Shown piece after piece: positions 1 through 64,000 of a stretch of 64,000 bases of DNA. Source of the DNA: Candidatus Coprovivens excrementavium (GTDB lineage Bacteria; Bacillota_I; Bacilli_A; RF39; UBA660). Both the position numbers and the translations under genes were made by a program. Each line of letters starts with the position of its first letter. Positions within the stretch are counted from its first letter, which is position 1. The stretch spans positions 186,001 to 250,000 of the forward strand of contig CALVVU010000002.1 in NCBI GenBank assembly GCA_944363975.1, given 5' to 3'. The notes beneath the pieces were generated by a model, which saw nothing but the letters and a program-made list of their open reading frames with translations, did not search any database and had not been told where the DNA came from.

Positions 1-1341
1 GATGAGATAATAAAAACAATTAGAGCGTCTAAGAATAAAGCTGACTCAATTGCCAATTTAATAAAGCAGTTTGACTTTACCGAAGTACAAGCAACAGCAA
101 TCGTTACAATGCAATTATACCGCTTATCAAATACTGATATTAATTTATTACTAGAAGAACAAGGTAATTTAAATAAAATGATTAGTTTCTTAAATTCTAT
201 TTTAAATGATGAGACAATCTTGAAAAAACAAATGAAAAATAGTTTAAGTGAAATCAAAAAAGAATTCGCAACTCCACGTCGTACAGAAATAAGAGACGAA
301 GTATCTGAAATAAAACTTGATCCTCGCGATATGATAACTAAAGAAAACGTTATTGTCGTTGTTACAAACGAAGGATATGTTAAACGTATACCACTAAAAT
401 CATATGTTAATAGCAGTAGTGAACCAACAACCTTAAAACCAGGAGATTTCATTAGAGGACTTTATAGCACAACAACTCTTGATACATTATTAATGTTTAC
501 TAATCAAGGACATTATCTATATGTTCCAGTTCATGAAATAGTAGAAACTAAATGGAAAGAATTAGGTAAACATATAAGTAATGTTATTCAAATCAGTTCT
601 GATGAACAAATAATATCAGCTATGATTCTTGATGATAAAAAGACTAATGTAATTATGGTTACTAAAAATGGTACAACTAAACGCACAAATCTTGCGGACT
701 TAATAGTTAGCCGTTATTCTAAACCAATTAATGCGATCAAATTAAAAGATAACGATGAGCTAATTTCAGTTGTCAAAGACAATGGTCAAGCAATATTCGT
801 TACTAAACTTGGTTACTATCTAAATATTTCATCTGAAGAAATCCCAATTGTCGGTGCCAAAGCTTCTGGTGTAATTGGCATCAAACTAAAAGACGATGAA
901 GTAGTAACATGTTTATCGCCAGAATCATATGATGAATATATTACAATTTTCACTAATAAAAATACTTCTAAACGTCTTAAAATATCTGATTTAGAAATAA
1001 TGACGCGTGCTAAAAGAGGATCTACTTTAATCAAAAAAATAAAATCAACTAACTACTTCATAACTAATGCGATATCTATTAATAATCATGACACAATAAG
1101 TTTAAAAATAGATGGCGAATTTAAAGATATTAAACCGACCGAACTACCTATTATGGATTTATCATCAACTGGTAGTACAATTACCAAAAATAATATCGAA
1201 GCAACATTCAAAGTAGCAGAACTAGTTGAAAGAAAAATTGAACTAAATGAATCGTCTTCAGAAGAAAGAGAATCAAGTAAAACAGAAACTCATAATGAAG
1301 AATTAACAATCGATGATTTCATTGATGACTTTAAATTATAG
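1..1341 (+). CDS. parC: DNA topoisomerase IV subunit A, C-terminal part (5' end outside window)
   Basis: The reading frame is open from base 1, so only the last 446 codons are present. ParC with ParE decatenates daughter chromosomes by double-strand passage. The visible fragment starts in the coiled-coil/C-gate region, where the string IVTMQLYRLSNTDI is the ParC form of this segment (GyrA has a different sequence here). It continues into a beta-pinwheel C-terminal domain with repeated blades of the type VVTNEGYVKRIPL, VTKNGTTKRTNL and IFTNKNTSKRLKI. An acidic Ser/Glu-rich tail of about 40 residues ends the protein. The catalytic tyrosine lies upstream of the window. The stop is followed by a terminator hairpin that also carries the next gene's ribosome binding site. 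The ParC rather than GyrA call is likely but rests on the motif alone. Confidence 0.9.
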   Translation, partial: DEIIKTIRASKNKADSIANLIKQFDFTEVQATAIVTMQLYRLSNTDINLLLEEQGNLNKMISFLNSILNDETILKKQMKNSLSEIKKEFATPRRTEIRDEVSEIKLDPRDMITKENVIVVVTNEGYVKRIPLKSYVNSSSEPTTLKPGDFIRGLYSTTTLDTLLMFTNQGHYLYVPVHEIVETKWKELGKHISNVIQISSDEQIISAMILDDKKTNVIMVTKNGTTKRTNLADLIVSRYSKPINAIKLKDNDELISVVKDNGQAIFVTKLGYYLNISSEEIPIVGAKASGVIGIKLKDDEVVTCLSPESYDEYITIFTNKNTSKRLKISDLEIMTRAKRGSTLIKKIKSTNYFITNAISINNHDTISLKIDGEFKDIKPTELPIMDLSSTGSTITKNNIEATFKVAELVERKIELNESSSEERESSKTETHNEELTIDDFIDDFKL

Positions 1342-1344
1342 TCA

Positions 1345-1387
1345 AAAAAATCACTTATTAAACATAATATTTAATAGGTGATTTTTT
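1345..1387 (+). terminator. parC terminator overlapping the ylbD ribosome binding site
   Basis: An 18-base left arm (1345-1362) pairs with an 18-base right arm (1370-1387) with one G-U pair and a 7-base loop. The right arm ends in six T, as in an intrinsic terminator. It also contains AGGTGA, the ribosome binding site of the gene whose ATG is at 1388, so the site is hidden whenever the hairpin forms. Confidence 0.75.
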
Positions 1388-1720
1388 ATGAGTAAAGAAC
1401 AATTTAAAGAATTTGTCCAAAAAAATCCTCATCTAGCTGACTACGTTGAAAATAATACAATGACTTGGCAAAAATTCTACGAACTATACGATATGTATGG
1501 TGAAAACAAAGAAATTTGGCAAAAATATCTTAATAAAAACAATCGTAATATAAATAATTTTTTTGATAAAGTTGACCCTGACGCTATTCAAAAACACATC
1601 GAATCAGCCCAAAAAGCTCTAGATATATTTAGTGAAATAGCCAATAAAACTAGTGAAAACATTACCAATAATATTAAACCAAGCATTGAAAGACCATTAT
1701 CAAAATTCTTTGGTGATTAA
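1388..1720 (+). CDS. ylbD: YlbD-like putative coat protein
   Basis: 110 residues. The N-terminal half, EQFKEFVQKNPHLADYV followed by TWQKFYELYDMYGE, matches the pattern of Bacillus YlbD (a small protein annotated as a spore coat component); the rest is helical and Asn/Lys-rich. There is no signal peptide and no membrane segment. It overlaps the next gene by one base (TAATG), and in Bacillus the ylbD and ylbE genes are also neighbours, which supports both calls. The biochemical role is not known, and whether this organism sporulates cannot be told from the window. Translation is probably affected by the hairpin at 1345-1387. Confidence 0.65.
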   Translation: MSKEQFKEFVQKNPHLADYVENNTMTWQKFYELYDMYGENKEIWQKYLNKNNRNINNFFDKVDPDAIQKHIESAQKALDIFSEIANKTSENITNNIKPSIERPLSKFFGD

Positions 1721-1938
1721 TGGATAAAACAGTTCTTTATCTTCTCAACAAAGATAAACTTCTTATCTATTTAAAACAAAATAGCTACTTTATTAAAGAC
1801 TTACATCGAAATCCTCAAAATTATGAAAATTTTAAAAAAATAATAAAAGAAAAGTATAATCTTCGCTTTCAAGATAAAATATCTAATATCATCGATGACA
1901 TCGAAGTAGTAAGTAGTATCATAAATACAATCAATTAA
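1720..1938 (+). CDS. ylbE: YlbE-like small protein
   Basis: 72 residues, starting at the ATG that shares its A with the stop codon of the YlbD-like gene, so translation is probably coupled. The stretch LKQNSYFIKDLHRNPQNYENF resembles the conserved core of Bacillus YlbE (a short helical protein with a pattern of the type Yxx LxRNPxxxxxF). No membrane segment, cysteines or catalytic motif are visible. The assignment rests on size, the core pattern and the position next to the YlbD-like gene. Function is unknown. Confidence 0.55.
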   Translation: MDKTVLYLLNKDKLLIYLKQNSYFIKDLHRNPQNYENFKKIIKEKYNLRFQDKISNIIDDIEVVSSIINTIN

Positions 1939-1997
1939 ACAATATTGTAATTTATCTTTATTTATATTAAAATAATAATATAGAAAAGATGATGTAA

Positions 1998-2579
1998 ATG
2001 AACAAAAAAGAAAAACTAACTTTTTCCAAAATTGAAATTTTATTTATGATAGTTATGGTAGCTCTAGTAATAGTAACAGGTATTACAATTTTCACTTTAA
2101 CAACGCAAAAGAGAAATGTTGAAAACTTCAAAAATGATAGTGAATATCTTATTTCTTTTGCTAAGAATGCCTATGCTTCTATAAAAATGAATGGCGATAG
2201 TGAATACATTGTTACAGGTAGCGATGGAAGTACTAAAGGTATGTGTATTACCATAAAAGGTTTAAAAGACAATGATTTTCTTCAAAATGAATATTCTGAT
2301 TGGGAAGGATATATAGTTATTGAAGAAAGTGCTTCTAAGAAATATAATTATAGTATTTGGGCAACAAATAAAAAATACGTTCTTAATGGTTATGACTCAT
2401 CTATGATTAAAGATTTATCTGTTAATGAAGGATTAACTGAATTTAATGATGATGAATTTTCAAGTAAAGTTAAAACATCTTTTACTGGTACTAGTGGTGA
2501 AAAAGGTGGTACCGGTAATACTGATGGCTCTAGCTTATTAAGATATGAGGCTCCATGTATAAATGAAAAGATAGAATAA
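1998..2579 (+). CDS. Pilin/pseudopilin-like membrane-anchored protein
   Basis: 193 residues. The N-terminus has a short basic stretch, then T-FSKIEILFMIVMVALVIV, where F is followed four residues later by E. This is the type IV pilin pattern (aromatic +1, Glu +5) with T instead of the usual G before the cleavage point, followed by one hydrophobic helix (residues about 13-33). The rest is a soluble extracellular region with a Gly/Thr/Ser-rich stretch near residues 160-180 and two cysteines (about 77 and 187). No prepilin peptidase or pilus ATPase is nearby. It may instead be a simple single-pass surface protein. A terminator hairpin covers the stop codon. Confidence 0.5.
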   Translation: MNKKEKLTFSKIEILFMIVMVALVIVTGITIFTLTTQKRNVENFKNDSEYLISFAKNAYASIKMNGDSEYIVTGSDGSTKGMCITIKGLKDNDFLQNEYSDWEGYIVIEESASKKYNYSIWATNKKYVLNGYDSSMIKDLSVNEGLTEFNDDEFSSKVKTSFTGTSGEKGGTGNTDGSSLLRYEAPCINEKIE

Positions 2580-2592
2580 TCTTTTCTTTTTT
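2565..2592 (+). terminator. Terminator over the stop of the pilin-like gene
   Basis: GAAAAGAT (2565-2572) pairs with ATCTTTTC (2579-2586), followed by six T. The stop codon lies inside the hairpin. Confidence 0.8.
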
Positions 2593-2616
2593 GTTATACT
2601 ATTTTTGGTGATGTAT

Positions 2617-3534
2617 ATGTTAATTATTGGTAGCCATGTTTCGTTTGGCAAAGATCAACTATTAGGAGCTACTAAAGAAGCTATAAGCTATGGTAGTACT
2701 GCTTTTATGTTCTATACTGGAGCTCCAACTAATACAATTCGTAAAGATATTAATGAAGATTTTACTACTCAAGCTCATCAACTAATGCAGGAAAATAATA
2801 TTGAATTAAAAAATGTTATTTGTCATGCTCCATATATCGTAAATCTTGGAAATCGCCAAGATGAAGATAAATATGAATTTAGTATTAATTTTATTCGCAA
2901 TGAACTAAAAAGATGCGATGAAATGGGAATTTCTAGTATGGTTCTTCATCCTGGGAATGCTGTTGGCAAAATAACTAAAGAGGAAGGATTAAATAATATT
3001 ATTAATGCTTTAAATCAAATTCTTGATGGTACAACAAAGTGTAAAATTTTACTCGAAACAATGGCCGGTAAAGGAAGCGAATGTGGTAGTACACTTGAAG
3101 AAATAGCATACTTAGTAAAAAATGTAACTAAACAAGATCAAATTGGTGTATGTATCGACACTTGTCATATCAATGATGCTGGTTATAATGTCGAAAATTT
3201 TACAGAGTACTTAGATTCATTTGCTAACTTAATTGGTCTAGATAAAATAGGATGTCTTCATATTAATGATTCTAAGAATCCTCTTGGTTCTCATAAAGAT
3301 CGTCATGCTAACATTGGCAAAGGAACACTTGGTTTTAATACTCTTATTAATATTATTTATAATGAAAAACTATCATCTATTCCTAAAATATTAGAAACTC
3401 CATACATTGGAGATACTGATGATGATAAAAATCGTCTTTATCCTCCATATAAATATGAAATAGATATGATTCGCGAAAAGAAATATAATCCTAATTACTT
3501 TGAAGAAATTCGTAAATATTATCATAAAGATTAG
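2617..3534 (+). CDS. nfo: Endonuclease IV (AP endonuclease)
   Basis: 305 residues. Nfo cleaves the phosphodiester bond 5' of abasic sites in base excision repair and uses three zinc ions in a TIM barrel. Seen: the N-terminal IGSHVSFGK strand, KNVICHAPYIVNLG, SSMVLHPGNA, KILLETMAGKGSE, GVCIDTCHINDAGY and LHINDSKNPLGSHKDRH, which supply the family's His/Glu/Asp zinc ligands, and the closing ILETPY. The chosen start is the ATG at 2617, because GGTGAT (2607-2612) sits at the right distance before it; the TTG, GTG and ATG just upstream overlap this site. Length matches the family. A terminator hairpin covers the stop. Confidence 0.93.
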   Translation: MLIIGSHVSFGKDQLLGATKEAISYGSTAFMFYTGAPTNTIRKDINEDFTTQAHQLMQENNIELKNVICHAPYIVNLGNRQDEDKYEFSINFIRNELKRCDEMGISSMVLHPGNAVGKITKEEGLNNIINALNQILDGTTKCKILLETMAGKGSECGSTLEEIAYLVKNVTKQDQIGVCIDTCHINDAGYNVENFTEYLDSFANLIGLDKIGCLHINDSKNPLGSHKDRHANIGKGTLGFNTLINIIYNEKLSSIPKILETPYIGDTDDDKNRLYPPYKYEIDMIREKKYNPNYFEEIRKYYHKD

Positions 3535-3550
3535 TTCTCTAATCTTTTTT
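3526..3550 (+). terminator. nfo terminator
   Basis: AAAGATTAG (3526-3534) pairs with CTAATCTTT (3539-3547) across a 4-base loop and is followed by a T run; the stop codon is in the left arm. Confidence 0.8.
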
Positions 3551-3573
3551 ATGCATTAAAAGAAGGTGAAATA

Positions 3574-4905
3574 ATGAATAACTTGTTTACTTCAACAGAA
3601 AACATCTATCGCCCTTTAGCTGAAAAAATGCGTCCTCAATCACTAGATGATTTTGTCGGTCAAGAAGAATTACTAGGACCCAACTCACCATTACGCAAAA
3701 TGATTGAAAACGATTGCATTAGTTCTATAATCTTTTGGGGACCACCGGGAGTAGGTAAGACAACCCTTGCATATATAATAGCTCGTCAAACTAACTCCGT
3801 CTTTAAAAGACTGAGTGCTGTTACATCTGGTGTAAAAGAAATAAAAGATATTATCGCTGAAGCCGAATTTAATAAAGTTAATGGTCAAAAAACAATTCTT
3901 TTTGTTGATGAAATTCATCGTTTTAACAAAGCTCAACAAGATGCTTTTTTACCATATGTTGAAAATGGTGACATAATCCTAATTGGGGCCACAACCGAAA
4001 ATCCATCATTCGAAGTAAATAGTGCTCTTTTATCACGTAGTAAAGTTTATGTTCTAAAAAGTCTTTCTAATGAGAATATAATAAAAATTCTTAAAAGAGC
4101 AATCAATGAAGAAACTCGTGAACAAAATATCAAAATAATAATAGATGAAGACTCCCTTAATATAATAGCAAATCTAAGTAATGGAGATGCTAGAACATCT
4201 CTTAATACTTTAGAAAATCTCTTAACTATTATTCCTCTTAAAAAGAAAACTAAAACAATAACTTCAACTATTATAAAAAAAGCTTTTCAATCTAAAACAT
4301 TTATTTACGATAAAAAAGGAGAAGAACACTATAACTTAATTTCCGCCTTACATAAATCTATGCGTAATAGCAATCCCGATGCTGCTATTTATTATTTAGC
4401 CCGTATGCTAGAAGCAGGTGAAGATCCTTTATACGTTGCTCGTAGATTAATCCGTTTTGCTTCTGAAGACATTGGCTTAGCTAATCCTAGCGCTTTACCA
4501 CAAGCTATTGCTGCATACGAAGCTGCTCACTATATTGGCATGCCTGAATGTTCAGTCAATCTAACTCAAGCTGTAGTCTATTTATCAGTTTCTCCTAAAT
4601 CGAATTCCTTATATACCGCTTATGAAGCAGCTAAAAAGGATGCCTTAGCAACAGCTTCTGAAAAAGTTCCTCTTAATTTAAGAAACGCTGTAACTAAACT
4701 AGACAAAGAGTTAGGTTATGGAGAAAACTATGAATATAGTCAAAATTATGATTTAAAGATGACAGACATGGAATGTTTACCGGAAAAACTAATAGGTCAT
4801 AAGTACTATCATCCATCTCATTTTGGTAAAGAAAAAGGCATTCAAGAAGAACTAAAAAAAATTGAAAGTATCAAAACCTCTCTCCGTAATTCAAAAAAAT
4901 TCTAG
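3574..4905 (+). CDS. rarA: Replication-associated recombination protein A (AAA+ ATPase)
   Basis: 443 residues. RarA (MgsA/WRNIP1 family) is a clamp-loader-like AAA+ ATPase that acts at stalled replication forks. Seen: the [21 protein letters not shown] start typical of the family, Walker [11 protein letters not shown] (about residues 54-63), Walker [20 protein letters not shown] (about 110-128), sensor 1 [12 protein letters not shown] and arginine-finger region LLSRSKVY. The C-terminal tetramerisation part has [16 protein letters not shown] and [14 protein letters not shown], also typical. Preceded by an AAGGTG ribosome binding site. A terminator hairpin covers the stop. Confidence 0.95.
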
Positions 4906-4925
4906 ACCATCTAGAATTTTTATTT
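4896..4925 (+). terminator. rarA terminator
   Basis: ATTCTAGA (4899-4906) pairs with TCTAGAAT (4910-4917) with a 3-base loop; A/T-rich flanks extend the stem and a T-rich run follows. The stop codon lies in the left arm. Confidence 0.8.
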
Positions 4926-4997
4926 TAAAATTCTCTTTACTCTAGGGTGCTCTATTAAAAAATATTTTCTATAATCAAACTAGAAAGGAGGTCTACT

Positions 4998-5519
4998 ATG
5001 AAGTCTAAAAAATCATTTAATAAGAAAAATATAATTTATATTATTGTTGGATTACTTTTACTTATCATAGCCATCGGTTCAACTACTTATATCTGTTATA
5101 ATCTATGGGGTAAAAATGAAGAAATAGTACCAAATAATATTATTAAAGAATGTCCATTTACCTTAGAAGAACTATATGCCATAACAGATGATCCAGAATT
5201 GTTTAGAAAAAATAATCAATCATCATATACCGAATATAACTATGTAATAACTCATTTCTATGATTATTTTTCTAAAGGAACACCAGTTAAAGTAACAACT
5301 AAAGTAAAAACAAAAGAAGGAGATCCAAACTATATTGAAGAAGTATTAGAAACTCGTTATATGGAATATGATGAATATATGCAACAAATGGAAGTGTTAT
5401 ATGATCATGAAAAAAACTTAAGAGAATGGTATGAAAAAGATCCACCAGAAGATTATGAACCAGACAAACCAATTGGTACTGATTTTAGAACATTTGCCAT
5501 ATGGTTAATATATGATTAA
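4998..5519 (+). CDS. Membrane-anchored protein of unknown function
   Basis: 173 residues with a strong AAAGGAGG site 8 bases before the ATG. A basic N-terminus (KSKKSFNKKN) precedes one hydrophobic helix (about residues 12-34), so the remaining 135 residues are predicted to be outside the cell. That part is rich in Tyr, Glu and Asp, with an acidic, proline-containing end (EKDPPEDYEPDKP). No known domain was recognised. A TATAAT-like -10 box lies just upstream (about 4970). It is followed by a secreted protein gene and may be co-transcribed with it. Confidence 0.7.
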   Translation: MKSKKSFNKKNIIYIIVGLLLLIIAIGSTTYICYNLWGKNEEIVPNNIIKECPFTLEELYAITDDPELFRKNNQSSYTEYNYVITHFYDYFSKGTPVKVTTKVKTKEGDPNYIEEVLETRYMEYDEYMQQMEVLYDHEKNLREWYEKDPPEDYEPDKPIGTDFRTFAIWLIYD

Positions 5520-5558
5520 TAAACTATTATAAATGAAGAAAGGAGAAATAGAATTAAT

Positions 5559-6425
5559 ATGAAAACTAAAATAATTTGTGGCTTGTGCTTTTTATTCTTT
5601 TTCGCAACTACGAGTACTAAAGCTCAAACTATAATAAAAGAAGATATTAACAAAAATAATGAGATTCAATCTACTTATAAAATAGAAGAAAATAAATATG
5701 AAAAAGTTAAAAAAATTCTCACTGAAGAAGAGATAAAATCATTAAATAATCAAACTGTTGAAGAAATTAATAATTCTTCAGAAATAATAGATATTAAAAT
5801 TAAGAATATAAAAAGTACATATTTAGTTAATGGTAAATATCGTTTTTTAGTAAAAGAAGAAATTGTATCACCATTTGCATATAATGATGGTGACATATCA
5901 TCTGATAAATATGAAACGACATATAAACAGATAGTAATGATAGTGTCAAAAAAAGAAAATGGTAGATATGGATTTTATATTCAAAACTCATGGAAAAAAG
6001 AACCAGTAAATAAATCATTTGATGTTATTGCTTTTCGTTGGACAGGAAATGTAAATGCCTATGCTGACACCAATTTCGCCTCACAAGATTATAAGCAATA
6101 TTCAAGTCAAGTAAATCCACCAACAATAGAGTATTCCAAAACTTCTAAAAATTACAAAAGATTTAATAATGGTATAGGAATCTCTCAAAATCTTGTTGAT
6201 GAAGGAAAAGTCTTTGTAAATGTATTAAAAATAGATGTCTCATGCCAAGGTTCTGTTAAATTGTATGGAACATATCAGCATGCTCAAGGAGATCTTTCAC
6301 TAACTAAATCACAATCATACACTTTAAGTAATGCTGGTTTAGGAAATGTTTTATATTACTCAAATTCGCAAATCCGTAACACTTATGACGGAATGCAAGG
6401 TGTAAGCACAAGTTTTATTTGTTAA
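5559..6425 (+). CDS. Secreted protein of unknown function
   Basis: 288 residues. The start has a cleavable signal peptide: MKTKIICG, a hydrophobic core and a TSTKAQT cleavage region near residue 22. The mature part begins with a charged, helical Lys/Glu-rich stretch (about 25-80), then beta-rich sequence, and ends with C-terminal repeats of Ser/Tyr/Gly type (SLTKSQSYTLSNAGLGN). Two late cysteines (about 229 and 288) could form a disulfide; the last residue is Cys. The AAAGGAG site (5539-5545) is 13 bases from the ATG, longer than usual. No family was recognised. Position between a membrane-anchored protein and a transmembrane HTH regulator suggests an accessory locus. Confidence 0.7.
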   Translation: MKTKIICGLCFLFFFATTSTKAQTIIKEDINKNNEIQSTYKIEENKYEKVKKILTEEEIKSLNNQTVEEINNSSEIIDIKIKNIKSTYLVNGKYRFLVKEEIVSPFAYNDGDISSDKYETTYKQIVMIVSKKENGRYGFYIQNSWKKEPVNKSFDVIAFRWTGNVNAYADTNFASQDYKQYSSQVNPPTIEYSKTSKNYKRFNNGIGISQNLVDEGKVFVNVLKIDVSCQGSVKLYGTYQHAQGDLSLTKSQSYTLSNAGLGNVLYYSNSQIRNTYDGMQGVSTSFIC

Positions 6426-6483
6426 AAAAGTTTAATTAACTAAATAATCCATGCTATAATAAAGGCACGAAAAGAGGAATAAT

Positions 6484-7452
6484 ATGGAGCTTAAAAAAGA
6501 TTTTGCCGAGCTAATAACTAGTGCCCGAAAAAGTAAAAAAATGACGCAACAAGAACTAAGTGCCTTAATAAATGTATCTGATAAAGCAATATCTAATTGG
6601 GAAACAGGTAAAAATATTCCAGATTATGAAATATTAAAAAAACTAGAAAAAATTTTAGATATTTCCTTATTCAATGAGCCAAAAGAAAAAAGATACTTTA
6701 AATACTTAATTATTATTCCTCTAATATTCCTTATCATTCTTTTTATATATTTCATCTTTAATTATAATAAGGTTAATTACTACACAGTAACACTTGATAG
6801 TGAAGATTTTGTCCTTTATGATAGCACGATTTTAAAAATCGATAAAGAATATATAATTGATTTATCATTTCTAGAAAACCTTTCTTTACCTTATCAACCT
6901 TCTTACAAAGTTAGTTTATACTATTTAGATGGTAACAAAAAAAAGATTATAGCTGAAGCTGATGACTTTAATAAAATTCATGTTCAAAAAGAATTGGATC
7001 GAAAACAAATAAAAAATAATTTATATTTAAGTATAAGTTATAGAGATTATACTAATGAATACTATAATGAAGAAATAAAATTAAAATTAAAAAAAGTTTA
7101 TTCAAATAGTAAAATCTTAAATTCTTATAAACCCAATCTTTATCAAATTAACCAAAATAGTAAAAATTTATTAAAGAATAATAGCTATTTACCAATAAGT
7201 GATTATATATATATTAAACAATATAATAATGATTACTATATATATAATGTAAAAGATAATATCTTTTATTATCGTGGAAGATACAATGAATATTTCTATT
7301 ATGCTAAGATAATTGATAATAAGAAATATTATATTGTCTTAAAAGAAAATAAAATAGTAGGTTATAAAACATCTAATAAATATTTTTATAACGAAAAAGA
7401 AGATTTTGTCCTTGGTAAATTAGACGAATACAATAAATTAATATACGAATAA
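6484..7452 (+). CDS. Transmembrane HTH (XRE-type) regulator with extracytoplasmic domain
   Basis: 322 residues. Residues about 8-62 form a Cro/C1-type helix-turn-helix (MTQQELSALINVSDKAISNWETG). After a short linker come a hydrophobic helix (about 75-97) and about 220 residues predicted outside the cell, rich in Tyr, Asn and Lys. DNA binding inside and a sensing part outside in one chain suggest a one-component membrane regulator. The gene at 58645 has the same layout and several matching blocks (a YYLDGNKKKII / YYFDNNVKNII region and an LYLxI / IYLKI region), so the two are probably paralogues. A TATAAT box is at 6455-6460. Targets and signal are unknown; the secreted protein upstream is a candidate target. 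Confidence 0.75.
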   Translation: MELKKDFAELITSARKSKKMTQQELSALINVSDKAISNWETGKNIPDYEILKKLEKILDISLFNEPKEKRYFKYLIIIPLIFLIILFIYFIFNYNKVNYYTVTLDSEDFVLYDSTILKIDKEYIIDLSFLENLSLPYQPSYKVSLYYLDGNKKKIIAEADDFNKIHVQKELDRKQIKNNLYLSISYRDYTNEYYNEEIKLKLKKVYSNSKILNSYKPNLYQINQNSKNLLKNNSYLPISDYIYIKQYNNDYYIYNVKDNIFYYRGRYNEYFYYAKIIDNKKYYIVLKENKIVGYKTSNKYFYNEKEDFVLGKLDEYNKLIYE

Positions 7453-7477
7453 ACGAGTTATAAAAACTCGTTTTTTC
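7452..7477 (+). terminator. Terminator between convergent genes
   Basis: AACGAGTT (7452-7459) pairs with AACTCGTT (7465-7472), followed by a T run. It ends the regulator gene just before the convergent gene at 7477. Confidence 0.8.
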
Positions 7478-7737
7478 TATAAATAATTACTATACTTAAT
7501 TTTTAACTCTTTATATAATTGTTTAATTTTTTCAAAATTCTCCTCAGTATAATGACTACGATACTTATCTATATCAAATAAGCCATGATTACTAAGAATA
7601 GTTTTCCAATTCTTTTTTATAAAATCAAAAGAGAAATTAAGTTCTTCATCATTTAAATTAATATTATTATTAATTGCTAAATAATTAAGATCATGAATTG
7701 TTAAATTATTAATATACCTTTCTATTAAAACAAACAT
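7477..7737 (-). CDS. Small conserved-type protein of unknown function
   Basis: 86 residues on the - strand, with GGTGAT placed 4 bases before the ATG and a TATAAT-like box just upstream, so it is a real gene rather than a shadow. The protein is helical and Asn/Lys/Glu-rich with no membrane segment. The order of elements (an N-terminal T.HDL..LA..NNI.L..EE segment, then a Leu/Phe helix and a final KIKQLYKEL helix) loosely recalls the DUF2624 proteins found next to nfo in Bacillus, but this is a weak resemblance and nfo is 4 kb away here. Function unknown. Confidence 0.6.
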   Translation of the reverse strand: MFVLIERYINNLTIHDLNYLAINNNINLNDEELNFSFDFIKKNWKTILSNHGLFDIDKYRSHYTEENFEKIKQLYKELKIKYSNYL

Positions 7738-7800
7738 AATATCACCTTATTATATTGTATGAATAAAAAATAATTTTTAATACTATTAATAGGTGGTTTT

Positions 7801-9693
7801 ATGAAAAAAATATATCTTAGTATAATTATATTACTAACTATAATAATTTCATCTCGTTACATTTATCTTGCTTATTATAAACATGACTACTATTATGAAA
7901 AATATTTAAATGTTACCCATAAAATAGTATATGGTTTAAACGCTCCTCGTGGTCGTATATTAGATCGTAATGGTAAAGTCTTAGTAGATAACATTGGTAT
8001 AAATACTATTGTCTTCCATAAATTGGATAACACTAATATTCAAGATGTAGCTAAATTTTTAAATAATCTTCTTCCTGATATTCCAACAGCCACTCTTGAT
8101 GAACAAAAAAAATATTATTTATCACACAATGAAACTGATAATCTCCTGACTAAACAAGAAGTTGACTTATATAATCATCGTAAAATATCTTCCAAAGAAG
8201 TCGAAGAAATAAAATTAAGTCGTTTAGATAAGATAATTAATTATACTAAAGAACAACAACAAGAAATTCATCTTTATTATCTATTGAATAAAGGATATAT
8301 TTATGATAGTAAAATTATATCTTCTGACGTATCTGATGAAATATGTGCAGAAATAAATACATCAAATATAAGTGGTCTTACATGTGAATATACAACAAAA
8401 AGAATTTATTTATATGATACTCTAAATGATATATTAGGCCGTACAGGACAGATTACTCCTGAAAATAAAGAATACTATTTATCCCAAGGATATTCCCTTA
8501 ATGATGAAGTAGGACTTAGTTATCTAGAAAAAGAATATGATGAATATCTAAGAGGTGAAAAAGCTAAATACTTAGTCAATAAAGATAACTCATTAACTTT
8601 AATAGCTAATTCTAAACCAGGTAATGATTTATATTTAAGTATTGATATTGATTTACAATTAAAAATCAATGATATAATTAAAAAAAATTTAGATAAAGCT
8701 CAAGATTTAAAAAATACTGAATATTATAATACTAGTTATGTTCTTGTAAGTGATCCAAATACAGGAGAAATACTAGCTAGTACTGGTTTAACGAAAGTAA
8801 AAGATAGTTATCACGATGTTACTACTAATATTTTAACTTCATCATTTACAATGGGGTCAGTTATAAAAGGGGCATCTCATACTGTAGGTTACCAAAATAA
8901 TTTGATTGATATAGGTAAAAAAATTAATGATTCTTGTGTTAAGTTATACCAAGTACCTACTAAATGTTCTTATAAAAGATTAGGATATATAGATGATATT
9001 ACAGCTCTTAAAACATCTAGTAATTATTATCAATTTATGACAGCTATAAAACTAACAGGTCAAAAGTATCAAAATAATATGACTCTTAACGTTAATCAAG
9101 AACACTTTAATATCTATCGTGATACATTTTCATCATTTGGTTTAGGTTCATCAACTGGAATTGATCTTGAAAATGAATCATTAGGAATTAAAGGAAAAAC
9201 TATTGCACCAGATTTACTCTTAAATTTAAGTATTGGTCAATATGATACCTTTACACCATTACAATTACTTAATTATATCAATACAATAGCTACATCAGGT
9301 AAACGATATGCTCTTCATTATTTAAAAGAAGTAAAAAATAATAATCAAACAATTTATCAATATCAACCGCAGTTACTAAATCAAGTTAATAATTCCAATT
9401 TTCAACGTATAAAAGAAGGTTTTAAAGAAGTTCTATATACTGGAACAGGACGTGGTTATACAGATACTAAATATAAACCAGCTGGTAAAACGGGAACATC
9501 TGAAGTTGTATATAATAAAGATACTATAACGATTAATCAAACATATGCTATGTTTGCTCCATACGATAAACCACAATATTCAATTGTTGTTATAAGTCCA
9601 AATATCTCCTATAATAATGATCGTGACAATTACATAGCACCTATTAATCGTTATATTTCTAAGGAAGTTAGTAAACTTGTCTTCGAAGGCTAA
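7801..9693 (+). CDS. Class B penicillin-binding protein, PBP2/MrdA-like transpeptidase
   Basis: 630 residues. One N-terminal membrane helix (about 4-24) is followed by the class B PBP dimerisation domain with APRGRILDRNGKVLVDN, and by a transpeptidase domain that cross-links peptidoglycan outside the membrane. Active-site motifs: SxxK as GSVIKG (Ser about 352), SxN as SSN (about 404) and KTG as GKTGTSE (about 562). There are no PASTA domains, unlike the division PBP at 16098, so a role in elongation is the more likely one. Ribosome binding site AGGTGG lies just before the ATG. The motif spacing is normal and the protein looks active. Confidence 0.88.
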   Translation: MKKIYLSIIILLTIIISSRYIYLAYYKHDYYYEKYLNVTHKIVYGLNAPRGRILDRNGKVLVDNIGINTIVFHKLDNTNIQDVAKFLNNLLPDIPTATLDEQKKYYLSHNETDNLLTKQEVDLYNHRKISSKEVEEIKLSRLDKIINYTKEQQQEIHLYYLLNKGYIYDSKIISSDVSDEICAEINTSNISGLTCEYTTKRIYLYDTLNDILGRTGQITPENKEYYLSQGYSLNDEVGLSYLEKEYDEYLRGEKAKYLVNKDNSLTLIANSKPGNDLYLSIDIDLQLKINDIIKKNLDKAQDLKNTEYYNTSYVLVSDPNTGEILASTGLTKVKDSYHDVTTNILTSSFTMGSVIKGASHTVGYQNNLIDIGKKINDSCVKLYQVPTKCSYKRLGYIDDITALKTSSNYYQFMTAIKLTGQKYQNNMTLNVNQEHFNIYRDTFSSFGLGSSTGIDLENESLGIKGKTIAPDLLLNLSIGQYDTFTPLQLLNYINTIATSGKRYALHYLKEVKNNNQTIYQYQPQLLNQVNNSNFQRIKEGFKEVLYTGTGRGYTDTKYKPAGKTGTSEVVYNKDTITINQTYAMFAPYDKPQYSIVVISPNISYNNDRDNYIAPINRYISKEVSKLVFEG

Positions 9694-9742
9694 TATCAAA
9701 CGATAATTTACCTATTTTAAGGCAAACTTCATAAAATACTAT

Positions 9743-9770
9743 TTGAAAATTAAAAAATATATGATACAAT
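9743..9770 (+). promoter_or_regulatory. Promoter of rpmG-efp
   Basis: TTGAAA (9743-9748) and TACAAT (9765-9770) with a 16-base spacer, 30 bases upstream of rpmG. An AAGGAGGG site follows. Confidence 0.6.
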
Positions 9771-9800
9771 AGGAACGGATTAAAAAAGGAGGGCAGTATC

Positions 9801-9965
9801 ATGGCAAAAAATGAAAATAGACCAAATATTACTCTAGTTTGTACAGAATGTAAACATGAAAACTATGTTACAAATAAAAATAAGAAAAACACAACTGAAA
9901 AACTAGAATTAAAGAAATTTTGTAAATGGTGTAATAAAACAACTGTTCATAAAGAGAAAAAATAA
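9801..9965 (+). CDS. rpmG: Ribosomal protein bL33 (zinc form)
   Basis: 54 residues. bL33 is a small protein of the large ribosomal subunit near the E site. Seen: [20 protein letters not shown] start, the [20 protein letters not shown] core and [15 protein letters not shown] end. Two CxxC pairs (Cys 14/17 and 41/44) make it the zinc-binding form. A full AAGGAGGG ribosome binding site precedes it. It is followed 17 bases later by efp, so both are probably in one transcript, giving a small translation operon. Confidence 0.95.
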
Positions 9966-9982
9966 TTTAAGAAGGTGTAAAA

Positions 9983-10549
9983 ATGAATGGCTTAATTAAT
10001 ATTAATGATATTAAAAATGGAATGACCATTATTTATGATGGAAAATTATATTTAGTTCAAAGTTTCTTACACGTAAAACCAGGTAAAGGTGCTGCTTTCA
10101 TGAAAGTTAAAATGCGTAACTTAAGAACTGGTACTATTATTGAAGAAACAATTAATAGTAATGTTAAAGTTGAAAAAGCCCATGTTGATAAGAAGAAAAT
10201 GTCTTATATATATAATAGTGGAACAGGTTATGTTTTCATGGATAATGAAACGTATGAACAGATTGAAATTACTGAAGATAAATTAGCTGATACAAAGAAA
10301 TTTTTAAAAGAAAATCTAGAAGTTCAAATAGATTTTTATCAAGGAGAAATAATTGGTGTTACATTACCTGAAAAAATTGAATACGAAGTAGTAGAAACTA
10401 CTGAAGCAGTCAAAGGTAATACAACAAATAATGCTCAAAAAGATGCTACTTTAGAGAATGGATATGTTGTTAAAGTACCATTATTTATTACTCAAGGAGA
10501 AAAAATTATTGTATCAACTATTGATGGTAAATATTCAAGTAGAGCTTAA
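9983..10549 (+). CDS. efp: Translation elongation factor P
   Basis: 188 residues, the usual length. EF-P enters the ribosomal E site and relieves stalling at polyproline. Seen: N-terminal KOW-like domain with IKNGMTIIYDGKLYLVQ, then the tip loop HVKPGKGAAF with the usual target lysine (Lys35), then two OB domains, including TYEQIEIT, LPEKIEYEVVET and the closing VPLFITQGEKIIVSTIDGKY. Many Bacilli modify this lysine with 5-aminopentanol; no modifying enzyme is in the window. Co-transcribed with rpmG and ended by a terminator. Confidence 0.97.
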   Translation: MNGLININDIKNGMTIIYDGKLYLVQSFLHVKPGKGAAFMKVKMRNLRTGTIIEETINSNVKVEKAHVDKKKMSYIYNSGTGYVFMDNETYEQIEITEDKLADTKKFLKENLEVQIDFYQGEIIGVTLPEKIEYEVVETTEAVKGNTTNNAQKDATLENGYVVKVPLFITQGEKIIVSTIDGKYSSRA

Positions 10550-10564
10550 TGAAGCTCTTTTTTT
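10541..10564 (+). terminator. efp terminator
   Basis: AGAGCTT (10541-10547) pairs with AAGCTCT (10552-10558) across a 4-base loop, followed by T; the stop codon is in the loop. Confidence 0.85.
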
Positions 10565-10676
10565 ATATGTAAATAACTGTCAAAATAAATTTAAATAAAG
10601 CTTTTATTTCTTTTATATGCTAAAATATATGTTATAAAGAGAACTCGGATATCATAAAATGAAGAAGGTGGTTTAT

Positions 10677-11405
10677 ATGTTTAAGTATAATGGTATAAAA
10701 ATTAATTACAAAGATTTTGGTAATAAAAAAGGTACTCCAATTGTCTATCTTCATGGTTGGGGCCAAAACATTGAAATGATGGAGCCTATAGCTAAACCAT
10801 TTGCTGACACACACCATCTAATTATTTTAGACTTACCAGGTTTTGGAGCTTCAGAAGAACCTGATTATGCTTGGACACTAGACGACTTCGTTGAAATGCT
10901 TCATACATTATTAGAAGAATTAAAAATCGATAATCCCAATCTAATTGGTCATTCATTTGGTGGTAAAATAAGCCTTCTATATGCTTCAAAATATAAAGTG
11001 GATAAATTAATTCTTTTATCTAGTCCATATAAAGTAAAAATGAAAAAACCATCTCTTAAAGTAAGAATACTTAAAAAAGCTAAAAAAATACCTGGCTTAG
11101 GCAATATAGCTGAAAAGATGAAAAAGCATTTAGGATCAACTGACTACAAAAATGCTTCGCCAATTATGCGTGATATCCTAGTAAAACATGTTAACACCGA
11201 TCTAACTGAAACAGCCTCTAAAATAAAATGTCCGACATTCATTATTTGGGGAAGTAATGACAATGACGTTCCAGTTAGTGACGCCTATGAACTAGAAAAA
11301 ATCATCCCTAATTGTGGCCTTTCAGTATATGAAGGCTGCACTCATTATGCCTATCTTGAAAGACTAGCCCAAACTAATGCAATTATAAAATCTTTTATTA
11401 AATAA
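10677..11405 (+). CDS. Alpha/beta hydrolase
   Basis: 242 residues. Start chosen at the ATG at 10677, because AAGGTGG (10665-10671) is correctly spaced before it; an upstream in-frame ATG at 10659 overlaps this site. Seen: oxyanion region YLHGWGQN, nucleophile elbow GHSFGG (Ser about 91), acid in IWGSNDNDVP (Asp about 200) and catalytic His in GCTHYAYLE (about 222). The basic cap region (residues about 115-155) is rich in Lys. No signal peptide, so cytoplasmic. The substrate cannot be told. It sits 13 bases upstream of murF and ddl and is probably co-transcribed with them. Confidence 0.88.
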   Translation: MFKYNGIKINYKDFGNKKGTPIVYLHGWGQNIEMMEPIAKPFADTHHLIILDLPGFGASEEPDYAWTLDDFVEMLHTLLEELKIDNPNLIGHSFGGKISLLYASKYKVDKLILLSSPYKVKMKKPSLKVRILKKAKKIPGLGNIAEKMKKHLGSTDYKNASPIMRDILVKHVNTDLTETASKIKCPTFIIWGSNDNDVPVSDAYELEKIIPNCGLSVYEGCTHYAYLERLAQTNAIIKSFIK

Positions 11406-11418
11406 GGAAGTGTGAAGT

Positions 11419-13032
11419 ATGAAAATAATATTTCTATTAACAATCTTAATATACTTAATACATATTGCTATAATAAGTACTAAATCATTACATATGCTTC
11501 AACAAAATAGATATAATAGGGGATATCGTTATATAAAATGGATAATCAAAAATTACCAAGATAATTTTATTAATGTTAACTTATTATTTTTAATTTTTAT
11601 CTTAACATCCCTACAAGATTACTTAAATAATATCAGCCCATATATCTTTATTGTCATTATATTATTTATCACTTATGTGTTCAAAGAAAAACGCCGTCAC
11701 GAAGTAACAAAATTACCTTTAAAATATACAGCTCGAATTAAACGCTTAATGATTACCATTGGCCTTATATATATCATTCCTTGTCTTATAATGTTTATTG
11801 GTTTTGATGAGCTAAACTTTAGCTATTATTATTTAATATTAGGATTAATGTCATATTTTAATCTGTTTATTGTTTTAATCGCCAATGTTCTAAATCGTCC
11901 AGTCGAAAAAGCTGTCGGTCAATACTTTTTAAATAAAGCTCAAAATAAATTAGCAAGTATGACAAACATGGAAGTAATCGGAATTACAGGTAGTTATGGA
12001 AAGACAAGTACCAAAAACATTGTATGTGATATTTTAAATTCCAAATACAATGTTTTCAAGACTCCTGCCAATTATAATACCCCATTTGGTCTAATGATAA
12101 CTATCAATAATTATTTAGACAAATATAATGATTACTTTATTGCCGAAATGGGTGCTTGTAAAAAAGGTGAGATAAAAGAACTATGTGATCTAGTTCACCC
12201 TAAATATGGAATTCTAACCCGTATTGGTTTAGCCCATTTAGAAACATTTGGTTCTGAAGAAATCATTCAAAAAACTAAGTTTGAACTAATTGAATCATTA
12301 CCTGAAGATGGTATTGGTATCTTAAATGGAGACGATGAAAAACAACTTAATTATAAGATAAAAAATAAATGCCGTATCTTATGGATTGGTATCGATAATA
12401 AAAAAGTTGATTGTTATGCTAAAAATATTCAATTAACATACAAAGGAACTAAATTTACTTGTGTATTTAAAGATGGTAAAGAGTATGACTTTGAAACAAA
12501 ATTACTAGGTCGTAACAATATCTATAATATCTTAGATGGTATTCTTTTAGGTCGTGAACTAGGAATAAGTATTTCTAATCTTCAAAAAGCGGTCAAAAGA
12601 ATAGCTCCAATCGAACATCGTCTATCTATGACGAAGTACTATGATATCAATATTATTGATGACGCTTACAATTCTAATCCTATGGGGTGTAAAATGGCTC
12701 TTGAAGTTTTAAATATGATGCCAGGAAAACACATCATTGTAACTCCTGGAATGATTGAAGTAGGAGCCAAAGAATATGAAGTAAACAAAGAGTTTGGTCG
12801 CCAAATTGCTGATAATACAGATGAAGTAATCTTAATTGGTGAAGAAAAAACCAAACCAATTTATGAAGGGTTAATGGAAAAAAAATATCCTCAAGAAAAA
12901 ATTCATATTCTAAATGATATCATGCAAGCTTTTCCTTTAATGCTAGAATTAAAAGGCAAAGAAACATATGTTTTGTTAGAAAATGACTTACCAGATAGTT
13001 TTAATGAAAAAATAAGGAGTGATAAAAAATGA
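11419..13032 (+). CDS. murF: MurF-type Mur ligase with an N-terminal membrane domain
   Basis: 537 residues. MurF adds D-Ala-D-Ala to the UDP-MurNAc-tripeptide, the last cytoplasmic precursor step. Residues about 1-155 contain about four or five hydrophobic helices, which ordinary MurF (about 450 residues) lacks. The ligase part has the P-loop GITGSYGKTSTKN (about 190-202), NYNTPFGL, IAEMGACKKGEI, the H in RIGLAHLETFGS, RNNIYNILDGI, and the C-terminal domain with IEHRLS, DDAYNSNPMG and VTPGMIEVG. The last motifs are MurF-like. It overlaps ddl by ATGA, which fits: Ddl makes the dipeptide that MurF uses. Another Mur ligase function cannot be ruled out. Confidence 0.85.
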   Translation: MKIIFLLTILIYLIHIAIISTKSLHMLQQNRYNRGYRYIKWIIKNYQDNFINVNLLFLIFILTSLQDYLNNISPYIFIVIILFITYVFKEKRRHEVTKLPLKYTARIKRLMITIGLIYIIPCLIMFIGFDELNFSYYYLILGLMSYFNLFIVLIANVLNRPVEKAVGQYFLNKAQNKLASMTNMEVIGITGSYGKTSTKNIVCDILNSKYNVFKTPANYNTPFGLMITINNYLDKYNDYFIAEMGACKKGEIKELCDLVHPKYGILTRIGLAHLETFGSEEIIQKTKFELIESLPEDGIGILNGDDEKQLNYKIKNKCRILWIGIDNKKVDCYAKNIQLTYKGTKFTCVFKDGKEYDFETKLLGRNNIYNILDGILLGRELGISISNLQKAVKRIAPIEHRLSMTKYYDINIIDDAYNSNPMGCKMALEVLNMMPGKHIIVTPGMIEVGAKEYEVNKEFGRQIADNTDEVILIGEEKTKPIYEGLMEKKYPQEKIHILNDIMQAFPLMLELKGKETYVLLENDLPDSFNEKIRSDKK

Positions 13033-14234
13033 TAAAAGTTGGTGTAATATTTGGTGGAGAATCAGTAGAACATGAAGTTAGTATCATAACAGCTGTTCAA
13101 GCAATGAATTTTATAGATGAAAAAAAATATGAGATTGTTCCAATATATATTAATAAAGAACGTAACTGGTATACAGGACAAGCACTAAGAGAAATGTCTT
13201 CATACAAAGATTTATCTCTAATTCCTTCGCTAGCTAAAGAAGTAGTCCTTACTAAAAAAGGAGATGAATTTGTTCTTCAAAAGAAAAATGGTTTATTTAA
13301 AGGAGTTGTCAATACTATCGATGTTGCTTTCCCAATCGTTCACGGAAAAGGAGTAGAAGATGGCTCATTATCTGGTTATCTTGAAACTATTGGCATCCCT
13401 TACGTTGGTCCTTCTATGTTAGGAGCATCTATTGGCCAAGATAAAGTTGTTCAAAAACAAGTGATGTCAGCTTCTGGTATTCCGGTAGTTGATTATACAT
13501 GGTTCTATGATCACGAATACCAAAATGATGAAGAACAAATTCTAAAAGACATAAAAAAAATTGGTTATCCAGTTATAGTAAAACCAGCTCGTTTAGGTAG
13601 TAGTGTTGGTATTTCAGTAGCTAAAAATGAAGATCAAGTTAAAGAATCTATCGAAGAAGCTATTAAATATGATGAAAAAATTGTTGTTGAAGCAATGATA
13701 AAAAATCTAAAAGAAGTTGACTGTGCCGTAGTAGGTAATTACGAAGATATGGAATGCTCTTTAATTGGTGAAATGCTAACTGATAACGATTTCCTAACTT
13801 TCGAAGATAAATACATAGGTGAAGGTGGAAAAGGTGGTAAAAAAGGAAGTACTAAAAATCAAACAGGTGGTAAAATCGCTACTAGTGGTTTCAAAATTCC
13901 AGCTGAACTAGATAAAGAAGTTGAAGAACAAATTTATAAATACTCTAAAGAAGCTTTTAGATGTTTAAATTTAAGTGGTGTAACAAGATTTGACTTCTTA
14001 GTAGATACTAAAGCAAAAAAAGCTTATGTTAATGAACCTAACACTATACCTGGTTGTTTAGCTTTCTTCTTCTATACTCCAAAAGGAAAAAAATATACTA
14101 AATTACTAGATGAAATGATAACTTTGGCAATTAAAGAATATAAAGATTCTAAAAAGAAAGTTACAAGTTTTGAATCTAATGTTCTTAGTACCTACGATGG
14201 TTCTAAAGGAGCTAAAGGAAAACTTCAACCATAA
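13029..14234 (+). CDS. ddl: D-alanine--D-alanine ligase
   Basis: 401 residues, longer than the usual 340-370. Ddl joins two D-alanines with ATP for the peptidoglycan stem. Seen: GVIFGGESVEHEVSI, FPIVHGKGVEDGSLSGYLE, IPYVGPSMLGASIGQDK, the ATP-grasp lysine region YPVIVKPARLGSSVGIS and the metal-binding VNEPNTIPG. The extra length comes from a Gly/Lys-rich insertion of about 20 residues after EDKYIGEGG (about 267-290) and a charged tail. Its ATG overlaps the murF stop (ATGA). A terminator follows. Confidence 0.93.
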   Translation: MIKVGVIFGGESVEHEVSIITAVQAMNFIDEKKYEIVPIYINKERNWYTGQALREMSSYKDLSLIPSLAKEVVLTKKGDEFVLQKKNGLFKGVVNTIDVAFPIVHGKGVEDGSLSGYLETIGIPYVGPSMLGASIGQDKVVQKQVMSASGIPVVDYTWFYDHEYQNDEEQILKDIKKIGYPVIVKPARLGSSVGISVAKNEDQVKESIEEAIKYDEKIVVEAMIKNLKEVDCAVVGNYEDMECSLIGEMLTDNDFLTFEDKYIGEGGKGGKKGSTKNQTGGKIATSGFKIPAELDKEVEEQIYKYSKEAFRCLNLSGVTRFDFLVDTKAKKAYVNEPNTIPGCLAFFFYTPKGKKYTKLLDEMITLAIKEYKDSKKKVTSFESNVLSTYDGSKGAKGKLQP

Positions 14235-14256
14235 AGACTCTTATGAGTCTTTTTTT
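14233..14256 (+). terminator. ddl terminator
   Basis: AAAGACTC (14233-14240) pairs with GAGTCTTT (14245-14252) across TTAT, followed by T. Confidence 0.85.
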
Positions 14257-14300
14257 AGTCAATAATATTCTTTTTTTGTTTACGTAAATTTACATTTTGT

Positions 14301-14322
14301 TTTTTTACCAAATGGTAAAAAA
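14301..14322. repeat. Perfect palindrome upstream of the mraZ promoter
   Basis: TTTTTTACCA (14301-14310) and TGGTAAAAAA (14313-14322) are exact inverted copies around two A. The element ends two bases before the -35 box of the mraZ promoter, so it may be an operator or a second terminator stem. Confidence 0.7.
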
Positions 14323-14324
14323 CG

Positions 14325-14353
14325 TTTACAAAAAAGTAGATTTAAAGTATTAT
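14325..14353 (+). promoter_or_regulatory. mraZ operon promoter
   Basis: TTTACA (14325-14330) and TATTAT (14348-14353) with an exact 17-base spacer. The predicted start of transcription is near 14360, directly before the MraZ repeats. Confidence 0.7.
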
Positions 14354-14364
14354 GATTATAGACA

Positions 14365-14388
14365 GTGGTACATTGTGGAGGAAAGTGG
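14365..14388 (+). promoter_or_regulatory. MraZ operator: three GTGG repeats at 10-base period
   Basis: GTGG occurs at 14365, 14375 and 14385, exactly one helical turn apart, between the promoter and mraZ. MraZ is known to bind TGGG-type direct repeats spaced by 5 bases in front of its own gene, so this is the expected autoregulatory site. The third repeat merges with the ribosome binding site. Confidence 0.8.
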
Positions 14389-14401
14389 GGGATTTTGAAA
14401 A

Positions 14402-14848
14402 ATGTTTATGGGCGAATATCATCATAACATTGATGAAAAAGGACGACTTATAATTCCTGCCAAATTCCGTACGGAACTAGGTGATAAGTTCATTGTAACC
14501 CGTGGCTTAGAAAAATGTCTCTACGTCTATTCTGAGTCCGAGTGGAATAATATAGTTGCCAAAATAAAAACTCTACCTTTTACCAAAAAAGACGTCCGAA
14601 CTTTCGTGAGATCCTTCTTTTCTGGTGCCACTGAATGTGAATTTGATCGTCAAGGTCGAATTAACATTACCTCCCCATTGGTTAGTTACGCCGGTATTAC
14701 TAAAGAATGTGTAATTATCGGCGCAAATGACCGACTTGAAATTTGGTCAGAACAAGGATGGGACAATTTCTTCATTGAAAATAGCGATAAGATAGAAGAT
14801 ATTGCAGAAAATCTTTTTGACGGGAGTGGTCTAAATGAAACACTATAG
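14402..14848 (+). CDS. mraZ: Transcriptional regulator MraZ
   Basis: 148 residues. MraZ is the AbrB-fold DNA-binding repressor of the division and cell wall cluster and also modulates RsmH. Seen: [23 protein letters not shown] in the first half and [19 protein letters not shown] in the second; each is one SpoVT/AbrB-type DxxGR repeat (DEKGR, DRQGR). It is the first gene of the operon and overlaps rsmH by 14 bases. Three operator repeats and a promoter lie directly upstream. The start at 14402 gives the family's usual MFMGEY beginning. Confidence 0.95.
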
Positions 14849-15758
14849 CGTAATGCTATCAGAATCAATAACTGGCTTAAATATCAAAGAAGATGGCATC
14901 TATATAGATGCTACTTTAGGTTACGCCGGTCATAGTAGTGAAATTTTAAAAAGATTAAAAAAAGGTCATCTTTATGCGTTTGATCAAGATGAAGATGCAA
15001 TTAAAGAATCAAAGAAAAAATTACAAGAAATTGGTTCGAATTTCACTATTATATATAGTAACTTTGTCAATCTAAAAACTAAACTAAAAGAGCAAAAAAT
15101 AGATAAAGTCGATGGAATATTATTTGACCTTGGACTTTCTAGCCCTCAAATTGACAATCCTAAGCGAGGATTTACCTTTATGAGTGAAGCCCCATTAGAT
15201 ATGCGCATGGACAAGTCAAATAAATTAAATGCTAAAACTATTGTTAATACATATAGTATTGAAGAATTAACAAATATCTTTTATCTTTATGGTGAAGAAA
15301 AATTATCTAAAATAATTGCTAAAAGAATAGTTGAATATCGATTGAATAAAGAAATAAATACAACAACTGAGCTAGTAAAAATCATCGCATCAGCAGTTGG
15401 TGCTAAATACTTTAATAAAAATCATCCAGAAAGAAAAATCTTTCAAGCAATTCGTATTGAAGTAAATAGTGAAATGAAAGTTCTAAAAGAAGTTCTACCT
15501 GATGCAATAGATTTATTAAATAAAGGTGGACGAATAGCAGTTATAACATTTCATTCCTTAGAAGATCGCATAGTAAAACAGATTTTTAAAAAAGAGAGTG
15601 AAATTAATGATTTAGTAAAAGGTCTTCCTAATATACCAGAAGAATATCAGCCTAAGATTAAACTAATAAATAAAAAACCTATCGTCCCAAGTACCGAAGA
15701 ATTAAAAGAAAATTCGCGTAGTAAAAGTGCTAAACTTCGTATTATTGAAAGGATATGA
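14835..15758 (+). CDS. rsmH: 16S rRNA (cytosine-1402-N4)-methyltransferase RsmH
   Basis: 307 residues. RsmH (MraW) methylates C1402 of 16S rRNA in the decoding centre using SAM. Seen: [13 protein letters not shown] start, SAM-binding [45 protein letters not shown] with the DMRMD motif after it, [13 protein letters not shown] and the [14 protein letters not shown]-terminal motif. The length is typical. Overlaps mraZ at its start and shares ATGA with the next gene at its end, so the operon is tightly coupled. Confidence 0.96.
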
Positions 15759-16078
15759 TACTTATGGCAAACAAAATTGCAAGAAAAAAGAAAAAGCAAC
15801 ATCGTAAACTTAGAGGTGAAAGAATAATTTACTTTACACTTGCTTTAATATTGCTTGCAATCCCTGTCTGCAACGTTTATACTAAAGCTATACTATCAGA
15901 AAGTAATATTGCTTTAGAAGAGATAAAAAGTGATATTAAAGAACAAGAACGATTAAATGAATCGTTGAAAATGGAAATAAGTGAACTTGCTTCTTTAGAT
16001 ACAATTCAAGATGTTGTTGATGAAAAAGGATTATCATATCAAAGCGATAATATTAAGGTAGTAGTTACAAACGAATAA
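15755..16078 (+). CDS. ftsL: FtsL/DivIC-like division protein
   Basis: 107 residues from the ATG that overlaps the rsmH stop; a second ATG at 15764 (MANKIARK) is equally possible. A basic cytoplasmic start (KIARKKKKQHRKLRGE) is followed by one membrane helix (about 27-45) and a coiled-coil region rich in Glu and Leu (about 50-95). This architecture and the position between rsmH and the division PBP are those of FtsL, a bitopic scaffold of the divisome. Sequence conservation in FtsL is low, so the call leans on context. Confidence 0.82.
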   Translation: MILMANKIARKKKKQHRKLRGERIIYFTLALILLAIPVCNVYTKAILSESNIALEEIKSDIKEQERLNESLKMEISELASLDTIQDVVDEKGLSYQSDNIKVVVTNE

Positions 16079-16097
16079 TATAAGGAGTAAATGCTAT

Positions 16098-18203
16098 ATG
16101 AAAAGAAAAAACAATACAATAAATGTTAGTAAAATAATTTTTGTTGTTCTTGTTTTTTCTTTTTTAGCTATTGTTATAAAATTAAGTCTTGTTTCTTTAA
16201 AAAAGACAACCAATGGAGTTGATTTAACTGCTTTTGTTGAAAACCGTAATACTGAAACAGAAGTCTTAAAAGCTAAAAGAGGTTCTATCAAATCTTCTGA
16301 TGGTGAAATTTTAGCTCAAACAATCAACTCTTATACTTTGATAGCTTATCTATCTGAAAGTCGTACTAAAGACCCAGATAACCCTCAACATGTAGTTGAT
16401 AAAGAAGCAACTGCTAAAGCTCTTGCTCCAATATTAGGAACTACAGAAGAATATATTTTGAGTCGCTTGAACCAAGAGGCTTATCAGGTTGAATTTGGTA
16501 CAAGTGGTAAAAATTTAAGTACTATAACTAAAAATCAAATCGAAGATTTAGCTTTACCAGGTATTGACTTTATTGAGAGTAATAAAAGATATTATCCTAT
16601 GAGTAACTTTGCATCATATATAATTGGTTACGCTAAGAGCAACGACGATGGAAATATTGTTGGCCAAATGGGTATCGAAGCATACTTCGATGATGAATTA
16701 CAAGGTGTTGACGGCTATACAATCTATCAAAAAGACGCTTATGGTTATACAATGCCAAACACAACTACTGTAACTGAAGAACCTGTTCAAGGTAAAGATA
16801 TTTATCTAACAATTGATAGCAAAATTCAATTATTTGTTGAAAATGGTATTCAAGAAATTAGTAAAGATAACAATATGGATTGGTTAACTTTCTCTGTTAT
16901 GGATGCTAAAACCGGTGCCATAGTTGCATCCGCTTCAAATCCTAATTTTAATTTAAACACTTTAGCTGATATTAAGAGCTATCTTAATCCATTAACGACT
17001 TATACGTATGAACCAGGAAGTACAATGAAAATATTCTCGTTCTTAGCAGCTATGGAAAATAATGTTTATGACGGCTCGAAAAAATATAAATCCGGAACTA
17101 TTAAAATAGATGACGCAACGATTAAAGATTTTAATGGTAAAGGGTGGGGGACTATAACTTTTGATGAAGGTTTTGCCTATTCATCAAATGTTGCTGCCAC
17201 AAACCTAGCTATTGAATTAGGACGTGAAAATTTATACAATTACTATGCGTCACTTGGTTTTGGTCGTCAAACTGGGGTAACACTACCTAATGAGGCACAA
17301 GGAGATATTGATTTTACATATCGTACCGAAGTAGCAACAGCTTCATTCGGTCAAGGTATTACAACGACTCCGATCCAAAATCTTCAGGCTTTAAGTATTT
17401 TAGCTAATGATGGTGTCGAAATACAACCATACATTGTTGAAAAAGTCGTTGATAGTGAAACAGGGGAGACAACATACCAACATGAAAGAACAGAACTTGG
17501 TACCAAAGCCTCTAAAGAGAATACAGATAAAATGTTATCTTTACTACATGATGTAGTCTATAGTGGTAAAACCGATGCTAAATACTATGAATCAGACAAC
17601 ATAACACTTGTCGGTAAAACAGGGACAGCCCAAATAACTGGTAGTAATGGAGGTTATTTGTCAGGTAAATATGACTACGTTCGTAGTTTTGCTGGAGTAT
17701 TCCCGTATGAAAATCCCCAATATATTATTTATGTTTCAGTAAAAAGATACGATGGTGTCTATCGTGAATTTGCTGAAATGGTCAAAAAAGTAGTCGAAGA
17801 AATTGCTAAATATAAAAATCTAACTGAATTAATTGAAGAAGTTGATACTGATAAGATAATAACCTTAGATAATTATATTAGTTCTGATATCCAGTCAGTT
17901 GAAGAAAAATTAAAAAAAATAAATCTTTCTGTTGTTAAACTTGGTAACGGAAAATACATTATTAATCAATATCCTAATAAAGGTACAGTTGTATTAGCAG
18001 GAAGTAAATTGTTTTTAAAAACAAATGGACCAGAATATACAATGCCTAATATAACAGGATGGAGTGTAAGTGAAGTCAATACACTTTGCAAATTATTAGG
18101 GTTAAAACTAAAAAGCAATGGTTATGGTAAAGTAAAAAGCTTTTCCATTGCCGAAGGTACCAAAATTGTTAATGGATCATCTTTAGAAGTCACTTTTGAA
18201 TAA
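16098..18203 (+). CDS. ftsI: Division penicillin-binding protein (FtsI/PBP2x type) with PASTA domains
   Basis: 701 residues. Class B transpeptidase that makes septal peptidoglycan. One N-terminal membrane helix (about 12-32), a dimerisation domain with KAKRGSIKSSDGEILAQ, and a transpeptidase domain with GSTMK (Ser about 307), SSN (about 361) and GKTGTAQ (about 506). The end (about 590-701) holds two PASTA domains, including YTMPNITGWSVSEVNTLCKL, as in Gram-positive PBP2x. It closes the mraZ operon; mraY and murD, which usually follow, are not here. A bidirectional terminator separates it from the convergent pyk. Confidence 0.95.
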   Translation: MKRKNNTINVSKIIFVVLVFSFLAIVIKLSLVSLKKTTNGVDLTAFVENRNTETEVLKAKRGSIKSSDGEILAQTINSYTLIAYLSESRTKDPDNPQHVVDKEATAKALAPILGTTEEYILSRLNQEAYQVEFGTSGKNLSTITKNQIEDLALPGIDFIESNKRYYPMSNFASYIIGYAKSNDDGNIVGQMGIEAYFDDELQGVDGYTIYQKDAYGYTMPNTTTVTEEPVQGKDIYLTIDSKIQLFVENGIQEISKDNNMDWLTFSVMDAKTGAIVASASNPNFNLNTLADIKSYLNPLTTYTYEPGSTMKIFSFLAAMENNVYDGSKKYKSGTIKIDDATIKDFNGKGWGTITFDEGFAYSSNVAATNLAIELGRENLYNYYASLGFGRQTGVTLPNEAQGDIDFTYRTEVATASFGQGITTTPIQNLQALSILANDGVEIQPYIVEKVVDSETGETTYQHERTELGTKASKENTDKMLSLLHDVVYSGKTDAKYYESDNITLVGKTGTAQITGSNGGYLSGKYDYVRSFAGVFPYENPQYIIYVSVKRYDGVYREFAEMVKKVVEEIAKYKNLTELIEEVDTDKIITLDNYISSDIQSVEEKLKKINLSVVKLGNGKYIINQYPNKGTVVLAGSKLFLKTNGPEYTMPNITGWSVSEVNTLCKLLGLKLKSNGYGKVKSFSIAEGTKIVNGSSLEVTFE

Positions 18204-18238
18204 AAAAAACTTAAAGTTTTTATAACTTTAAGTTTTTT
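18204..18238. terminator. Bidirectional terminator between ftsI and pyk
   Basis: A perfect 15-base stem (18204-18218 with 18224-18238), A-rich on the left and T-rich on the right, so it can end transcription from both sides. Confidence 0.88.
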
Positions 18239-19649
18239 ATATTTCATGTATTTTTAAGAAGTTTGTATGGGCTTCTTTAGGGAAACCACCAACAACAGCA
18301 ACTAAATCACCATTTTGTAAATTCATAAGTTCACCTGCAGCTTTAACTCCTTCAGTAACAATCTCATCAGTATCATTAAATTTAGGAACAATCTTTGTAT
18401 AAACTCCCCATTTTAAAGCTAAACTACGAGCAACTTTAACATCTGTTGTAGTTGCAATTATAAATGATTCTGGTCTTAAAGAAGCAATATCCAAAGCTGT
18501 TCTTCCTGTTAAAGTCGAAGCAACTATTGCTTTGATAGGTAAATCATCAGCAGCTTGAACAGCACATTTAGCAATTGTATTATGAATAGCTGTTCCAGTT
18601 AATTGAAACTCATCAAGATTATACTTAGTTACTTTTTCAACATTCTCACAAATATTAGCCATTGTTGTAATAGTTTCTACTGGAAAATTACCAATTGTTG
18701 TTTCATCACTTGTCATTATTGCATCGCATCCTGCAATAACAGCATTAGCTACGTCTGTAACTTCAGCATTTGTTGGACGAATATTAGTTTTCATGCTATA
18801 CATCATTTGTGTTGCCATAATTACACCTTTACCATTAGCATGGCAAGCGTCAATCATCATTTGTTGATATAAAGGTAAATTTTCAACTCCTGTTTCAATA
18901 CCTAAATCTCCACGAGCAATCATAATATAGTCTGAAGCTTCAACAATTTCATCAAGGTTATCAATTGCATATTGTGTTTCAACTTTTGAAACAATAGGCA
19001 TATTTGGTTTACCGTATTTAGCACACAAAGCTTTAACATCACGAATGTTTTCAGCACTATTAACAAATGAAATAGCTAAATAATCACCATCATTTTCACA
19101 AGCGTATTTAATATCTTCTTCATCCTTTGCAGAAATATAAGGAACATCTAATTTTACTCCAGGTAAGCAAACACCACGACGTGATTTAATAACTCCAGAA
19201 TTCATTATTTCACAAGTAACCCCGTCATTTTCAACAGAAGTAACGACCAATTTGTAGAATCCATCATCTAATAGAATAGGTGAACCAACCTTTAAATCTT
19301 TTAAAACTCCTGGATAATTCAAAGTAATTTGTTTACTTGTTCCATCATGACCATCTTCGCCATCAGATTCAACTATTCTAATTTTTTCGCCCTTAACAAG
19401 TTCAATTTTATCATCAACAAATGAACAAGTTCTCAAATCAGGTCCCTTTGTATCATAAAGAATGGCTATATTAGCTCCCAATTCTTCATTTGCTCTCTTA
19501 ACTAAAGATTCATCTAATTTTCTTTCTTCTAATGTAGCATGTGAAAAATTAATTCTTGCTACGTTCATACCAGCTTCTACAATACCTTTAAAATTTTCCC
19601 AATCTTGTGTAGAAGGACCGATACTACAAATAATTTTTGTCTTTTTCAT
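18237..19649 (-). CDS. pyk: Pyruvate kinase
   Basis: 470 residues. Converts phosphoenolpyruvate and ADP to pyruvate and ATP in glycolysis. Start chosen at 19649 (MKKTKIICSIGPS), which has GGAGG at the right distance; the in-frame ATG 24 bases further upstream would bury this site. Seen: TKIICSIGPS, VARINFSHAT, ILYDTKGPDLRT, LDVPYISAKDEEDI, MPIVSKVE, DYIMIARGDLGIE, MATQMMYSM and NAVIAGCDAIMTSDETT. The C-terminal allosteric domain is present, but there is no extra phosphotransferase-like domain as in some Bacilli. The last codons overlap the shared terminator. Confidence 0.96.
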   Translation of the reverse strand: MKKTKIICSIGPSTQDWENFKGIVEAGMNVARINFSHATLEERKLDESLVKRANEELGANIAILYDTKGPDLRTCSFVDDKIELVKGEKIRIVESDGEDGHDGTSKQITLNYPGVLKDLKVGSPILLDDGFYKLVVTSVENDGVTCEIMNSGVIKSRRGVCLPGVKLDVPYISAKDEEDIKYACENDGDYLAISFVNSAENIRDVKALCAKYGKPNMPIVSKVETQYAIDNLDEIVEASDYIMIARGDLGIETGVENLPLYQQMMIDACHANGKGVIMATQMMYSMKTNIRPTNAEVTDVANAVIAGCDAIMTSDETTIGNFPVETITTMANICENVEKVTKYNLDEFQLTGTAIHNTIAKCAVQAADDLPIKAIVASTLTGRTALDIASLRPESFIIATTTDVKVARSLALKWGVYTKIVPKFNDTDEIVTEGVKAAGELMNLQNGDLVAVVGGFPKEAHTNFLKIHEI

Positions 19650-19676
19650 AAAAAAACCTCCTTTTTCGACCAACTA

Positions 19677-19705
19677 ATTTTAGCATTCTTTTGTTCTTTT
19701 GTAAA
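19677..19705 (-). promoter_or_regulatory. pyk promoter
   Basis: Read on the - strand: TTTACA (complement of 19700-19705), 17-base spacer, TAAAAT (complement of 19677-19682) preceded by TGC, an extended -10. Confidence 0.7.
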
Positions 19706-19739
19706 TAACTAAATTCCTTATTTTCCTATATCTAAAATG

Positions 19740-19773
19740 TAAAAAATAAAAGATATTATTATTTATCTTTTAT
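19740..19773 (-). terminator. map terminator
   Basis: ATAAAAGATA (19746-19755) and TATCTTTTAT (19764-19773) form a 10-base stem; on the - strand a T run follows. The map stop codon begins inside the stem. Confidence 0.75.
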
Positions 19774-20555
19774 TATTCTTTTACAATATCTTCAGGATCT
19801 AATTCTACATCACGACGCGTTAAGATTTCATATCCATTATCAGTAACTAAAACGGTATGTTCAAAATGTGCACTATTTTCATCATCATCAGTACAAATTG
19901 TCCAATCATCATCTAGCATATATATATCAGCCGTTCCTAAATTCAACATTGGTTCTACTGCAATAACGTTTCCTGTATGTAAAACAGGTCCTTTATGTTC
20001 ATGCCCGTAGTTAGGTACATCTGGTTCTAAATGAACCTTATCCCCAACACCATGACCGACTAATTCTTTAACAACTCCAAGATTATATTTATGAGCAACT
20101 TTTTCAACGGCATGACCAATATCACCAGTCGTACATCCATCATGAATAGCAGCTAAACCGGCCATCAAACTTTCTTCAGTTCGTTCAAGTAACTTTATAT
20201 CTCTTGGTTTACCTTCACCAACAATATAGCTCCATGCTGAATCTCCGTGATAACCTTGGTAACAAGCTCCAATATCCAATTTAACTATATCACCATTTCT
20301 TAGTTTACGATGACTTGGAATTCCGTGAACAACTTCATTATTAACACTTATACAAATACTACCAGGAAATCCATATAATCCTTCGAAAGAACAAGTGCAT
20401 CCTTTACTTTCGATAAATTTTTTAGCTAAACGATCCAATTCTTTTGTACTTATTCCTGGCTTAATAAATTGTTGAATATACTTATGACATAAACCAACAA
20501 CTTTTCCCGCCTCTCTTAGTTTATTAATTTCATCTTCGTTTCTAACGACTATCAT
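19773..20555 (-). CDS. map: Methionine aminopeptidase type I
   Basis: 260 residues. Removes the initiator methionine from nascent proteins; uses two metal ions. The five ligands are visible: Asp in KLDIGACYQGYHGD (first and second Asp), His in LVGHGVGDKVH, Glu in VIAVEPM and Glu in HFEHTVLV. The start IVVRNEDEINKLREAG is typical. There is no N-terminal zinc-finger extension. A -10 box (TATAAT, complement of 20581-20586) lies upstream. The usual secY-adk-map-infA neighbourhood is absent here. Confidence 0.96.
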   Translation of the reverse strand: MIVVRNEDEINKLREAGKVVGLCHKYIQQFIKPGISTKELDRLAKKFIESKGCTCSFEGLYGFPGSICISVNNEVVHGIPSHRKLRNGDIVKLDIGACYQGYHGDSAWSYIVGEGKPRDIKLLERTEESLMAGLAAIHDGCTTGDIGHAVEKVAHKYNLGVVKELVGHGVGDKVHLEPDVPNYGHEHKGPVLHTGNVIAVEPMLNLGTADIYMLDDDWTICTDDDENSAHFEHTVLVTDNGYEILTRRDVELDPEDIVKE

Positions 20556-20622
20556 TTATTTCATCCCCAATTCATAAAGTATTATAACACATATTAAAAA
20601 AAATAAATATTAACAATATCTA

Positions 20623-20651
20623 GTTACATCCCCAAACACCTATGATATAAT
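20623..20651 (+). promoter_or_regulatory. Promoter of the fused ABC exporter
   Basis: GTTACA (20623-20628) and TATAAT (20646-20651) with a 17-base spacer, 26 bases before the gene. Confidence 0.55.
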
Positions 20652-20676
20652 ATTAAAAGATTTTATAGAAAGAAGA

Positions 20677-23241
20677 ATGAAGATGCTCGAACTAAAAAAA
20701 ATAACTAAAGTATATGAAGTAGCTGATAGTAAGCAAAAAGCTCTAAATAAAATTGATATAAAATTTCGTCAAAATGAATTTGTTTCAATTCTTGGTCCAA
20801 GTGGTAGTGGAAAAACAACTTTATTAAATATAATAGGTGGATTAGATAGTTATACTTCTGGAGATTTAATAATTAATGGAATCTCTACAAAAGAGTATTC
20901 CGATCGTGATTGGGATACTTATCGTAATCATCGTATTGGTTTTGTTTTTCAAAGTTATAATCTTATTCCTCACCAAACCGCTCTTCAAAATGTTGAACTA
21001 GCTTTAACTTTATCTGGTATTGGCAAAGAAGAACGTCGTAAAAAAAGTATTGCTGTATTAAAAAAAGTTGGCTTAGAAAAGCAAATGTATAAAAGACCGA
21101 ACCAAATGTCTGGTGGTCAGATGCAACGTATTGCCATAGCTCGTGCTTTAGTAAATGACCCCGATATTCTTCTTGCCGACGAACCAACCGGAGCTCTTGA
21201 CTCTGAAACAAGCTTACAAATCATGGATTTATTAAGTGAAATAGCTAAAGATCGTTTAGTTATTATGGTAACTCACAATCCCGAACTAGCTGTTAATTAT
21301 TCAACTCGTATCGTAAAACTTCTTGATGGTGAAATAATCGACGACTCTAATCCATTTAATGGCGAAGAAGAAATTACTGAACCTAAAAATAAAAAGAAGA
21401 AGACTTCTAAGACATCAATGAATTTCAAAACTGCCTTTTCTTTATCATTAAATAATCTTATGACTAAAAAAGGCCGTACATTTTTAACTGCCTTTGCTGG
21501 ATCAATCGGTATTATAGGTATTGCCTTAATCCTTTCTCTATCAAATGGTATTCAAGAGTACATCAATAAAACAGAAGAAGAAACTCTTAGTTCGTACCCT
21601 CTAACAATATCAAAAGAATCTGTTGATATGTCAGCTATGCTTGAAAGTTTAGCTGGTAATCAAGAGGTCGAGGAATATAATGACGATAAGATTCATTCAG
21701 TTAATATAATGGGTGATATCTTTACATCTATGACATCTGAGATTACTAAAAATAATACTAAAGATTTTAAAGAATATCTTGAAAGTGATAAAACTGATAT
21801 TAAGGATTATGTCTCAGATATTCAATATACTTACAATATTACAATGAATTTATATAAAAATGATTTAGATAAAATAACTAAAGTAAATCCAACAACAGTC
21901 TTTGATAGTATAGGCATGAATACCTCTGGAATCTCATCTGCTTATAATAGCTATCTATCAAACTATAACGTTTTCTATGAAATGCTTAATAATCAAGAAT
22001 TATTAGAACAACAATACGATCTTGTAGATGGTCGTTGGCCAACTAAGTACAATGAAGTAGTATTAACTGTTGATAAAAACAATCGAATATCTGATTATAC
22101 GTTATACAGTCTTGGAATATTAGATCAAGAAGAATTAAAAGAACAATTTAATAATATGACTACTGGTAAGGAAGTTAATTTCGAAAAAACTTCTTATACA
22201 ACCGATGAATTATTAAATTTATCATTTAAATTAGTTTTAAATACCGATTATTATAAAAAAGATCATGGTATATGGGTTAATATGTCCAATAATGAAAAAT
22301 ACATGCAAAATTTAATCGAAGAAGCTGAAGAAATAAAAATTGTCGGAATTATCAAACCAAATGAAGAAGCTGTAGTAGGAGGAAGTTCATATGGTATGGT
22401 TGGTTATACAAGTGAACTAACCGAGCATTTAATTAACAAAATAAATGAATCTGAAATAACTAAAGAACAACTAGCTAACCCTGAAATAAATGTCTTTACT
22501 GGAACTGAATTTTCAACTCAAACTAAGTTTGACATAAATAATTTAAGCAAAGAACAACTAGCTTATATTAAAAGTTTATCTCAAGAAGAATTAGCCGCTT
22601 ATATGCAGTCATATTCTGAGAATGCAACCTCAACATATGAAGAAAACTTATCATTATTAGGTATAGTCGATCTTGAAGAACCTGATGGAATAAAAATTTA
22701 TCCTAAAGACTTTGATTCCAAAGAAAATATAATTTCTATAATCGACAAATATAACGAAGACAAAGCTGAAGAAGAGCAAATTACTTACTCTGATATCGTA
22801 GGTCTTATGATGAGTTCAGTATCGACAATCGTTAATACTATCAGTAGTGTTTTAATAGCCTTTGTAGCTATTAGTTTAATCGTTTCATCAATTATGATTG
22901 CAATTATTACTTATATTTCTGTTATCGAAAGAACAAAAGAAATAGGAATTCTAAGAGCTATTGGTGCATCTAAAAAAGATATCTCCCGTGTCTTCAACGC
23001 TGAGACTCTTATTGAAGGATTATCTGCTGGAATCTTAGGAATTGTTGTCACTATTATTCTAAATATTCCAATAAATATAATAATTAAAAATGTTGTTAAT
23101 ATCAGCAATATAAGTCAACTACCTGTTATAGGAGCTATTATTCTTATTATAATAAGTGTTCTTTTAACTGTAATAGCTGGTTTCATTCCAGCCAAAATAG
23201 CTTCTAAAAAAGATCCAGTCGAAGCTCTTCGTACAGAATAG
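20677..23241 (+). CDS. ABC exporter, ATPase fused to FtsX-type permease (MacB-like)
   Basis: 854 residues in one chain. Residues about 4-225 are the ATPase: Walker A GPSGSGKTT, Q-loop VFQSYNLIP, signature SGGQMQ, Walker B ILLADEPTGALD. A basic linker (KNKKKKTSKTS) leads to the permease: one helix (about 270-290), a large extracellular part (about 300-700) and three helices (about 715-845) with the FtsX-family ERTKEIGILRAIGASKKDI region. MacB-like proteins export peptides or pull lipoproteins; with no outer membrane expected, the substrate is probably a peptide. A second ATG at 20683 is an alternative start. A terminator follows. Confidence 0.88.
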   Translation: MKMLELKKITKVYEVADSKQKALNKIDIKFRQNEFVSILGPSGSGKTTLLNIIGGLDSYTSGDLIINGISTKEYSDRDWDTYRNHRIGFVFQSYNLIPHQTALQNVELALTLSGIGKEERRKKSIAVLKKVGLEKQMYKRPNQMSGGQMQRIAIARALVNDPDILLADEPTGALDSETSLQIMDLLSEIAKDRLVIMVTHNPELAVNYSTRIVKLLDGEIIDDSNPFNGEEEITEPKNKKKKTSKTSMNFKTAFSLSLNNLMTKKGRTFLTAFAGSIGIIGIALILSLSNGIQEYINKTEEETLSSYPLTISKESVDMSAMLESLAGNQEVEEYNDDKIHSVNIMGDIFTSMTSEITKNNTKDFKEYLESDKTDIKDYVSDIQYTYNITMNLYKNDLDKITKVNPTTVFDSIGMNTSGISSAYNSYLSNYNVFYEMLNNQELLEQQYDLVDGRWPTKYNEVVLTVDKNNRISDYTLYSLGILDQEELKEQFNNMTTGKEVNFEKTSYTTDELLNLSFKLVLNTDYYKKDHGIWVNMSNNEKYMQNLIEEAEEIKIVGIIKPNEEAVVGGSSYGMVGYTSELTEHLINKINESEITKEQLANPEINVFTGTEFSTQTKFDINNLSKEQLAYIKSLSQEELAAYMQSYSENATSTYEENLSLLGIVDLEEPDGIKIYPKDFDSKENIISIIDKYNEDKAEEEQITYSDIVGLMMSSVSTIVNTISSVLIAFVAISLIVSSIMIAIITYISVIERTKEIGILRAIGASKKDISRVFNAETLIEGLSAGILGIVVTIILNIPINIIIKNVVNISNISQLPVIGAIILIIISVLLTVIAGFIPAKIASKKDPVEALRTE

Positions 23242-23263
23242 TGTTAATCACTATTCTTTTTTT
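23235..23263 (+). terminator. Terminator of the fused exporter
   Basis: AGAATAGTG (23235-23243) pairs with CACTATTCT (23249-23257), then T; the stop codon is in the left arm. Confidence 0.85.
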
Positions 23264-23369
23264 ATTTACATAGTATAATTATAAAATATCACATCAAACT
23301 AAAAATATAGATTGCTATTAAAAAATAAAAATTATATAATAAATATAAGATAGAAAAGAGTAGATTGTT

Positions 23370-23996
23370 ATGAGCCGTAAATTTATTTATTTAGTTGTTA
23401 TAATTACGACAATAGGTCTTGTTTTATATAGTGATTATCACCAAAAAGAAATTATTAATAATTCTTTATCTAATAAAGATGAAAATAGTGAAATAGTTAT
23501 AACTGATAGTTATAATAGTCTTGAAATACCATCTTCTTTAACAATTAAAAACTTTCAAAATGATGACGAAGAAATAATATATACATATCAATTATCACTA
23601 AGTGATATATCTGGCGCTTACTTATATGAATACAATGATAAAGAAAATTATCTTGTTTTCTCAGCTAATGGTCAAGCTCAAATAACTTTAAAAAGTAATG
23701 AATCTATAACTATTTATGATTTACCGAATAATACTAATTATAAAATCACCCAAGTTAATGATTTATCCAATAAATATACAACAACTGCTAATAATGAAAA
23801 TAAAACATCTTTAGAAGGAACAATTTCATACGATACAACAATTACTTTTGAAAATAAAACAATAGTTGATAAAACAGAATCTACCAAGAATCCATATACT
23901 TCTTCTAAACCAATAATTATCTTTATTATTATGTGTGTGTTATCAATTAGTATTTATAAAATAATTAAAAATATAAATATAAAACGTTATGAATAA
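23370..23996 (+). CDS. Isopeptide-pilin-like surface protein with sorting-type C-terminus
   Basis: 208 residues. An N-terminal hydrophobic segment (about 5-20) acts as signal or anchor. Residues about 45-165 follow the pattern of the streptococcal pilin isopeptide-linkage domain (FctA-like): IIYTYQLSLSDISG, then GQAQITLKSNESITIYDLPNNTNYKITQV, a G-I-Y-D-T strand and a closing TITFENKT. The end has NPYTS, a hydrophobic helix and the basic tail KIIKNINIKR, which looks like a sortase sorting signal of NPxT type, though no sortase is in the window. Next come a TasA/CalY-like gene and a SipW-type peptidase gene, suggesting a surface-fibre locus. Confidence 0.6.
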   Translation: MSRKFIYLVVIITTIGLVLYSDYHQKEIINNSLSNKDENSEIVITDSYNSLEIPSSLTIKNFQNDDEEIIYTYQLSLSDISGAYLYEYNDKENYLVFSANGQAQITLKSNESITIYDLPNNTNYKITQVNDLSNKYTTTANNENKTSLEGTISYDTTITFENKTIVDKTESTKNPYTSSKPIIIFIIMCVLSISIYKIIKNINIKRYE

Positions 23997-24019
23997 TAAC
24001 TTATTGCCAAAAATTTACT

Positions 24020-24047
24020 TTGTAATTTAATAAATCTCTTGTATAAT
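24020..24047 (+). promoter_or_regulatory. Promoter of the TasA-like gene
   Basis: TTGTAA (24020-24025) and TATAAT (24042-24047), 16-base spacer. The -10 box lies in the loop of a dyad, AATCTCTTG (24033-24041) with CAAGAGGTT (24055-24063). Confidence 0.55.
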
Positions 24048-24069
24048 AAAACATCAAGAGGTTTTTATT

Positions 24070-24573
24070 ATGAAAAAACAAATTCATATTTTAGAAGGTT
24101 TGATGATTATAACAATAATTGTTATAGCCTTTCTACTACTTATAAAATTTATCTATACTATTAATCACGAACAACTAGATACAAGTTACATGTGGAATAT
24201 TGATTTTAATAATCTTCAAATAATTGAAGGAAGTCAAAAAGGCGAATTAACTCTAGATAATAATAAAATAAACCTTGATGTAACATTAAAAAAAGAAGAA
24301 GAGTTTTTCTCTTTTACTATAGATACATCTAATAACGGATCTTTAGATGCTCAAATAAAAGATATCAATTTAAAAATAGACAATCCAACTAATATATTAA
24401 CTTATTCTATCTCATATCTTAATCAAGAACCAATTAATACTGGTGATATTTTAAAATCTCAAGAGACTAAAACTATTTTAGTTCGCATCTCGTATCCTAA
24501 ACAAAAAGATAAAATATATGATTCTCTTAATCTTAAATTATCATTAGATATCTCCTATACAGCAATATATTAA
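24070..24573 (+). CDS. TasA/CalY-like secreted protein (probable SipW substrate)
   Basis: 167 residues. One hydrophobic helix at residues about 10-32, then a beta-rich part with YMWNIDFNNLQIIEGSQKG and FFSFTIDTSNNGSLDAQI. The W-x-I-x-F-x-N...EGS and FxFxIDxxNxGxLDA patterns are those of the TasA/CalY (camelysin) family, which form biofilm fibres in Bacillus and are cut by the special signal peptidase SipW. A SipW-type gene is the next gene, which supports this. No catalytic motif is expected. The family call is by pattern only. Confidence 0.6.
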   Translation: MKKQIHILEGLMIITIIVIAFLLLIKFIYTINHEQLDTSYMWNIDFNNLQIIEGSQKGELTLDNNKINLDVTLKKEEEFFSFTIDTSNNGSLDAQIKDINLKIDNPTNILTYSISYLNQEPINTGDILKSQETKTILVRISYPKQKDKIYDSLNLKLSLDISYTAIY

Positions 24574-24626
24574 TTGTAATTAATTAGCAATTATTATATA
24601 ATCAATAGTAGGAGGATAGGGGATAA

Positions 24627-25775
24627 ATGAAAGAAAAGATAACCAAAAGTATACGAAGAACTCTATTAATTATAAATCTGTTAATTATATTTTATTCACT
24701 AATTATTTTTATCTTTAATCAGCATTTTAAAACGCTTATTCCAGCTTTAAATGTTGCTTTTTTCATGCTTCTAACTTTTTTCAGTATTCTCTTCCTTGGA
24801 TATAAAAAAAATAAACGCACTCGTGACAAAATTCATGTCCAAAATGTTTATATAGTCGTCTCAACCTTATATTTAATTACTATTTATTTAACTTCAAATG
24901 CAACTGGAACTATCAAAAACACCCTTAGTATTTTAAATATTATCTATTTAATTCTTTATATGATAATAAGTGAAATTGAACGTTACATTCTTTTAAACAA
25001 AGCAAATAAGAAAAATAATCAAGCTTATATAATAACATTTTCATATATTATTTTAGATATCTTAGTCTTATCATCATTAAATGATTCTAATATCTTATAT
25101 CTTAACAATTACTTCACCATTATTGTAATTGCTATTATCCGTAATTGTTTATTAAGCTACACATCATATAAGTTCGGTTTTTATCCATGCTTTATTTACT
25201 CTTTAATAACTTTCTTATTTCCACTTGTATTACCAATTTATCCTCATCTTGGAAATTATCTTACTATTATTTTCTTTGTTATTTATTCATTAATAATTTA
25301 CTATAATATTAGTAAACCTCTCCGTCAAGAAGACGAAGAAAATCTTAATAAATATAAAAGAAGTTCTCTTTTTTACATTGAACGTTTTTTATTAGTTTTT
25401 GTAATTATAATAATATTATTAGTATCTGGTAATTTCCGTTACTCAATTTCTGCTATTGCCTCAGATTCAATGTATCCTGAATTAAAAAGAGGAGATGCTG
25501 TAATAATCGAAAAAATAGATAAAACAAACATTTCCTCTTTAAAAAAAGGAATGATAGTTGCTTTTAAAGAAGAAGACGAAATAGTAACACATCGTATTTT
25601 GACTATCGAATTAATTGAGGGAAAAGAATACATTATTACAAAAGGAGATAATAATGACACAAAAGACGTTACAAAAAAAACAAAAGATGATATAATAGGT
25701 ATAGTAAGATTTAAAATACCACTAATAGGATATCCTTCTGTCGAGATATCTGATATAAAGAATAAAGAAGAATAA
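24627..25775 (+). CDS. SipW-type signal peptidase with extra N-terminal membrane domain
   Basis: 382 residues, about twice the length of SipW. Residues about 1-240 carry six to seven hydrophobic helices of unknown function. The last 130 residues are a signal peptidase of the ER/archaeal (S26B) type: a membrane helix (about 250-268), then ASDSMYPELKRGDAVII with the nucleophile Ser (about 281), EIVTHRIL with His (about 321) in the place where bacterial signal peptidases have Lys, and KGDNNDTKD. In Bacillus, SipW processes TasA and TapA. The TasA-like gene directly upstream is the likely substrate. Confidence 0.82.
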   Translation: MKEKITKSIRRTLLIINLLIIFYSLIIFIFNQHFKTLIPALNVAFFMLLTFFSILFLGYKKNKRTRDKIHVQNVYIVVSTLYLITIYLTSNATGTIKNTLSILNIIYLILYMIISEIERYILLNKANKKNNQAYIITFSYIILDILVLSSLNDSNILYLNNYFTIIVIAIIRNCLLSYTSYKFGFYPCFIYSLITFLFPLVLPIYPHLGNYLTIIFFVIYSLIIYYNISKPLRQEDEENLNKYKRSSLFYIERFLLVFVIIIILLVSGNFRYSISAIASDSMYPELKRGDAVIIEKIDKTNISSLKKGMIVAFKEEDEIVTHRILTIELIEGKEYIITKGDNNDTKDVTKKTKDDIIGIVRFKIPLIGYPSVEISDIKNKEE

Positions 25776-25790
25776 TAAGGAGTATGTCGT

Positions 25791-26771
25791 ATGCAAACAA
25801 ATAATAAAAAGACAATCACAATATGTTCAATTATCGCTTTAATTATCTTAGCTGTTGTAATTATTATTACATTAATTGCTGATTTAAAAGGTTTCACTCT
25901 TATTCTAGGCGCCTTATTTATTATTTTAACTATTTGTTTAAGTATCTATATTAAAGAAGAACCTGATGAGTATACAACTTTTATCAAAAACAAAAAAAGA
26001 ATTCTTCGTTTATATGATTCAATTATAGTTGAGGTAGAAGAAATACCTAATATAGCTGGTAAGAACATCATAAAAGTAAAATCAATTGAAGATCTAGTAG
26101 ATGCCCAATTAGAACTAAGAGAACCAATTTATTATAAAAATGATAATGACTCATGCTTTTTTATGCTACTTCATTATAACGAAGCTTGTATCTATATTTT
26201 AAAAATGAATGATAGTGTTATCTCGCCAACTGAACAATCAATTAGATATATGAAAGAAGACAATGAAAATAAAGAACAAGAACAAAGTATTCTTGATAAC
26301 ATTGAAAATACTATTGTTTATAAATTAGACGAACTAAGAAGTTTTAAAATATCTCCTATTCGTAATCAAGAAAAAATTGATGTTATTGACGATACTGCTA
26401 TTAAAGAAGAAATAGAGCATAATGCCGATGACAAACTTACTACTAAAGCTCTTGAAGAAGAAATATCAAAAACCATGTATATACGAGACTTAAAAGAGAA
26501 AATTAAACAATTCGAACAAGAAGAACAAGAAAAATCTAATTTTACTTTCGAAGATGAAAATGAACCAATATCAGAAGTTAATGTTGTAGTTGCTGAAGAT
26601 ACATCTTTATCTTTAAAAGAAAAAAAAGAATCTCCAGAAGAATCAAAACCAACAACTACTAAAAGTACTAAAAAAGTTAAGAAAACATCTAAAAAAGCTC
26701 CTAAAAAAGCAGTTCCTAAAAGACAAACTCATGCTAGTAGAAGAGCAGCCAAATATACATCTAAAAAATAA
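25791..26771 (+). CDS. Membrane protein with lysine-rich tail, function unknown
   Basis: 326 residues. Two adjacent hydrophobic helices (about 10-30 and 34-52) are followed by a long cytoplasmic part. That part holds a globular stretch (about 60-160, with IYYKNDNDSCFFMLLHYNEA), an acidic coiled-coil-like stretch (about 200-260) and a tail of about 40 residues made mostly of Lys, Thr, Ala and Pro (KKVKKTSKKAPKKAVPKR). The tail resembles histone H1-type or nucleic-acid-binding tails. It follows the SipW-type gene by 15 bases and is probably in the same transcript. A terminator covers its stop. No family recognised. Confidence 0.7.
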   Translation: MQTNNKKTITICSIIALIILAVVIIITLIADLKGFTLILGALFIILTICLSIYIKEEPDEYTTFIKNKKRILRLYDSIIVEVEEIPNIAGKNIIKVKSIEDLVDAQLELREPIYYKNDNDSCFFMLLHYNEACIYILKMNDSVISPTEQSIRYMKEDNENKEQEQSILDNIENTIVYKLDELRSFKISPIRNQEKIDVIDDTAIKEEIEHNADDKLTTKALEEEISKTMYIRDLKEKIKQFEQEEQEKSNFTFEDENEPISEVNVVVAEDTSLSLKEKKESPEESKPTTTKSTKKVKKTSKKAPKKAVPKRQTHASRRAAKYTSKK

Positions 26772-26782
26772 TAGATGTTTTT
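26757..26782 (+). terminator. Terminator over the stop of the lysine-tailed protein gene
   Basis: ACATCT (26757-26762) pairs with AGATGT (26773-26778), followed by T; short stem. Confidence 0.6.
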
Positions 26783-26806
26783 CTTATTTAAGAAGTAGGT
26801 GTAAGA

Positions 26807-27799
26807 ATGTTTAATAAAAATAACCAAATCGTTCATATTTTAAATAAAATATGTGATACTTTCAAATTAGGACAATTAATAGATTACAAAATTTCTAGTT
26901 TTCATAATCATCCAATATATGAAGTGATAACTAATTCAAATAAATACTATATAATAGAATATACTAAAAAAGATATTCCCAATCAAAATAAGATAAATTA
27001 TATAAAGCAACAAATAAGTATTATGAAAAAACTAAGTACTAATGGAGTACCAATAATTCTTCCTCTTAATTTCAATGATAAAAATATTATTAAATATCGT
27101 CAAAAATATTATTTAGTCTATGATTATCAAGAATATACAATTAAAGATTTTGCATCTCTAAACACTAAAACAATCAAAAAATTAGCTCATACTTTAGCCA
27201 TTATTCATAAACTAAGTATCAAATGCTCTTTATCTAATAACTACGAAGAATTAACTATTAATTTGCCTAAGTTATTAAAGAAATGTCAAAAAATAGATTC
27301 AACACTATATAATAATTTCTATAATAATTATTTTCTTCTTGAAGACTTAATAAAAAAAGTAAATGAAAATCTTAAATACTTAAATAATACTCTTTATATA
27401 AATTATAATAACTACTATTTAGATAATATTCTTTGGCAAAAAGATTATATGTATCTTGCTAACTTTGAATCAATTACTTTATCTAATCCTTTAGTATCAC
27501 TTGCTGATTGTGCTTTTTACTATTCCCAAAACAATAATCAAATAAATGAAGAATTTTATACTACCTTTATTAAAAGCTATTTAAAAAAATATGGTCCTTT
27601 AAAAAATGATTACAAAACAGCTCTTTATGTAGCTCCAATAAATGCTTTAAAAAAGTTGAATAATCTTCTTTTAAATACTACTAAAAAAGATAAAGAAAAT
27701 ATCTTATTAATAAACAATATCATAAATATATTATCCTTATACTATAATAATATAGAGAGATTTAATCAATTAAGTATATTAGCTGTCAAGAAACATTAA
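26807..27799 (+). CDS. APH/CotS-fold protein, probable pseudokinase
   Basis: 330 residues. The layout is that of aminoglycoside/choline/CotS-type kinases: an N-terminal beta-rich lobe with YYLVYDYQEYTIKDF (hinge), a helical region with LAHTLAIIHKLS, then the catalytic loop region. Where active enzymes have HGDxxxxN and a following IDFE, this protein has YNNYYLDN and ANFESI, then NPLVSLADCAFYY. So both catalytic aspartates appear to be Asn. This suggests a binding or scaffolding role rather than phosphotransfer. A perfect 16-base terminator stem follows. The fold call is fairly firm, the substrate is unknown. Confidence 0.65.
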   Translation: MFNKNNQIVHILNKICDTFKLGQLIDYKISSFHNHPIYEVITNSNKYYIIEYTKKDIPNQNKINYIKQQISIMKKLSTNGVPIILPLNFNDKNIIKYRQKYYLVYDYQEYTIKDFASLNTKTIKKLAHTLAIIHKLSIKCSLSNNYEELTINLPKLLKKCQKIDSTLYNNFYNNYFLLEDLIKKVNENLKYLNNTLYINYNNYYLDNILWQKDYMYLANFESITLSNPLVSLADCAFYYSQNNNQINEEFYTTFIKSYLKKYGPLKNDYKTALYVAPINALKKLNNLLLNTTKKDKENILLINNIINILSLYYNNIERFNQLSILAVKKH

Positions 27800-27843
27800 A
27801 AAAGAGTAAAATCAAAACCATGAACATTGATTTTACTCTTTTC
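27800..27843 (+). terminator. Strong terminator
   Basis: A perfect 16-base stem (27800-27815 with 27827-27842), A-rich then T-rich, with an 11-base loop. Confidence 0.85.
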
Positions 27844-27887
27844 TATAGATATACTTATTATGCAGGTATAAAGAAAGGAGTGCAAAA

Positions 27888-28610
27888 GTGAGTAGTAAAA
27901 AAAAGATTCTAACTATTATAATTATATCTCTTATTGTAATAGCAGTAGCTGCTATTACAATCAAACTAGTTGGCGATTTAAACAAAGAAACAACATTAAA
28001 AAACGAAGTCAAAGAAATAAGTAAATTTATGAATATTAATCAAAATGAGAATGATGAAATAAATGAAATTTTAACACGTCGTGAAATAACTAAAGGAAAA
28101 TATAAAAATATTGAAAATGATATTAAACAATACTATCAAGTAATATATAGCGATCTTCAAAATTTTTCTTTCCTAATTGATAATGATAACTTTAATATTT
28201 ATTTAAGTAGTGAAAATTTAAACGAAGATAAACCATCATTTATAAAATCCAAAGACAATCTTCAAAACACTAAAGCTCAAATTGATGAGTATTATAATAA
28301 ATTAATCAAAGAATTAAATGACGAATCTATTAAATTAAGTTTTATTACTGAAGCTCGTCTTGATAGTTATTATCGTAATTTCTATCTTGAACTAACATCT
28401 CTTGCGATATCAGATAATCTAAAAAAAGAACTAGATACCGCATATGAAGAAGTTCTTTCTAAGATAGAAATATATAATGAAGCTCTAGATTTCTTAGTTG
28501 CTAATAAAGGACATTGGGCTATTAAAAATAATGTAATTATCTTTGATGATACTATTTTATATGAAGGATATCTTGAAATAACCAATAAATTAGAAGTTAG
28601 TGAAAACTAA
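27888..28610 (+). CDS. Single-pass membrane protein of unknown function
   Basis: 240 residues, starting at a GTG 10 bases after AAAGGAG. One membrane helix (about 6-26) is followed by a mostly helical extracellular part rich in Asn, Glu and Leu, with coiled-coil-like stretches (about 35-75 and 110-200). The overall pattern (anchor plus helical repeats, hydrophobic end) resembles other small extracellular helical proteins of Firmicutes, but no family was recognised. A terminator covers the stop codon. Confidence 0.7.
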   Translation: MSSKKKILTIIIISLIVIAVAAITIKLVGDLNKETTLKNEVKEISKFMNINQNENDEINEILTRREITKGKYKNIENDIKQYYQVIYSDLQNFSFLIDNDNFNIYLSSENLNEDKPSFIKSKDNLQNTKAQIDEYYNKLIKELNDESIKLSFITEARLDSYYRNFYLELTSLAISDNLKKELDTAYEEVLSKIEIYNEALDFLVANKGHWAIKNNVIIFDDTILYEGYLEITNKLEVSEN

Positions 28611-28619
28611 CTTCTTTTG
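28592..28619 (+). terminator. Terminator over the stop of the 27888 gene
   Basis: AGAAGTTAG (28592-28600) pairs with CTAACTTCT (28607-28615), then T. The stop codon is in the right arm. Confidence 0.8.
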
Positions 28620-28673
28620 TCATTTATAAGTCATTTTAGTATAGTATGATGTACTCATGAAAGGAGTCCAAAT

Positions 28674-29345
28674 ATGGAAATTTTACGTGTTGATAATTTA
28701 ACAAAAATATATGGAAAGGGTGCTACTAAAGTAACTGCTTTAGATAACGTGTCATTATCTGTTGAAAAAGGCGAATTTGTTGCTATAGTTGGTGCATCTG
28801 GTAGTGGAAAATCAACCCTTTTACACTTAATAGGAGGAGTTGATCGTCCAACGAGAGGAAAAGTATTCATTGAAGGCAAAGATATTTATGCCATGGATGA
28901 TGAAACTCTTGCCATCTTCCGTCGTCGTCAAGTAGGTCTTATTTATCAGTTTTATAATCTTATTCCTATTCTAAATGTTGAAGAAAATATTACTTTACCA
29001 TTAGAACTAGATGGTCGCCAAGCTGATGAACAAGAATTAAACGAGCTCTTAAAAACTCTTGGCTTAAAGGAAAGAAGAAAACATCTTCCTAACGAATTAT
29101 CTGGTGGGCAACAGCAAAGAACATCTATTGGTCGTGCTATGATAACTCATCCAGCTATTATCTTGGCCGATGAACCAACTGGTAATTTAGATTCTAAATC
29201 AAGCGACGAAATTGTTGAATTACTTAAACTATCAAATAAAAAATATAAACAAACAGTCATCATGATTACCCATAATCTTGAAATTGCCGCTGCCGCTGAT
29301 CGTATCATAAAAATTGAAGATGGTCATATAGTTGAGGAGGATTAA
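28674..29345 (+). CDS. ABC exporter ATPase (LolD/SalX type)
   Basis: 223 residues. Walker A GASGSGKST (about 39-47), Q-loop YQFYNLIPILNVEENI, signature LSGGQQQRTSIGRAM, Walker [14 protein letters not shown] and H-loop ITHNLE. The family pairs with FtsX-type permeases and serves peptide export or antimicrobial peptide resistance. The partner is the 901-residue permease 2 bases downstream. AAAGGAG ribosome binding site upstream. A two-component system 3.4 kb downstream may control this pair, as with BceAB-type systems. Confidence 0.92.
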   Translation: MEILRVDNLTKIYGKGATKVTALDNVSLSVEKGEFVAIVGASGSGKSTLLHLIGGVDRPTRGKVFIEGKDIYAMDDETLAIFRRRQVGLIYQFYNLIPILNVEENITLPLELDGRQADEQELNELLKTLGLKERRKHLPNELSGGQQQRTSIGRAMITHPAIILADEPTGNLDSKSSDEIVELLKLSNKKYKQTVIMITHNLEIAAAADRIIKIEDGHIVEED

Positions 29346-29347
29346 TA

Positions 29348-32053
29348 ATGAACTTACTTAACAAATTAACCATTAAAAGCTTAAAACTAAACAAAAAAAG
29401 AACAATTGTAACTATTATCGGTATTATACTATCAGTCGCTTTAATTACTGCTGTAACAGCTTTATTCTTTAGCGCTAATGCCTCATTAATTAATTTTGAA
29501 ATTCGCCAAAAAGGCAATTACCATTATTCATTTAAAGAGGTTCCAATATCCGATATTAAAAACTTTACTAATAATCGTCACATTAATACTATTTATAAAA
29601 TAGCTAATATTGGTTATGCTAAACTAAGTAATAGTAAAAACGAAAACAAACCATATGCCTATATAAGAGCATTTGAAAAAGAAGCCTTATCTAATCTAGC
29701 TATTAATTTAGTATCCGGACGACTACCAGAAAATGATCAAGAAATTTTAATACCAACTCATTTAAAGACAAACGGTCGTATCACCTATGAAGTAGGGGAT
29801 ACCATTACTTTAGATGTTGGTAAAAGAGTAGATAGTGAAGGATATGAACTAACTCAAGACAATCCTTATTTCATTGAAGAAGATAATTCATCTGACTCAT
29901 CAGATGAACAAATAATTGATTCAACTACTAAGACATATAAAATAGTTGGAATTATTGAAAGACCAAGTAACAGTATCGAAAGTTATAGTGCTCCAGGATT
30001 TACATTTATTACTATTTTAAAAGATTATAAAGATTATCCAAAAGTAGATTTATATGTTAGATATGATAAAGAAGGATTAAAAGACCATGATATTATTACA
30101 GCCAATATTCTAGGTATTGATGAAAAACTATACACCAAATTTCAAAATGGTGAAATATATTCATCAGATAACTACGAAGAAGAACTAGAAAATATTCAAA
30201 ATGAACTAGATAAAGCTAAATATCAGTATGATTCTAATAATTATCTAATAATGTTAGAATCAGGTATTCTAAAAGAATCATCTATGCAATCACTAGCTCT
30301 TGTTGTTTTAGTTGTTATTATTATCATAATTGTTACTTCTGTTTTCTGTATAAAAAATAGTTTTGATATTTCTATAACTGAGAAAATCAAACAATATGGT
30401 ATGCTTGCTAGTATTGGAGCAACAAAAAAACAAATAAAAAAGAACGTTTACTATGAAGCTCTTATTCTCGCTTTAATAGGAATTCCACTTGGTATCATTT
30501 GTGGTCTTCTTGCATCCTATATTCTAATTATTATAAGTAATTACTTTTTAAAAGATATGATGAATCTTGGTTTGATTTTTAAATTTTCAATTTATCCCCT
30601 TATTATAGCCATTGTTTTAGGATTTGTAACAATTTTTCTTTCCGCTATGCGTAGTGCCAGAAGAGCATCTAAAATTAGCCCTATAACAGCAATTCGTAAT
30701 AGTGAAAATATCAAAATAAAAGCCAAAAAATTAAAATCTCCTCGATACATAAAGAAAATATTTGGTATCGGTGGCGATGTTTCATATAAAAACTTAAAAC
30801 GAAATCGTCAAAAATATCGTACTACAGTTATCTCTATTATAGTATGTGTTTCAGTATTTATAGCTTTATATTATTTCATTAATTTAGCTTTTGTATATAC
30901 ACAAAAAGAACTTAGTAGTAGTGAATATAACATTTCCCTTGATTACGATCTTGAAGATAATAAAGGTATAACAAGTAAAATAGATGAAATACTAACAGAT
31001 GATAGTATCAAAAACTATGCAATATCAAGAAATTCATATATCACAATCGAATCTTATAAAGCCAAATACAGTAAAGAATATCTAAAATACTATCCAGATA
31101 TTAACGATAAAGAAAAAACAAAATATACCTACGAAAACGAAGAAGGAAAAATAATAACAAATTATGAAGAAACATCTATTAGTATCGTTGCTATTGGAAA
31201 AAAGGCTTATAATGAGTACTTAAAATCTCTAAATCTATCATATGATGAAGCTAAAGATAAAGGAATTCTTATTAACTATGAAAAAGTAAGTGTTCTTGAA
31301 AACAATAAATCAGTTGAAAAGACATTATCTGTATATAATTATAACAAAGGAGACACTTTAAACTGGAATTTTGAAGGTGGAGATAAAACTCTAAATATTG
31401 AGCTAGTTAAAGTAACTAATAAATATCCATTTAGTTTAGAAAATATGAATTATAGTACTTTATTAATTATAAGTGATGAACTATATGATAAATTAGATTC
31501 AGATATAAAAGATTCTGTAAGTATTTACATCGACTCAGATAATGCTTCTAAACTTCAAGATGAAATAGATCTTATTTTAAAAGATTTTGACTATTCTTTA
31601 AATAACATCGAAGAAAATGTACGTATGATGGAATCATTTTATACCTTAATTGCCATCTTCTTATATGGATTTATTACCGTTATTGCTCTTATAGGAATAA
31701 CAAATATCTTTAATACTATAACAACTAATATGGAACTTCGTAGTCGTGAATTCGCCACTTTAAAAAGTATAGGTATGACAACAAAAGAATTTAATCGCAT
31801 GATTCGTTTAGAAAGTTTCTTTTATGGAACAAAGTCCTTAATCATTGGTATTCCAATAGGTTGTCTCCTTGCTTATATTATCTATAGACTTCTATCTGCT
31901 GATGATTCATCAATGTACTTTGAACTTCCATATCCAGCGATATTAATTACTATCATAGCTGTCTTCTTACTCATAGCTTGTATTATGAAATATTCAATTA
32001 ATAAGATTAATAAGCAAAATACAATCGAAACTATTCGCAATGAAAACATCTAA
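29348..32053 (+). CDS. FtsX-type ABC permease, large
   Basis: 901 residues. One helix near the start (about 20-40), a first extracellular part (about 45-305), three helices with an FtsX core (about 315-450, including YGMLASIGATKKQIKKNVYY), a helix at about 495-515, a second extracellular part (about 520-760) and a final set of helices (about 770-895, including EFATLKSIGMTTKEFNRMI). Two FtsX domains in one chain mean it may work as a monomeric permease with the ATPase upstream. The large outside parts suggest peptide sensing or export. A terminator covers the stop codon. Confidence 0.88.
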   Translation: MNLLNKLTIKSLKLNKKRTIVTIIGIILSVALITAVTALFFSANASLINFEIRQKGNYHYSFKEVPISDIKNFTNNRHINTIYKIANIGYAKLSNSKNENKPYAYIRAFEKEALSNLAINLVSGRLPENDQEILIPTHLKTNGRITYEVGDTITLDVGKRVDSEGYELTQDNPYFIEEDNSSDSSDEQIIDSTTKTYKIVGIIERPSNSIESYSAPGFTFITILKDYKDYPKVDLYVRYDKEGLKDHDIITANILGIDEKLYTKFQNGEIYSSDNYEEELENIQNELDKAKYQYDSNNYLIMLESGILKESSMQSLALVVLVVIIIIIVTSVFCIKNSFDISITEKIKQYGMLASIGATKKQIKKNVYYEALILALIGIPLGIICGLLASYILIIISNYFLKDMMNLGLIFKFSIYPLIIAIVLGFVTIFLSAMRSARRASKISPITAIRNSENIKIKAKKLKSPRYIKKIFGIGGDVSYKNLKRNRQKYRTTVISIIVCVSVFIALYYFINLAFVYTQKELSSSEYNISLDYDLEDNKGITSKIDEILTDDSIKNYAISRNSYITIESYKAKYSKEYLKYYPDINDKEKTKYTYENEEGKIITNYEETSISIVAIGKKAYNEYLKSLNLSYDEAKDKGILINYEKVSVLENNKSVEKTLSVYNYNKGDTLNWNFEGGDKTLNIELVKVTNKYPFSLENMNYSTLLIISDELYDKLDSDIKDSVSIYIDSDNASKLQDEIDLILKDFDYSLNNIEENVRMMESFYTLIAIFLYGFITVIALIGITNIFNTITTNMELRSREFATLKSIGMTTKEFNRMIRLESFFYGTKSLIIGIPIGCLLAYIIYRLLSADDSSMYFELPYPAILITIIAVFLLIACIMKYSINKINKQNTIETIRNENI

Positions 32054-32068
32054 CTATTAGATGTTTTT
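32044..32068 (+). terminator. Terminator of the large permease
   Basis: AAACATCTAA (32044-32053) pairs with TTAGATGTTT (32057-32066); loop of 3 bases, T run. The stop codon is at the stem end. Confidence 0.8.
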
Positions 32069-32122
32069 CTTATAGTATAATAATAAAGATTATGTTATAT
32101 TATAAATAAGATAGGTGATACT

Positions 32123-32716
32123 ATGAAAAATAAAATTATTAATATAATTAATAAACTCTTAAAAAGAAGAATAACTATTAAATATAATCTAAGTAATAAC
32201 TTTACTCGTTGTTATAATGAAGCTTATGGAATAGCAAGCCATCGCAACAAATATTTGAAAAATCCTCAATCTAAAATTCATTCCTATACCTATTATGGCT
32301 TTATTTACTTATGGCTTGCTATTGTCTATAATCTTCTAACATGTTTACTATATAAACTCATTGGTTACAATACTTTTATTTGCTTTTTATGTTGTTTAAT
32401 GCATATCATTAACTTTATCGTAGTTCTATACTTTATTTACTATCTATTACGTTTAATGATTTCTAAACAACGTAAGATAAAAGGTTCTTTTATTTTAGAT
32501 AAAAAAGGTTTAATAGATAGTACCTTTAAAGGTATTAAGATTCTCTTCGAATGGTCAAAGATAAAAGTAGTTATCATTGGTAAACATAGTATCACAATAT
32601 TAACAGATACTCCTATATACTTTTTTGTTAATCGTGATTTAGAATCAACTTTAATACCAGCTTTAAAAACATATAATAAAGATATTCTTATTATCAAAAA
32701 TCAAAAAGTCATTTAA
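32123..32716 (+). CDS. YcxB-like membrane protein
   Basis: 197 residues. Two hydrophobic helices (about 58-80 and 86-112) and a C-terminal cytoplasmic part of the YcxB-like pattern: GSFILDKKGLIDSTFKGIKILFEWSKI then IYFFVNRDLES. YcxB-like proteins are common small membrane proteins of Firmicutes with no defined function. The gene lies between the ABC pair and the two-component system. Its last codons overlap a direct repeat that belongs to the regulator's promoter region. Confidence 0.65.
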   Translation: MKNKIINIINKLLKRRITIKYNLSNNFTRCYNEAYGIASHRNKYLKNPQSKIHSYTYYGFIYLWLAIVYNLLTCLLYKLIGYNTFICFLCCLMHIINFIVVLYFIYYLLRLMISKQRKIKGSFILDKKGLIDSTFKGIKILFEWSKIKVVIIGKHSITILTDTPIYFFVNRDLESTLIPALKTYNKDILIIKNQKVI

Positions 32717-32758
32717 AAGTCATCTTTTAATAGTATAATAGAACTATATAGTTCTATT
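32704..32758 (+). promoter_or_regulatory. Putative operator and promoter of the two-component genes
   Basis: AAAAGTCAT occurs twice, at 32704 and 32715 (11-base period), the arrangement OmpR-family regulators bind. A TATAAT box is at 32734-32739. A 22-base perfect palindrome centred on AACTATATAGTT lies at 32737-32758. The palindrome may be an operator or a terminator stem, because a T-rich run follows. Confidence 0.5.
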
Positions 32759-32776
32759 TTTATATGGGGTGATTTT

Positions 32777-33436
32777 ATGAAAATACTATTAGTAGAAGAT
32801 GATCAAGATATTGCCAATAACTTAAAATATCTTCTTGAACAAGAAAACTACCAAGTAGAAATATCATCTAACTATCAAGACGCGAAAAATAAAATCTATC
32901 ATAATGAATATGATTTATATATTTTAGATATTTCTCTACCTGATGGTAATGGCAATCAATTATATCAGAAATTAATAAAAGATTTAGAAAAACCAACTAT
33001 TTTTTTAACTGCTAAAGACGAAGAAGAAACAATTGTTTCTTGTCTTGAATCAGGAGCTGAAGATTATATAACTAAACCATTTTCTTCAAAAGAATTACTA
33101 GTTCGTATCAAAAAGATTATCGCTCGTTACAAGAAAAATAATCTTATTAAAGTTAAAGATATAACTTTTGATCTTGATAAAATGGTTGTCTTCAAAAATG
33201 GTGATGTCATTAATTTAACTAGTTTAGAATTAAAAATATTTTATCTTTTAATCTCCCAAATAAATAAAGTAGTTACAAGAGAATCGATTATTGAAAATAT
33301 CTGGGACTGGACTGGTAATGACGTTAATGATAATACAGTAACAGTTTATCTAAAAAGAATTAGAGAGAAACTTGATAGTGATATTATAACTACTGTCAAA
33401 GGTATCGGCTATAGGATAGATTATCATGAAGAATAA
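32777..33436 (+). CDS. OmpR-family response regulator
   Basis: 219 residues. Receiver domain with the acidic pair in LLVEDDQD, phosphoacceptor Asp51 in LYILDISLPDG, Thr in FLTAKD and Lys in YITKPF. The C-terminal winged helix has LTSLELKIFYLLI, VTRESIIENIWDW and VTVYLKRIREKL. It controls transcription when phosphorylated by its sensor, whose gene overlaps its end by 11 bases. Likely targets are its own promoter and the ABC exporter upstream, by analogy with Bce/Gra systems. Confidence 0.93.
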   Translation: MKILLVEDDQDIANNLKYLLEQENYQVEISSNYQDAKNKIYHNEYDLYILDISLPDGNGNQLYQKLIKDLEKPTIFLTAKDEEETIVSCLESGAEDYITKPFSSKELLVRIKKIIARYKKNNLIKVKDITFDLDKMVVFKNGDVINLTSLELKIFYLLISQINKVVTRESIIENIWDWTGNDVNDNTVTVYLKRIREKLDSDIITTVKGIGYRIDYHEE

Positions 33437-34634
33437 TACCAAGTTTGCTGTTTTTTCATCTATAATTATCAGTCTCCTTTTTCTTTCTCTTTTTATAATA
33501 TCTAATTATCATTTCAGACAACAATATCAAACAACTAATAATCTTTTACTATCATCTCTTATTAATAAAATAAAAACTACATATCCAGAATTATCTGAAA
33601 TAGAAATAATCGAAGTTCTAAATAATCCCGATTTAACTGAAGAAGATCTATTTAAAAAATATGGCATTAATATTCAAAATGAATCTCTTAGTATTAAACA
33701 ACAAAATCTTAATAACCAATATTTTCTTTTTACCATTATTTCTATTCTTATGTATTCTTTAACAATTATTCTAATCATTATTATCTATAATAAAAAAGAA
33801 AAAGCTAAAATAAATAAAATAACTAATTATTTAAAAGAACTAAATAACCATCAATATTCATTAGCTATCGAAGACAATCAAGAAGAAGATTTATCTCTCC
33901 TAAAAAATGAAATCTATAAAACAGCCATCACTTTAAATGAACAGACTCTTTTATTAAAAAAAGATAAAGAATCATTAAAAGATTCTTTATCAGATATCTC
34001 TCATCAATTAAAAACCCCTTTAACATCTATTAATTTAATGATAGATACTTTAAGACATCAAGACAATCTTTCGTCCACGGAAAGAAGAGAATTACTAAAT
34101 AATATTCATCGCAAAATAACTAATACTAACTTTTTAGTTCACTCATTATTAAAATTATCTAAATTTGATGCTAATACTATTGAATTTAATCGTCAAAATA
34201 ATTCACTAAGTAAAATTCTAAAAGACGTATTAGATAATCTTTCTACTTTAAGTGATTTAAAAGATATAAAAATTAATATTAAAGGTTCTAAAGATATATC
34301 CTTATACTGTGATTATAAATGGGAAGTAGAAGCCCTAACTAATATAATTAAAAATTGTATTGAACACTCAAATAACTCTTCTAAAATAGATATTACCTAT
34401 CAAAAAAATGATATCTTTACTAAAATAATTATTCAAGATAATGGATGTGGTATATCTAAAAAAGATTTACCTCACATCTTTGAACGTTTCTATAAAGCTC
34501 AAAATTCTTCTAAAGATAGTATAGGTATAGGTCTATCTTTAGCTAAAACAATAATCGAAAAAGATAATGGTTATATAACAGTCGATTCAGTTATTAATAA
34601 AGGTACAACATTTACTATTAAATATCTAAAATAA
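33426..34634 (+). CDS. Sensor histidine kinase
   Basis: 402 residues. Two membrane helices (about 8-27 and 98-120) flank an extracellular part of about 70 residues. The kinase core has the H-box SDISHQLKTPLTS (His about 193), N-box IIKNCIEHSNNS, G1 DNGCGISKKDL, F-box IFERFYKA, and G2 GIGLSLAKTII. No clear HAMP domain. The outside loop is longer than in the intramembrane-sensing BceS type, so it may bind a ligand directly. It overlaps the regulator gene and is co-transcribed with it. Confidence 0.92.
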   Translation: MKNNTKFAVFSSIIISLLFLSLFIISNYHFRQQYQTTNNLLLSSLINKIKTTYPELSEIEIIEVLNNPDLTEEDLFKKYGINIQNESLSIKQQNLNNQYFLFTIISILMYSLTIILIIIIYNKKEKAKINKITNYLKELNNHQYSLAIEDNQEEDLSLLKNEIYKTAITLNEQTLLLKKDKESLKDSLSDISHQLKTPLTSINLMIDTLRHQDNLSSTERRELLNNIHRKITNTNFLVHSLLKLSKFDANTIEFNRQNNSLSKILKDVLDNLSTLSDLKDIKINIKGSKDISLYCDYKWEVEALTNIIKNCIEHSNNSSKIDITYQKNDIFTKIIIQDNGCGISKKDLPHIFERFYKAQNSSKDSIGIGLSLAKTIIEKDNGYITVDSVINKGTTFTIKYLK

Positions 34635-34663
34635 TTTATGGTATAATGAAATAGAGGTGTATT

Positions 34664-35293
34664 ATGAATTTAGAAATATTAAAAGATCTTAGCTATGGTA
34701 TGTATATAGTAACTGCTAAATTAGATAAAAATGTTGGTTGTGTTATCAATACTTTATGTCAAATAACAAGTGAAAATCCCCTTATATCAATAAGCTTAAA
34801 TAAGAATAATTATACTAATGAAATAATTAAGAAAACCGGTAAATTTGCTGTATCTATCTTATCAGAAAAAACTAATCCTAAAGTAATAGGTACTTTTGGT
34901 TATAAATCTTCAAAAGATATTAATAAATTTGCTGAAGTAGAATATGAAAAAATAGACAATCTTCACGTTATAAAAGAAGAATCTTGCGGATATTTAATTT
35001 GCGAAGTGACAAATATCGTTAATTGTGAAACCCATGATATTTTTATTGCTCGTATAATAGAAGCTAATAAGTTTAATGATAATATTCCAATGACTTATAA
35101 ATATTATCATGAAGTAATAAAAGGCAAATCACCTGAAAATGCCCCAACTTATATAAAAGAAGAAACAAAACCATCCAAGAATATCTATGTATGTGAAATA
35201 TGTGGTTATGAATATGAAACAGAAGGGGAACTACCTAACGATTTCGTCTGTCCCCTATGTGGTGCTTCAAAAGATAAATTTTATAAAAAATAA
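34664..35293 (+). CDS. Flavin reductase-like protein with C-terminal rubredoxin domain
   Basis: 209 residues. Residues about 5-155 form an FMN-binding split-barrel flavin reductase ([53 protein letters not shown]). Residues about 170-209 are a rubredoxin: [15 protein letters not shown] and CPLCGAS give the four iron-binding cysteines. Such fusions (high-molecular-weight rubredoxin type) pass electrons from NAD(P)H to oxygen- or NO-reducing partners in anaerobes. A TATAAT box is 20 bases upstream. It supports an anaerobic or microaerobic lifestyle. Confidence 0.9.
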
Positions 35294-35301
35294 AAATATG
35301 T

Positions 35302-35327
35302 TATAATACCTCTTTAGAAAAAGGGGT
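35302..35327 (+). promoter_or_regulatory. -10 box and SD-covering dyad before the GNAT gene
   Basis: TATAAT (35302-35307) is followed directly by ACCTCTTT (35308-35315), which can pair with AAAGGGGT (35320-35327; one G-U). The right arm contains the ribosome binding site AAGGGG. Confidence 0.5.
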
Positions 35328-35333
35328 TTTATT

Positions 35334-35786
35334 ATGAATTATGATAATATTTCACTACTTATACCAACGCCATCTAATATTTTAAAAATAGAACAAATTA
35401 GATATAATGCTTATTCCAAAAAAGTAGCAGATGAAGAATTAAAAAATACTTATTATGCCCAAAAATTATTATCTCAAGAAATTATATGTTTTATTTATAC
35501 TTATCATGATGAAGTTGTTGCTGGATGCTATGTTTCAAGTGATTTTAACTCTCTATATGTCGAACAGCTATTTGTCTTAAAAAAATACCAAGAAGTAGGT
35601 CTTCATTTAGGTCAAAAATTATTATCATCTATTATAGAAAATAAAAATTTTATTGAACACTACTTTAATAAAGAATTCACTTATACTAAAATCTCTCCTT
35701 GTGATCCTAAATCAAATAATATTTATAAAAAAATGGGTTATCGTCTTATTCATAAAAGTCTAAATATTTTTGGTAAAAAAATCTAA
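35334..35786 (+). CDS. GNAT-family acetyltransferase
   Basis: 150 residues. The order of elements matches GNAT folds: an N-terminal IEQIRYNAYS helix, the central strands ICFIYTYHDEVVAGCYVS and LYVEQLFVLKKYQEVGLHLGQKLL (acetyl-CoA pyrophosphate loop, here QEVGLHLG instead of the usual Q/RxxGxG/A), then SNNIYKKMGYR, a typical C-terminal GNAT motif. The substrate is unknown. The ribosome binding site AAGGGG lies in a dyad directly downstream of a -10 box. A double hairpin follows the gene. Confidence 0.8.
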   Translation: MNYDNISLLIPTPSNILKIEQIRYNAYSKKVADEELKNTYYAQKLLSQEIICFIYTYHDEVVAGCYVSSDFNSLYVEQLFVLKKYQEVGLHLGQKLLSSIIENKNFIEHYFNKEFTYTKISPCDPKSNNIYKKMGYRLIHKSLNIFGKKI

Positions 35787-35796
35787 ATATTATAAT

Positions 35797-35839
35797 GAGC
35801 CGAATCGGCTCCTAAATGCAACCACTAGTTGCTTTTTTT
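35797..35839 (+). terminator. Double hairpin terminator
   Basis: GAGCCG-AAT-CGGCTC (35797-35811) is followed by GCAAC (35818-35822) with GTTGC (35828-35832) and seven T. A TATAAT string lies directly before the first hairpin (35791-35796), so a very short RNA is also possible. Confidence 0.7.
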
Positions 35840-35930
35840 AATTCCATAGTTATGCTATACTTACACCATAAGGAGGAGATATAATAAAAGAAACAAAATA
35901 AAAAAATAGATGAAAGAAAGGAAAAGTAAA

Positions 35931-36443
35931 ATGTTGAAAAAAAATTTGTTTTATTTGATAATTTTATGTTTGGTTACGCTACTATTACCTTTTGCAGTAA
36001 AAGCTTGGGCAGAGTACACAATAAAATTATCTGATTGGGATTTGGTAGATTCCGGAAAACACCTAGATTGGGACGGCACATCAGCATATATTAGTCAATT
36101 TAATTATGCAGTAAATCAATGGGAAAGTCACAAACCTGGAATAATTAGAGAAGATACATTAACCACAATTGAAGATGTTAAAATAAGTGACAAAAATGAG
36201 GGCGACGTTGGCTATGCTGGTACAACTTATAAAAGTGGGAAAATTATTTTTAACACCTACTATATGAATAATTTTAATACTAGTAAAAAAAGAAATGTCG
36301 CAATTCATGAACTAGGGCATGCATTAGGATTAGATCATAGAGATGGCGAATCATCTTCTGTTATGCAAAGTTATGTTACTTCAATAACAACTCTATGTGA
36401 GGGAGATCGAAAAAATTATGATGAAGCTTATAAAAAATATTAG
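35931..36443 (+). CDS. Secreted matrixin-like zinc metalloprotease
   Basis: 170 residues. Start chosen at 35931 because AAAGGA is correctly spaced; the ATG at 35910 overlaps that site. A signal peptide (KKNLFYLIILCLVTLLLP, cleavage near KAWAEY) leads to a small catalytic domain. HELGHALGLDH (His about 126, 130 and 136) is the extended zinc motif of matrixins/metzincins, and SSVMQSYV is the following Met-turn. Upstream strands (KIIFNTYYM) complete the fold. It is probably a minimal metzincin acting outside the cell. Two related secreted or anchored proteins follow directly. An extended -10 (TGCTATACT, 35853-35861) is upstream. Confidence 0.85.
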   Translation: MLKKNLFYLIILCLVTLLLPFAVKAWAEYTIKLSDWDLVDSGKHLDWDGTSAYISQFNYAVNQWESHKPGIIREDTLTTIEDVKISDKNEGDVGYAGTTYKSGKIIFNTYYMNNFNTSKKRNVAIHELGHALGLDHRDGESSSVMQSYVTSITTLCEGDRKNYDEAYKKY

Positions 36444-36452
36444 GAGGCTAAA

Positions 36453-37031
36453 ATGAAAAAAATAAAAATTATATTAGTGATTATTCTTGTGTTAGAAGTA
36501 GGAGTTATAATGCTTAATAAAATAAATCAAAGCTTTGAACATCTACCAGTCGAAAAAATTAAAGGAAGTATGGTTTATGATATGTCAACTAAAGAGAAAT
36601 CTATTGGTGCAGTAGATAATGTTTTCGTAGCCAAAATAAATAATATAGTTAAGACAGTATACGATGAAAATGATATTCCATCTACAATATATGAAATCGA
36701 AGTTATCGAAAACATCAAAGGTAATTTACCATCTAATAAAACAATTAAACTAACTCAAAAAGGTGGTTTAAACAAAGATCAAAAAAGTTATACCTTTTAT
36801 GAAAACGCATATCTCCTAGAAGAAGGACAAGAATATATTATTTTAGCATTTGTACCATTCAATAATGGTGACTTAGTAATTCATAATGAACATACTTATA
36901 TAAAATTAGATAATAATTCTATTTCAAAAAAGAATTCAATTAATATCATTAAACAGTATAAAGAAGCATATAAAAATCAAATTATTCCTTCATCTAAAGT
37001 GGATAACTTTAAATCAAAATATGAAGTATAA
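36453..37031 (+). CDS. Membrane-anchored NTR-like protein (paralogue 1)
   Basis: 192 residues. A hydrophobic helix at about 5-22 anchors or exports it. The rest is beta-rich with FVAKINNIVKT, IYEIEVIENIKGNLP, KLTQKGGLNKD, SYTFYENAYLLEEGQEYIIL. The pattern VFVAKI...YEIEVI..IKGN...GG...LLxxGxxYI is like the OB-fold netrin/TIMP-type (NTR) proteins of bacteria, which are exported. It lacks the N-terminal cysteine that TIMPs use to bind zinc. The next gene is about 50% similar in these blocks. It lies 10 bases after the matrixin gene, so the three may act together. Confidence 0.65.
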   Translation: MKKIKIILVIILVLEVGVIMLNKINQSFEHLPVEKIKGSMVYDMSTKEKSIGAVDNVFVAKINNIVKTVYDENDIPSTIYEIEVIENIKGNLPSNKTIKLTQKGGLNKDQKSYTFYENAYLLEEGQEYIILAFVPFNNGDLVIHNEHTYIKLDNNSISKKNSINIIKQYKEAYKNQIIPSSKVDNFKSKYEV

Positions 37032-37073
37032 AAAGCTATAGGTTAATAACGTGTAAAAAAAGAGAGGTAAAAA

Positions 37074-37715
37074 ATGAAAAAATTAATAATATCATGCATA
37101 ATTATGTTTATTTTAACAATTCCTATTTTTACAATTATCTACTTTAATAATAAAGAAGATAATTTAAAAACTTATAAAGGTTTACCAGTTACATATGAAA
37201 GCGCATCATATCGCTACGATACAACAAATCCTAAAATAGCAGTTGGTGTAAGTGATTATGTTTATATAGCTAAAGTAAATAAGATTTTAAAAACTGACTA
37301 TCGTAATCCTGTTGAAGTATCAGAAGGCCTAATTGGTAAAAAAACAGTAACAGATCCTTATACTATATACGAAATCGAAGTTATAAAAAACATAAAAGGT
37401 AATTTACCATTAAACAAAAAATTAAATTTAGTTCAATATGGTGGCATAAATGAAGATGAGAAAAGTTATACCTTTTTAGAAGATGGATATCTCCTTGAAA
37501 ATAATACTTATTATCTTTTAATGTCTACTATCATACCAACTACTGGTGAACTTGAAACAACTGATATAAATCGTATCATAAAAATATCTGATTATAATAA
37601 TAAAGAACAAGTAACCTCTCTAATTAACCAATATAATAATATTTATCAAAATGAAACAATTCCTGAAGGACATACTAGTTTCAAAAATAAAATATCTCAA
37701 GAATATCTTAGTTAA
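37074..37715 (+). CDS. Membrane-anchored NTR-like protein (paralogue 2)
   Basis: 213 residues. One N-terminal hydrophobic helix (about 4-24), then VYIAKVNKILKT, IYEIEVIKNIKGNLPLNK, LVQYGGINEDEKSYTF, EDGYLLENNTYYLL. The same blocks in the same order as the upstream gene show a tandem duplication. It has about 20 extra residues in the middle (near YRNPVEVSEGLIGKK). No cysteines. AGAGAGG ribosome binding site upstream. Function unknown; the link to the matrixin-like protease is inferred from position only. A terminator covers the stop codon. Confidence 0.65.
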   Translation: MKKLIISCIIMFILTIPIFTIIYFNNKEDNLKTYKGLPVTYESASYRYDTTNPKIAVGVSDYVYIAKVNKILKTDYRNPVEVSEGLIGKKTVTDPYTIYEIEVIKNIKGNLPLNKKLNLVQYGGINEDEKSYTFLEDGYLLENNTYYLLMSTIIPTTGELETTDINRIIKISDYNNKEQVTSLINQYNNIYQNETIPEGHTSFKNKISQEYLS

Positions 37716-37741
37716 GAAGACATATAAGTCTTCTTATTTTT
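37713..37741 (+). terminator. Terminator after the NTR-like pair
   Basis: TAAGAAGAC (37713-37721) pairs with GTCTTCTTA (37728-37736), then T. The stop codon starts the left arm. Confidence 0.85.
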
Positions 37742-37776
37742 ATTAAAAAAATATATAATATAGATAGGTGATTATT

Positions 37777-37986
37777 ATGCCAAATAAAAAATTACTAAAA
37801 GCTCGTGAACTTTGTCAAGAAGTAAAAAAACTAGCCGATAAATACAATTTAGAGTTTTTCTTTATTACAGAAGGCGCAAGTTGTTGTAATATTAAATCTA
37901 ATGAAGCTATTCGTCATGCCAGAAAAGAACACGAAAAATGGGAGACTCAAAATGGCTTTGATTCTAAAGAAGATTGGTCTAAATAA
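37777..37986 (+). CDS. Small conserved-type protein of unknown function
   Basis: 69 residues from the ATG at 37777, which has AGGTGAT at the right distance; an in-frame ATG 9 bases upstream overlaps it. A helical N-terminus (LLKARELCQEVKKLADKYN) is followed by FFFITEGASCCNI, with two adjacent cysteines, and NEAIRHARKEHEKWE, an amphipathic helix. No membrane segment. Similar short proteins occur in Firmicutes genomes without known function. No further claim can be made. Confidence 0.65.
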   Translation: MPNKKLLKARELCQEVKKLADKYNLEFFFITEGASCCNIKSNEAIRHARKEHEKWETQNGFDSKEDWSK

Positions 37987-37989
37987 TTT

Positions 37990-38040
37990 AATAACTTTTA
38001 ATAAAACAATCACCATTTTCTAATAATTATCAATTATAAT
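37990..38040 (+). promoter_or_regulatory. Shared promoter-proximal element, copy 1
   Basis: A 26-base element (37990-38015) ending in TCACCA is 23/26 identical to 40670-40695. In both copies a TATAAT box begins exactly 20 bases after its last base (here 38035-38040). No TTGACA-type -35 is present. Confidence 0.6.
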
Positions 38041-38061
38041 AATAAAAGAAAGGAAGAAAAT

Positions 38062-38541
38062 ATGATAAATAAAAAAGATATAATCAAACTAGCTATAAAT
38101 AATTTTATAGATTCTCTAAATAAATTCCTTATTGTTATCACTCTAATATTAGTAGTTGTAACTATCTTTATTCGTAATTTCTATTTAGATATCATTAAAA
38201 TACTATTAATAGTAATTATTCTATTTCGTTTATTTTCTAAAAACAAAGAAGCGCGCCGAAAAGAAAATAATTATTATTTAAAAATAAAGAAAATTATCTT
38301 AAAACCATTTTCTAATATGATTCGTAATTTTAAAGATCGTAAAAAATATGTTTATCGAAAATGTTCTAAATGTCATACTACTTTAAAATTACCACTACCT
38401 AAAAAAAGGGGAATTAATCATGCTTCATGTCCTAATTGCCATAACAGAGTAACAATAATTACCTTCCGTAAACAAAAAGCCGAAGAAATAAAAGTCGAAG
38501 TAATAAAAAAGAAAGATAGGAGAAAACAATATGAAAGATAA
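38062..38541 (+). CDS. Membrane protein with C-terminal zinc ribbon
   Basis: 159 residues. Two hydrophobic helices (about 18-36 and 39-57) are followed by a basic cytoplasmic part and a zinc ribbon: CSKCHTTLKLPLPKKRG and CPNCHN (two CxxC pairs, about residues 101-127). A short basic tail ends it. This architecture is common in Firmicutes proteins of unknown function. It overlaps the next gene by 11 bases and shares an upstream element with the YugP gene at 40745. Confidence 0.7.
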   Translation: MINKKDIIKLAINNFIDSLNKFLIVITLILVVVTIFIRNFYLDIIKILLIVIILFRLFSKNKEARRKENNYYLKIKKIILKPFSNMIRNFKDRKKYVYRKCSKCHTTLKLPLPKKRGINHASCPNCHNRVTIITFRKQKAEEIKVEVIKKKDRRKQYER

Positions 38542-39169
38542 AATAACAATTAATTGTCATAGTAGTATTAAAATAGCTGATAATAAAATAATTTATTTTG
38601 ATCCTTATAAAATAGAAGAGACTACAAACGACGCTGACTACATTTTTATAACTCATGATCACTATGATCATTATGACCTAGATTCTATCAAAAAGATAAT
38701 GAATAATAATACTAAAATAATTTTTCCTGATAGTATGGCTCCTAAAATATTAGGTCAAATACCAGCTAATCAATTAACTGGTGTTATACCAAATGAAACA
38801 TATAAAATAGATGACTTAGATGTCGAAACTATTCCAAGTTACAATCCTAATAAAGACTTTCATCCTCGTAAAAATAACTGGGTAGGATATATAATTACTT
38901 TAAATGGTGAACGCATATATGTCGCAGGTGATACTGATATTACACCTGAAACTCAAAATGTTAAATGCGATATTGCTCTTATACCTATTGGTGGGACTTA
39001 TACAATGACTCCTTTAGAAGCTGCTGAACTAATAAATACAATTCAACCTCGAACTGTTATTCCAACTCATTATGCTTGTATCGTTGGAACATATGAAGAC
39101 GGGGAGAATTTTAAAAAACAATTAAATTCTAATATTGAATGTTTGCTATTAATTAAGGAGGACAAATAA
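38531..39169 (+). CDS. MBL-fold metal-dependent hydrolase
   Basis: 212 residues. The metallo-beta-lactamase motif HDHYDH (about residues 42-47) sits in FITHDHYDHYDLDSI. Further metal ligands are in VAGDTDITPE (Asp) and PTHYA (His). The start ITINCHSSIKIADNKIIYFDP is typical of the UPF0173/UlaG-like group, which includes phosphodiesterases and lactonases. No signal peptide, so cytoplasmic. The substrate is unknown. It overlaps both neighbours (11 bases and TAATG), giving an operon with the nitroreductase gene. Confidence 0.85.
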   Translation: MKDKITINCHSSIKIADNKIIYFDPYKIEETTNDADYIFITHDHYDHYDLDSIKKIMNNNTKIIFPDSMAPKILGQIPANQLTGVIPNETYKIDDLDVETIPSYNPNKDFHPRKNNWVGYIITLNGERIYVAGDTDITPETQNVKCDIALIPIGGTYTMTPLEAAELINTIQPRTVIPTHYACIVGTYEDGENFKKQLNSNIECLLLIKEDK

Positions 39170-39684
39170 TGAACGAAAGTATAAAAAATATATTAAATCG
39201 TCGCAGTATCAGAAAATATAAAAATGAATCCATTCCCGATGAATATATTAATGAAATAGTAAAATGTGGCACATATGCTCCTTCAGGAATGAATCGCCAG
39301 TCATCTATTATCTTAGTTATTAAAGATAAAGAAACTCGTGATAAATTATCAGCATTAAATGCTAAAATAATAGGTGCTAATATTGATCCATTCTATGGTG
39401 CTCCTGTTATTTTAATCGTCTTAGCTAATAAAGACATTCCAACATATATCTATGATGGTAGTTTAGTTATGTCTAATATGATGCTAGCAGCTAGTTCCTT
39501 AGGATTAGGTTCTTGTTGGATCCATCGTGCCAAAGAAATGTTTGAAACTAAAGAAGGTCAAGATTTACTAAAATCACTTGGTATTGAAGGTAATTACGAA
39601 GGAATTGGTAACTGTATTATCGGTTATCCTGCAGAAACTCCTTCTGCTAAAGAAAGAAAAGAACATTACATTTACCAAATATAA
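39169..39684 (+). CDS. Nitroreductase-family FMN oxidoreductase
   Basis: 171 residues. Seen: NRRSIRKYKNESIPDEYINEI and APSGMNRQS, the FMN-binding start of the family; a middle YDGSLVMSNMMLAASSLGLGSCWI and the closing CIIGYPAE. Acts with FMN and NAD(P)H on nitro compounds or quinones; the natural substrate is unknown. The start shares an A with the stop of the MBL gene (TAATG). It is followed 12 bases later by a transglutaminase-like gene. Confidence 0.92.
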   Translation: MNESIKNILNRRSIRKYKNESIPDEYINEIVKCGTYAPSGMNRQSSIILVIKDKETRDKLSALNAKIIGANIDPFYGAPVILIVLANKDIPTYIYDGSLVMSNMMLAASSLGLGSCWIHRAKEMFETKEGQDLLKSLGIEGNYEGIGNCIIGYPAETPSAKERKEHYIYQI

Positions 39685-39696
39685 GGAGATTTTAAT

Positions 39697-40671
39697 ATGA
39701 ATGAATATCAAAATATTAAAACACCAGCTGAATTACTTAAATATATGGATAATATTCAATATGGATTTACTAATAAAGAAGGCAAAAATTATGGTAGTTG
39801 GAATGAAGAAGAATTCGAAAAAGAAGTCTTTAATAAATGGTTTCTTTCTTCTCCAGAAAGACTTATAAAAGTTAGACATGGTCATTGCTATGATCAAGTT
39901 GAATTAGAAAGAGACTGGTTTACTAAAAACAACTATAAAGTTCATACCTATTATATGATGTTCTTATTGCCTTATGAAAATCCCTATACAACTCATACTT
40001 TTTTAATATATGAGAAAGATAATAAATACTATTATTTTGAACATTCTGATTATTATCACCGTGGTATATATGAATTTAAAAGCTTAAATGAAGCTTTAAC
40101 ATTCTGTCGTTCAAATCATCTTAAATCAAATAAAGCCCAAAATAATATGACTACTGAAGAAATATCATCTTTAAAAATATTCTCTTATCCTAAACCTAAA
40201 TATAATCTTAAAATGAATGAATTTATTGATTATATTCTTGATAATGGTCAAGAAATAGATCTTTCTTCATATTGGATAGAACAATATATAAAAGATAAAA
40301 TATCTAATGGTGATTATACTTTATTACCTGATACTTTAGCTATTGGACCAGTATATAAAATTCATAAATTAGGTGATTTAAATAAAGATGGCTATGAAGT
40401 AGGATATCTTTATCTTCCAAAATCTTCCGGTATAAAAGAGCATAAACATACCAATGATATTGAAAGGTACAAACTTATATCAGGAGTTCTACGTGTCTTT
40501 AACTTTCCATCTACTAATAATATATGTCCTTTAAATCATGTTCATTGTATTGATCCTGTACCCGAAGATACAATTATTGAAACGTGTAAAATAAGTAAAA
40601 CATATCTTAATAAATTAAGTACACCAATCGAATCAACAACATTTGATAATTTAACTAATAAAACTCTTTAA
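39697..40671 (+). CDS. Transglutaminase-like domain fused to a cupin-like domain
   Basis: 324 residues. The first part (about 1-150) fits a transglutaminase-like cysteine protease fold: HGHCYDQVELERDWF with Cys about 63, TTHTFLIYEKDN with His about 105 and YYFEHSDY with an acidic residue. The second part (about 215-290) is cupin-like: GIKEHKHTNDIERYKLISG and LNHVHCIDP give several His. No signal peptide. The two-domain order is unusual. It could modify or cleave a protein or peptide; nothing in the context tells the substrate. Ribosome binding site AAGGAG. Confidence 0.65.
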   Translation: MNEYQNIKTPAELLKYMDNIQYGFTNKEGKNYGSWNEEEFEKEVFNKWFLSSPERLIKVRHGHCYDQVELERDWFTKNNYKVHTYYMMFLLPYENPYTTHTFLIYEKDNKYYYFEHSDYYHRGIYEFKSLNEALTFCRSNHLKSNKAQNNMTTEEISSLKIFSYPKPKYNLKMNEFIDYILDNGQEIDLSSYWIEQYIKDKISNGDYTLLPDTLAIGPVYKIHKLGDLNKDGYEVGYLYLPKSSGIKEHKHTNDIERYKLISGVLRVFNFPSTNNICPLNHVHCIDPVPEDTIIETCKISKTYLNKLSTPIESTTFDNLTNKTL

Positions 40672-40720
40672 TAATTTTTAATAAAATATTCACCAAATAT
40701 TTATAATTATTAAGTATAAT
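40670..40720 (+). promoter_or_regulatory. Shared promoter-proximal element, copy 2
   Basis: Second copy (40670-40695) of the element at 37990-38015, again 20 bases before a TATAAT box (40715-40720). It directs the YugP-like gene. Confidence 0.6.
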
Positions 40721-40744
40721 AACTAACAGAAAAGGAAGAAGAAT

Positions 40745-41428
40745 ATGAGTGATTTTTTTATTTATTATGGCTTAACAATTATAGCTTTAATAATAACTAT
40801 TGGTGCTCAAATTTTTATTAGCAGCACCTATAGTAAATACAAGAAAGTAAATAATAATAGAGGAATAAGTGGTGCTGAAGCAGCACGAACTATCTTAGAT
40901 AATAATGGCTTATCAGATATCAGAATTGAGCCTGTATCAGGTTATTTAAGTGATCACTACGATCCAAGTTCTAAAGTAGTCCGCTTATCAAGAGATAACT
41001 ACTATGGCAAAACAATTGGTTCTGTAGCAGTTGCTTCTCACGAATGTGGTCATGCTATTCAAGACAAAGATAACTATACCTTTATGCGTATTAGATCATC
41101 TCTAGTACCATTAGTTAACTTTTCTTCATACGCCGGTTATTTTGCTATTCTTATAGGATGCCTTCTAGGATTTTTAGATTTAATTTGGTTAGGAATAATC
41201 TTTGAAGTTGTTATTCTTTTATTCCAACTTGTTACCTTACCAGTTGAAATAGATGCCAGCTCACGCGCTTTAAAAAAAATCGAAGAATACGACTTACTAA
41301 CTAAAGAAGAGAAAAAAAGTGGTCGAACTGTTTTAACAGCCGCTGCCTTAACTTATGTTGCTAGTGTTGCAACAGCGATTATTCAAATATTAAGATTAGT
41401 TCTTATCTATGGTAATCGTGATGATTGA
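40745..41428 (+). CDS. YugP-type membrane zinc peptidase
   Basis: 227 residues. The Zn_peptidase_2 family (Bacillus YugP). One helix at the start (about 5-25), a domain with GAEAARTILDNNGLSDIRIE and LSDHYDPSSKVVRLS, then the zinc motif SVAVASHECGHAIQD (HECGH about 99-103). Further helices follow at about 122-160 and 195-220, with LPVEIDASSRALKKI, another family motif. The substrate is unknown. It has its own promoter region that shares an element with the gene at 38062. A terminator follows. Confidence 0.92.
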   Translation: MSDFFIYYGLTIIALIITIGAQIFISSTYSKYKKVNNNRGISGAEAARTILDNNGLSDIRIEPVSGYLSDHYDPSSKVVRLSRDNYYGKTIGSVAVASHECGHAIQDKDNYTFMRIRSSLVPLVNFSSYAGYFAILIGCLLGFLDLIWLGIIFEVVILLFQLVTLPVEIDASSRALKKIEEYDLLTKEEKKSGRTVLTAAALTYVASVATAIIQILRLVLIYGNRDD

Positions 41429-41430
41429 TA

Positions 41431-41458
41431 ACATGTAATAATACATGTTTTTTTTTGA
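41431..41458 (+). terminator. Terminator after the YugP-like gene
   Basis: AACATGTA (41431-41438) pairs with TACATGTT (41443-41450), followed by nine T. Confidence 0.85.
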
Positions 41459-41507
41459 CTAATAAAGTTTCCTAAAGTATAATAAAATTCATTTAGGAAG
41501 TGAATTT

Positions 41508-42340
41508 ATGCCAACAATTAAAGAAATAGAATATCGTGGTCATGACACTCAAGATACTACGATAAAAGTAACATCTGATTTATTAGATTTTTAGAAAATA
41601 CAACATTTAATGAAGAAATACCTTCCAAAAGAAGTTTAAAAAGTATTAAACAAGAAAGTTTTTCTTTTTATAATCGTCATTACTCACTGCACGATATTCC
41701 TTTTACATGTGAAAAGAGCGTAGGTCCTTTTAAAATCGAATTAAATGGTCTTCTAAATCCTTTTTCATTACCAATATCAAAAGTAAAAATAAACGATTCT
41801 TTCTATGGTCTTTTAAAAGAGACTCTAATAATCGACGAACAAATTAAACTAGTATATCGTGGAATAAGTCTTTCTAAAAACATTACTGATTTAACATCTT
41901 TAGCTTATACCCACGAAATAACTCATACTCAAGTAAACAACGTTTGTGGTTTAATAAAATATTATTATAATAGTGAAATACTAAGCATCTTTAATGAATT
42001 ATTAGCAGCATACGAAAAACAAGATGGTGAAAGACTTCTTCAAATTCACGATCGTCATCGCCTAGAAGAACTAAGAGAAAGTATTAGTGTTTTAAAAGAC
42101 TTACAATCAATTGATGAAGATATAATTGAAGCAAGCTGCTATTGTGCCTCAACTTTAAAAGCTTATTATTTGTTTTCAATGTATTACTATGGTGATCGAT
42201 TAACAAGAGATTCAATTATTAATCAAATTCAAAAAACTTTTAATCACCAAAACACTTTAGAAGAGAATTTAAGTGAATTAGGAGTGCCTAGTTCAGAACT
42301 TCCAGATTCTACTTATTTAAAAAAATATTTACATAGATAG
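41508..42340 (+). pseudogene. Frameshifted HEITH-motif metallopeptidase-like gene (copy 1)
   Basis: The ATG at 41508 has a ribosome binding site (AGGAAGTGA) but its frame stops after 28 codons, at TAG 41592-41594. The -1 frame then stays open from the same point to TAG at 42338-42340. The joined product would be about 277 residues. Adding one T to the run of five T at 41588-41592 restores one frame. The second part has YTHEITHTQV, then YYYNSEILSIFNELL, matching YVHEITHSQL and FYHAEILSMFNELF in the next gene; the ends also match (KYLHR and KYFNR). It is thus a broken, or slippage-controlled, tandem paralogue. A sequencing error in a homopolymer is also possible. Confidence 0.75.
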
Positions 42341-42351
42341 GGGGAAAAATA

Positions 42352-43200
42352 ATGACTTTAACTAAAGATAAAGAAATAATTTTAAGAGGATATAATCCAT
42401 ATCCCCAAATATATAAACCATCACCTAAATTAGTTTCACTTGTTACTAAATTAAATAAATTAGATATTGCTAAAAAACGTAATCGAGTACATACTATGGA
42501 ATTAGACGAAGCTCTTTACGATGCTTCAGCTTTCTTAGATCGTTACTATAACCTTCATAATATTCCTTTAATCACGAATGATACTGGAGCAACTGTCGTA
42601 ACTAATATTCATCCTTATGATTTACCTCTCTATGAAGGAGAAGAAACTGATAATATCTTCTCAAGTTCAATAATCGAAGATATAATTTCTACTCCTAAAC
42701 CAAGTATTAATTATATAGGTATCAATCTTGCTCCAACCATTACTGAACAAACATCTACTTCATATGTTCACGAAATAACTCATTCTCAATTAGATCATCA
42801 AATAGGAGTAATAAAGGAGTTTTATCATGCTGAAATTCTAAGTATGTTTAATGAGTTATTTCATGCTTCTATCTTAGATTCAGGAGAAAATATTTTGAGA
42901 CTAAATGATTCGCGTCGTCTTTATGAAATGAAAATTTTGACTCAAAGCCTTTTACATCCATCTGCTTTTACTCGTGAAGATTTACTACTTGATAGTCAAT
43001 ATCTTATCTCTGACTTAAAAGCTTACAATTTATTTATCAAATTCTACTATGGTAATGAAACTTTAAAAGAAGAAATAATTTCTGATATTCAGTCTGTATT
43101 TGATGGTTACATGACAGTTGAAGACTTATTAGATAAATATAATATTACCTTAGCAAATAGTATTGATAATAAAAAATTACTAAAATACTTTAATAGATAG
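42352..43200 (+). CDS. Putative zinc metallopeptidase, HEITH family (copy 2, intact)
   Basis: 282 residues. The central HEITHSQLDHQ (His about 143 and 147) is an HExxH zinc motif, and FNEL about 28 residues later offers a third acidic ligand, as in gluzincins. There is no signal peptide or membrane helix. The C-terminal third is helical and ends in KYFNR. The gene has a GGGGAA ribosome binding site and lies 11 bases after a frameshifted relative; a third, deleted relative follows. No known family was recognised, so the enzyme function rests on the motif. Confidence 0.7.
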   Translation: MTLTKDKEIILRGYNPYPQIYKPSPKLVSLVTKLNKLDIAKKRNRVHTMELDEALYDASAFLDRYYNLHNIPLITNDTGATVVTNIHPYDLPLYEGEETDNIFSSSIIEDIISTPKPSINYIGINLAPTITEQTSTSYVHEITHSQLDHQIGVIKEFYHAEILSMFNELFHASILDSGENILRLNDSRRLYEMKILTQSLLHPSAFTREDLLLDSQYLISDLKAYNLFIKFYYGNETLKEEIISDIQSVFDGYMTVEDLLDKYNITLANSIDNKKLLKYFNR

Positions 43201-43208
43201 GAATATAT

Positions 43209-43476
43209 ATGAATATAATAGATGAAGAAATATTATTAAATATCATCACTACGATGAATCACCTGAATTAAATAATCAATCTCATCAATAAAAAAAGCCT
43301 ATCAATTATTCTTAGAATACTATTATAGCCAACTATCTCTAAGAAAATATATTATCAATTCTATTCAAAATATGTTTGACGGTAATCTGGCTCTTCAAGA
43401 ATTATTAGATGAACTTGCGATTCCTTATCAAGATAATTCTAATAATCATCGTTTAGTAAAATATTTTAGTCGTTAA
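43209..43476 (+). pseudogene. Remnant of a third HEITH-family copy
   Basis: Starts with an ATG at 43209, then IIDEEILL, and in the next frame KYHHYDESPEL, which matches EIILRGYNPYP..PSPKL at the start of copy 2. The middle, including the HEITH motif, is missing. From about 43292 the frame reads KAYQLFLEYYYSQLSLRKYI and then NMFDGNLALQELLDEL, ending in KYFSR, matching the last 60 residues of copy 2. So it has a frameshift and an internal deletion of about 200 codons, and is dead. Confidence 0.75.
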
Positions 43477-43533
43477 AATTGACAATTATCTCTAAATAAT
43501 TTATGATTAACTTATTAGAGGTAGGTGATGTAT

Positions 43534-43602
43534 ATGATAAAAAATAAATTATTTAATTTAAATCTTTATCGTAAGTCATCCCTATCTAAACAATTAAATT
43601 AG
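43534..43602 (+). CDS. Possible 22-residue leader peptide upstream of rsgA
   Basis: A short frame with a strong AGGTAGGTGATG site 3-10 bases before its ATG. The product is basic (MIKNKLF... and ...YRKSSLSKQLN). It ends 16 bases before a pair of overlapping hairpins and 80 bases before rsgA. Its good ribosome binding site suggests that it is translated, perhaps as a regulatory leader, but it could also be the leftover start of a decayed gene. Confidence 0.35.
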   Translation: MIKNKLFNLNLYRKSSLSKQLN

Positions 43603-43617
43603 ATATCTTTTATATAG

Positions 43618-43653
43618 ACTTACAATAAAGTAAGTTCTTTTTATTTAGAACTT
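43618..43653 (+). promoter_or_regulatory. Two overlapping, mutually exclusive hairpins before rsgA
   Basis: Hairpin 1: ACTTAC (43618-43623) with GTAAGT (43630-43635), followed by TCTTTTTATTT, so it looks like a terminator. Hairpin 2: AAGTTCT (43632-43638) with AGAACTT (43647-43653). They share 43632-43635, so only one can form. This is the layout of an attenuator. Confidence 0.5.
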
Positions 43654-43681
43654 TTATTATAAGAAAGAAAGGTGAAATAAA

Positions 43682-44632
43682 ATAACTAAAAGATATCAAA
43701 ATATCTCTAAAAAAAATAATATATCTTATTCAAACTATCAAGATGATTATGGTATTGTAATAGAAACTTCATCTAATAAAGCATCTATTCTATATCAAGA
43801 TAGTATAAAAGAATATCCATTATCTAAAACACTACCATATATATGTAATAAAATTCTATATCCTGGTGATAAAGTAATTATTTCTAATCAAGAAATATCA
43901 GGTATTATTAAAAGAAAAAATATTTTAAGTCGTCAAAAAAAAGATTCTACTAGTATAAAAGAAATAACTACTAATAAAATAATAGCTACTAATATTGATT
44001 TAGCTATAATAGTCGTATCTGCTCAAGAACCTGATCTTCATCCTAAATTTATTGATCGTTATATAATCCTCCTAAAATCAAATAATATTCCCTTTATAAT
44101 ATGTTTAAATAAAGCTGATTTACTTACTAAAAAAGAGAGTAATATAATATCTATATACCATAATTTAAATATTCCTCTTATTAAGACATCTACTTATACT
44201 AAAGAAGGGATCCAAGACTTACTAAATATTATAAAAAATAAACAAACTATTTTAGTAGGTCATAGTGGAGTAGGTAAGTCATCACTTATTAATACTCTCT
44301 TAAATAACCATCTAACTAAAATAGGTAATATAAATCATCATAAAGGTCGTCATACTACAACTAAATCTAAATACTATAAGATAGATAACTATACAGGTAT
44401 TATTGATACCCCGGGTATTCGTTCCTTAGATTTATCTACTTATAATAAAGATGATATTAAAAATTACTTCTTAGAATTTATTCCCTATAATAGCTTATGT
44501 AAATATCCAAACTGTCTTCATCAAAACGAACCAATATCATCATGTAAAATAAAACAACTAGTTACTCAAGGGTTCATATCTAAAGAAAGATATGAAAGCT
44601 ATCTTAAAATAATTGATGAACTTTCATCGTAA
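43682..44632 (+). CDS. rsgA: Ribosome small-subunit biogenesis GTPase RsgA, apparent AUA start
   Basis: 316 codons. RsgA (YloQ/YjeQ) is a circularly permuted GTPase that helps finish the 30S subunit. Seen: N-terminal OB-type domain, G4 LNKAD, G1 VGHSGVGKSSLIN, the KGRHTTT switch, G3 DTPGIRSLDL, and the zinc part with CKYPNCLH and CKIK. The frame opens after TGA at 43673 and contains no ATG, GTG or TTG before the core domains; indeed no Met codon at all was seen in the frame. AGAAAGGTG ends 7 bases before ATA at 43682, exactly where a start is expected. The protein is otherwise complete, so AUA start, or an ATG-to-ATA change, is likely. Confidence 0.88.
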   Translation: MTKRYQNISKKNNISYSNYQDDYGIVIETSSNKASILYQDSIKEYPLSKTLPYICNKILYPGDKVIISNQEISGIIKRKNILSRQKKDSTSIKEITTNKIIATNIDLAIIVVSAQEPDLHPKFIDRYIILLKSNNIPFIICLNKADLLTKKESNIISIYHNLNIPLIKTSTYTKEGIQDLLNIIKNKQTILVGHSGVGKSSLINTLLNNHLTKIGNINHHKGRHTTTKSKYYKIDNYTGIIDTPGIRSLDLSTYNKDDIKNYFLEFIPYNSLCKYPNCLHQNEPISSCKIKQLVTQGFISKERYESYLKIIDELSS

Positions 44633-44658
44633 AATTTTAAATATTTTAAATACTATGC

Positions 44659-44689
44659 TAAAATATCCCCTATAAAGAAGGGGATATTT
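44659..44689 (+). promoter_or_regulatory. Extended -10 and SD-covering dyad
   Basis: TGC-TAAAAT (-10 box at 44659-44664) overlaps the left arm AAATATCCCC (44661-44670) of a dyad whose right arm GGGGATATTT (44680-44689) includes the ribosome binding site of the gene starting at 44690. Confidence 0.5.
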
Positions 44690-45865
44690 ATGTCTAAAGA
44701 AAAGATTGAATTTAAAGAAGCAATAGAATTATTTCTCTACAAAGTTATTCCTGACATTATGTGTGAAAATGAAGTTCCCAAAGTTAACTTTATTTTCCCA
44801 CCTGCCTCCTTTAAATTATTTAATTATGTTAAAGAACATCCATTTACTAAGGAAAATTATCTAATTCCTGATATTAAAGAAAGTGATATAACCCGTCTAT
44901 TACCATCTAATCAACAAGATCCTAGTTGTCCTACTATAATAGTTAAAGACCCCCTTAAATTCTTTCAATTACTAACTGATATAACTAATAGCTGGTTAAA
45001 ACAAAAAGATAAGTACTTTGGCTATGGAAGCGCTCGTTCCTTATTTATTCGTGGTATTAGAAGAATCTGGTTACGTATGAGTCCTAATGACTTTAATAAT
45101 GTTGAAGACTTCTTATCTAGACAATTGTCATTCTTAAAATCTACTACTTTTGATGAATATATAAATAAAACAATTCCTATATCAACATATCTTGATTACA
45201 CAATTAAAGCCACTAAAGAAGAAAACGAAACCTGGTGCGAAACTAATGATAAGATGACTTTCACTTTACATGATAATCAAGAAGAATATCACCAACTCCC
45301 AAGTATATACTTTGCTATCGAAGAACAAGAAAGTCAAACAATATGTTATATCTATGCTATTCAAAACTCTACAAATAAAAAGATTAATAAAAAAATATCT
45401 CGTAGTTTATATAAACTTAATGCTGGTATTCCAAATCCAATTGTTCATCCAAGTGCCGTATTAGCTCTTAAAATATTTATTGAAATGTTAAGTAATAGGG
45501 GAATAACTACTATCAAAGTGCCATGCCTTCAAGTCTTATCATATCGTTATCATCAACTACTTGCTGAAGAAACAAAAAATAATTTCGAAAGAAGGTGGAC
45601 TGATACAACTTTTGATATGATGAGACTTATGAATACTTCTGAAAAAAGAAGACTATTAGAAGAATATTATCATGATAAAACTTGGTACGAACATCTAGTT
45701 AATAAAGAAGACTTTATCTCTCAAAACAAAACCGAAAATCTTTACAATATCTTTTATCGTCTAGAAGAACAATTTGGTACTATAACTATTTTAAACGATC
45801 CATTTATTCAAGATGAATATCTTAATATTCAAATAAATCCAATAAAAAAACAAATCAAAAGATAA
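44690..45865 (+). CDS. Protein of unknown function
   Basis: 391 residues, cytoplasmic by the lack of a signal or membrane segment. It is helical in the first half and mixed later, with several Trp and Tyr and only five Cys. Notable stretches are YGSARSLFIRGIRRIWLRMSP (about 124-144) and RGITTIKVPCLQVLSYRYHQLL (about 268-290). No catalytic motif and no known family were recognised. It lies between rsgA and uppP but has its own -10 region and terminator, so it is probably transcribed alone. The ribosome binding site lies in a dyad. Confidence 0.7.
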   Translation: MSKEKIEFKEAIELFLYKVIPDIMCENEVPKVNFIFPPASFKLFNYVKEHPFTKENYLIPDIKESDITRLLPSNQQDPSCPTIIVKDPLKFFQLLTDITNSWLKQKDKYFGYGSARSLFIRGIRRIWLRMSPNDFNNVEDFLSRQLSFLKSTTFDEYINKTIPISTYLDYTIKATKEENETWCETNDKMTFTLHDNQEEYHQLPSIYFAIEEQESQTICYIYAIQNSTNKKINKKISRSLYKLNAGIPNPIVHPSAVLALKIFIEMLSNRGITTIKVPCLQVLSYRYHQLLAEETKNNFERRWTDTTFDMMRLMNTSEKRRLLEEYYHDKTWYEHLVNKEDFISQNKTENLYNIFYRLEEQFGTITILNDPFIQDEYLNIQINPIKKQIKR

Positions 45866-45882
45866 TTTTGATTTTGTTTTTT
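45848..45882 (+). terminator. Terminator of the 44690 gene
   Basis: AAACAAATCAAAA (45848-45860) pairs with TTTTGATTTTGTTT (45866-45879) with one bulge, then T. The stop codon lies in the loop. Confidence 0.75.
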
Positions 45883-45907
45883 ACATATAATAAAAGTATG
45901 TTATAAT
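45880..45907 (+). promoter_or_regulatory. uppP promoter
   Basis: TTTACA (45880-45885) and TATAAT (45902-45907), 16-base spacer, 20 bases before the gene. Confidence 0.65.
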
Positions 45908-45926
45908 CTTAAAGGAGTGTGATAAA

Positions 45927-46754
45927 ATGATTGAAATATTAAAAGCTATTTTATTTGGTATTGTCGAAGGAATTACTGAATGGTTACCAATCTCTTCTAC
46001 TGGCCATATGATTTTATTAGATGAATTTATTCATCTTGGAGTTAGTGAAGAATTCTATAAACTATTTGAAGTAGTTATTCAATTAGGAGCTATTTTAGCA
46101 GTTGTTATTATGTATTTTAAAACTATTTTTCCATGGGGCTTTGGTAAAACTAAGAAAGACACAAAAGATACTCTAAATCTATGGGGTAAAATATTAGTTG
46201 CCTGTATCCCTGCAGCTATAATCGGTATTTTATTAGATGACTGGTTAGATGAACATTTATATAATAGTGTTGTTGTTGCTTTAGCATTGATTATCTATGG
46301 TATTGCCTTTATTATTATGGAATCAAAAAATATCGGTTCAAGAAGTACTAAAAAATTAAATGATATATCATATAAACAAGCCTTAGGAGTAGGAGCATTT
46401 CAATTATTATCTCTAATTCCTGGAACAAGTCGTAGCGGCTCAACTATTCTAGGTGGTTTAGCTTTAGGATTAGAAAGAAGTGTCGCAGCTGAATTTACTT
46501 TCTTCTTAGCTATCCCTGTTATGGTAGGAGCATCTTTATTAAAACTATTAAAATATATTTTAAATGTTGGTTTTGTATTTAAAGCCTCAGAATTACTATT
46601 ATTAGGAGTTGGATGTTTAGTAGCTTTCATTGTTAGTATTTTAATTATTAAATTCTTAATGAACTATATTAGAAAACATGACTTCAAAGTATTTGGTTGG
46701 TATCGTATAGCTTTAGGTATCATAGTATTAATATATTTCTTTATAATCAAATAG
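45927..46754 (+). CDS. uppP: Undecaprenyl-diphosphatase
   Basis: 275 residues, multi-pass membrane protein (about 7-8 helices). It removes a phosphate from undecaprenyl pyrophosphate and so recycles the lipid carrier for peptidoglycan; in many bacteria it also gives bacitracin resistance. Seen: EGITEWLPISSTGHMIL with the catalytic Glu/His region and PGTSRSGSTILGGLALG, both strictly typical of the BacA family. Length is normal. It has its own promoter and terminator. It fits with the cell wall genes elsewhere in the window. Confidence 0.96.
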   Translation: MIEILKAILFGIVEGITEWLPISSTGHMILLDEFIHLGVSEEFYKLFEVVIQLGAILAVVIMYFKTIFPWGFGKTKKDTKDTLNLWGKILVACIPAAIIGILLDDWLDEHLYNSVVVALALIIYGIAFIIMESKNIGSRSTKKLNDISYKQALGVGAFQLLSLIPGTSRSGSTILGGLALGLERSVAAEFTFFLAIPVMVGASLLKLLKYILNVGFVFKASELLLLGVGCLVAFIVSILIIKFLMNYIRKHDFKVFGWYRIALGIIVLIYFFIIK

Positions 46755-46776
46755 AACACATTGTGTTCTATTTTTA
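46751..46776 (+). terminator. uppP terminator
   Basis: ATAGAACAC (46751-46759) pairs with GTGTTCTAT (46763-46771), followed by T. The stop codon is at the stem base. Confidence 0.85.
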
Positions 46777-46805
46777 TTTATGTTATAAATAAAGAAAAAC
46801 ATATC

Positions 46806-46892
46806 TAGAGTTTTATTCAATATCAAATATCCAATTCCTCTACTAAATTAGAGTAATACTCTACCTTGAAATAATAAAAAGTGTGCTATTGT
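46806..46892 (+). promoter_or_regulatory. Putative operator and promoter of an exporter module
   Basis: TAGAGT occurs at 46806 and 46849, and ACTCTA at 46858, giving the inverted repeat TAGAGT-AAT-ACTCTA (46849-46863), with CTCTA also at 46838. Three bases later comes TTGAAA (46866-46871), then a TGC extended -10, TATTGT (46887-46892). Confidence 0.5.
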
Positions 46893-46918
46893 TTAATATA
46901 AACAATAAAGGAGTATAT

Positions 46919-48139
46919 ATGAAAAATTATTTAATATTAATTTTAAAAAGAATAATAAGAGATTTTAAAAGTAGGTTAGTTATTCTATTAATTGCTTTAA
47001 TTCTATTATTAGGTACTATCGTTTCAATAAACGAAAAAACAACTGAGGAAATGCTCAGTAAAGAAACTTATTCTAAATATCATAATCGTCTTTATCAACT
47101 AGTAAAAAAAGAAAGCTATGAAACTAAGAAAAAAGATATAAAAGGAATTCCCCATATTATAACTATATTACATGAATATAATATCGCAAGCGAGTATTTA
47201 TCTAGTGAAGAATTCAAAACACCTAATACTGACCATACAATTCAAGCATATACAGCAGATAATCTCTCTCTTCCCAAGATTAAATATGGAACAAACTTCC
47301 CTGATAAACAAGGATTCTATATGGTTTGTCCTATAAATATGTATCCTAATAGTAATCTTAGCAGTAATAATATAAATTTTAAAATAACCAATAAAGATCG
47401 AATTGATATGCAACAATATCTTAATAAAACAATTCAATTCCAATTTGAAAATGTTAATAATATGAATATAAAAAAAGAATCAATAGATATTAAAATAGTT
47501 GGTTTATATGAAGTAAATAAGCATTCACTTGAAGATAATACTTGTTACATAAATGAATCTGCTAAAAAATATATTTATGATACATTAAATAATGATTTAC
47601 CTTCATATATTGAAAAAAGTAATCCTGAAGCAGCTGTTATTATAATTGATGATATAAAAAACCTTGAAGAAGTAGAAAGTGAACTTAGTAAAATAGGTTA
47701 TCGCTTAGATCCATATACTATTATAGATCCAAATTTTTTAATTGAAACAAAAAAGATAAACAAAACATACTCCCTAATCTTATCTATAATATGTGTCTTT
47801 TTACTTTTTCTTATATTATTTAAAGATACTAAAAATACTCTCAAATACAATAAATTACTTAAATATCTAGGTGCTAAAGATAACCATCTTTATTTAACAA
47901 ACCTTATTCACAATATCTTAATTATCCTATTAGCATTTATCTTATCCCTTATCTTATCATTTATTTATCGTGGATTATTAAATATTATTATCTATTTTCG
48001 TCCATTCTTATTCTCTAAGAATGAAATAATATTTTCTATTACTTATTTATTTAAAATATTTATAACAATTTTTATAAGTACAATTATTATCTCTATTTTA
48101 AATAATGTTTATATCAAATATAAACTAAATAAAAACTAG
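46919..48139 (+). CDS. FtsX-type permease (first of two in the module)
   Basis: 406 residues from the ATG at 46919, chosen because AAAGGAG precedes it by 7 bases; an upstream in-frame ATG at 46883 lacks a site. One helix (about 14-33), an extracellular part (about 40-275) and three helices (about 283-300, 325-352, 372-398) give the MacB/FtsX topology. The outer part contains IKIVGLYEVN, a common MacB-core pattern. With the ATPase and second permease downstream it forms a heterodimeric exporter. No dedicated regulator is adjacent. Confidence 0.78.
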   Translation: MKNYLILILKRIIRDFKSRLVILLIALILLLGTIVSINEKTTEEMLSKETYSKYHNRLYQLVKKESYETKKKDIKGIPHIITILHEYNIASEYLSSEEFKTPNTDHTIQAYTADNLSLPKIKYGTNFPDKQGFYMVCPINMYPNSNLSSNNINFKITNKDRIDMQQYLNKTIQFQFENVNNMNIKKESIDIKIVGLYEVNKHSLEDNTCYINESAKKYIYDTLNNDLPSYIEKSNPEAAVIIIDDIKNLEEVESELSKIGYRLDPYTIIDPNFLIETKKINKTYSLILSIICVFLLFLILFKDTKNTLKYNKLLKYLGAKDNHLYLTNLIHNILIILLAFILSLILSFIYRGLLNIIIYFRPFLFSKNEIIFSITYLFKIFITIFISTIIISILNNVYIKYKLNKN

Positions 48140-48148
48140 GAGGTCAAA

Positions 48149-48838
48149 ATGAATAATGTAGTATTAAAATGTCAGAGTTTAAAAAAGACATATAAAAAGA
48201 AAAATCGAAAATTAGTCATTTTAAAAGATATCAATTATGAGTTTAAATCTGGTCATGTTTATGCTATTGTTGGTAAAAGTGGAGCGGGAAAAACAACTTT
48301 AATAAATATCTTAGGTTTATTAAAAAAACAAGATAGTGGGAAAATCTTTATCTTAAATAACGATGTTTCTAAAATAAATGAAAATAAAGCTTCTGAAATA
48401 CGTAATAAAAATATTGGCTTTGTTTTTCAATCGTTTTATCTAGATCCTCTTTTGACTACCGAAGAAAATATCAAACTTCCAATGCTTTTAAATAATAGCC
48501 TAGATAAGATAAAAATAAATGAAAGAGTTAAAAAACTATTGAAAGAAGTTGAGCTAGAAGACCGCGAAACTCACTTTCCTAAAGAATTATCAGGTGGTGA
48601 GCAACAAAGGGTAGCTATAGCAAGAGCCTTAGCTAATAACCCTGATATTATTCTAGCTGATGAGCCAACAGGTTCTTTAGATCCTGAAAATGAAGAAAAT
48701 ATCTTAAATATCCTAAAAAGTCTTGCTAAAAAGGGAAAGTGTATTATTATTGTTACTCATAGTAAAACAGTAAGAGAATATGCTGATATTGTATTAGAAC
48801 TAAAAAAAGGAATATTAGAGGAAGTTTCTCGTGATTGA
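48149..48838 (+). CDS. ABC exporter ATPase
   Basis: 229 residues. Walker [10 protein letters not shown] (about 43-51), Q-loop [13 protein letters not shown], signature [14 protein letters not shown], Walker [14 protein letters not shown]-loop VTHSK. LolD/MacB-type ATPase. It lies between the two permease genes (9 bases after the first, overlapping the second by 8), so all three form one transporter. The ATPase at 60319 is a close relative (same SGGEQQRVA signature and ILADEPTG Walker B), which points to duplicated modules. Confidence 0.92.
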
Positions 48839-49889
48839 ATACATAAAAACTAGATTTCGTGACCATCATAAATTACTAATATCTGTATCTTTACTTTTTA
48901 CAATATCTTTATTTATACTTATAGCTGAATTTCTTTTATCTTACTATCAATACACTATTAATAAAACAGTTGATAAAAAAGAAGCAAATAGAACACTAAT
49001 CATATATAATGTAACTAAAGAAATGACCAATCAAGACTTTATCGAATTATCTAAAATAAAGCATATTATTAATATATATGAAGAATATACTAATTGGAAT
49101 CTAAAAGAAAAAGATAAAATTTTTCTTCTCCAAAATAATTATAATATTACTAATACTAAAATAAATATTGGTCATAATATAAATTCACCTAATGAGGTTC
49201 TTATTAACAAAACAGCAGCTAACGAATACCATTTATCTATAGATGACCAAATTAATTTAAATGATAAATATAAAGTAAAAATAGTAGGTATCATTAATAA
49301 TGATGAAATACCATCAATCTATTTTGAAAATAAAGCTTTAAGAAATATAGCACTTCAAGAACAGGCTTTTTTAAATAAAATGAATATTGTTATTGATGAA
49401 TATCAAAATCTTAACTTCGTTATAAAAGAATTACAAAATAGAGGATATGAAGCTATTAAAAATGAAACACTAGATCAAGAAGTAAATAGATTAGAAGAAA
49501 TAATAAATAATATATCATTTGGTATCTACTTTATTATTCTGTTTACTATAGTAATTACATTTTCTATTTTTAATATTTTAGTTAAAAATGAAATAAAAAA
49601 TAATGCATTACTAAAATTAATAGGTTATAAAAATAAAAATATCGTATTTATGAATTTTATATATCTTCTAATTATAATAATCATCTCTCTTTTGAGTAAT
49701 TCAGTAATATATTTCTTTTTAAAATTAATATTAGATATTAATAATTGTTTCACCATTCCATATATAGAATATCTATCTATAATAAGTTATATTTTCTTAT
49801 TGTATTTTATAATCTTAGTAATCATTTCTCTCATTAATCATCTTAAACTTCATAAGATAGATATGTTAAATATTATTGAAGAATCATAA
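48831..49889 (+). CDS. FtsX-type permease (second of two in the module)
   Basis: 352 residues, starting at a GTG preceded by GAGGAAG and overlapping the ATPase gene. One helix (about 14-35), an outer part (about 40-225) with VLINKTAANEYHLSIDDQIN and KVKIVGIINNDE, then helices at about 233-252, 280-300 and 318-338. The segment KNNALLKLIGYKNKNIVFMN is the FtsX-family coupling region. It completes the exporter with the genes at 46919 and 48149. Export of a peptide is inferred from the family only. Confidence 0.78.
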   Translation: MIEYIKTRFRDHHKLLISVSLLFTISLFILIAEFLLSYYQYTINKTVDKKEANRTLIIYNVTKEMTNQDFIELSKIKHIINIYEEYTNWNLKEKDKIFLLQNNYNITNTKINIGHNINSPNEVLINKTAANEYHLSIDDQINLNDKYKVKIVGIINNDEIPSIYFENKALRNIALQEQAFLNKMNIVIDEYQNLNFVIKELQNRGYEAIKNETLDQEVNRLEEIINNISFGIYFIILFTIVITFSIFNILVKNEIKNNALLKLIGYKNKNIVFMNFIYLLIIIIISLLSNSVIYFFLKLILDINNCFTIPYIEYLSIISYIFLLYFIILVIISLINHLKLHKIDMLNIIEES

Positions 49890-49900
49890 GATTCTTTTTT
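49879..49900 (+). terminator. Terminator of the exporter module
   Basis: AAGAATC (49879-49885) pairs with GATTCTT (49890-49896) across ATAA, followed by T; the stop codon is in the loop region. Confidence 0.8.
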
Positions 49901-49901
49901 A

Positions 49902-49930
49902 TTTACAAATACCCCTATAGAGTATATAAT
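49902..49930 (+). promoter_or_regulatory. Copper operon promoter with CsoR operator in the spacer
   Basis: TTTACA (49902-49907), 17-base spacer, TATAAT (49925-49930). The spacer, 49909-49925, reads ATACCCCTATAGAGTAT, one base from the CsoR operator form ATACCCCTATAGGGTAT known from Firmicutes. Transcription should start near 49937, so the leader is only about 10 bases. Confidence 0.8.
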
Positions 49931-49946
49931 TATCTTGGTGATAAAA

Positions 49947-50252
49947 ATGCATAATTGTCAAAATTGTCAAAATTGTTCTAGAACAAAACATCGTACTATT
50001 GAAGAAAAAAAGAAAATTAACAAACGTTTAAATATTATTGAAGGTCAAGTAAAAGGAATAAAAAAGATGGTCGAAGAAGATCGTTACTGTGCTGATATTT
50101 TAATGCAAATTGCTGCCGTTGATAAAGCTCTAAAAAGTTTTGGTACTGAAATATTAAAAAGTCACTTATCTACTTGCGTAGTTGAAGACATAAAAAACAA
50201 CAATTTTGAAATAATAGATGAAGTAATAGATTTATTTAATAAATTGAAATAG
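49947..50252 (+). CDS. csoR: CsoR-family copper-sensing repressor
   Basis: 101 residues from the ATG at 49947 (GGTGAT before it). All-helical DUF156 repressor: RLNIIEGQVKGIKKMVEEDRYCADILMQIAAVDKAL, then LKSHLSTCV. The Cys in RYCADI, His and Cys in SHLSTC give the C-H-C copper site. When Cu(I) binds, it leaves the operator and releases copA. The N-terminus adds NCQNCQNC, encoded by three tandem 9-base repeats, which could bind extra metal. The operator lies in its own promoter, and copA follows in the same transcript. Confidence 0.92.
   Translation: MHNCQNCQNCSRTKHRTIEEKKKINKRLNIIEGQVKGIKKMVEEDRYCADILMQIAAVDKALKSFGTEILKSHLSTCVVEDIKNNNFEIIDEVIDLFNKLK
49953..49976 (+). repeat. Three tandem 9-base repeats at the csoR start
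   Basis: AATTGTCAA occurs at 49953 and 49962, with a partial third copy AATTGT at 49971. They encode NCQ-NCQ-NCS. Confidence 0.85.
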
Positions 50253-50261
50253 GGTGTAGAT

Positions 50262-52460
50262 ATGAAAACAATATTAAGTATTAAAGGAATGACTTGTAGT
50301 GCATGTTCTAGTGGCTTAGAAAAATATTTAAAAAAGCAAAAAGGAATAGAAGACGCCGTTGTTAACTTAGTAATGGCTTCTGCTAGTATTGAACACGACG
50401 ATTCTATAACTCTTGAAGATTTAGCTCGTTTTGTTAAAGAAGCTGGCTTTGAATCGCTTGGAATATTTGATGAACATCACGAAGAAAAAGAACACCAAAA
50501 AGCTAAAAAATATTTTATTATTTTTGGTATCTTATCTGTATTCTTATTATATATAACAATGGCTCATATGATAGGATTACCTAATATTCCATTCTTAGAT
50601 ATGCATAAATATCCATATAACTATTCAATGTGTTTATTGATAATAACTATTCCATATCTATTTTATGGTTATGACATTATTAAAAGTGGATACAAAAATC
50701 TAATTCATCGTACTCCTAATATGGATACTTTAGTTAGTATAGGTGTTATAAGCAGTTTTATTTATAGTTTATTTAATACGTACATGATATTTAAAGGAAA
50801 TACTTCCTATGTTAATCATTTATATTACGAATCATCAGCTATTGTTATCTTTTTTATTAAACTAGGAAGATATATTGATTCTAAAAGTAAAAATAAAACT
50901 AAAGAAGCAATAAAAAAATTAGTTGAAATAACTCCTTCCAAAGCATTATTAAAAACTAAAGATGGTTCAGAAGAAATCACTTTAGATGAAATAAAAAAAG
51001 GTGATATTTTAATTGCTAAGCCAGGTATGAAAATTGCTGTCGATGGTACAATAACAAGTGGAACCACTCATGTCGATGAATCATTTATTACTGGTGAATC
51101 ACTTCCAGTCAAAAAAAATCCTAAGTCAAAAGTAATAGCTGGTAGTATAAATTTTGATGGCTATATCGAATACAAAGCTGAAAAAATAGGACGTGATTCT
51201 ACTATTTCAGAAATTGTTAAATTAGTTATTGAAGCTACAAATACTAAAGCTCCAATAGCTAAATTAGCAGATCGTGTAAGTAGTTATTTTGTACCATGTA
51301 TAATGATTATATCTGTTTTATCATTTATTGGTAATTTTATTATAACTAAAGATATAAATACTTCCATTAATTCTTTCGTTACAGTTCTAGTTGTAGCTTG
51401 TCCTTGTGCTTTAGGTCTAGCAACACCATTAGCTATTGTCGTATCAGAAGGTGTATGTGCTAATAATGGTATTCTAGTTAAAACAAGTGAAGCCTTAGAA
51501 AACGCCCATAAAGTAGATACAATTGTCTTTGATAAAACAGGAACTCTAACTTATGGAAACTTAAAAATTTCTAAGATATATAATTATTCTGATCAAAAAG
51601 ATTTTATGTCTATTGTTTGCTCAATAGAATCGAAATCAACTCATCCAATAAGCCGAGCCTTCAATGAATATCAAAAAGAGAAAAAACTCTCTACCATTTC
51701 TATCGATACAATTGAAGATTTACCTGGTTTCGGAATCAAAGCTCATCTTTCTAAAGATGAATATTTATTAGGTAATCAAAAAATTCTAAAAGAATTAAAA
51801 CTCTCTCCATCAAAAGATGAAGAAACCTTAAAAGAATCTGGAAATAGTATTGTCTACGTTATAAAAAATAAAAAAGTAATTGGCTTAATAGGTGTAAGTG
51901 ATATAATAAAAAAAGAAGCTAAAGAAACAATAGAAAAATTAAATAATTTAAATATTGAAGTTATAATGCTTACTGGTGATAATGAAAAAACAGCTCAAAT
52001 TATTGCCAATCAATTAAATATTAAACATATTATAGCTAATGTCTTACCTAAAGAAAAAACAAATGTTATAAAAGAATTAAATAGTCGTGGACACAAAGTT
52101 ATAATGGTCGGTGATGGTATTAATGATGCTCCTTCATTAGCTAGTGCTGACATCGGTATTAGTGTAAGTGGCGGAACAGATATCGCTAATGACTCCGCCA
52201 ATATCATCCTTTTAAATGGCAATCTTAAAAAAATTATTACTTTATTGACAATTAGTAAAAAAACAATTCAAAATATTAAACAGAATCTATTTTGGGCCTT
52301 TTTTTACAATATTTGTATGATTCCTATAGCTATAGGTTTTTTAAAACCATGGCATATTACTTTAAATCCAATGTTTGCTGGTTTAGCAATGACCTTAAGT
52401 AGTCTTACTGTTATCATAAATGCTTTAAGACTAAAAAAAATAAAATTAGAAAGTAGATGA
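50262..52460 (+). CDS. copA: Copper-exporting P1B-type ATPase
   Basis: 732 residues. One N-terminal heavy-metal domain (GMTCSACSSGLEKYL, about 7-65), eight membrane helices, actuator TGES (about 277), the channel motif ACPCALG (about 377-383), phosphorylation DKTGTLT (about 423), and GDGINDAPSLA hinge (about 617). The CPC motif with CSAC domain means Cu(I)/Ag(I) export. Many relatives have two N-terminal domains; here there is one, and a separate small domain protein follows. The start is 9 bases after csoR and the stop overlaps the next ATG (ATGA). Confidence 0.96.
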   Translation: MKTILSIKGMTCSACSSGLEKYLKKQKGIEDAVVNLVMASASIEHDDSITLEDLARFVKEAGFESLGIFDEHHEEKEHQKAKKYFIIFGILSVFLLYITMAHMIGLPNIPFLDMHKYPYNYSMCLLIITIPYLFYGYDIIKSGYKNLIHRTPNMDTLVSIGVISSFIYSLFNTYMIFKGNTSYVNHLYYESSAIVIFFIKLGRYIDSKSKNKTKEAIKKLVEITPSKALLKTKDGSEEITLDEIKKGDILIAKPGMKIAVDGTITSGTTHVDESFITGESLPVKKNPKSKVIAGSINFDGYIEYKAEKIGRDSTISEIVKLVIEATNTKAPIAKLADRVSSYFVPCIMIISVLSFIGNFIITKDINTSINSFVTVLVVACPCALGLATPLAIVVSEGVCANNGILVKTSEALENAHKVDTIVFDKTGTLTYGNLKISKIYNYSDQKDFMSIVCSIESKSTHPISRAFNEYQKEKKLSTISIDTIEDLPGFGIKAHLSKDEYLLGNQKILKELKLSPSKDEETLKESGNSIVYVIKNKKVIGLIGVSDIIKKEAKETIEKLNNLNIEVIMLTGDNEKTAQIIANQLNIKHIIANVLPKEKTNVIKELNSRGHKVIMVGDGINDAPSLASADIGISVSGGTDIANDSANIILLNGNLKKIITLLTISKKTIQNIKQNLFWAFFYNICMIPIAIGFLKPWHITLNPMFAGLAMTLSSLTVIINALRLKKIKLESR

Positions 52461-52693
52461 TAAAAATGTTTAGTAAAAAATACAAAAAAATCCTTTTTAT
52501 TGAAGGAATGCATTGCGAACATTGTGCTATGACTGTCGAAAATGCTCTAAAAAAATTAGGTGACTTAAAAATAAAAGTAAATCTTCGTAAAAAACAAGTC
52601 GAAATAACTTCTAAAGAATATCTAGATAATCAACTAATATCTAAAGTATTTTCTAACTTAGAATTTAATCTAAAAGAAATAAAAGATATATAA
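52457..52693 (+). CDS. Heavy-metal-associated domain protein (CopZ-like)
   Basis: 78 residues. A single ferredoxin-like metal domain with EGMHCEHCAMTVENALKKL: the MHCEHC motif binds Cu(I). Compared with CopZ the C-terminal half is basic and ends in KDI. Its ATG overlaps the copA stop (ATGA), so it is the third gene of the copper operon and probably delivers copper to CopA, in place of the second domain missing from CopA. A second ATG at 52466 is an alternative start. A terminator follows. Confidence 0.85.
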   Translation: MIKMFSKKYKKILFIEGMHCEHCAMTVENALKKLGDLKIKVNLRKKQVEITSKEYLDNQLISKVFSNLEFNLKEIKDI

Positions 52694-52714
52694 ATATAAA
52701 AAAAATATATAACT

Positions 52715-52750
52715 AAAAGATGTAAATCTCTATCGAATTACATCTTTTTT
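52715..52750 (+). terminator. Copper operon terminator
   Basis: AAAAGATGTAA (52715-52725) pairs with TTACATCTTTT (52738-52748), then T. Confidence 0.88.
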
Positions 52751-52838
52751 ATTGTATAATTAAAATGGTTTTATAGAAAGGATAATGTGGAGAATAAAAA
52801 ACTTATTACAATGAAAATATGTTTTATAAGGAGTAGGA

Positions 52839-53993
52839 ATGAAAAAACAAGTTGAAAATACAAATTTAAGATTAATGATTTTTAAAAGTGCCGAAGAATT
52901 AGGGCATAAAGTAGATGAACATCTACTAAAAATGTATAATTTAGATAAAGATAAATATACCTTTATCGTTCCAATTAAAGAAAATTTTTTTGAAGATGGA
53001 CATTTTAAAGTTGAAATTACTGAAACCGTTCGCGGAAAAGACATGTATCTCTTAACAGATGTCGGAAATTATAGTATCGAATATAAAATGCATGGCTTTA
53101 TAAATCATACAAGTCCTAACGATTTAATGGTTGAATTAAAAGATGGTATAGGAGCTTGCAATTGTCATGCTAAAAATATAAATATTATTATGCCTTTATT
53201 ATACGCTGGACGTCAACATCGTCGTCAAACAAGAGAGAATCTCTCATGTGGTATGTTTCTTCATGAAATAGATACTATGAGTCATGTCAAAAGTTTTATA
53301 ACCTTTGATGCTCATGATCAAGGAGTTGAACACGCCATTCATAATATGGAATTTGACAATGTCTTTCCAACTAATAATATCTTAGAAGAATTAATAAACG
53401 ATTTACCAGTAAGTCGCTTGAAAAAAATTGTTTTTGTCGCCCCCGACAATGGTGCAACCGGAAGAAGAAATGTTTATTTAAATTCCTTTAATTCAGAATA
53501 TATTCATCGTGAAGCCGGAAGTTTCTATAAGCAAAGAGATTACAATAATTTAGTCGATGGAAAATACCCCGTAATTGCCCACGATTATTGTGGTAACGAA
53601 GAATTAGATGGCTTTACTGCAATTGTCAGCGATGATATGATATCAAGTGGAGGATCAATATTTGATGTTATTGATGAATTAAATAAACGTAATATAAAAC
53701 ATATTTACCTTGTAACAACGTTCAGTTTATTCACCAAAGGAATAGATAAATTTAATGAATATTATAAAAATAAGATGTTTGATGGATTATATACAACTAA
53801 CTTATCATATATTCCTAAAGAATATCAAAAATGTAAATGGTTGCATATCTGTGATTGTTCAAAGCAATTAGCTAATATGATATATAATATTCATAATGAT
53901 TTATCTACTTCAGCTTTATTAAAAGATAAATCTTATCCTGTAAGATTACTTGAAGAAAAATTTGCTAAAGTCAACAAAAAGAAGGTAGAGTAA
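52839..53993 (+). CDS. prs: Ribose-phosphate pyrophosphokinase, divergent
   Basis: 384 residues, longer than the usual 310-320. Makes PRPP from ribose 5-phosphate and ATP for nucleotide and amino acid synthesis. Seen: a RQHRRQTRENLSCGMFLHEID region (ATP/flexible loop), SFITFDAHDQGVEHAI, KIVFVAPDNGATGRRNVY and the PRPP loop AIVSDDMISSGGSIFDVI. The N-terminal part differs from ordinary Prs and carries an extra stretch (about 1-60), which places it in a divergent group. A TATAAT box (52755-52760) and two tiny overlapping frames lie upstream. Confidence 0.85.
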   Translation: MKKQVENTNLRLMIFKSAEELGHKVDEHLLKMYNLDKDKYTFIVPIKENFFEDGHFKVEITETVRGKDMYLLTDVGNYSIEYKMHGFINHTSPNDLMVELKDGIGACNCHAKNINIIMPLLYAGRQHRRQTRENLSCGMFLHEIDTMSHVKSFITFDAHDQGVEHAIHNMEFDNVFPTNNILEELINDLPVSRLKKIVFVAPDNGATGRRNVYLNSFNSEYIHREAGSFYKQRDYNNLVDGKYPVIAHDYCGNEELDGFTAIVSDDMISSGGSIFDVIDELNKRNIKHIYLVTTFSLFTKGIDKFNEYYKNKMFDGLYTTNLSYIPKEYQKCKWLHICDCSKQLANMIYNIHNDLSTSALLKDKSYPVRLLEEKFAKVNKKKVE

Positions 53994-54023
53994 TATCTCC
54001 CTCTTAATAGAAAGAGTGATAAT

Positions 54024-54497
54024 ATGTCATTAAATAATGTTAAAAATTATTTTAAAAAATATAATATTGATAATCGTATTATAGAATTAACTACTAGTTC
54101 AGCAACTGTTAAAGAAGCAGCGGTATCTCTTAATACTACAGAATCTCAAATAGCTAAAACATTATCATTTCTAGTAGCTGATAAACCAATACTAATAGTA
54201 ACAGCTGGCGATACTAAGATTGATAACTCAAAATTTAAATCCATCTTTCATGAAAAAGCTCATATGATACCATCAAACCTCGTAAATAACTATATAGGCC
54301 ATGAAATAGGTGGAGTATGTCCTTTTGCCACTAAAGAAGATGTTACAACTTACTTAGACGAATCATTAAAACGATTCCCATACGTTTATCCAGCTTGTGG
54401 CAGTAGCAATAGTGCTATTAAACTAAGTATTCAAGAATTAGAAAAATATACTAATTACAAAGAATGGATAGACGTATGTAAATATCAAGGTGAGTGA
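54024..54497 (+). CDS. YbaK/EbsC-family aminoacyl-tRNA deacylase
   Basis: 157 residues. The YbaK/ProX fold hydrolyses mischarged tRNAs (Cys-tRNA-Pro or similar). Seen: TTSSATVKEAAVSLNTTESQIAKTLSFLV with the conserved Lys in the KTL segment, VTAGDTKIDNSKFK, and HEIGGVCPFA, the GGVxP motif of the active site. Length is typical. A weak start: GAGTGAT ribosome binding site. It overlaps nothing but lies 4 bases before the next gene's start, so both are probably co-transcribed. Confidence 0.88.
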   Translation: MSLNNVKNYFKKYNIDNRIIELTTSSATVKEAAVSLNTTESQIAKTLSFLVADKPILIVTAGDTKIDNSKFKSIFHEKAHMIPSNLVNNYIGHEIGGVCPFATKEDVTTYLDESLKRFPYVYPACGSSNSAIKLSIQELEKYTNYKEWIDVCKYQGE

Positions 54498-54501
54498 TTT
54501 T

Positions 54502-55779
54502 ATGAAAGAAAATCTATTAAATGATGCCTCATATTGTTTAGGCTGTATAAAAAAACCATGTCGTAATGGTTGCCCCTTAAATAATGATATTCCATCATTT
54601 ATAAAAAAAATAAAAGATTCTCAATACCAAGAATCTTTTAATATTCTATCAGAAACAACTGTTTTACCAAGTATCTGTGGTCGTATATGTTCACATAGCA
54701 CACAATGTCAAGGTCACTGTATTAGAGGAATAAAAAGTAAACCAGTTAATATAGGTAAACTAGAATCTACCATAGGAGATATTTCTCTTAAAGAAGATTA
54801 TCCTCTTCCATTACTAAGTAATAAGAAAAAAAATAATAAAATAGCTATTATTGGTAGTGGTCCATCAAGTTTAACTTGTGCTGCCTTTCTAGCTCGTCAT
54901 CAATACCAAGTAACTATTTATGAAAAATATAATACCTTAGGAGGTCTCTTAGTTCATGGAATACCATCATTTCGCCTAGATAAAGAAATTGTTTTTAAAA
55001 ACATATCAAAAATATTATCTTTAGGTATTAAAGTAAAATATAATCAAGAACTAGGTAAAAACTTACTAATAAGTGATTTAGAAAAAAAATACGATGCTAT
55101 ATATCTTGGTATCGGTGGTAATATCTCAAATAATATGAATATTCCTGGTGAACATTTAAAAGGTGTTTATAGTGCTAACAAACTACTTGAAACCAATAAT
55201 CATCCTGATTATAAAGATAAATACATTATCATTAATGGTGGTGGCAATGTAGCAATGGACATTTCTCGTACTATAAAAAGACTAGGAGCTAAAGAAGTAA
55301 CTATTGTATATCGTCGTTCCAAAAATGAAATGCCAGTATCTCAAGAAGAACTAATAGCAGCCGAAAAAGAAGGTATCAAATTTATCTATCAAACTAATAT
55401 TATCAAAGTAATAGGTGACTCTAATGTCGAAGGAATAGAATGCCTTAAAACTAACTTAGTTAAAGAAAAAAATAACCCTCGATTAGTTCCAATTGATATA
55501 GAAAATTCTAATCATATAATAAAATGTAATTACTTAATAAAAGCTATTGGTTCTCATCCCGATGAGAACATTCTCAATACCTTAGACTTAACTATAAATA
55601 ATAGCTATCTTCAAGTAAATGAATACAATCAAACTTCTAAACCATATATCTTTGCTGGAGGAGACTTAATAGGTACTAAAAAAACAGTAGCTAACGCCTC
55701 ACGTAGTGGTCGTGATGCAGCTTATAATATAATTAAATATCTTGAAGAAAAAGAAATAACTAAAACAATTACAAAGTAA
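54502..55779 (+). CDS. GltD-type NAD(P)-dependent oxidoreductase, no GltB partner
   Basis: 425 residues from the ATG at 54502 (AGGTGA before it; an in-frame GTG at 54490 is the other option). N-terminal iron-sulfur part with CLGCIKKPCRNGCPL (Cys 12, 15, 20, 24), then CGRICSHSTQCQGHC. FAD site IAIIGSGPSSLTCAAFLARH and LGGLLVHGIPSFRL; NADP site INGGGNVAMDISRT and YRRSKNEMP; closing FAGGDLIGTKKTVANAS. This is the small subunit of glutamate synthase, but the large one is not in the window. It may serve as an independent ferredoxin or NADP oxidoreductase. A strong terminator follows. Confidence 0.88.
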   Translation: MKENLLNDASYCLGCIKKPCRNGCPLNNDIPSFIKKIKDSQYQESFNILSETTVLPSICGRICSHSTQCQGHCIRGIKSKPVNIGKLESTIGDISLKEDYPLPLLSNKKKNNKIAIIGSGPSSLTCAAFLARHQYQVTIYEKYNTLGGLLVHGIPSFRLDKEIVFKNISKILSLGIKVKYNQELGKNLLISDLEKKYDAIYLGIGGNISNNMNIPGEHLKGVYSANKLLETNNHPDYKDKYIIINGGGNVAMDISRTIKRLGAKEVTIVYRRSKNEMPVSQEELIAAEKEGIKFIYQTNIIKVIGDSNVEGIECLKTNLVKEKNNPRLVPIDIENSNHIIKCNYLIKAIGSHPDENILNTLDLTINNSYLQVNEYNQTSKPYIFAGGDLIGTKKTVANASRSGRDAAYNIIKYLEEKEITKTITK

Positions 55780-55803
55780 TTCTAATTATAGAATTACTTT
55801 TTT
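55773..55803 (+). terminator. Terminator of the GltD-like gene
   Basis: AAAGTAATTCTA (55773-55784) pairs with TAGAATTACTTT (55789-55800), then T. The stop codon is in the left arm. Confidence 0.88.
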
Positions 55804-55879
55804 ATAAATAAATATTGAATGGTAAATATGGTCCCTTTATTAGTTGTTATAACTATCCAAAATGTTCATATCGTAGGAA

Positions 55880-55928
55880 TTGACAATCCATAAATAATAA
55901 CTTATACTAAACTCCCTAAAGAGGGGAG
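55880..55928 (+). promoter_or_regulatory. Strong promoter with SD-covering dyad
   Basis: TTGACA (55880-55885), 17-base spacer, TATACT (55903-55908). CTCCC (55912-55916) can pair with GGGAG (55924-55928), which is part of the ribosome binding site GAGGGGAG of the gene at 55939. Confidence 0.7.
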
Positions 55929-55938
55929 ATTTAATTAC

Positions 55939-57132
55939 ATGAATAAAGCAATTATAAAATTCGTTGGTTTCTTAGACCAAGAAGCAGTAAGAATTCAAAA
56001 CAATTTCATAAAAGAATGTACTATATTAGGAGGATATAATGTCAAAAAGTTAGATGATATAACTTATAAAATATCAGAATGCCACAATATCAGCAGACAA
56101 CTTAAAGTACCAGAAAAAGACTACTCATTACATGGTGAAATATTTATTCAATTTGATATTTTGTCTCACTATTTAAATATTTCAAATTTAACACCTAAAG
56201 AAGCCTCAGTAATTATATTAACATTTTTAAGAAAGAATATTGCTGCCGGTATATGTGAAAGTGAAAGTAATGCTTTCGACCCAAAAGAAATTGATTCATA
56301 CCCATTTAAAACAGTAACACCAGAAGAAGTTCATCAACTAATTCATGAAGATAGATATCGAATCTTGATGTCAAAGTCAGAAGAAGAAAGAACGCCTAAA
56401 GAAAATGCTCTTATTGAAGAATTAGAAGAATATACTAAAACTCATTCAACTAATGTCGATATTTTTAAAAATATCCATCAAAAAATAAATGAACACTATT
56501 TTTCTATTCAAGATTCGTACACTGAAGATGATATTTATATCTTTATTGAACAACTAAGAAAACTTAATTTATCAGAAAAATATTGCCAAATATTAACTAA
56601 TTATTTAATTAATGAAATAAATAAAAGAAAAAATAAACAAATTATTTCCACTCAACAATATACTCCTAAAAAAATAGTAAAACCAGAAACTACATCTTTA
56701 TCAAAAAAAGAAATAAATACATTATATAGAGAATTATGTACATACTATAATCCAGATACTAAAGTAATAACTAGATATCTAACTCTTCAAGAAATAATAC
56801 ATTGTCTATTTATAATGCGTAAATTAAATTTTAATAAAGAATCGCTTTCTTTATTCTTAAAAACAGTTGAAAAATTTAATCGTCAACAAGAAGTTAATCC
56901 ATTATCACAATATATTGAATTATATAATAAATTACTATATTATAAAGATAGACTAGGTCTTGAAGATGACCTTAGTAGTATTGAATCAATTATCCAAGAA
57001 ATGTTTATTGTAAGTGATAAAGACTATGTTGAATGGAAAAAACTTCTTGCAGAAGAATTATCTAATCTTCTAAGAAGTTTATCTAATAATCACGATTATG
57101 AAATAGAAAAATCTTTATCTCTAAGTAATTAA
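55939..57132 (+). CDS. Protein of unknown function
   Basis: 397 residues with no signal or membrane segment. The first part (about 1-100) is mixed alpha/beta with GEIFIQFDILSHYLNIS and LTPKEASVIILTFLRKNI; the rest is mostly helical and charged, with ASESEEERTPKENAL-type acidic stretches (here MSKSEEERTPKENALIEELE) and a Lys/Gln-rich linker near 235-255. No known family was recognised. It has its own near-consensus promoter and a terminator covering its stop, so it is probably transcribed alone and well. Confidence 0.7.
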   Translation: MNKAIIKFVGFLDQEAVRIQNNFIKECTILGGYNVKKLDDITYKISECHNISRQLKVPEKDYSLHGEIFIQFDILSHYLNISNLTPKEASVIILTFLRKNIAAGICESESNAFDPKEIDSYPFKTVTPEEVHQLIHEDRYRILMSKSEEERTPKENALIEELEEYTKTHSTNVDIFKNIHQKINEHYFSIQDSYTEDDIYIFIEQLRKLNLSEKYCQILTNYLINEINKRKNKQIISTQQYTPKKIVKPETTSLSKKEINTLYRELCTYYNPDTKVITRYLTLQEIIHCLFIMRKLNFNKESLSLFLKTVEKFNRQQEVNPLSQYIELYNKLLYYKDRLGLEDDLSSIESIIQEMFIVSDKDYVEWKKLLAEELSNLLRSLSNNHDYEIEKSLSLSN

Positions 57133-57149
57133 AGATTTTTCTATTTTTT
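57104..57149 (+). terminator. Terminator of the 55939 gene
   Basis: A 14-base stem (57104-57117 with 57130-57143) with a T run after it; the stop codon lies at the start of the right arm. Confidence 0.85.
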
Positions 57150-57213
57150 AATATAATCTTCACAAATTCTTAACATTTCTTGCGTATATTTATATCGTGA
57201 AAGGAAAAGATGT

Positions 57214-58569
57214 ATGATAAATAATGAAGAAAAATCTAGTAAATATTGTACTAAATGTGGTAAAGAAATAGAAATAGACACTAAGTTCTGTCCATATTGT
57301 GGACAAATGGTACCAGAAGAAATAGAAAAGAAAGCCAATAAAAGAGGACGTAAAAAAGTAATTAAAGAAGATATTGTTGAAGAGAAGAAAGAAGAATTAA
57401 TAAAAGAAGTTGAACACCCAGTTAAGCAAGAGAATCAAGAAATTTCTTCAATACCTCCAGTTTTTACAACTCCAGAAAAAAAGAGTAACTTTGAAAGTAA
57501 GAAGAAATACATTTATCCAATAATTGCAACAGTTGTAACCTTTATTCTATGCTTAGGAGCTTTTGGCTTATTTTATAATTATTATTTAAAAAATTTAGTA
57601 ATTGAGACAACTAAAAGAGAAGTTACTGTAACTGATACTGGAATAGCTGAAGCAGTATCTAAAGTATATGATTCAGTAGTCGTAGTTGAAAGCTATGTTC
57701 GTGATCAATTGTATGCAACTGGAACTGGATTTGTGTACAAGAAAGATGATAATACTGGTTATATTCTAACAAATAGCCATGTAATTGAAAGTGCTGATGA
57801 AGTAAGAGTAGTTTTCACTAATAATGAAAGAGAAAAAGTTGAAATCGTTGGTTCAGATTCATATTCTGATATCGCTGTATTAGCTGTAGATGCAGATAAG
57901 GTAATATCAGTTGCTGAACTAGGTAGTAGTGAAGACACTCAAGTAGGTGATACCGCCTTTGCTGTAGGTGCCCCATTAGATTCAGAAACATACGCATGGA
58001 CTGTTACAAGAGGTATTGTATCAGGAAAAAATCGTACTGTTTCAGTTGAAACAACAAATGGTTTCCAATCATCATCTTATATAATGGAAGTACTACAAAC
58101 TGATGCTGCAATTAATAATGGTAACTCAGGTGGACCATTATGTAATAGTAATGGTGAAGTAATCGGAATTACTAACATGAAACTTGCTAGTTCTACTATT
58201 GAAGGAATGGGCTTTGCAATCCCAATAGAAACAGCTATATCATATGCTGATAAATTTGTTAATGGTGAAAACATATCTCGTCCATACCTTGGAATTACAA
58301 TTATGAATAATACTCCATCATATCGTGATCCTGATGCAACTGGTGTATATGTTGAATCTGTTGAAGAAGGAAGCCCTGCTGATGAAGGAGGCTTAAAAGA
58401 AGGAGATATAATAGTTGCAGTCAACGGCAAAGAAGTAGAAGACAAAGATTATTTCCAATACGAATTATACAAATATGATATTGGTGATGAAATAACAATT
58501 ACAGTTCAAAGAGATAATAATACTAGAGAACTCAAAGTAACATTAGGTAGTTCAAATACTACAACATAA
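57214..58569 (+). CDS. HtrA-like serine protease with N-terminal zinc ribbon
   Basis: 451 residues. It starts with a cytoplasmic zinc ribbon (CTKCGKEIEIDTKFCPYCG, about 11-29), a basic/acidic linker and a membrane helix (about 97-120). Outside are the trypsin-like domain with His (TNSHVI, about 187), Asp (YSDIAVL, about 219) and Ser (NNGNSGGPL, about 303), and one PDZ domain (about 358-448, RPYLGITIM to EITITVQR). HtrA proteases degrade or refold damaged exported proteins. The zinc ribbon is an addition seen in several Firmicutes. A terminator follows. Confidence 0.93.
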   Translation: MINNEEKSSKYCTKCGKEIEIDTKFCPYCGQMVPEEIEKKANKRGRKKVIKEDIVEEKKEELIKEVEHPVKQENQEISSIPPVFTTPEKKSNFESKKKYIYPIIATVVTFILCLGAFGLFYNYYLKNLVIETTKREVTVTDTGIAEAVSKVYDSVVVVESYVRDQLYATGTGFVYKKDDNTGYILTNSHVIESADEVRVVFTNNEREKVEIVGSDSYSDIAVLAVDADKVISVAELGSSEDTQVGDTAFAVGAPLDSETYAWTVTRGIVSGKNRTVSVETTNGFQSSSYIMEVLQTDAAINNGNSGGPLCNSNGEVIGITNMKLASSTIEGMGFAIPIETAISYADKFVNGENISRPYLGITIMNNTPSYRDPDATGVYVESVEEGSPADEGGLKEGDIIVAVNGKEVEDKDYFQYELYKYDIGDEITITVQRDNNTRELKVTLGSSNTTT

Positions 58570-58596
58570 GATTGATTAATATTAATCAATCTTTTT
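58569..58596 (+). terminator. Terminator of the HtrA-like gene
   Basis: A 24-base perfect palindrome built from AGATTGATTAAT (58569-58580) and its inverse (58581-58592), followed by T. Confidence 0.85.
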
Positions 58597-58644
58597 GTTT
58601 TTTATAAAATTTATATTATAATATAGCTAACTGGGAGTGATTCT

Positions 58645-59727
58645 ATGGATAGCAATAAAATAGGAAAATTTATTGTAGAATGTCGTAAAGCAAAAAAAAT
58701 GACTCAAGAAGACTTAGCAAAAACTTTAAATTATAGCCGAAACAATATTTCAAAATGGGAACGCGGAGTTTCATTTCCCTCAGACCCAAGCGTAATTAAA
58801 AAGTTAGCTGAAGTATTGGATATAAGCATAGAAGAATTAATGTATGGTGAAAAAAAGAATGAAAAAAACACTCAAAGTATAATAAACACGATCATAAAGG
58901 AATACGAAACAAAGCACAAAGCATATAAAAAGAAAAGTCACTTTTTATATCTTTCAATATTATTCATAATTATTCTTATATTTATAATAATATATTATGC
59001 TTTTATAAGGGGGACTATAAATGTATATAAACTTAATTTCACAGACGAAACATATTCTACTAATGACTCTTTTCTTATCTTGTCAAATAATGTATCAATT
59101 TTATATTTTAATAAATTAGAAACAAATAAAGAAGATATAATAAATTTAGAATTATATTATTTCGATAATAATGTGAAAAATATCATTTTTAACGGTGAAA
59201 ACGACGATTATTATATTACTGAAGATAACGGCTATGACGAATATAAGTTAACTGAATTAAAAAATAAAGATATTTATTTAAAAATTAAGAATTCTAGCAA
59301 TCAAAGTAAAACAATAAAATTATCTAAATCGAAAATATTTTCTAATACAAATTTATTACCTAAAAAAACTACTCAAATAGGTGATACACAAAATTCAGAA
59401 AAGGTGGGAAATTATAATATCTTATATAAATATGGATTTACAAGTGATGATAATTATTATTTTGCAAATTATATTAATGATAATACATATCTAATTTATT
59501 CCGGAAATAATTTTCATTTAACTAGAAATACTCAAAACAGTATAGAAACAATTGATAGTCAAATTGATTCATATGACTATATTTATTATATAAAAAAAGA
59601 TAATGAAGAAAAAACTAAAAATTTAAAACCAACCAAGGAAATTAATTGTCAAAAAGAAAAATGCACAACAATTGAGGATTATGTTAATTACATAAATTTC
59701 TTAAAGAATAAAATTATTCAAAACTAA
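58645..59727 (+). CDS. Transmembrane HTH (XRE-type) regulator, second copy
   Basis: 360 residues. HTH at about 5-62 (MTQEDLAKTLNYSRNNISKWERG), acidic/basic linker, one membrane helix (about 98-118) and about 240 residues predicted outside. The outer part has YYFDNNVKNIIFN and KDIYLKIKN, matching blocks in the regulator at 6484. Two such proteins in one window suggest a family of one-component membrane regulators. It is followed by a secreted protein and an exporter module, which are plausible targets. A terminator follows the gene. Confidence 0.75.
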   Translation: MDSNKIGKFIVECRKAKKMTQEDLAKTLNYSRNNISKWERGVSFPSDPSVIKKLAEVLDISIEELMYGEKKNEKNTQSIINTIIKEYETKHKAYKKKSHFLYLSILFIIILIFIIIYYAFIRGTINVYKLNFTDETYSTNDSFLILSNNVSILYFNKLETNKEDIINLELYYFDNNVKNIIFNGENDDYYITEDNGYDEYKLTELKNKDIYLKIKNSSNQSKTIKLSKSKIFSNTNLLPKKTTQIGDTQNSEKVGNYNILYKYGFTSDDNYYFANYINDNTYLIYSGNNFHLTRNTQNSIETIDSQIDSYDYIYYIKKDNEEKTKNLKPTKEINCQKEKCTTIEDYVNYINFLKNKIIQN

Positions 59728-59755
59728 AACGTTACTATAAGTAACGTTTTTTTTT
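59726..59755 (+). terminator. Terminator of the second HTH regulator
   Basis: AAAACGTTAC (59726-59735) pairs with GTAACGTTTT (59741-59750), followed by T. Confidence 0.88.
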
Positions 59756-59796
59756 AAAATTTAGATGTATAATGAACCTATTAAAGGAGGAAAAAA

Positions 59797-59817
59797 ATGA
59801 AAAATAAAATTTTATGA
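59797..59817 (+). other. Six-codon frame overlapping the next start
   Basis: A perfect AAAGGAGG site stands 6 bases before ATG 59797, but that frame is MKNKIL and stops at TGA 59815-59817, overlapping the ATG at 59814 (ATGA). Either a coupled leader, or one T missing from the run at 59810-59813. Confidence 0.5.
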
Positions 59818-60254
59818 AAAAACTATATTTAAAATTAAAAACATTATCCGTAGTCATTTTAGGAATAATATGTTGTAATCTTTTTATTAATATTGCTTAT
59901 GCAACCACGTATAAAAGTTCACTATCATTAGATCATGCAACTTTAACGGGAGCAACCAGATATTATAGTGCAGGAAAAAATAAATTTAGTATTAAACCAA
60001 CAAAACTAACTCCACAAGAGGCTGGTGAATACGTGCAATTACTTGTAAGACTTAATGAAGATAATGGAATACTATGTATAATAATAGGTACAAGGTATAT
60101 AGATATGTATAAGGCAAATTTAGGAGATACATATACAGAAAATTTTGGATATTTAAATGCGGGTAATAGATATTATTTTTTCTCAACAAAACATGAAAAT
60201 AGAGATTGGGGATATGTATATGCTCCGCAAGGCAATGTAATCATGAGTTCATAA
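59814..60254 (+). CDS. Small secreted protein of unknown function
   Basis: 146 residues. A signal peptide (basic KKLYLKLK, hydrophobic TLSVVILGIICCNLFINI, cleavage near AYAT at about 30) and a mature part of about 115 residues, beta-rich with many Tyr, Gly and Thr; it ends in YAPQGNVIMSS. Only one cysteine is left after processing (Cys about 85). The upstream frame with the real ribosome binding site overlaps its start. It lies before an ABC exporter module, so it may be the exported or protected product, or an exported toxin, but no known bacteriocin motif was found. Confidence 0.6.
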   Translation: MKKLYLKLKTLSVVILGIICCNLFINIAYATTYKSSLSLDHATLTGATRYYSAGKNKFSIKPTKLTPQEAGEYVQLLVRLNEDNGILCIIIGTRYIDMYKANLGDTYTENFGYLNAGNRYYFFSTKHENRDWGYVYAPQGNVIMSS

Positions 60255-60257
60255 AAC

Positions 60258-60291
60258 AAAAAAGTTATCATGATAAAACGATAATTTTTTT
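60258..60291 (+). terminator. Terminator after the small secreted protein
   Basis: AAAAAAGTTATC (60258-60269) pairs with GATAATTTTTTT (60280-60291), one G-U pair. Confidence 0.7.
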
Positions 60292-60318
60292 ATCTTTTTA
60301 AAGAAAGAGGTGAATTAT

Positions 60319-60981
60319 ATGCAAACAATAACAATCCGTAATTTTTCTAAAACATACGTTAAAAATAATCAAAAGATAATTGCTTTAAATAAAATAAATT
60401 ATGAATTTATAAAAGGAAAATTTTACGTTATCATGGGGAAAAGTGGTTCCGGTAAATCAACACTTCTAAATTCAATAGCCGGATTAATCGAAGGTGATAG
60501 TGGAACAATACTTTACGATAACCAAAATTTAACAAATACTGCTAAGCTAAGAAATGAGAATGTTGGTTTAGTTTATCAAAATTTTTTACTTAACGAAAAT
60601 ATGACTGCTATCGAAAATGTTATGCTTCCTACTTTTTTAAATAAAAATCTTGATAAAATTAAAAGATATAAAAAGGCCGTAAATATTTTAAAAGAATTGG
60701 ATCTTTCAAATCGTTTAAATCATTATCCTAAAGAACTATCAGGTGGTGAACAACAAAGAGTAGCCGTTGCTAGAGCTCTTATAAATAACCCTGATTTCAT
60801 TCTAGCTGATGAACCAACTGGCAATTTAGATGAAAAAAACGAAGAACTTATTTTTAAAATCCTAAAAAAATTAGCTAATCTTGGAAAAGGTATAATTGTT
60901 GTTAGTCATAACAAAGCAATAAAAAAGTATGCCGATACAATATTAATTTTAGAAGCTGGTGATTTACATGAAGATAAATAA
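60319..60981 (+). CDS. ABC exporter ATPase (second module)
   Basis: 220 residues from the ATG at 60319, with AGAGGTGA 6 bases before it (an in-frame GTG at 60310 overlaps that site). Walker [11 protein letters not shown]-loop [12 protein letters not shown], signature [14 protein letters not shown], Walker [13 protein letters not shown]-loop VVSHNK. Closely similar in layout and motifs to the ATPase at 48149. It overlaps the first permease by 14 bases. The FtsX-type pair downstream completes the exporter. Confidence 0.92.
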
Positions 60982-62146
60982 TCTTTTTACTTTAGCAATA
61001 AATAACACCAAGAGAAAAAAGACAAATATTATATTTATTATCCTTTTAATGTTAATTAATATTGCTATAATAGTTGGATTTTCATCTTACAAAAGTTTAT
61101 TTTCATTTTGGAATGATTGGCTAGATAAATCATACCAATTTAATTTAGTTAATATTAATAGCGGTAGTGAAGATGTCATATCCATAGCCGAAAGCTTAAA
61201 AGATAATGAATTTGTTAGAGATGTCTTTTTTAATGATGAATACTATCTTTCAGGAATTGCTAGTGATTTTGTTGATAAAAATATCGACGGAAATATAAAA
61301 ATAATAGGAACAATTCCCAAAACTAAAAAAATAATTTATGGTCAAGACTTAAATAATGAAATAAATGGAATAATCTGTCCTAATAATTTTCTTCCTGATT
61401 CTCAAATATATCTAGGTAACTATAATATTGATAAGGTTATAGATTTAAAAAATATATTAAATAAAAATATCAATATAAAATTAATGAATGAATATAATAC
61501 GAGTTTAAAATTAATTGGAATTTTTGATAGTTCTTATGATTATTCATCACCTGATGTATGTTACGCAACTCACGAAACAATTAAAGAATTAAATCATAAA
61601 TACCAGCCCGAATTTTCAAAAAATCCAAATGAAGCTTTTATTTTATTTGATAATATAAACAATGCCGAAAAAGTTCTTAGTAAATATCAACGAATCGATT
61701 ATACACCAGTTGCAACTATTAAAACAGATATTGCTAGCAAAATATTAAGTATCACTAATATTAGTACTATCATCTTAATAATTATTTTCTTTATTTTTAC
61801 CTATTTAATATGTTCTCATAATATCATTAAAGATTCGAAAAATATTGGTATTTTAAAAATATGTGGATACGACTTAATTGATATAAAGAAACTATATTAT
61901 TTTGAATATATAATTATCTTCTTAATATCTTTTATATTATCAATAATTATTTCTTTACAACTATGTAATATAATACCTATATATTTCTTTAATAATAATC
62001 CAGTATTATCTTTCTTAAATATTCATCCAAGTATAATAATTATCTTCATAACATTAATTCTAAATATTCTTATCGTTTATTTCACAGTTAAAATAAATAT
62101 TAAAAAAATCGAAGAAATGGATATTAGTGAGATTATCTATGAATGA
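60968..62146 (+). CDS. FtsX-type permease (first of two, second module)
   Basis: 392 residues from the ATG at 60968 (GGTGAT before it; an in-frame TTG is 9 bases upstream). One helix (about 18-38), an outer part (about 45-270) with LKLIGIFDSSYDYSSPDV, then helices at about 275-293, 315-335 and 358-380. The segment KNIGILKICGYDLIDIKKLY is the FtsX-family coupling part. Cys and Gly content is low. It overlaps both neighbours, so all three genes form one transcript. Confidence 0.78.
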   Translation: MKINNLFTLAINNTKRKKTNIIFIILLMLINIAIIVGFSSYKSLFSFWNDWLDKSYQFNLVNINSGSEDVISIAESLKDNEFVRDVFFNDEYYLSGIASDFVDKNIDGNIKIIGTIPKTKKIIYGQDLNNEINGIICPNNFLPDSQIYLGNYNIDKVIDLKNILNKNINIKLMNEYNTSLKLIGIFDSSYDYSSPDVCYATHETIKELNHKYQPEFSKNPNEAFILFDNINNAEKVLSKYQRIDYTPVATIKTDIASKILSITNISTIILIIIFFIFTYLICSHNIIKDSKNIGILKICGYDLIDIKKLYYFEYIIIFLISFILSIIISLQLCNIIPIYFFNNNPVLSFLNIHPSIIIIFITLILNILIVYFTVKINIKKIEEMDISEIIYE

Positions 62147-63125
62147 TTTATTAAAATTAAATATTAAAGCCTTTTCTAAAACTAAGACTTTTAAAAATTA
62201 CTTAATAATAAATTCTTTATTATTTATTATAATAATTTTTATTTTATGTTTAAAATTATATACTCAAATAAATATTAATGAAATAGTCAATAATAAGAAT
62301 AATCGTTTAATTAATATAAATAATTTTGATAGTATTAATACTCTAAATACTTTTCTTAATGAAGCTTCATCTTATATAGAAAAGGTAGAATATAATATAA
62401 GTAAATATGATTATAAAATTAATGACAAATCATACGACATATATACAAGTGATAATAATTTAAAAGAAGATAGTGATTATATCGAAATAAATAATTTATC
62501 TCCTAATCAAAATATAATAATTAATAATAAAAAAATAAATAATATAATATATAATAAAGAATTATCATCAAACATAATTCTAGTTAATCAAAAATTATCT
62601 AAATATTTATTCGATAATAATTTTGTAGATGAATATTATATTACTTTAGAATTAAATGATTATTATAAGATAGATAAAGTTTTTAAAATTTTAAGAGACT
62701 TTAAGATAGATGCTAATCTAAATAATAATTCTAATAGTGAAGTACTTGCTTATTCTAATTTAAATAACATTTTAAGTGTTCTATTTTATATTTTTATAAT
62801 CTCTATAATCGTTATTATTTTTATATTAGCAATAACTTTCTTATCAGATCAAAAAAAGAATCTTTTAATATACTATAATATCGGTTATACAACATTTCAT
62901 ATTATAAAAATTAATATAATAACTAACATTTATTATTTAAGTATTATCTTTATTAAATGTTCTATACTTATCTTTATCTTAGAATTAATTTTACTATTAT
63001 ATAAAATTAATTTATTACCATATTTATTAAGAACAATTTTATTACCTGTTTTATATTTTTATATAATAAATATTTTTATTATAATTATAGGTATTATATA
63101 CTTTGTAAAAATAAAAAAATTATAA
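62139..63125 (+). CDS. FtsX-type permease (second of two, second module)
   Basis: 328 residues from the ATG at 62139, which overlaps the upstream gene by 8 bases. One helix (about 21-40), a small outer part (about 45-205), and three helices (about 212-235, 262-285, 300-322). The coupling region is LIYYNIGYTTFHIIKINI. It is extremely rich in Asn and Ile (AT-rich codons), more than its neighbours. Export role inferred from the family. A terminator follows. Confidence 0.75.
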   Translation: MNDLLKLNIKAFSKTKTFKNYLIINSLLFIIIIFILCLKLYTQININEIVNNKNNRLININNFDSINTLNTFLNEASSYIEKVEYNISKYDYKINDKSYDIYTSDNNLKEDSDYIEINNLSPNQNIIINNKKINNIIYNKELSSNIILVNQKLSKYLFDNNFVDEYYITLELNDYYKIDKVFKILRDFKIDANLNNNSNSEVLAYSNLNNILSVLFYIFIISIIVIIFILAITFLSDQKKNLLIYYNIGYTTFHIIKINIITNIYYLSIIFIKCSILIFILELILLLYKINLLPYLLRTILLPVLYFYIINIFIIIIGIIYFVKIKKL

Positions 63126-63150
63126 GCAACAAAATCATTGTTGCTTTTTA
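63124..63150 (+). terminator. Terminator of the second exporter module
   Basis: AAGCAACAA (63124-63132) pairs with TTGTTGCTT (63138-63146), then T. The stop codon is just before the stem. Confidence 0.85.
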
Positions 63151-63182
63151 TATCTTAAGTTATAATAAAAGTAGGTGATATT

Positions 63183-63740
63183 ATGGAAATACTTAATAAT
63201 ATACAATATAATTCAACTCTTATACTAAGTTATTTCTTTATATCTTTAGTAGTACTTATTTTAAGTAAAATAACTAATAAAAAAAGTGATACCTTATTAT
63301 TTAGTAGTTATCGTAGTTCTTTATTAAATCCTCTTACATATATTCGTTTATTTACCCATATTTTAGGTCATCAAAATTGGCGTCATTTTTCTAATAATTT
63401 TCTCTATATCTTATTAATTGGCCCCATGATTGAAGAAAAATATGGTACCTTAAATCTTTTATGGATGATTTTAATAACAGCAGGTATAACAGGAATTATT
63501 AATTCTATAATATCTAAAAATAGTATTTTAGGAGCTAGTGGAATCGTCTTTATGTTTATTGTTCTAAGTTCATTTGTTAATATAGAAGCTGGTAAAATAC
63601 CATTAACTCTTATTTTAATTTTCATCTTCTATATTGTTAATGAAATCATTGATGGTTTATTTAAAAAAGATAACGTTTCTCACCTCGGTCATCTAATCGG
63701 TGCTATAAGTGGTCTTATCTTTGGCTTTTATATTATGTAA
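63183..63740 (+). CDS. Rhomboid-family intramembrane serine protease
   Basis: 185 residues, about six membrane helices. The rhomboid signature is present: THILGHQNWRHFSNNFLYIL (oxyanion His/Asn region, about 58-77), the nucleophile in GASGIVFM (Ser about 120) and the catalytic His in VSHLGHLIGAISGLIFGFY (about 166-169). Rhomboids cut membrane segments of other proteins. The target is unknown. AGGTGAT ribosome binding site. It is followed by a membrane protein 11 bases downstream. Confidence 0.9.
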   Translation: MEILNNIQYNSTLILSYFFISLVVLILSKITNKKSDTLLFSSYRSSLLNPLTYIRLFTHILGHQNWRHFSNNFLYILLIGPMIEEKYGTLNLLWMILITAGITGIINSIISKNSILGASGIVFMFIVLSSFVNIEAGKIPLTLILIFIFYIVNEIIDGLFKKDNVSHLGHLIGAISGLIFGFYIM

Positions 63741-63751
63741 GGAGTGTTAAT

Positions 63752-64000
63752 ATGTCTCAAAGTAAATTAAAAAAATATAGTCAGATAATCTCAGTTATTT
63801 CTCAAATATCATGGATTATCTTAATTATTGCTACAATTTTTATTGCCGTTCTAGGAACAATCGTTTCTTTTTTATTTAGTCGTTTAGAAATTGATAACTG
63901 TAATAATATATCTCTTTATGATATAACAATTAATACTGATGAAATTATAACTTATCTTCCTACCGAATTAAAAAGTTCTACTGAGTCAGTTATAAATTAT
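63752..64000 (+). CDS. Membrane protein, 5' part only (window ends)
   Basis: 83 codons from the ATG at 63752 (GGAG 8 bases before it) run to the window end with no stop. A short basic start (SQSKLKKYSQ) is followed by one long hydrophobic helix (about 13-42), then a polar, probably outside, segment (LEIDNCNNISLYD). It may belong to the DUF2975-type membrane proteins, but this cannot be tested from the fragment. It lies 11 bases after the rhomboid gene and is probably co-transcribed. Confidence 0.6.
   Translation, partial: MSQSKLKKYSQIISVISQISWIILIIATIFIAVLGTIVSFLFSRLEIDNCNNISLYDITINTDEIITYLPTELKSSTESVINY

Follow-up and report, generated by a model that had tools for sequence, protein, structure and literature searches.

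The window, as we call the whole 64-kb stretch of DNA analysed here, carries a cassette of four genes on the forward (+) strand. Gene 1 (23370..23996) encodes a protein of 208 aa with an N-terminal hydrophobic segment, a DUF7601 pilin-like domain (residues 60-163) and a sortase-type tail, whose NPYTS sorting-type motif can be read from the sequence at 23889..23903. It is followed by gene 2 (24070..24573), for a 167-aa TasA-like protein with a hydrophobic helix at about residues 5-31, then a predicted beta sandwich, and without the motif [GSATV][YFW][AS], and by gene 3 (24627..25775), for a SipW-type signal peptidase of 382 aa composed of a polytopic membrane domain (24627..25376, about residues 1-250) and a SipW/archaeal-type signal peptidase domain (25386..25742, residues 254-372) with S281, H322 and D341. 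The original prediction had the order and coordinates of these three open reading frames (23370-25775, all +) right and ended the locus there, missing gene 4 (25791..26771), which encodes a 326-aa DUF5305-type protein of a short form that lacks the ectodomain and has a basic C-terminal tail. Two further genes on the + strand, for a kinase-like protein of 330 aa (26807..27799, matching PRK11768 with E 1.5e-7) and a membrane protein of 240 aa (27888..28610), probably belong to the same transcription unit; their membership in the cassette is doubtful, and they adjoin it only in the window genome and in one relative, G004.

The region 23370-28610 is bracketed by terminator-like hairpins on the + strand, one at 23235..23257 that closes the upstream ABC-transporter gene and presumably marks the left edge of the transcription unit, and one at 28592..28615 that presumably marks the right edge. 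No terminator-like site was found between 23370 and 28610, and three such sites were found in all against 0.8 expected. A promoter-like site on the + strand (TTGCTA-17-TATAAT, 23312..23340) precedes gene 1, although such matches are common here (62 found against 48.1 expected) and make weak evidence. Rfam gave no match anywhere in the 64-kb window. Compared with the orthologues in G004, dN/dS amounts to 0.29, 0.28, 0.10 and 0.12 for genes 1, 2, 3 and 4, and purifying selection acts on all four. Amino acid identity to G004 changes from 58-87% (dS 0.6-1.5) upstream to 98-100% from 28674 on, with dS around 0.06 downstream of the jump in the two genes measured (window 28650-34634 against 12055-18001 of L037); judging from these sequence comparisons, the jump probably reflects recent recombination or between-species transfer.

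Loci for comparison were picked by SipW similarity alone across 59 relative genomes, and 46 near-full-length SipW matches, one contig-edge fragment and the window itself made up a set of 48. Of the 45 loci having an upstream gene, 38 (31/38 + 7/7) have a TasA-like gene immediately before SipW, and 40/48 loci (35/41 + 5/7) have a DUF5305 gene immediately after it. Some of the same loci went into our profiles A2 and A3, while Pfam provides an independent count for DUF5305, which it finds in 35 of 41 downstream neighbours. Recurrence across dozens of loci rules out a chance neighbourhood, and we are highly confident both of the gene identities and of the trio of TasA-like protein, polytopic SipW and DUF5305 protein as the conserved core. 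The conserved neighbourhood that the original prediction had proposed to look for in relatives thus exists for these three genes, but the sortase substrate is part of it in only 4 of the 48 loci. Within the set, the SipW proteins of the window, G004, G008, G006, G010, G014 and G011 form one clade (support 100/100). The TasA-like gene is visible in five of the seven window-type loci, the other two being cut by contig ends. At two of the window-type cassettes, in G006 and G014, small putative WXG100-like proteins are encoded downstream (L039 19-1634; L041 5443-7064), and a metallophosphoesterase-like gene lies between the TasA-like and SipW genes. Elsewhere in the set, giant proteins of 1716-2844 aa, several of these lengths being cut by contig or region ends, are encoded a few genes from the trio (L049, L051, L060, L061, L065 and L068) and are possibly tip adhesins.

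Gene 1 matches the Pfam family DUF7601 (E 2.2e-13, 51.2 bits, cut-off 27), and its four-sequence profile finds the streptococcal pilins T18.1 (E 3.3e-7) and AP1 (E 2.2e-6) in the PDB. The complete sorting signal of motif, hydrophobic stretch and basic tail is present in all four homologues, gene 1 among them. Of the earlier description as an FctA-like domain with an NPYTS end, the pilin-like character and the tail therefore stand, but the Pfam FctA model does not match gene 1. The designation as an isopeptide pilin is not supported: in the alignment to pilin structures, the position of the Glu, which we take to be the isopeptide-triad residue in pilins, is occupied by Gln or Val in 4/4 DUF7601 homologues and that of the Lys by Gln in the G004 protein, and the Lys-Asn-Glu triad is not conserved among the four window-type DUF7601 proteins. 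The AF2 model of gene 1 (pLDDT 40.6) is too low in confidence for use.

A sortase substrate beside a TasA/SipW-type locus, as originally claimed, does occur in four related genomes (the window genome G000, G004, G008 and G014), where the DUF7601 homologues are kept beside the cassette at 29-65% identity. In G008, the DUF7601 gene immediately precedes SipW and no TasA-like gene intervenes, and G011 and G006 show no DUF7601 gene at their window-type loci as far as the contigs reach. In G031, an NPNTSD-tailed protein unrelated to gene 1 adjoins the trio in the same place. The sortase substrate is thus a lineage-limited addition outside the conserved core. NPxT motifs fit class B sortases, and the genome search suggested by the original prediction yielded three sortases, two of which are class B (TIGR03064, over the curated cut-off). 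An NPNTSD protein is encoded about 2.2 kb away from one of the two, and the other adjoins a VPDTG protein. There is no sortase within the 64-kb window and no dedicated pilus sortase at the locus, the nearest being about 71 kb away.

Gene 2 itself has no Pfam or NCBIfam match beyond chance, and it is homologous to the ordinary TasA-like SipW neighbours of relatives (BLAST, e.g. E 9e-13). The 34 TasA-like neighbours give weak, mixed family matches (Pfam M73 in 2/34, NF046066 TasA in 1/34), and a profile of 15 of these proteins matches AbpX, a donor-strand archaeal bundling pilin, in the PDB (E 0.003 and 0.0042); the other matches listed look like chance. Through such intermediate homologues, the sequence places gene 2 in the TasA/CalY family. 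Its AF2 model (pLDDT 83.7) predicts one helix (residues 2-33) and, after it, a beta sandwich that aligns with the TasA fibre 8aur over 115 residues (Z 6.4, 3.1 A) at rank 22 among unrelated sandwiches; the best Foldseek matches are adaptin ear domains, and AbpA and AbpX are absent among the structure matches listed. VIA and Foldseek give no specific fold match, TasA being tied with unrelated beta sandwiches, so that the modelled fold is compatible with TasA and not diagnostic of it. In 28/34 TasA-like neighbours the hydrophobic segment ends in [GSATV][YFW][AS], the SipW cleavage motif that is absent in 5/5 window-type proteins (the window and four relatives); the sixth protein without it, from the second of the copies in L051, contains a long linker. 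Of the TasA/CalY-like secreted protein first proposed, homology upholds the family, but the missing motif makes the reading as a secreted fibre protein doubtful. TIGR04088, the model for the SipW signal, has matches in 14/59 relative genomes and does not see the signals of this family, since among the window-type genomes only G010 is matched.

The assignment of gene 3 as a SipW-type peptidase is confirmed by TIGR02228 (82.6 bits, cut-off 51.85) and by the Ser, His and Asp residues, but the large extra membrane domain had gone unmentioned: the signal peptidase domain is fused to an N-terminal polytopic domain of about 240 residues. SEC11 is the closest PDB match (11-sequence profile, E 9.7e-18), and gene 3 is no equivalog of the Bacillus SipW, as it scores 58.6 bits with NF046067, below the cut-off of 190. 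No Pfam family matches the polytopic domain consistently across the SipW members, and an identity as AgrB was rejected, a weak match being limited to 1/40 members. Among the aligned SipW rows, this domain has E116 in 40/40, R119 in 39/40 and P206 in 41/41, and the catalytic S281, H322 and D341 are each present in 39/41. Ser to Ala and His to Asp changes at the active site occur in 2/41 rows each, and it is possible from these substitutions that 2/41 polytopic SipW copies are inactive. Among the matches listed, full-length polytopic SipW is found in 8/17 genomes of the same family and in 1/132 other genomes of the class; that of gene 3 is the only one in the window genome.

Gene 4 matches Pfam DUF5305 with 41.5 bits (cut-off 29), and its residues 36-125 cover positions 119-209 of the 217 in the model. 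According to alignment A3, the ectodomain is missing from gene 4 and from the window-type DUF5305 proteins, which carry a long, conserved basic tail that is predicted to be cytoplasmic. Short forms are also found in other clades, alongside ordinary TasA-like proteins. With DUF5305 as the starting point, a search of the window's own genome and 149 others of the class returned 18 matches, 13 of which adjoin SipW; the other five comprise one near a sortase/pilin cluster (L104), one at a contig end (L108), L095, and two without a link (L100 and L107). At L104 (7868-12176), the DUF5305 gene is three genes away from a sortase-like gene and an apparent pilin whose tail reads VPDTASG. In L098, from MAG G118, SipW adjoins a full DUF5305 protein (158 bits) on a contig of 60.5% GC with haloarchaeal-looking neighbours, probably a contaminant contig in a MAG placed in the window's class. 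Because of this haloarchaeal look, the SipW-DUF5305 pairing seems to be present in archaea too. The word "DUF5305" occurred in no paper of the literature searched.

The same genome holds other genes of fibre type. TasA-like genes with an S-Y-S site each are located on contig C7 at about 15.2 kb and on contig C3 at about 220.0 kb, and both have counterparts in G004. Next after the latter comes a gene for a full-length DUF5305 protein, and SipW is absent (L095 7013-8681, C3 about 220-221.7 kb), an arrangement conserved in G004 (L129). Further on C3, at about 34-48 kb (L096 5499-17700), a second SipW-type cluster contains three short SipW-like peptidase genes, two matching TIGR02228 and one weakly, along with proteins whose signals end in SYA (one SSYA) or TYAWF/MAWF.

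The locus might be a derived TasA/SipW-type surface-fibre module in which the TasA-like protein of the window is a membrane-tethered anchor, a reading that we adopt tentatively and rate at slightly less than an even chance, with the tethered-anchor mechanism taken by itself a shade below that. We infer that the polytopic SipW would reside in the membrane and cut SipW-type signal peptides, its likely substrates being the TasA-like proteins of C7 and C3 with their S-Y-S-type sites, while the window's own TasA-like protein, having lost its cleavage motif, would be held in the membrane by its N-terminal helix. In B. subtilis, the signal peptide of TasA is cleaved off, freeing the donor strand (residues 28-38) directly after it, as reported in the accessible part of PMC9674648, and because the strand is freed by this removal an uncleaved protein would have none to donate. 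Its beta sandwich may still accept one, so that the protein might act as membrane anchor or terminator of a putative fibre. The DUF5305 protein could form a membrane hairpin with a cytoplasmic domain and serve as partner or platform of SipW, and the DUF7601/NPYTS protein, which a class B sortase would attach to the wall, may keep the fibre in place or steer it. A new fibre type in the form first put forward is a different matter and is not supported, as the sortase substrate falls outside the core and the TasA-like protein has no cleavage motif. Several points also count against the anchor reading: the TasA structure match is unspecific, the DUF7601 gene is missing from 44/48 loci, the sortases are distant, and the short SipW-like peptidases encoded elsewhere could serve the other TasA-like proteins.

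An ordinary TasA/CalY locus, whose own SipW would cleave the window protein at an atypical position so that it is released and polymerises by donor-strand exchange as in Bacillus, would account for the placement of gene 2 immediately before an intact SipW gene, an order shared with most relatives. A candidate cut after A20 (V-I-A) would fall at a small residue midway along the hydrophobic segment; A20 precedes the conserved Trp by 21 residues, compared with about 18 from the usual cut to that Trp in L043. However, the hydrophobic segment runs on for about 10 residues past A20, the model has a single helix across residues 2-33, and the motif usual in homologues has been lost from every window-type protein, which leaves this alternative unlikely. 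Somewhat less improbable is that the DUF7601/NPYTS gene is a mere neighbour, whose product reaches the wall through a class B sortase and has no working link to the trio. Its rarity among the loci and absence at G011 and G006, a dN/dS above that of SipW and the far-off sortases all fit such an arrangement, yet the gene has stayed beside the cassette in four genomes despite considerable divergence, no terminator-like site separates it from the trio, and a different NPNTSD protein occupies the same place in G031.

A more radical departure would be that this is not a fibre system but a unit for membrane-protein processing or sensing, in which SipW and the cytoplasmic domain of the DUF5305 protein act on other substrates. 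The loss of the ectodomain and gain of a conserved basic cytoplasmic tail in window-type DUF5305 proteins would suit such a role, as would the invariant E116 and P206 in the polytopic domain. We consider it distinctly improbable, given that the trio is centred on TasA-like proteins in most relatives and that SipW/TasA loci form fibres in Bacillus and Clostridium, as described in the available parts of PMC9674648 and PMC7395162.

The start, the end and the cell attachment of TasA-type fibres are poorly understood. DUF5305, which accompanies SipW in gut Bacilli as well as on a contig of archaeal appearance, offers a specific candidate for the membrane partner still missing from the picture, and the role of anchor would come naturally to a member of the TasA family retaining its membrane helix. 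The anchor idea can be tested by setting loci that have the cleavage motif against loci that do not. Moreover, annotators gain a name for a recurrent surface-gene cluster of uncultured gut Bacilli. The preferred anchor reading can be extended to a joint one, in which DUF5305 is an undescribed cross-domain partner of SipW/TasA fibres, the uncleaved TasA-like protein a tethered acceptor and gene 1 a wall protein of a class B sortase; all of this together seems unlikely to hold, and if true it would describe a fibre built from donor strands, clamped covalently to the wall, with its subunits encoded elsewhere.

Among known systems, the tapA-sipW-tasA operon of B. subtilis likewise places a SipW-type peptidase beside a TasA-type beta-sandwich protein, but DUF5305 is not found there; to our knowledge the operon has no sortase substrate, and its SipW is presumably small and not polytopic. 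TasA of B. subtilis is cleaved, whereas the TasA-like protein of the window has no cleavage motif. Assembly of TasA/CalY in B. cereus is sortase-independent, as far as the accessible text of PMC13082335 goes. The combination of a sortase-related gene with a TasA-type system, originally called unusual, has a precedent in C. perfringens, where the sipW-bsaABCRSD locus couples SipW with a fibre-forming TasA-like protein and the sortase gene srtB, which is dispensable, adjoins just upstream of sipW-bsaA (PMC7395162, in part). There, however, the neighbour is the sortase itself and not a sortase substrate as in the window, and the bsa locus has the regulators bsaR and bsaS, unlike the window locus. 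Streptococcal pilins (T18.1, AP1, Spy0128) and DUF7601 proteins resemble gene 1 in their domain and sortase-type tail, but gene 1 is without the conserved isopeptide Glu/Lys, has a single domain of about 100 residues and is accompanied by no pilus-type sortase at the locus. The archaeal bundling pili (AbpA, AbpX), donor-strand fibres according to the consulted portion of PMC11952670, share with the window the match of the TasA-like profile to AbpX and the SipW-DUF5305 pairing on a haloarchaeal-looking contig, and differ in being archaeal and in having no sortase substrate. Finally, in archaeal threads, donor strands are combined with isopeptide links, as stated in the part of PMC9715654 available to us.

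Follow-up and report, generated by a model that had tools for sequence, protein, structure and literature searches.

RsgA is a GTPase of 30S-subunit maturation. In the window, the 64,000-nucleotide stretch of DNA that we analyzed, a full-length RsgA is encoded by a frame that contains no in-frame ATG, GTG or TTG codon. This frame, at positions 43676-44632 (all features given here lie on the forward strand), opens after a TGA at 43673-43675 and stays free of stop codons up to the TAA at 44630-44632. This raises the question of where translation of such a gene would begin, and of how it might be controlled.

Members of the RsgA family are recognized by circularly permuted GTPase motifs (NKxD, GxxGVGKSS and DTPG) together with a C-terminal zinc site, and the frame keeps all of them, as NKAD, GHSGVGKSS, DTPG and a Cys/His zinc site, along with GRHTTT. 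It scores 197 bits against the TIGR00157 profile (cut-off 100) and 167 bits against PF03193 (cut-off 30). The predicted structure (mean pLDDT 73) finds its best fold matches among RsgA structures, the top one being 7boi (E 1e-22), and the protein shares the OB fold, the permuted GTPase and the zinc site with the RsgA/YjeQ/YloQ family, to which its top sequence matches also belong. Frame and profile scores thus agree with a first-pass annotation of this DNA, which had described an intact rsgA of 316 codons with all motifs and no ATG, GTG or TTG. That annotation had also taken the gene as the only rsgA, a view that we rejected, since a canonical rsgA lies elsewhere in the same genome (G000:C3:194487; 277 aa, normal ATG) and every other genome that carries the window gene has one as well. 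The window gene (43682-44632, 316 codons from ATA to TAA) is therefore a second RsgA paralogue, which we call rsgA2, and not the housekeeping rsgA; it differs from the known family in being an additional copy beside the canonical gene and in having an AUA start. Its product, whose N-terminal basic tail is shorter than in orthologues from other genera, would presumably act on the 30S subunit.

We place the start of rsgA2 at the ATA at 43682-43684. The putative Shine-Dalgarno sequence AGAAAGGTGA (43666-43675) has its 3' end 6-7 bases 5' of this codon, and its predicted anti-Shine-Dalgarno duplex of -13.5 kcal/mol compares with a median near -9.6 kcal/mol for 53 window genes, which bears out the good ribosome binding site noted in the first-pass annotation. 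In the relatives that carry rsgA2 the duplex is -9.9 to -10.0 kcal/mol. A near-cognate start should have no canonical in-frame start at the homologous N-terminus, a strong and properly spaced Shine-Dalgarno sequence, and a codon conserved between species; the window genome (G000) shows the first two of these features, and ATA is found in 4/4 species of the genus that carry rsgA2. An early NTG start is present in all of the 59 window frames except rsgA2 and one frameshifted gene, and we discarded a genome-wide habit of AUA starts because the other window genes use NTG starts. At window frequencies, a stretch of 315 codons would be free of Met with a chance of about 0.009, and free of ATG, GTG and TTG with a chance of about 0.002. 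The lack of start codons is thus unremarkable alone in a genome of this size, and what is remarkable is an ATA conserved in four species. A Met-free protein was likewise set aside as a feature in its own right, given that chance of about 0.009 per gene and an orthologue, in G007, with two Met.

The rsgA2 gene is present in 4 of the 15 genomes of the genus that we searched and absent from 11. The orthologues in three other species (G002, G005 and G007) are 55-58% identical to that of the window genome and have ATA at the homologous position, behind GAAAGGTGATTAAA, with the same Shine-Dalgarno sequence. The stretch GAAAGGTGATTAAAATA is invariant across these three relatives, whereas silent sites differ by 42-54%. 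All 14 orthologues from other genera have ATG at the aligned position; these proteins open with MPHYNAYDSF, MPHYNAYESF or close variants, and most have an ordinary Shine-Dalgarno sequence. The simplest account would be a change from ATG to ATA in the ancestor of the four carrier species, kept since then. The first-pass annotation had called for this alignment and had named relatives with ATG together with reads showing an error among the findings that would overturn its reading; the relatives with ATG all belong to other genera, and a sequencing error in a single genome is excluded because the three same-genus orthologues all carry ATA, so that four separate draft genomes agree. We conclude that this comparison gives good support to a genuine AUA start of rsgA2.

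An infC gene with an AUU, AUC or AUA start, through which IF3 regulates its own synthesis, is found in E. coli, Streptomyces and S. aureus. Within the genus, infC starts with ATA in 12 of 15 species and with TTG in the remaining 3; in other genera, ATA or ATC takes this place in 13 genomes. These starts were read from the alignment and the position of the Shine-Dalgarno sequence. AUA initiation therefore has a precedent in this genome. In the window genome itself, infC (L066, G000:C3 about 184600) has its ATA behind GGAGGTG. Given the ATA or ATC starts of infC in other genera of the family, gene finders will probably misplace the start of this gene.

To our knowledge, few conserved AUA starts have been documented in bacteria. 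The rsgA2 gene joins infC, the classic example, in a small class of genes with near-cognate starts, and its start is likewise of the non-AUG type that IF3 discriminates against; in contrast to infC, it encodes a paralogue of a 30S assembly GTPase rather than IF3, and both canonical rsgA and the outgroup rsgA2 genes use ATG. In S. aureus, AUA starts with extended Shine-Dalgarno sequences are described for infC, ccpN and citZ, and reporters with the ccpN or citZ AUA start reach about 10% of the output of AUG in poor medium (PMC13009471). Non-canonical starts are repressed by IF3 (PMC5472188). The genes ccpN (AUA) and cvfC1 (AUU) of S. aureus and sigR (GTC) of Streptomyces resemble rsgA2 in a conserved non-canonical start that keeps output low, and ccpN and cvfC1 also in a strong Shine-Dalgarno sequence (PMC13009471, PMC5472188). 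Unlike rsgA2, these genes encode regulators or small proteins, and the available text of the two sources reports no leader attenuator for them. Our search of the open-access literature found neither an rsgA paired with a non-canonical start codon nor leader-peptide attenuation of rsgA.

The first-pass annotation had stopped at the start codon, and overlooked a conserved leader upstream that has the form of a leader-ORF attenuator. A putative promoter, TTGACA-17-TATGAT (43479-43507), lies about 200 bases upstream of rsgA2 and reads TTGACA-17-TACGAT in the three relatives, so that TTGACA-17-TAYGAT describes all four carriers. In each it is followed by a leader ORF that is 20-22 codons long and has a Shine-Dalgarno sequence. 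In the window this ORF (43534-43602) encodes MIKNKLFNLNLYRKSSLSKQLN and has its own Shine-Dalgarno sequence, AGGTGAT; an alternative in-frame ATG stands at 43528. The leader peptide is weakly conserved among the four species. In all of them, we also observed an ATA among the first five leader codons.

Comparison of the species reveals, beside the leader ORF, three overlapping predicted pairings that are mutually exclusive. In the anti-antiterminator hairpin (43519-43587, -20.8 kcal/mol) the Shine-Dalgarno region pairs with the later leader ORF, enclosing the leader Shine-Dalgarno sequence, the leader start and the antiterminator strand. The antiterminator joins a stretch inside the leader ORF, CTTTATCGTAAGTC (43564-43577), to 43617-43630, which is the 5' arm and loop of the terminator hairpin GACTTACAATAAAGTAAGTT with its T-rich tail (43617-43646). 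None of 1000 shuffles was as stable as the anti-antiterminator of the window genome, and this hairpin has several changed pairs across species; in G005 it is ordinary (57/1000 shuffles as stable). For the antiterminator, which has one mismatch in the window genome, 12/2000, 0/2000, 0/2000 and 5/2000 shuffles were as stable in the four species. An exact pattern search for the terminator hairpin sequence located a single copy per genome in all four carriers, and no match in the 11 remaining genomes of the genus. A standard terminator scan of the leader did not call this AT-rich terminator; such a terminator is typical of the genome, whose terminators it resembles in its stem (mostly 7-11 pairs, with 2-3 G-C). 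We found no such leader in the 14 outgroups with ATG, and an Rfam search with the leader gave no match. In the window genome only, the terminator 3' arm can form an alternative hairpin (43631-43655, AAGTTC...GAACTT) with T after it, which might act as a second terminator.

Computed folds suggest how these pairings might be selected. When leader codons 1-2 were treated as covered by a ribosome, the best fold was the antiterminator in 4/4 species. The leader without a ribosome folds into the anti-antiterminator and terminator in 3/4, the free leader of G005 already favoring the antiterminator, and placing the ribosome on the leader stop codon makes the terminator the preferred fold in just 2/4. 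A similar scheme has been demonstrated experimentally for vmlR, which has a leader ORF in the first stem, three exclusive structures and an intrinsic terminator ahead of the gene (PMC9226507). The rsgA2 leader has the same anti-antiterminator, antiterminator and terminator layout as such vmlR-type attenuators (PMC9226507), but its ORF has 20-22 codons rather than 3, its Shine-Dalgarno sequence sits inside the stem, and the gene controlled would be a ribosome-assembly GTPase instead of an antibiotic-resistance ABCF protein.

Other readings of the locus have to be weighed. Translation might instead start nine bases upstream of the ATA, at the GTG contained in AAAGGTG. ATA would then be the fourth codon, and the indel in G000 would reflect either a mistake in the assembly or a loss that happened recently. 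This GTG is open and in frame in G002, G005 and G007, one homopolymer error in G000 could mask an in-frame GTG, and such indel errors are conceivable given the likely one-base homopolymer frameshift in a neighboring G000 gene (41509-42337). However, no usable Shine-Dalgarno sequence precedes the GTG in the three relatives, where the duplex is +0.8 to +1.6; that of G000 is just -4.4 and directly abuts the GTG, compared with -9.9 to -13.5 for the ATA across species. The GTG itself belongs to the Shine-Dalgarno sequence, in G000 it does not share the frame of the gene, and the outgroup ATG aligns with the ATA and not with it, so we regard a GTG start as improbable. To the reading that rsgA2 is decaying, with start and leader as remnants and the frame open by chance, we give very little credence. 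Decayed metallopeptidase-like copies do lie nearby (41509-42337, frameshifted; 43209-43478, broken), rsgA2 is missing from 11 of 15 genus members, and its loss would be tolerable because a canonical rsgA exists. Set against this are 316 codons without a stop, catalytic and zinc motifs that are all retained, dN/dS values below 1 (0.19 for G002-G005, 0.45-0.51 for G000 versus its relatives), and an ATA and leader kept in four species at protein identities down to 55%.

It is also possible, although we think it unlikely, that the AUA start is real and the leader is no switch, its hairpins being the terminator of the upstream gene beside a chance short ORF, with rsgA2 expressed at a low, constant level. 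The weak terminator, the poorly conserved leader peptide and the deviating fold of G005 would fit this explanation. Yet the promoter stands upstream of the hairpins, just 3' of the stop of the upstream gene (a broken remnant in G000), and the leader is missing from the 14 outgroups. Moreover, in all four species, with partly compensating changes, the leader-ORF stretch can pair not only with the terminator arm (0-12/2000 shuffles) but also with the leader Shine-Dalgarno region.

We return to rsgA2 as a gene that would be controlled at both its leader and its start codon. Judging from the sequences, it is probably a low-level paralogue inducible by ribosome stress, in which leader translation controls transcription and an IF3-sensitive AUA start controls translation. 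Termination, induction by stalled ribosomes and IF3 sensitivity are steps that we infer. RNA polymerase would start about 200 bases upstream and first make the leader coding for a peptide of 20-22 residues. If this leader were free, or quickly read to its end, the first hairpin would sequester the antiterminator strand, the terminator would form and rsgA2 would be off; if a ribosome stalled on the first leader codons, that hairpin would be blocked, the antiterminator would form and polymerase would read into rsgA2. At the gene itself, the AUA with its strong Shine-Dalgarno sequence would permit low-level initiation that IF3 would normally reject, and scarce IF3 or weak IF3 proofreading would raise synthesis. 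The net outcome would be a spare RsgA, made when translation fails.

More tentatively, and with somewhat less than even confidence, we suggest that rsgA2 senses translation status twice, by leader attenuation and by an IF3-surveyed AUA start like that of infC, and thereby provides RsgA activity under a shortage of IF3 or of functional 30S. Control of RsgA by IF3 would have a mechanistic logic and a possible purpose because both proteins can release RbfA from the 30S subunit (PMC9032327), and feedback through IF3, as the first-pass annotation had proposed, is plausible. If true, this dual control would couple 30S assembly directly to initiation fidelity and to ribosome stalling, and would offer a clean test system. 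For annotation, gene finders limited to ATG, GTG and TTG would miss rsgA2 entirely in the window genome and probably mis-start it in the relatives.

The region upstream of rsgA2 holds several copies of a metallopeptidase-like gene. That at 42352-43200 is intact, and a broken remnant of the same family (43209-43478) lies just upstream of the rsgA2 promoter. The copy at 41509-42337, with a HEITH motif, has a one-base frameshift at a T run near 41590 that may be real or a homopolymer error; its 41579-42337 portion was considered as a second AUA gene and rejected, being part of this frameshifted gene, which begins at the ATG at 41509.
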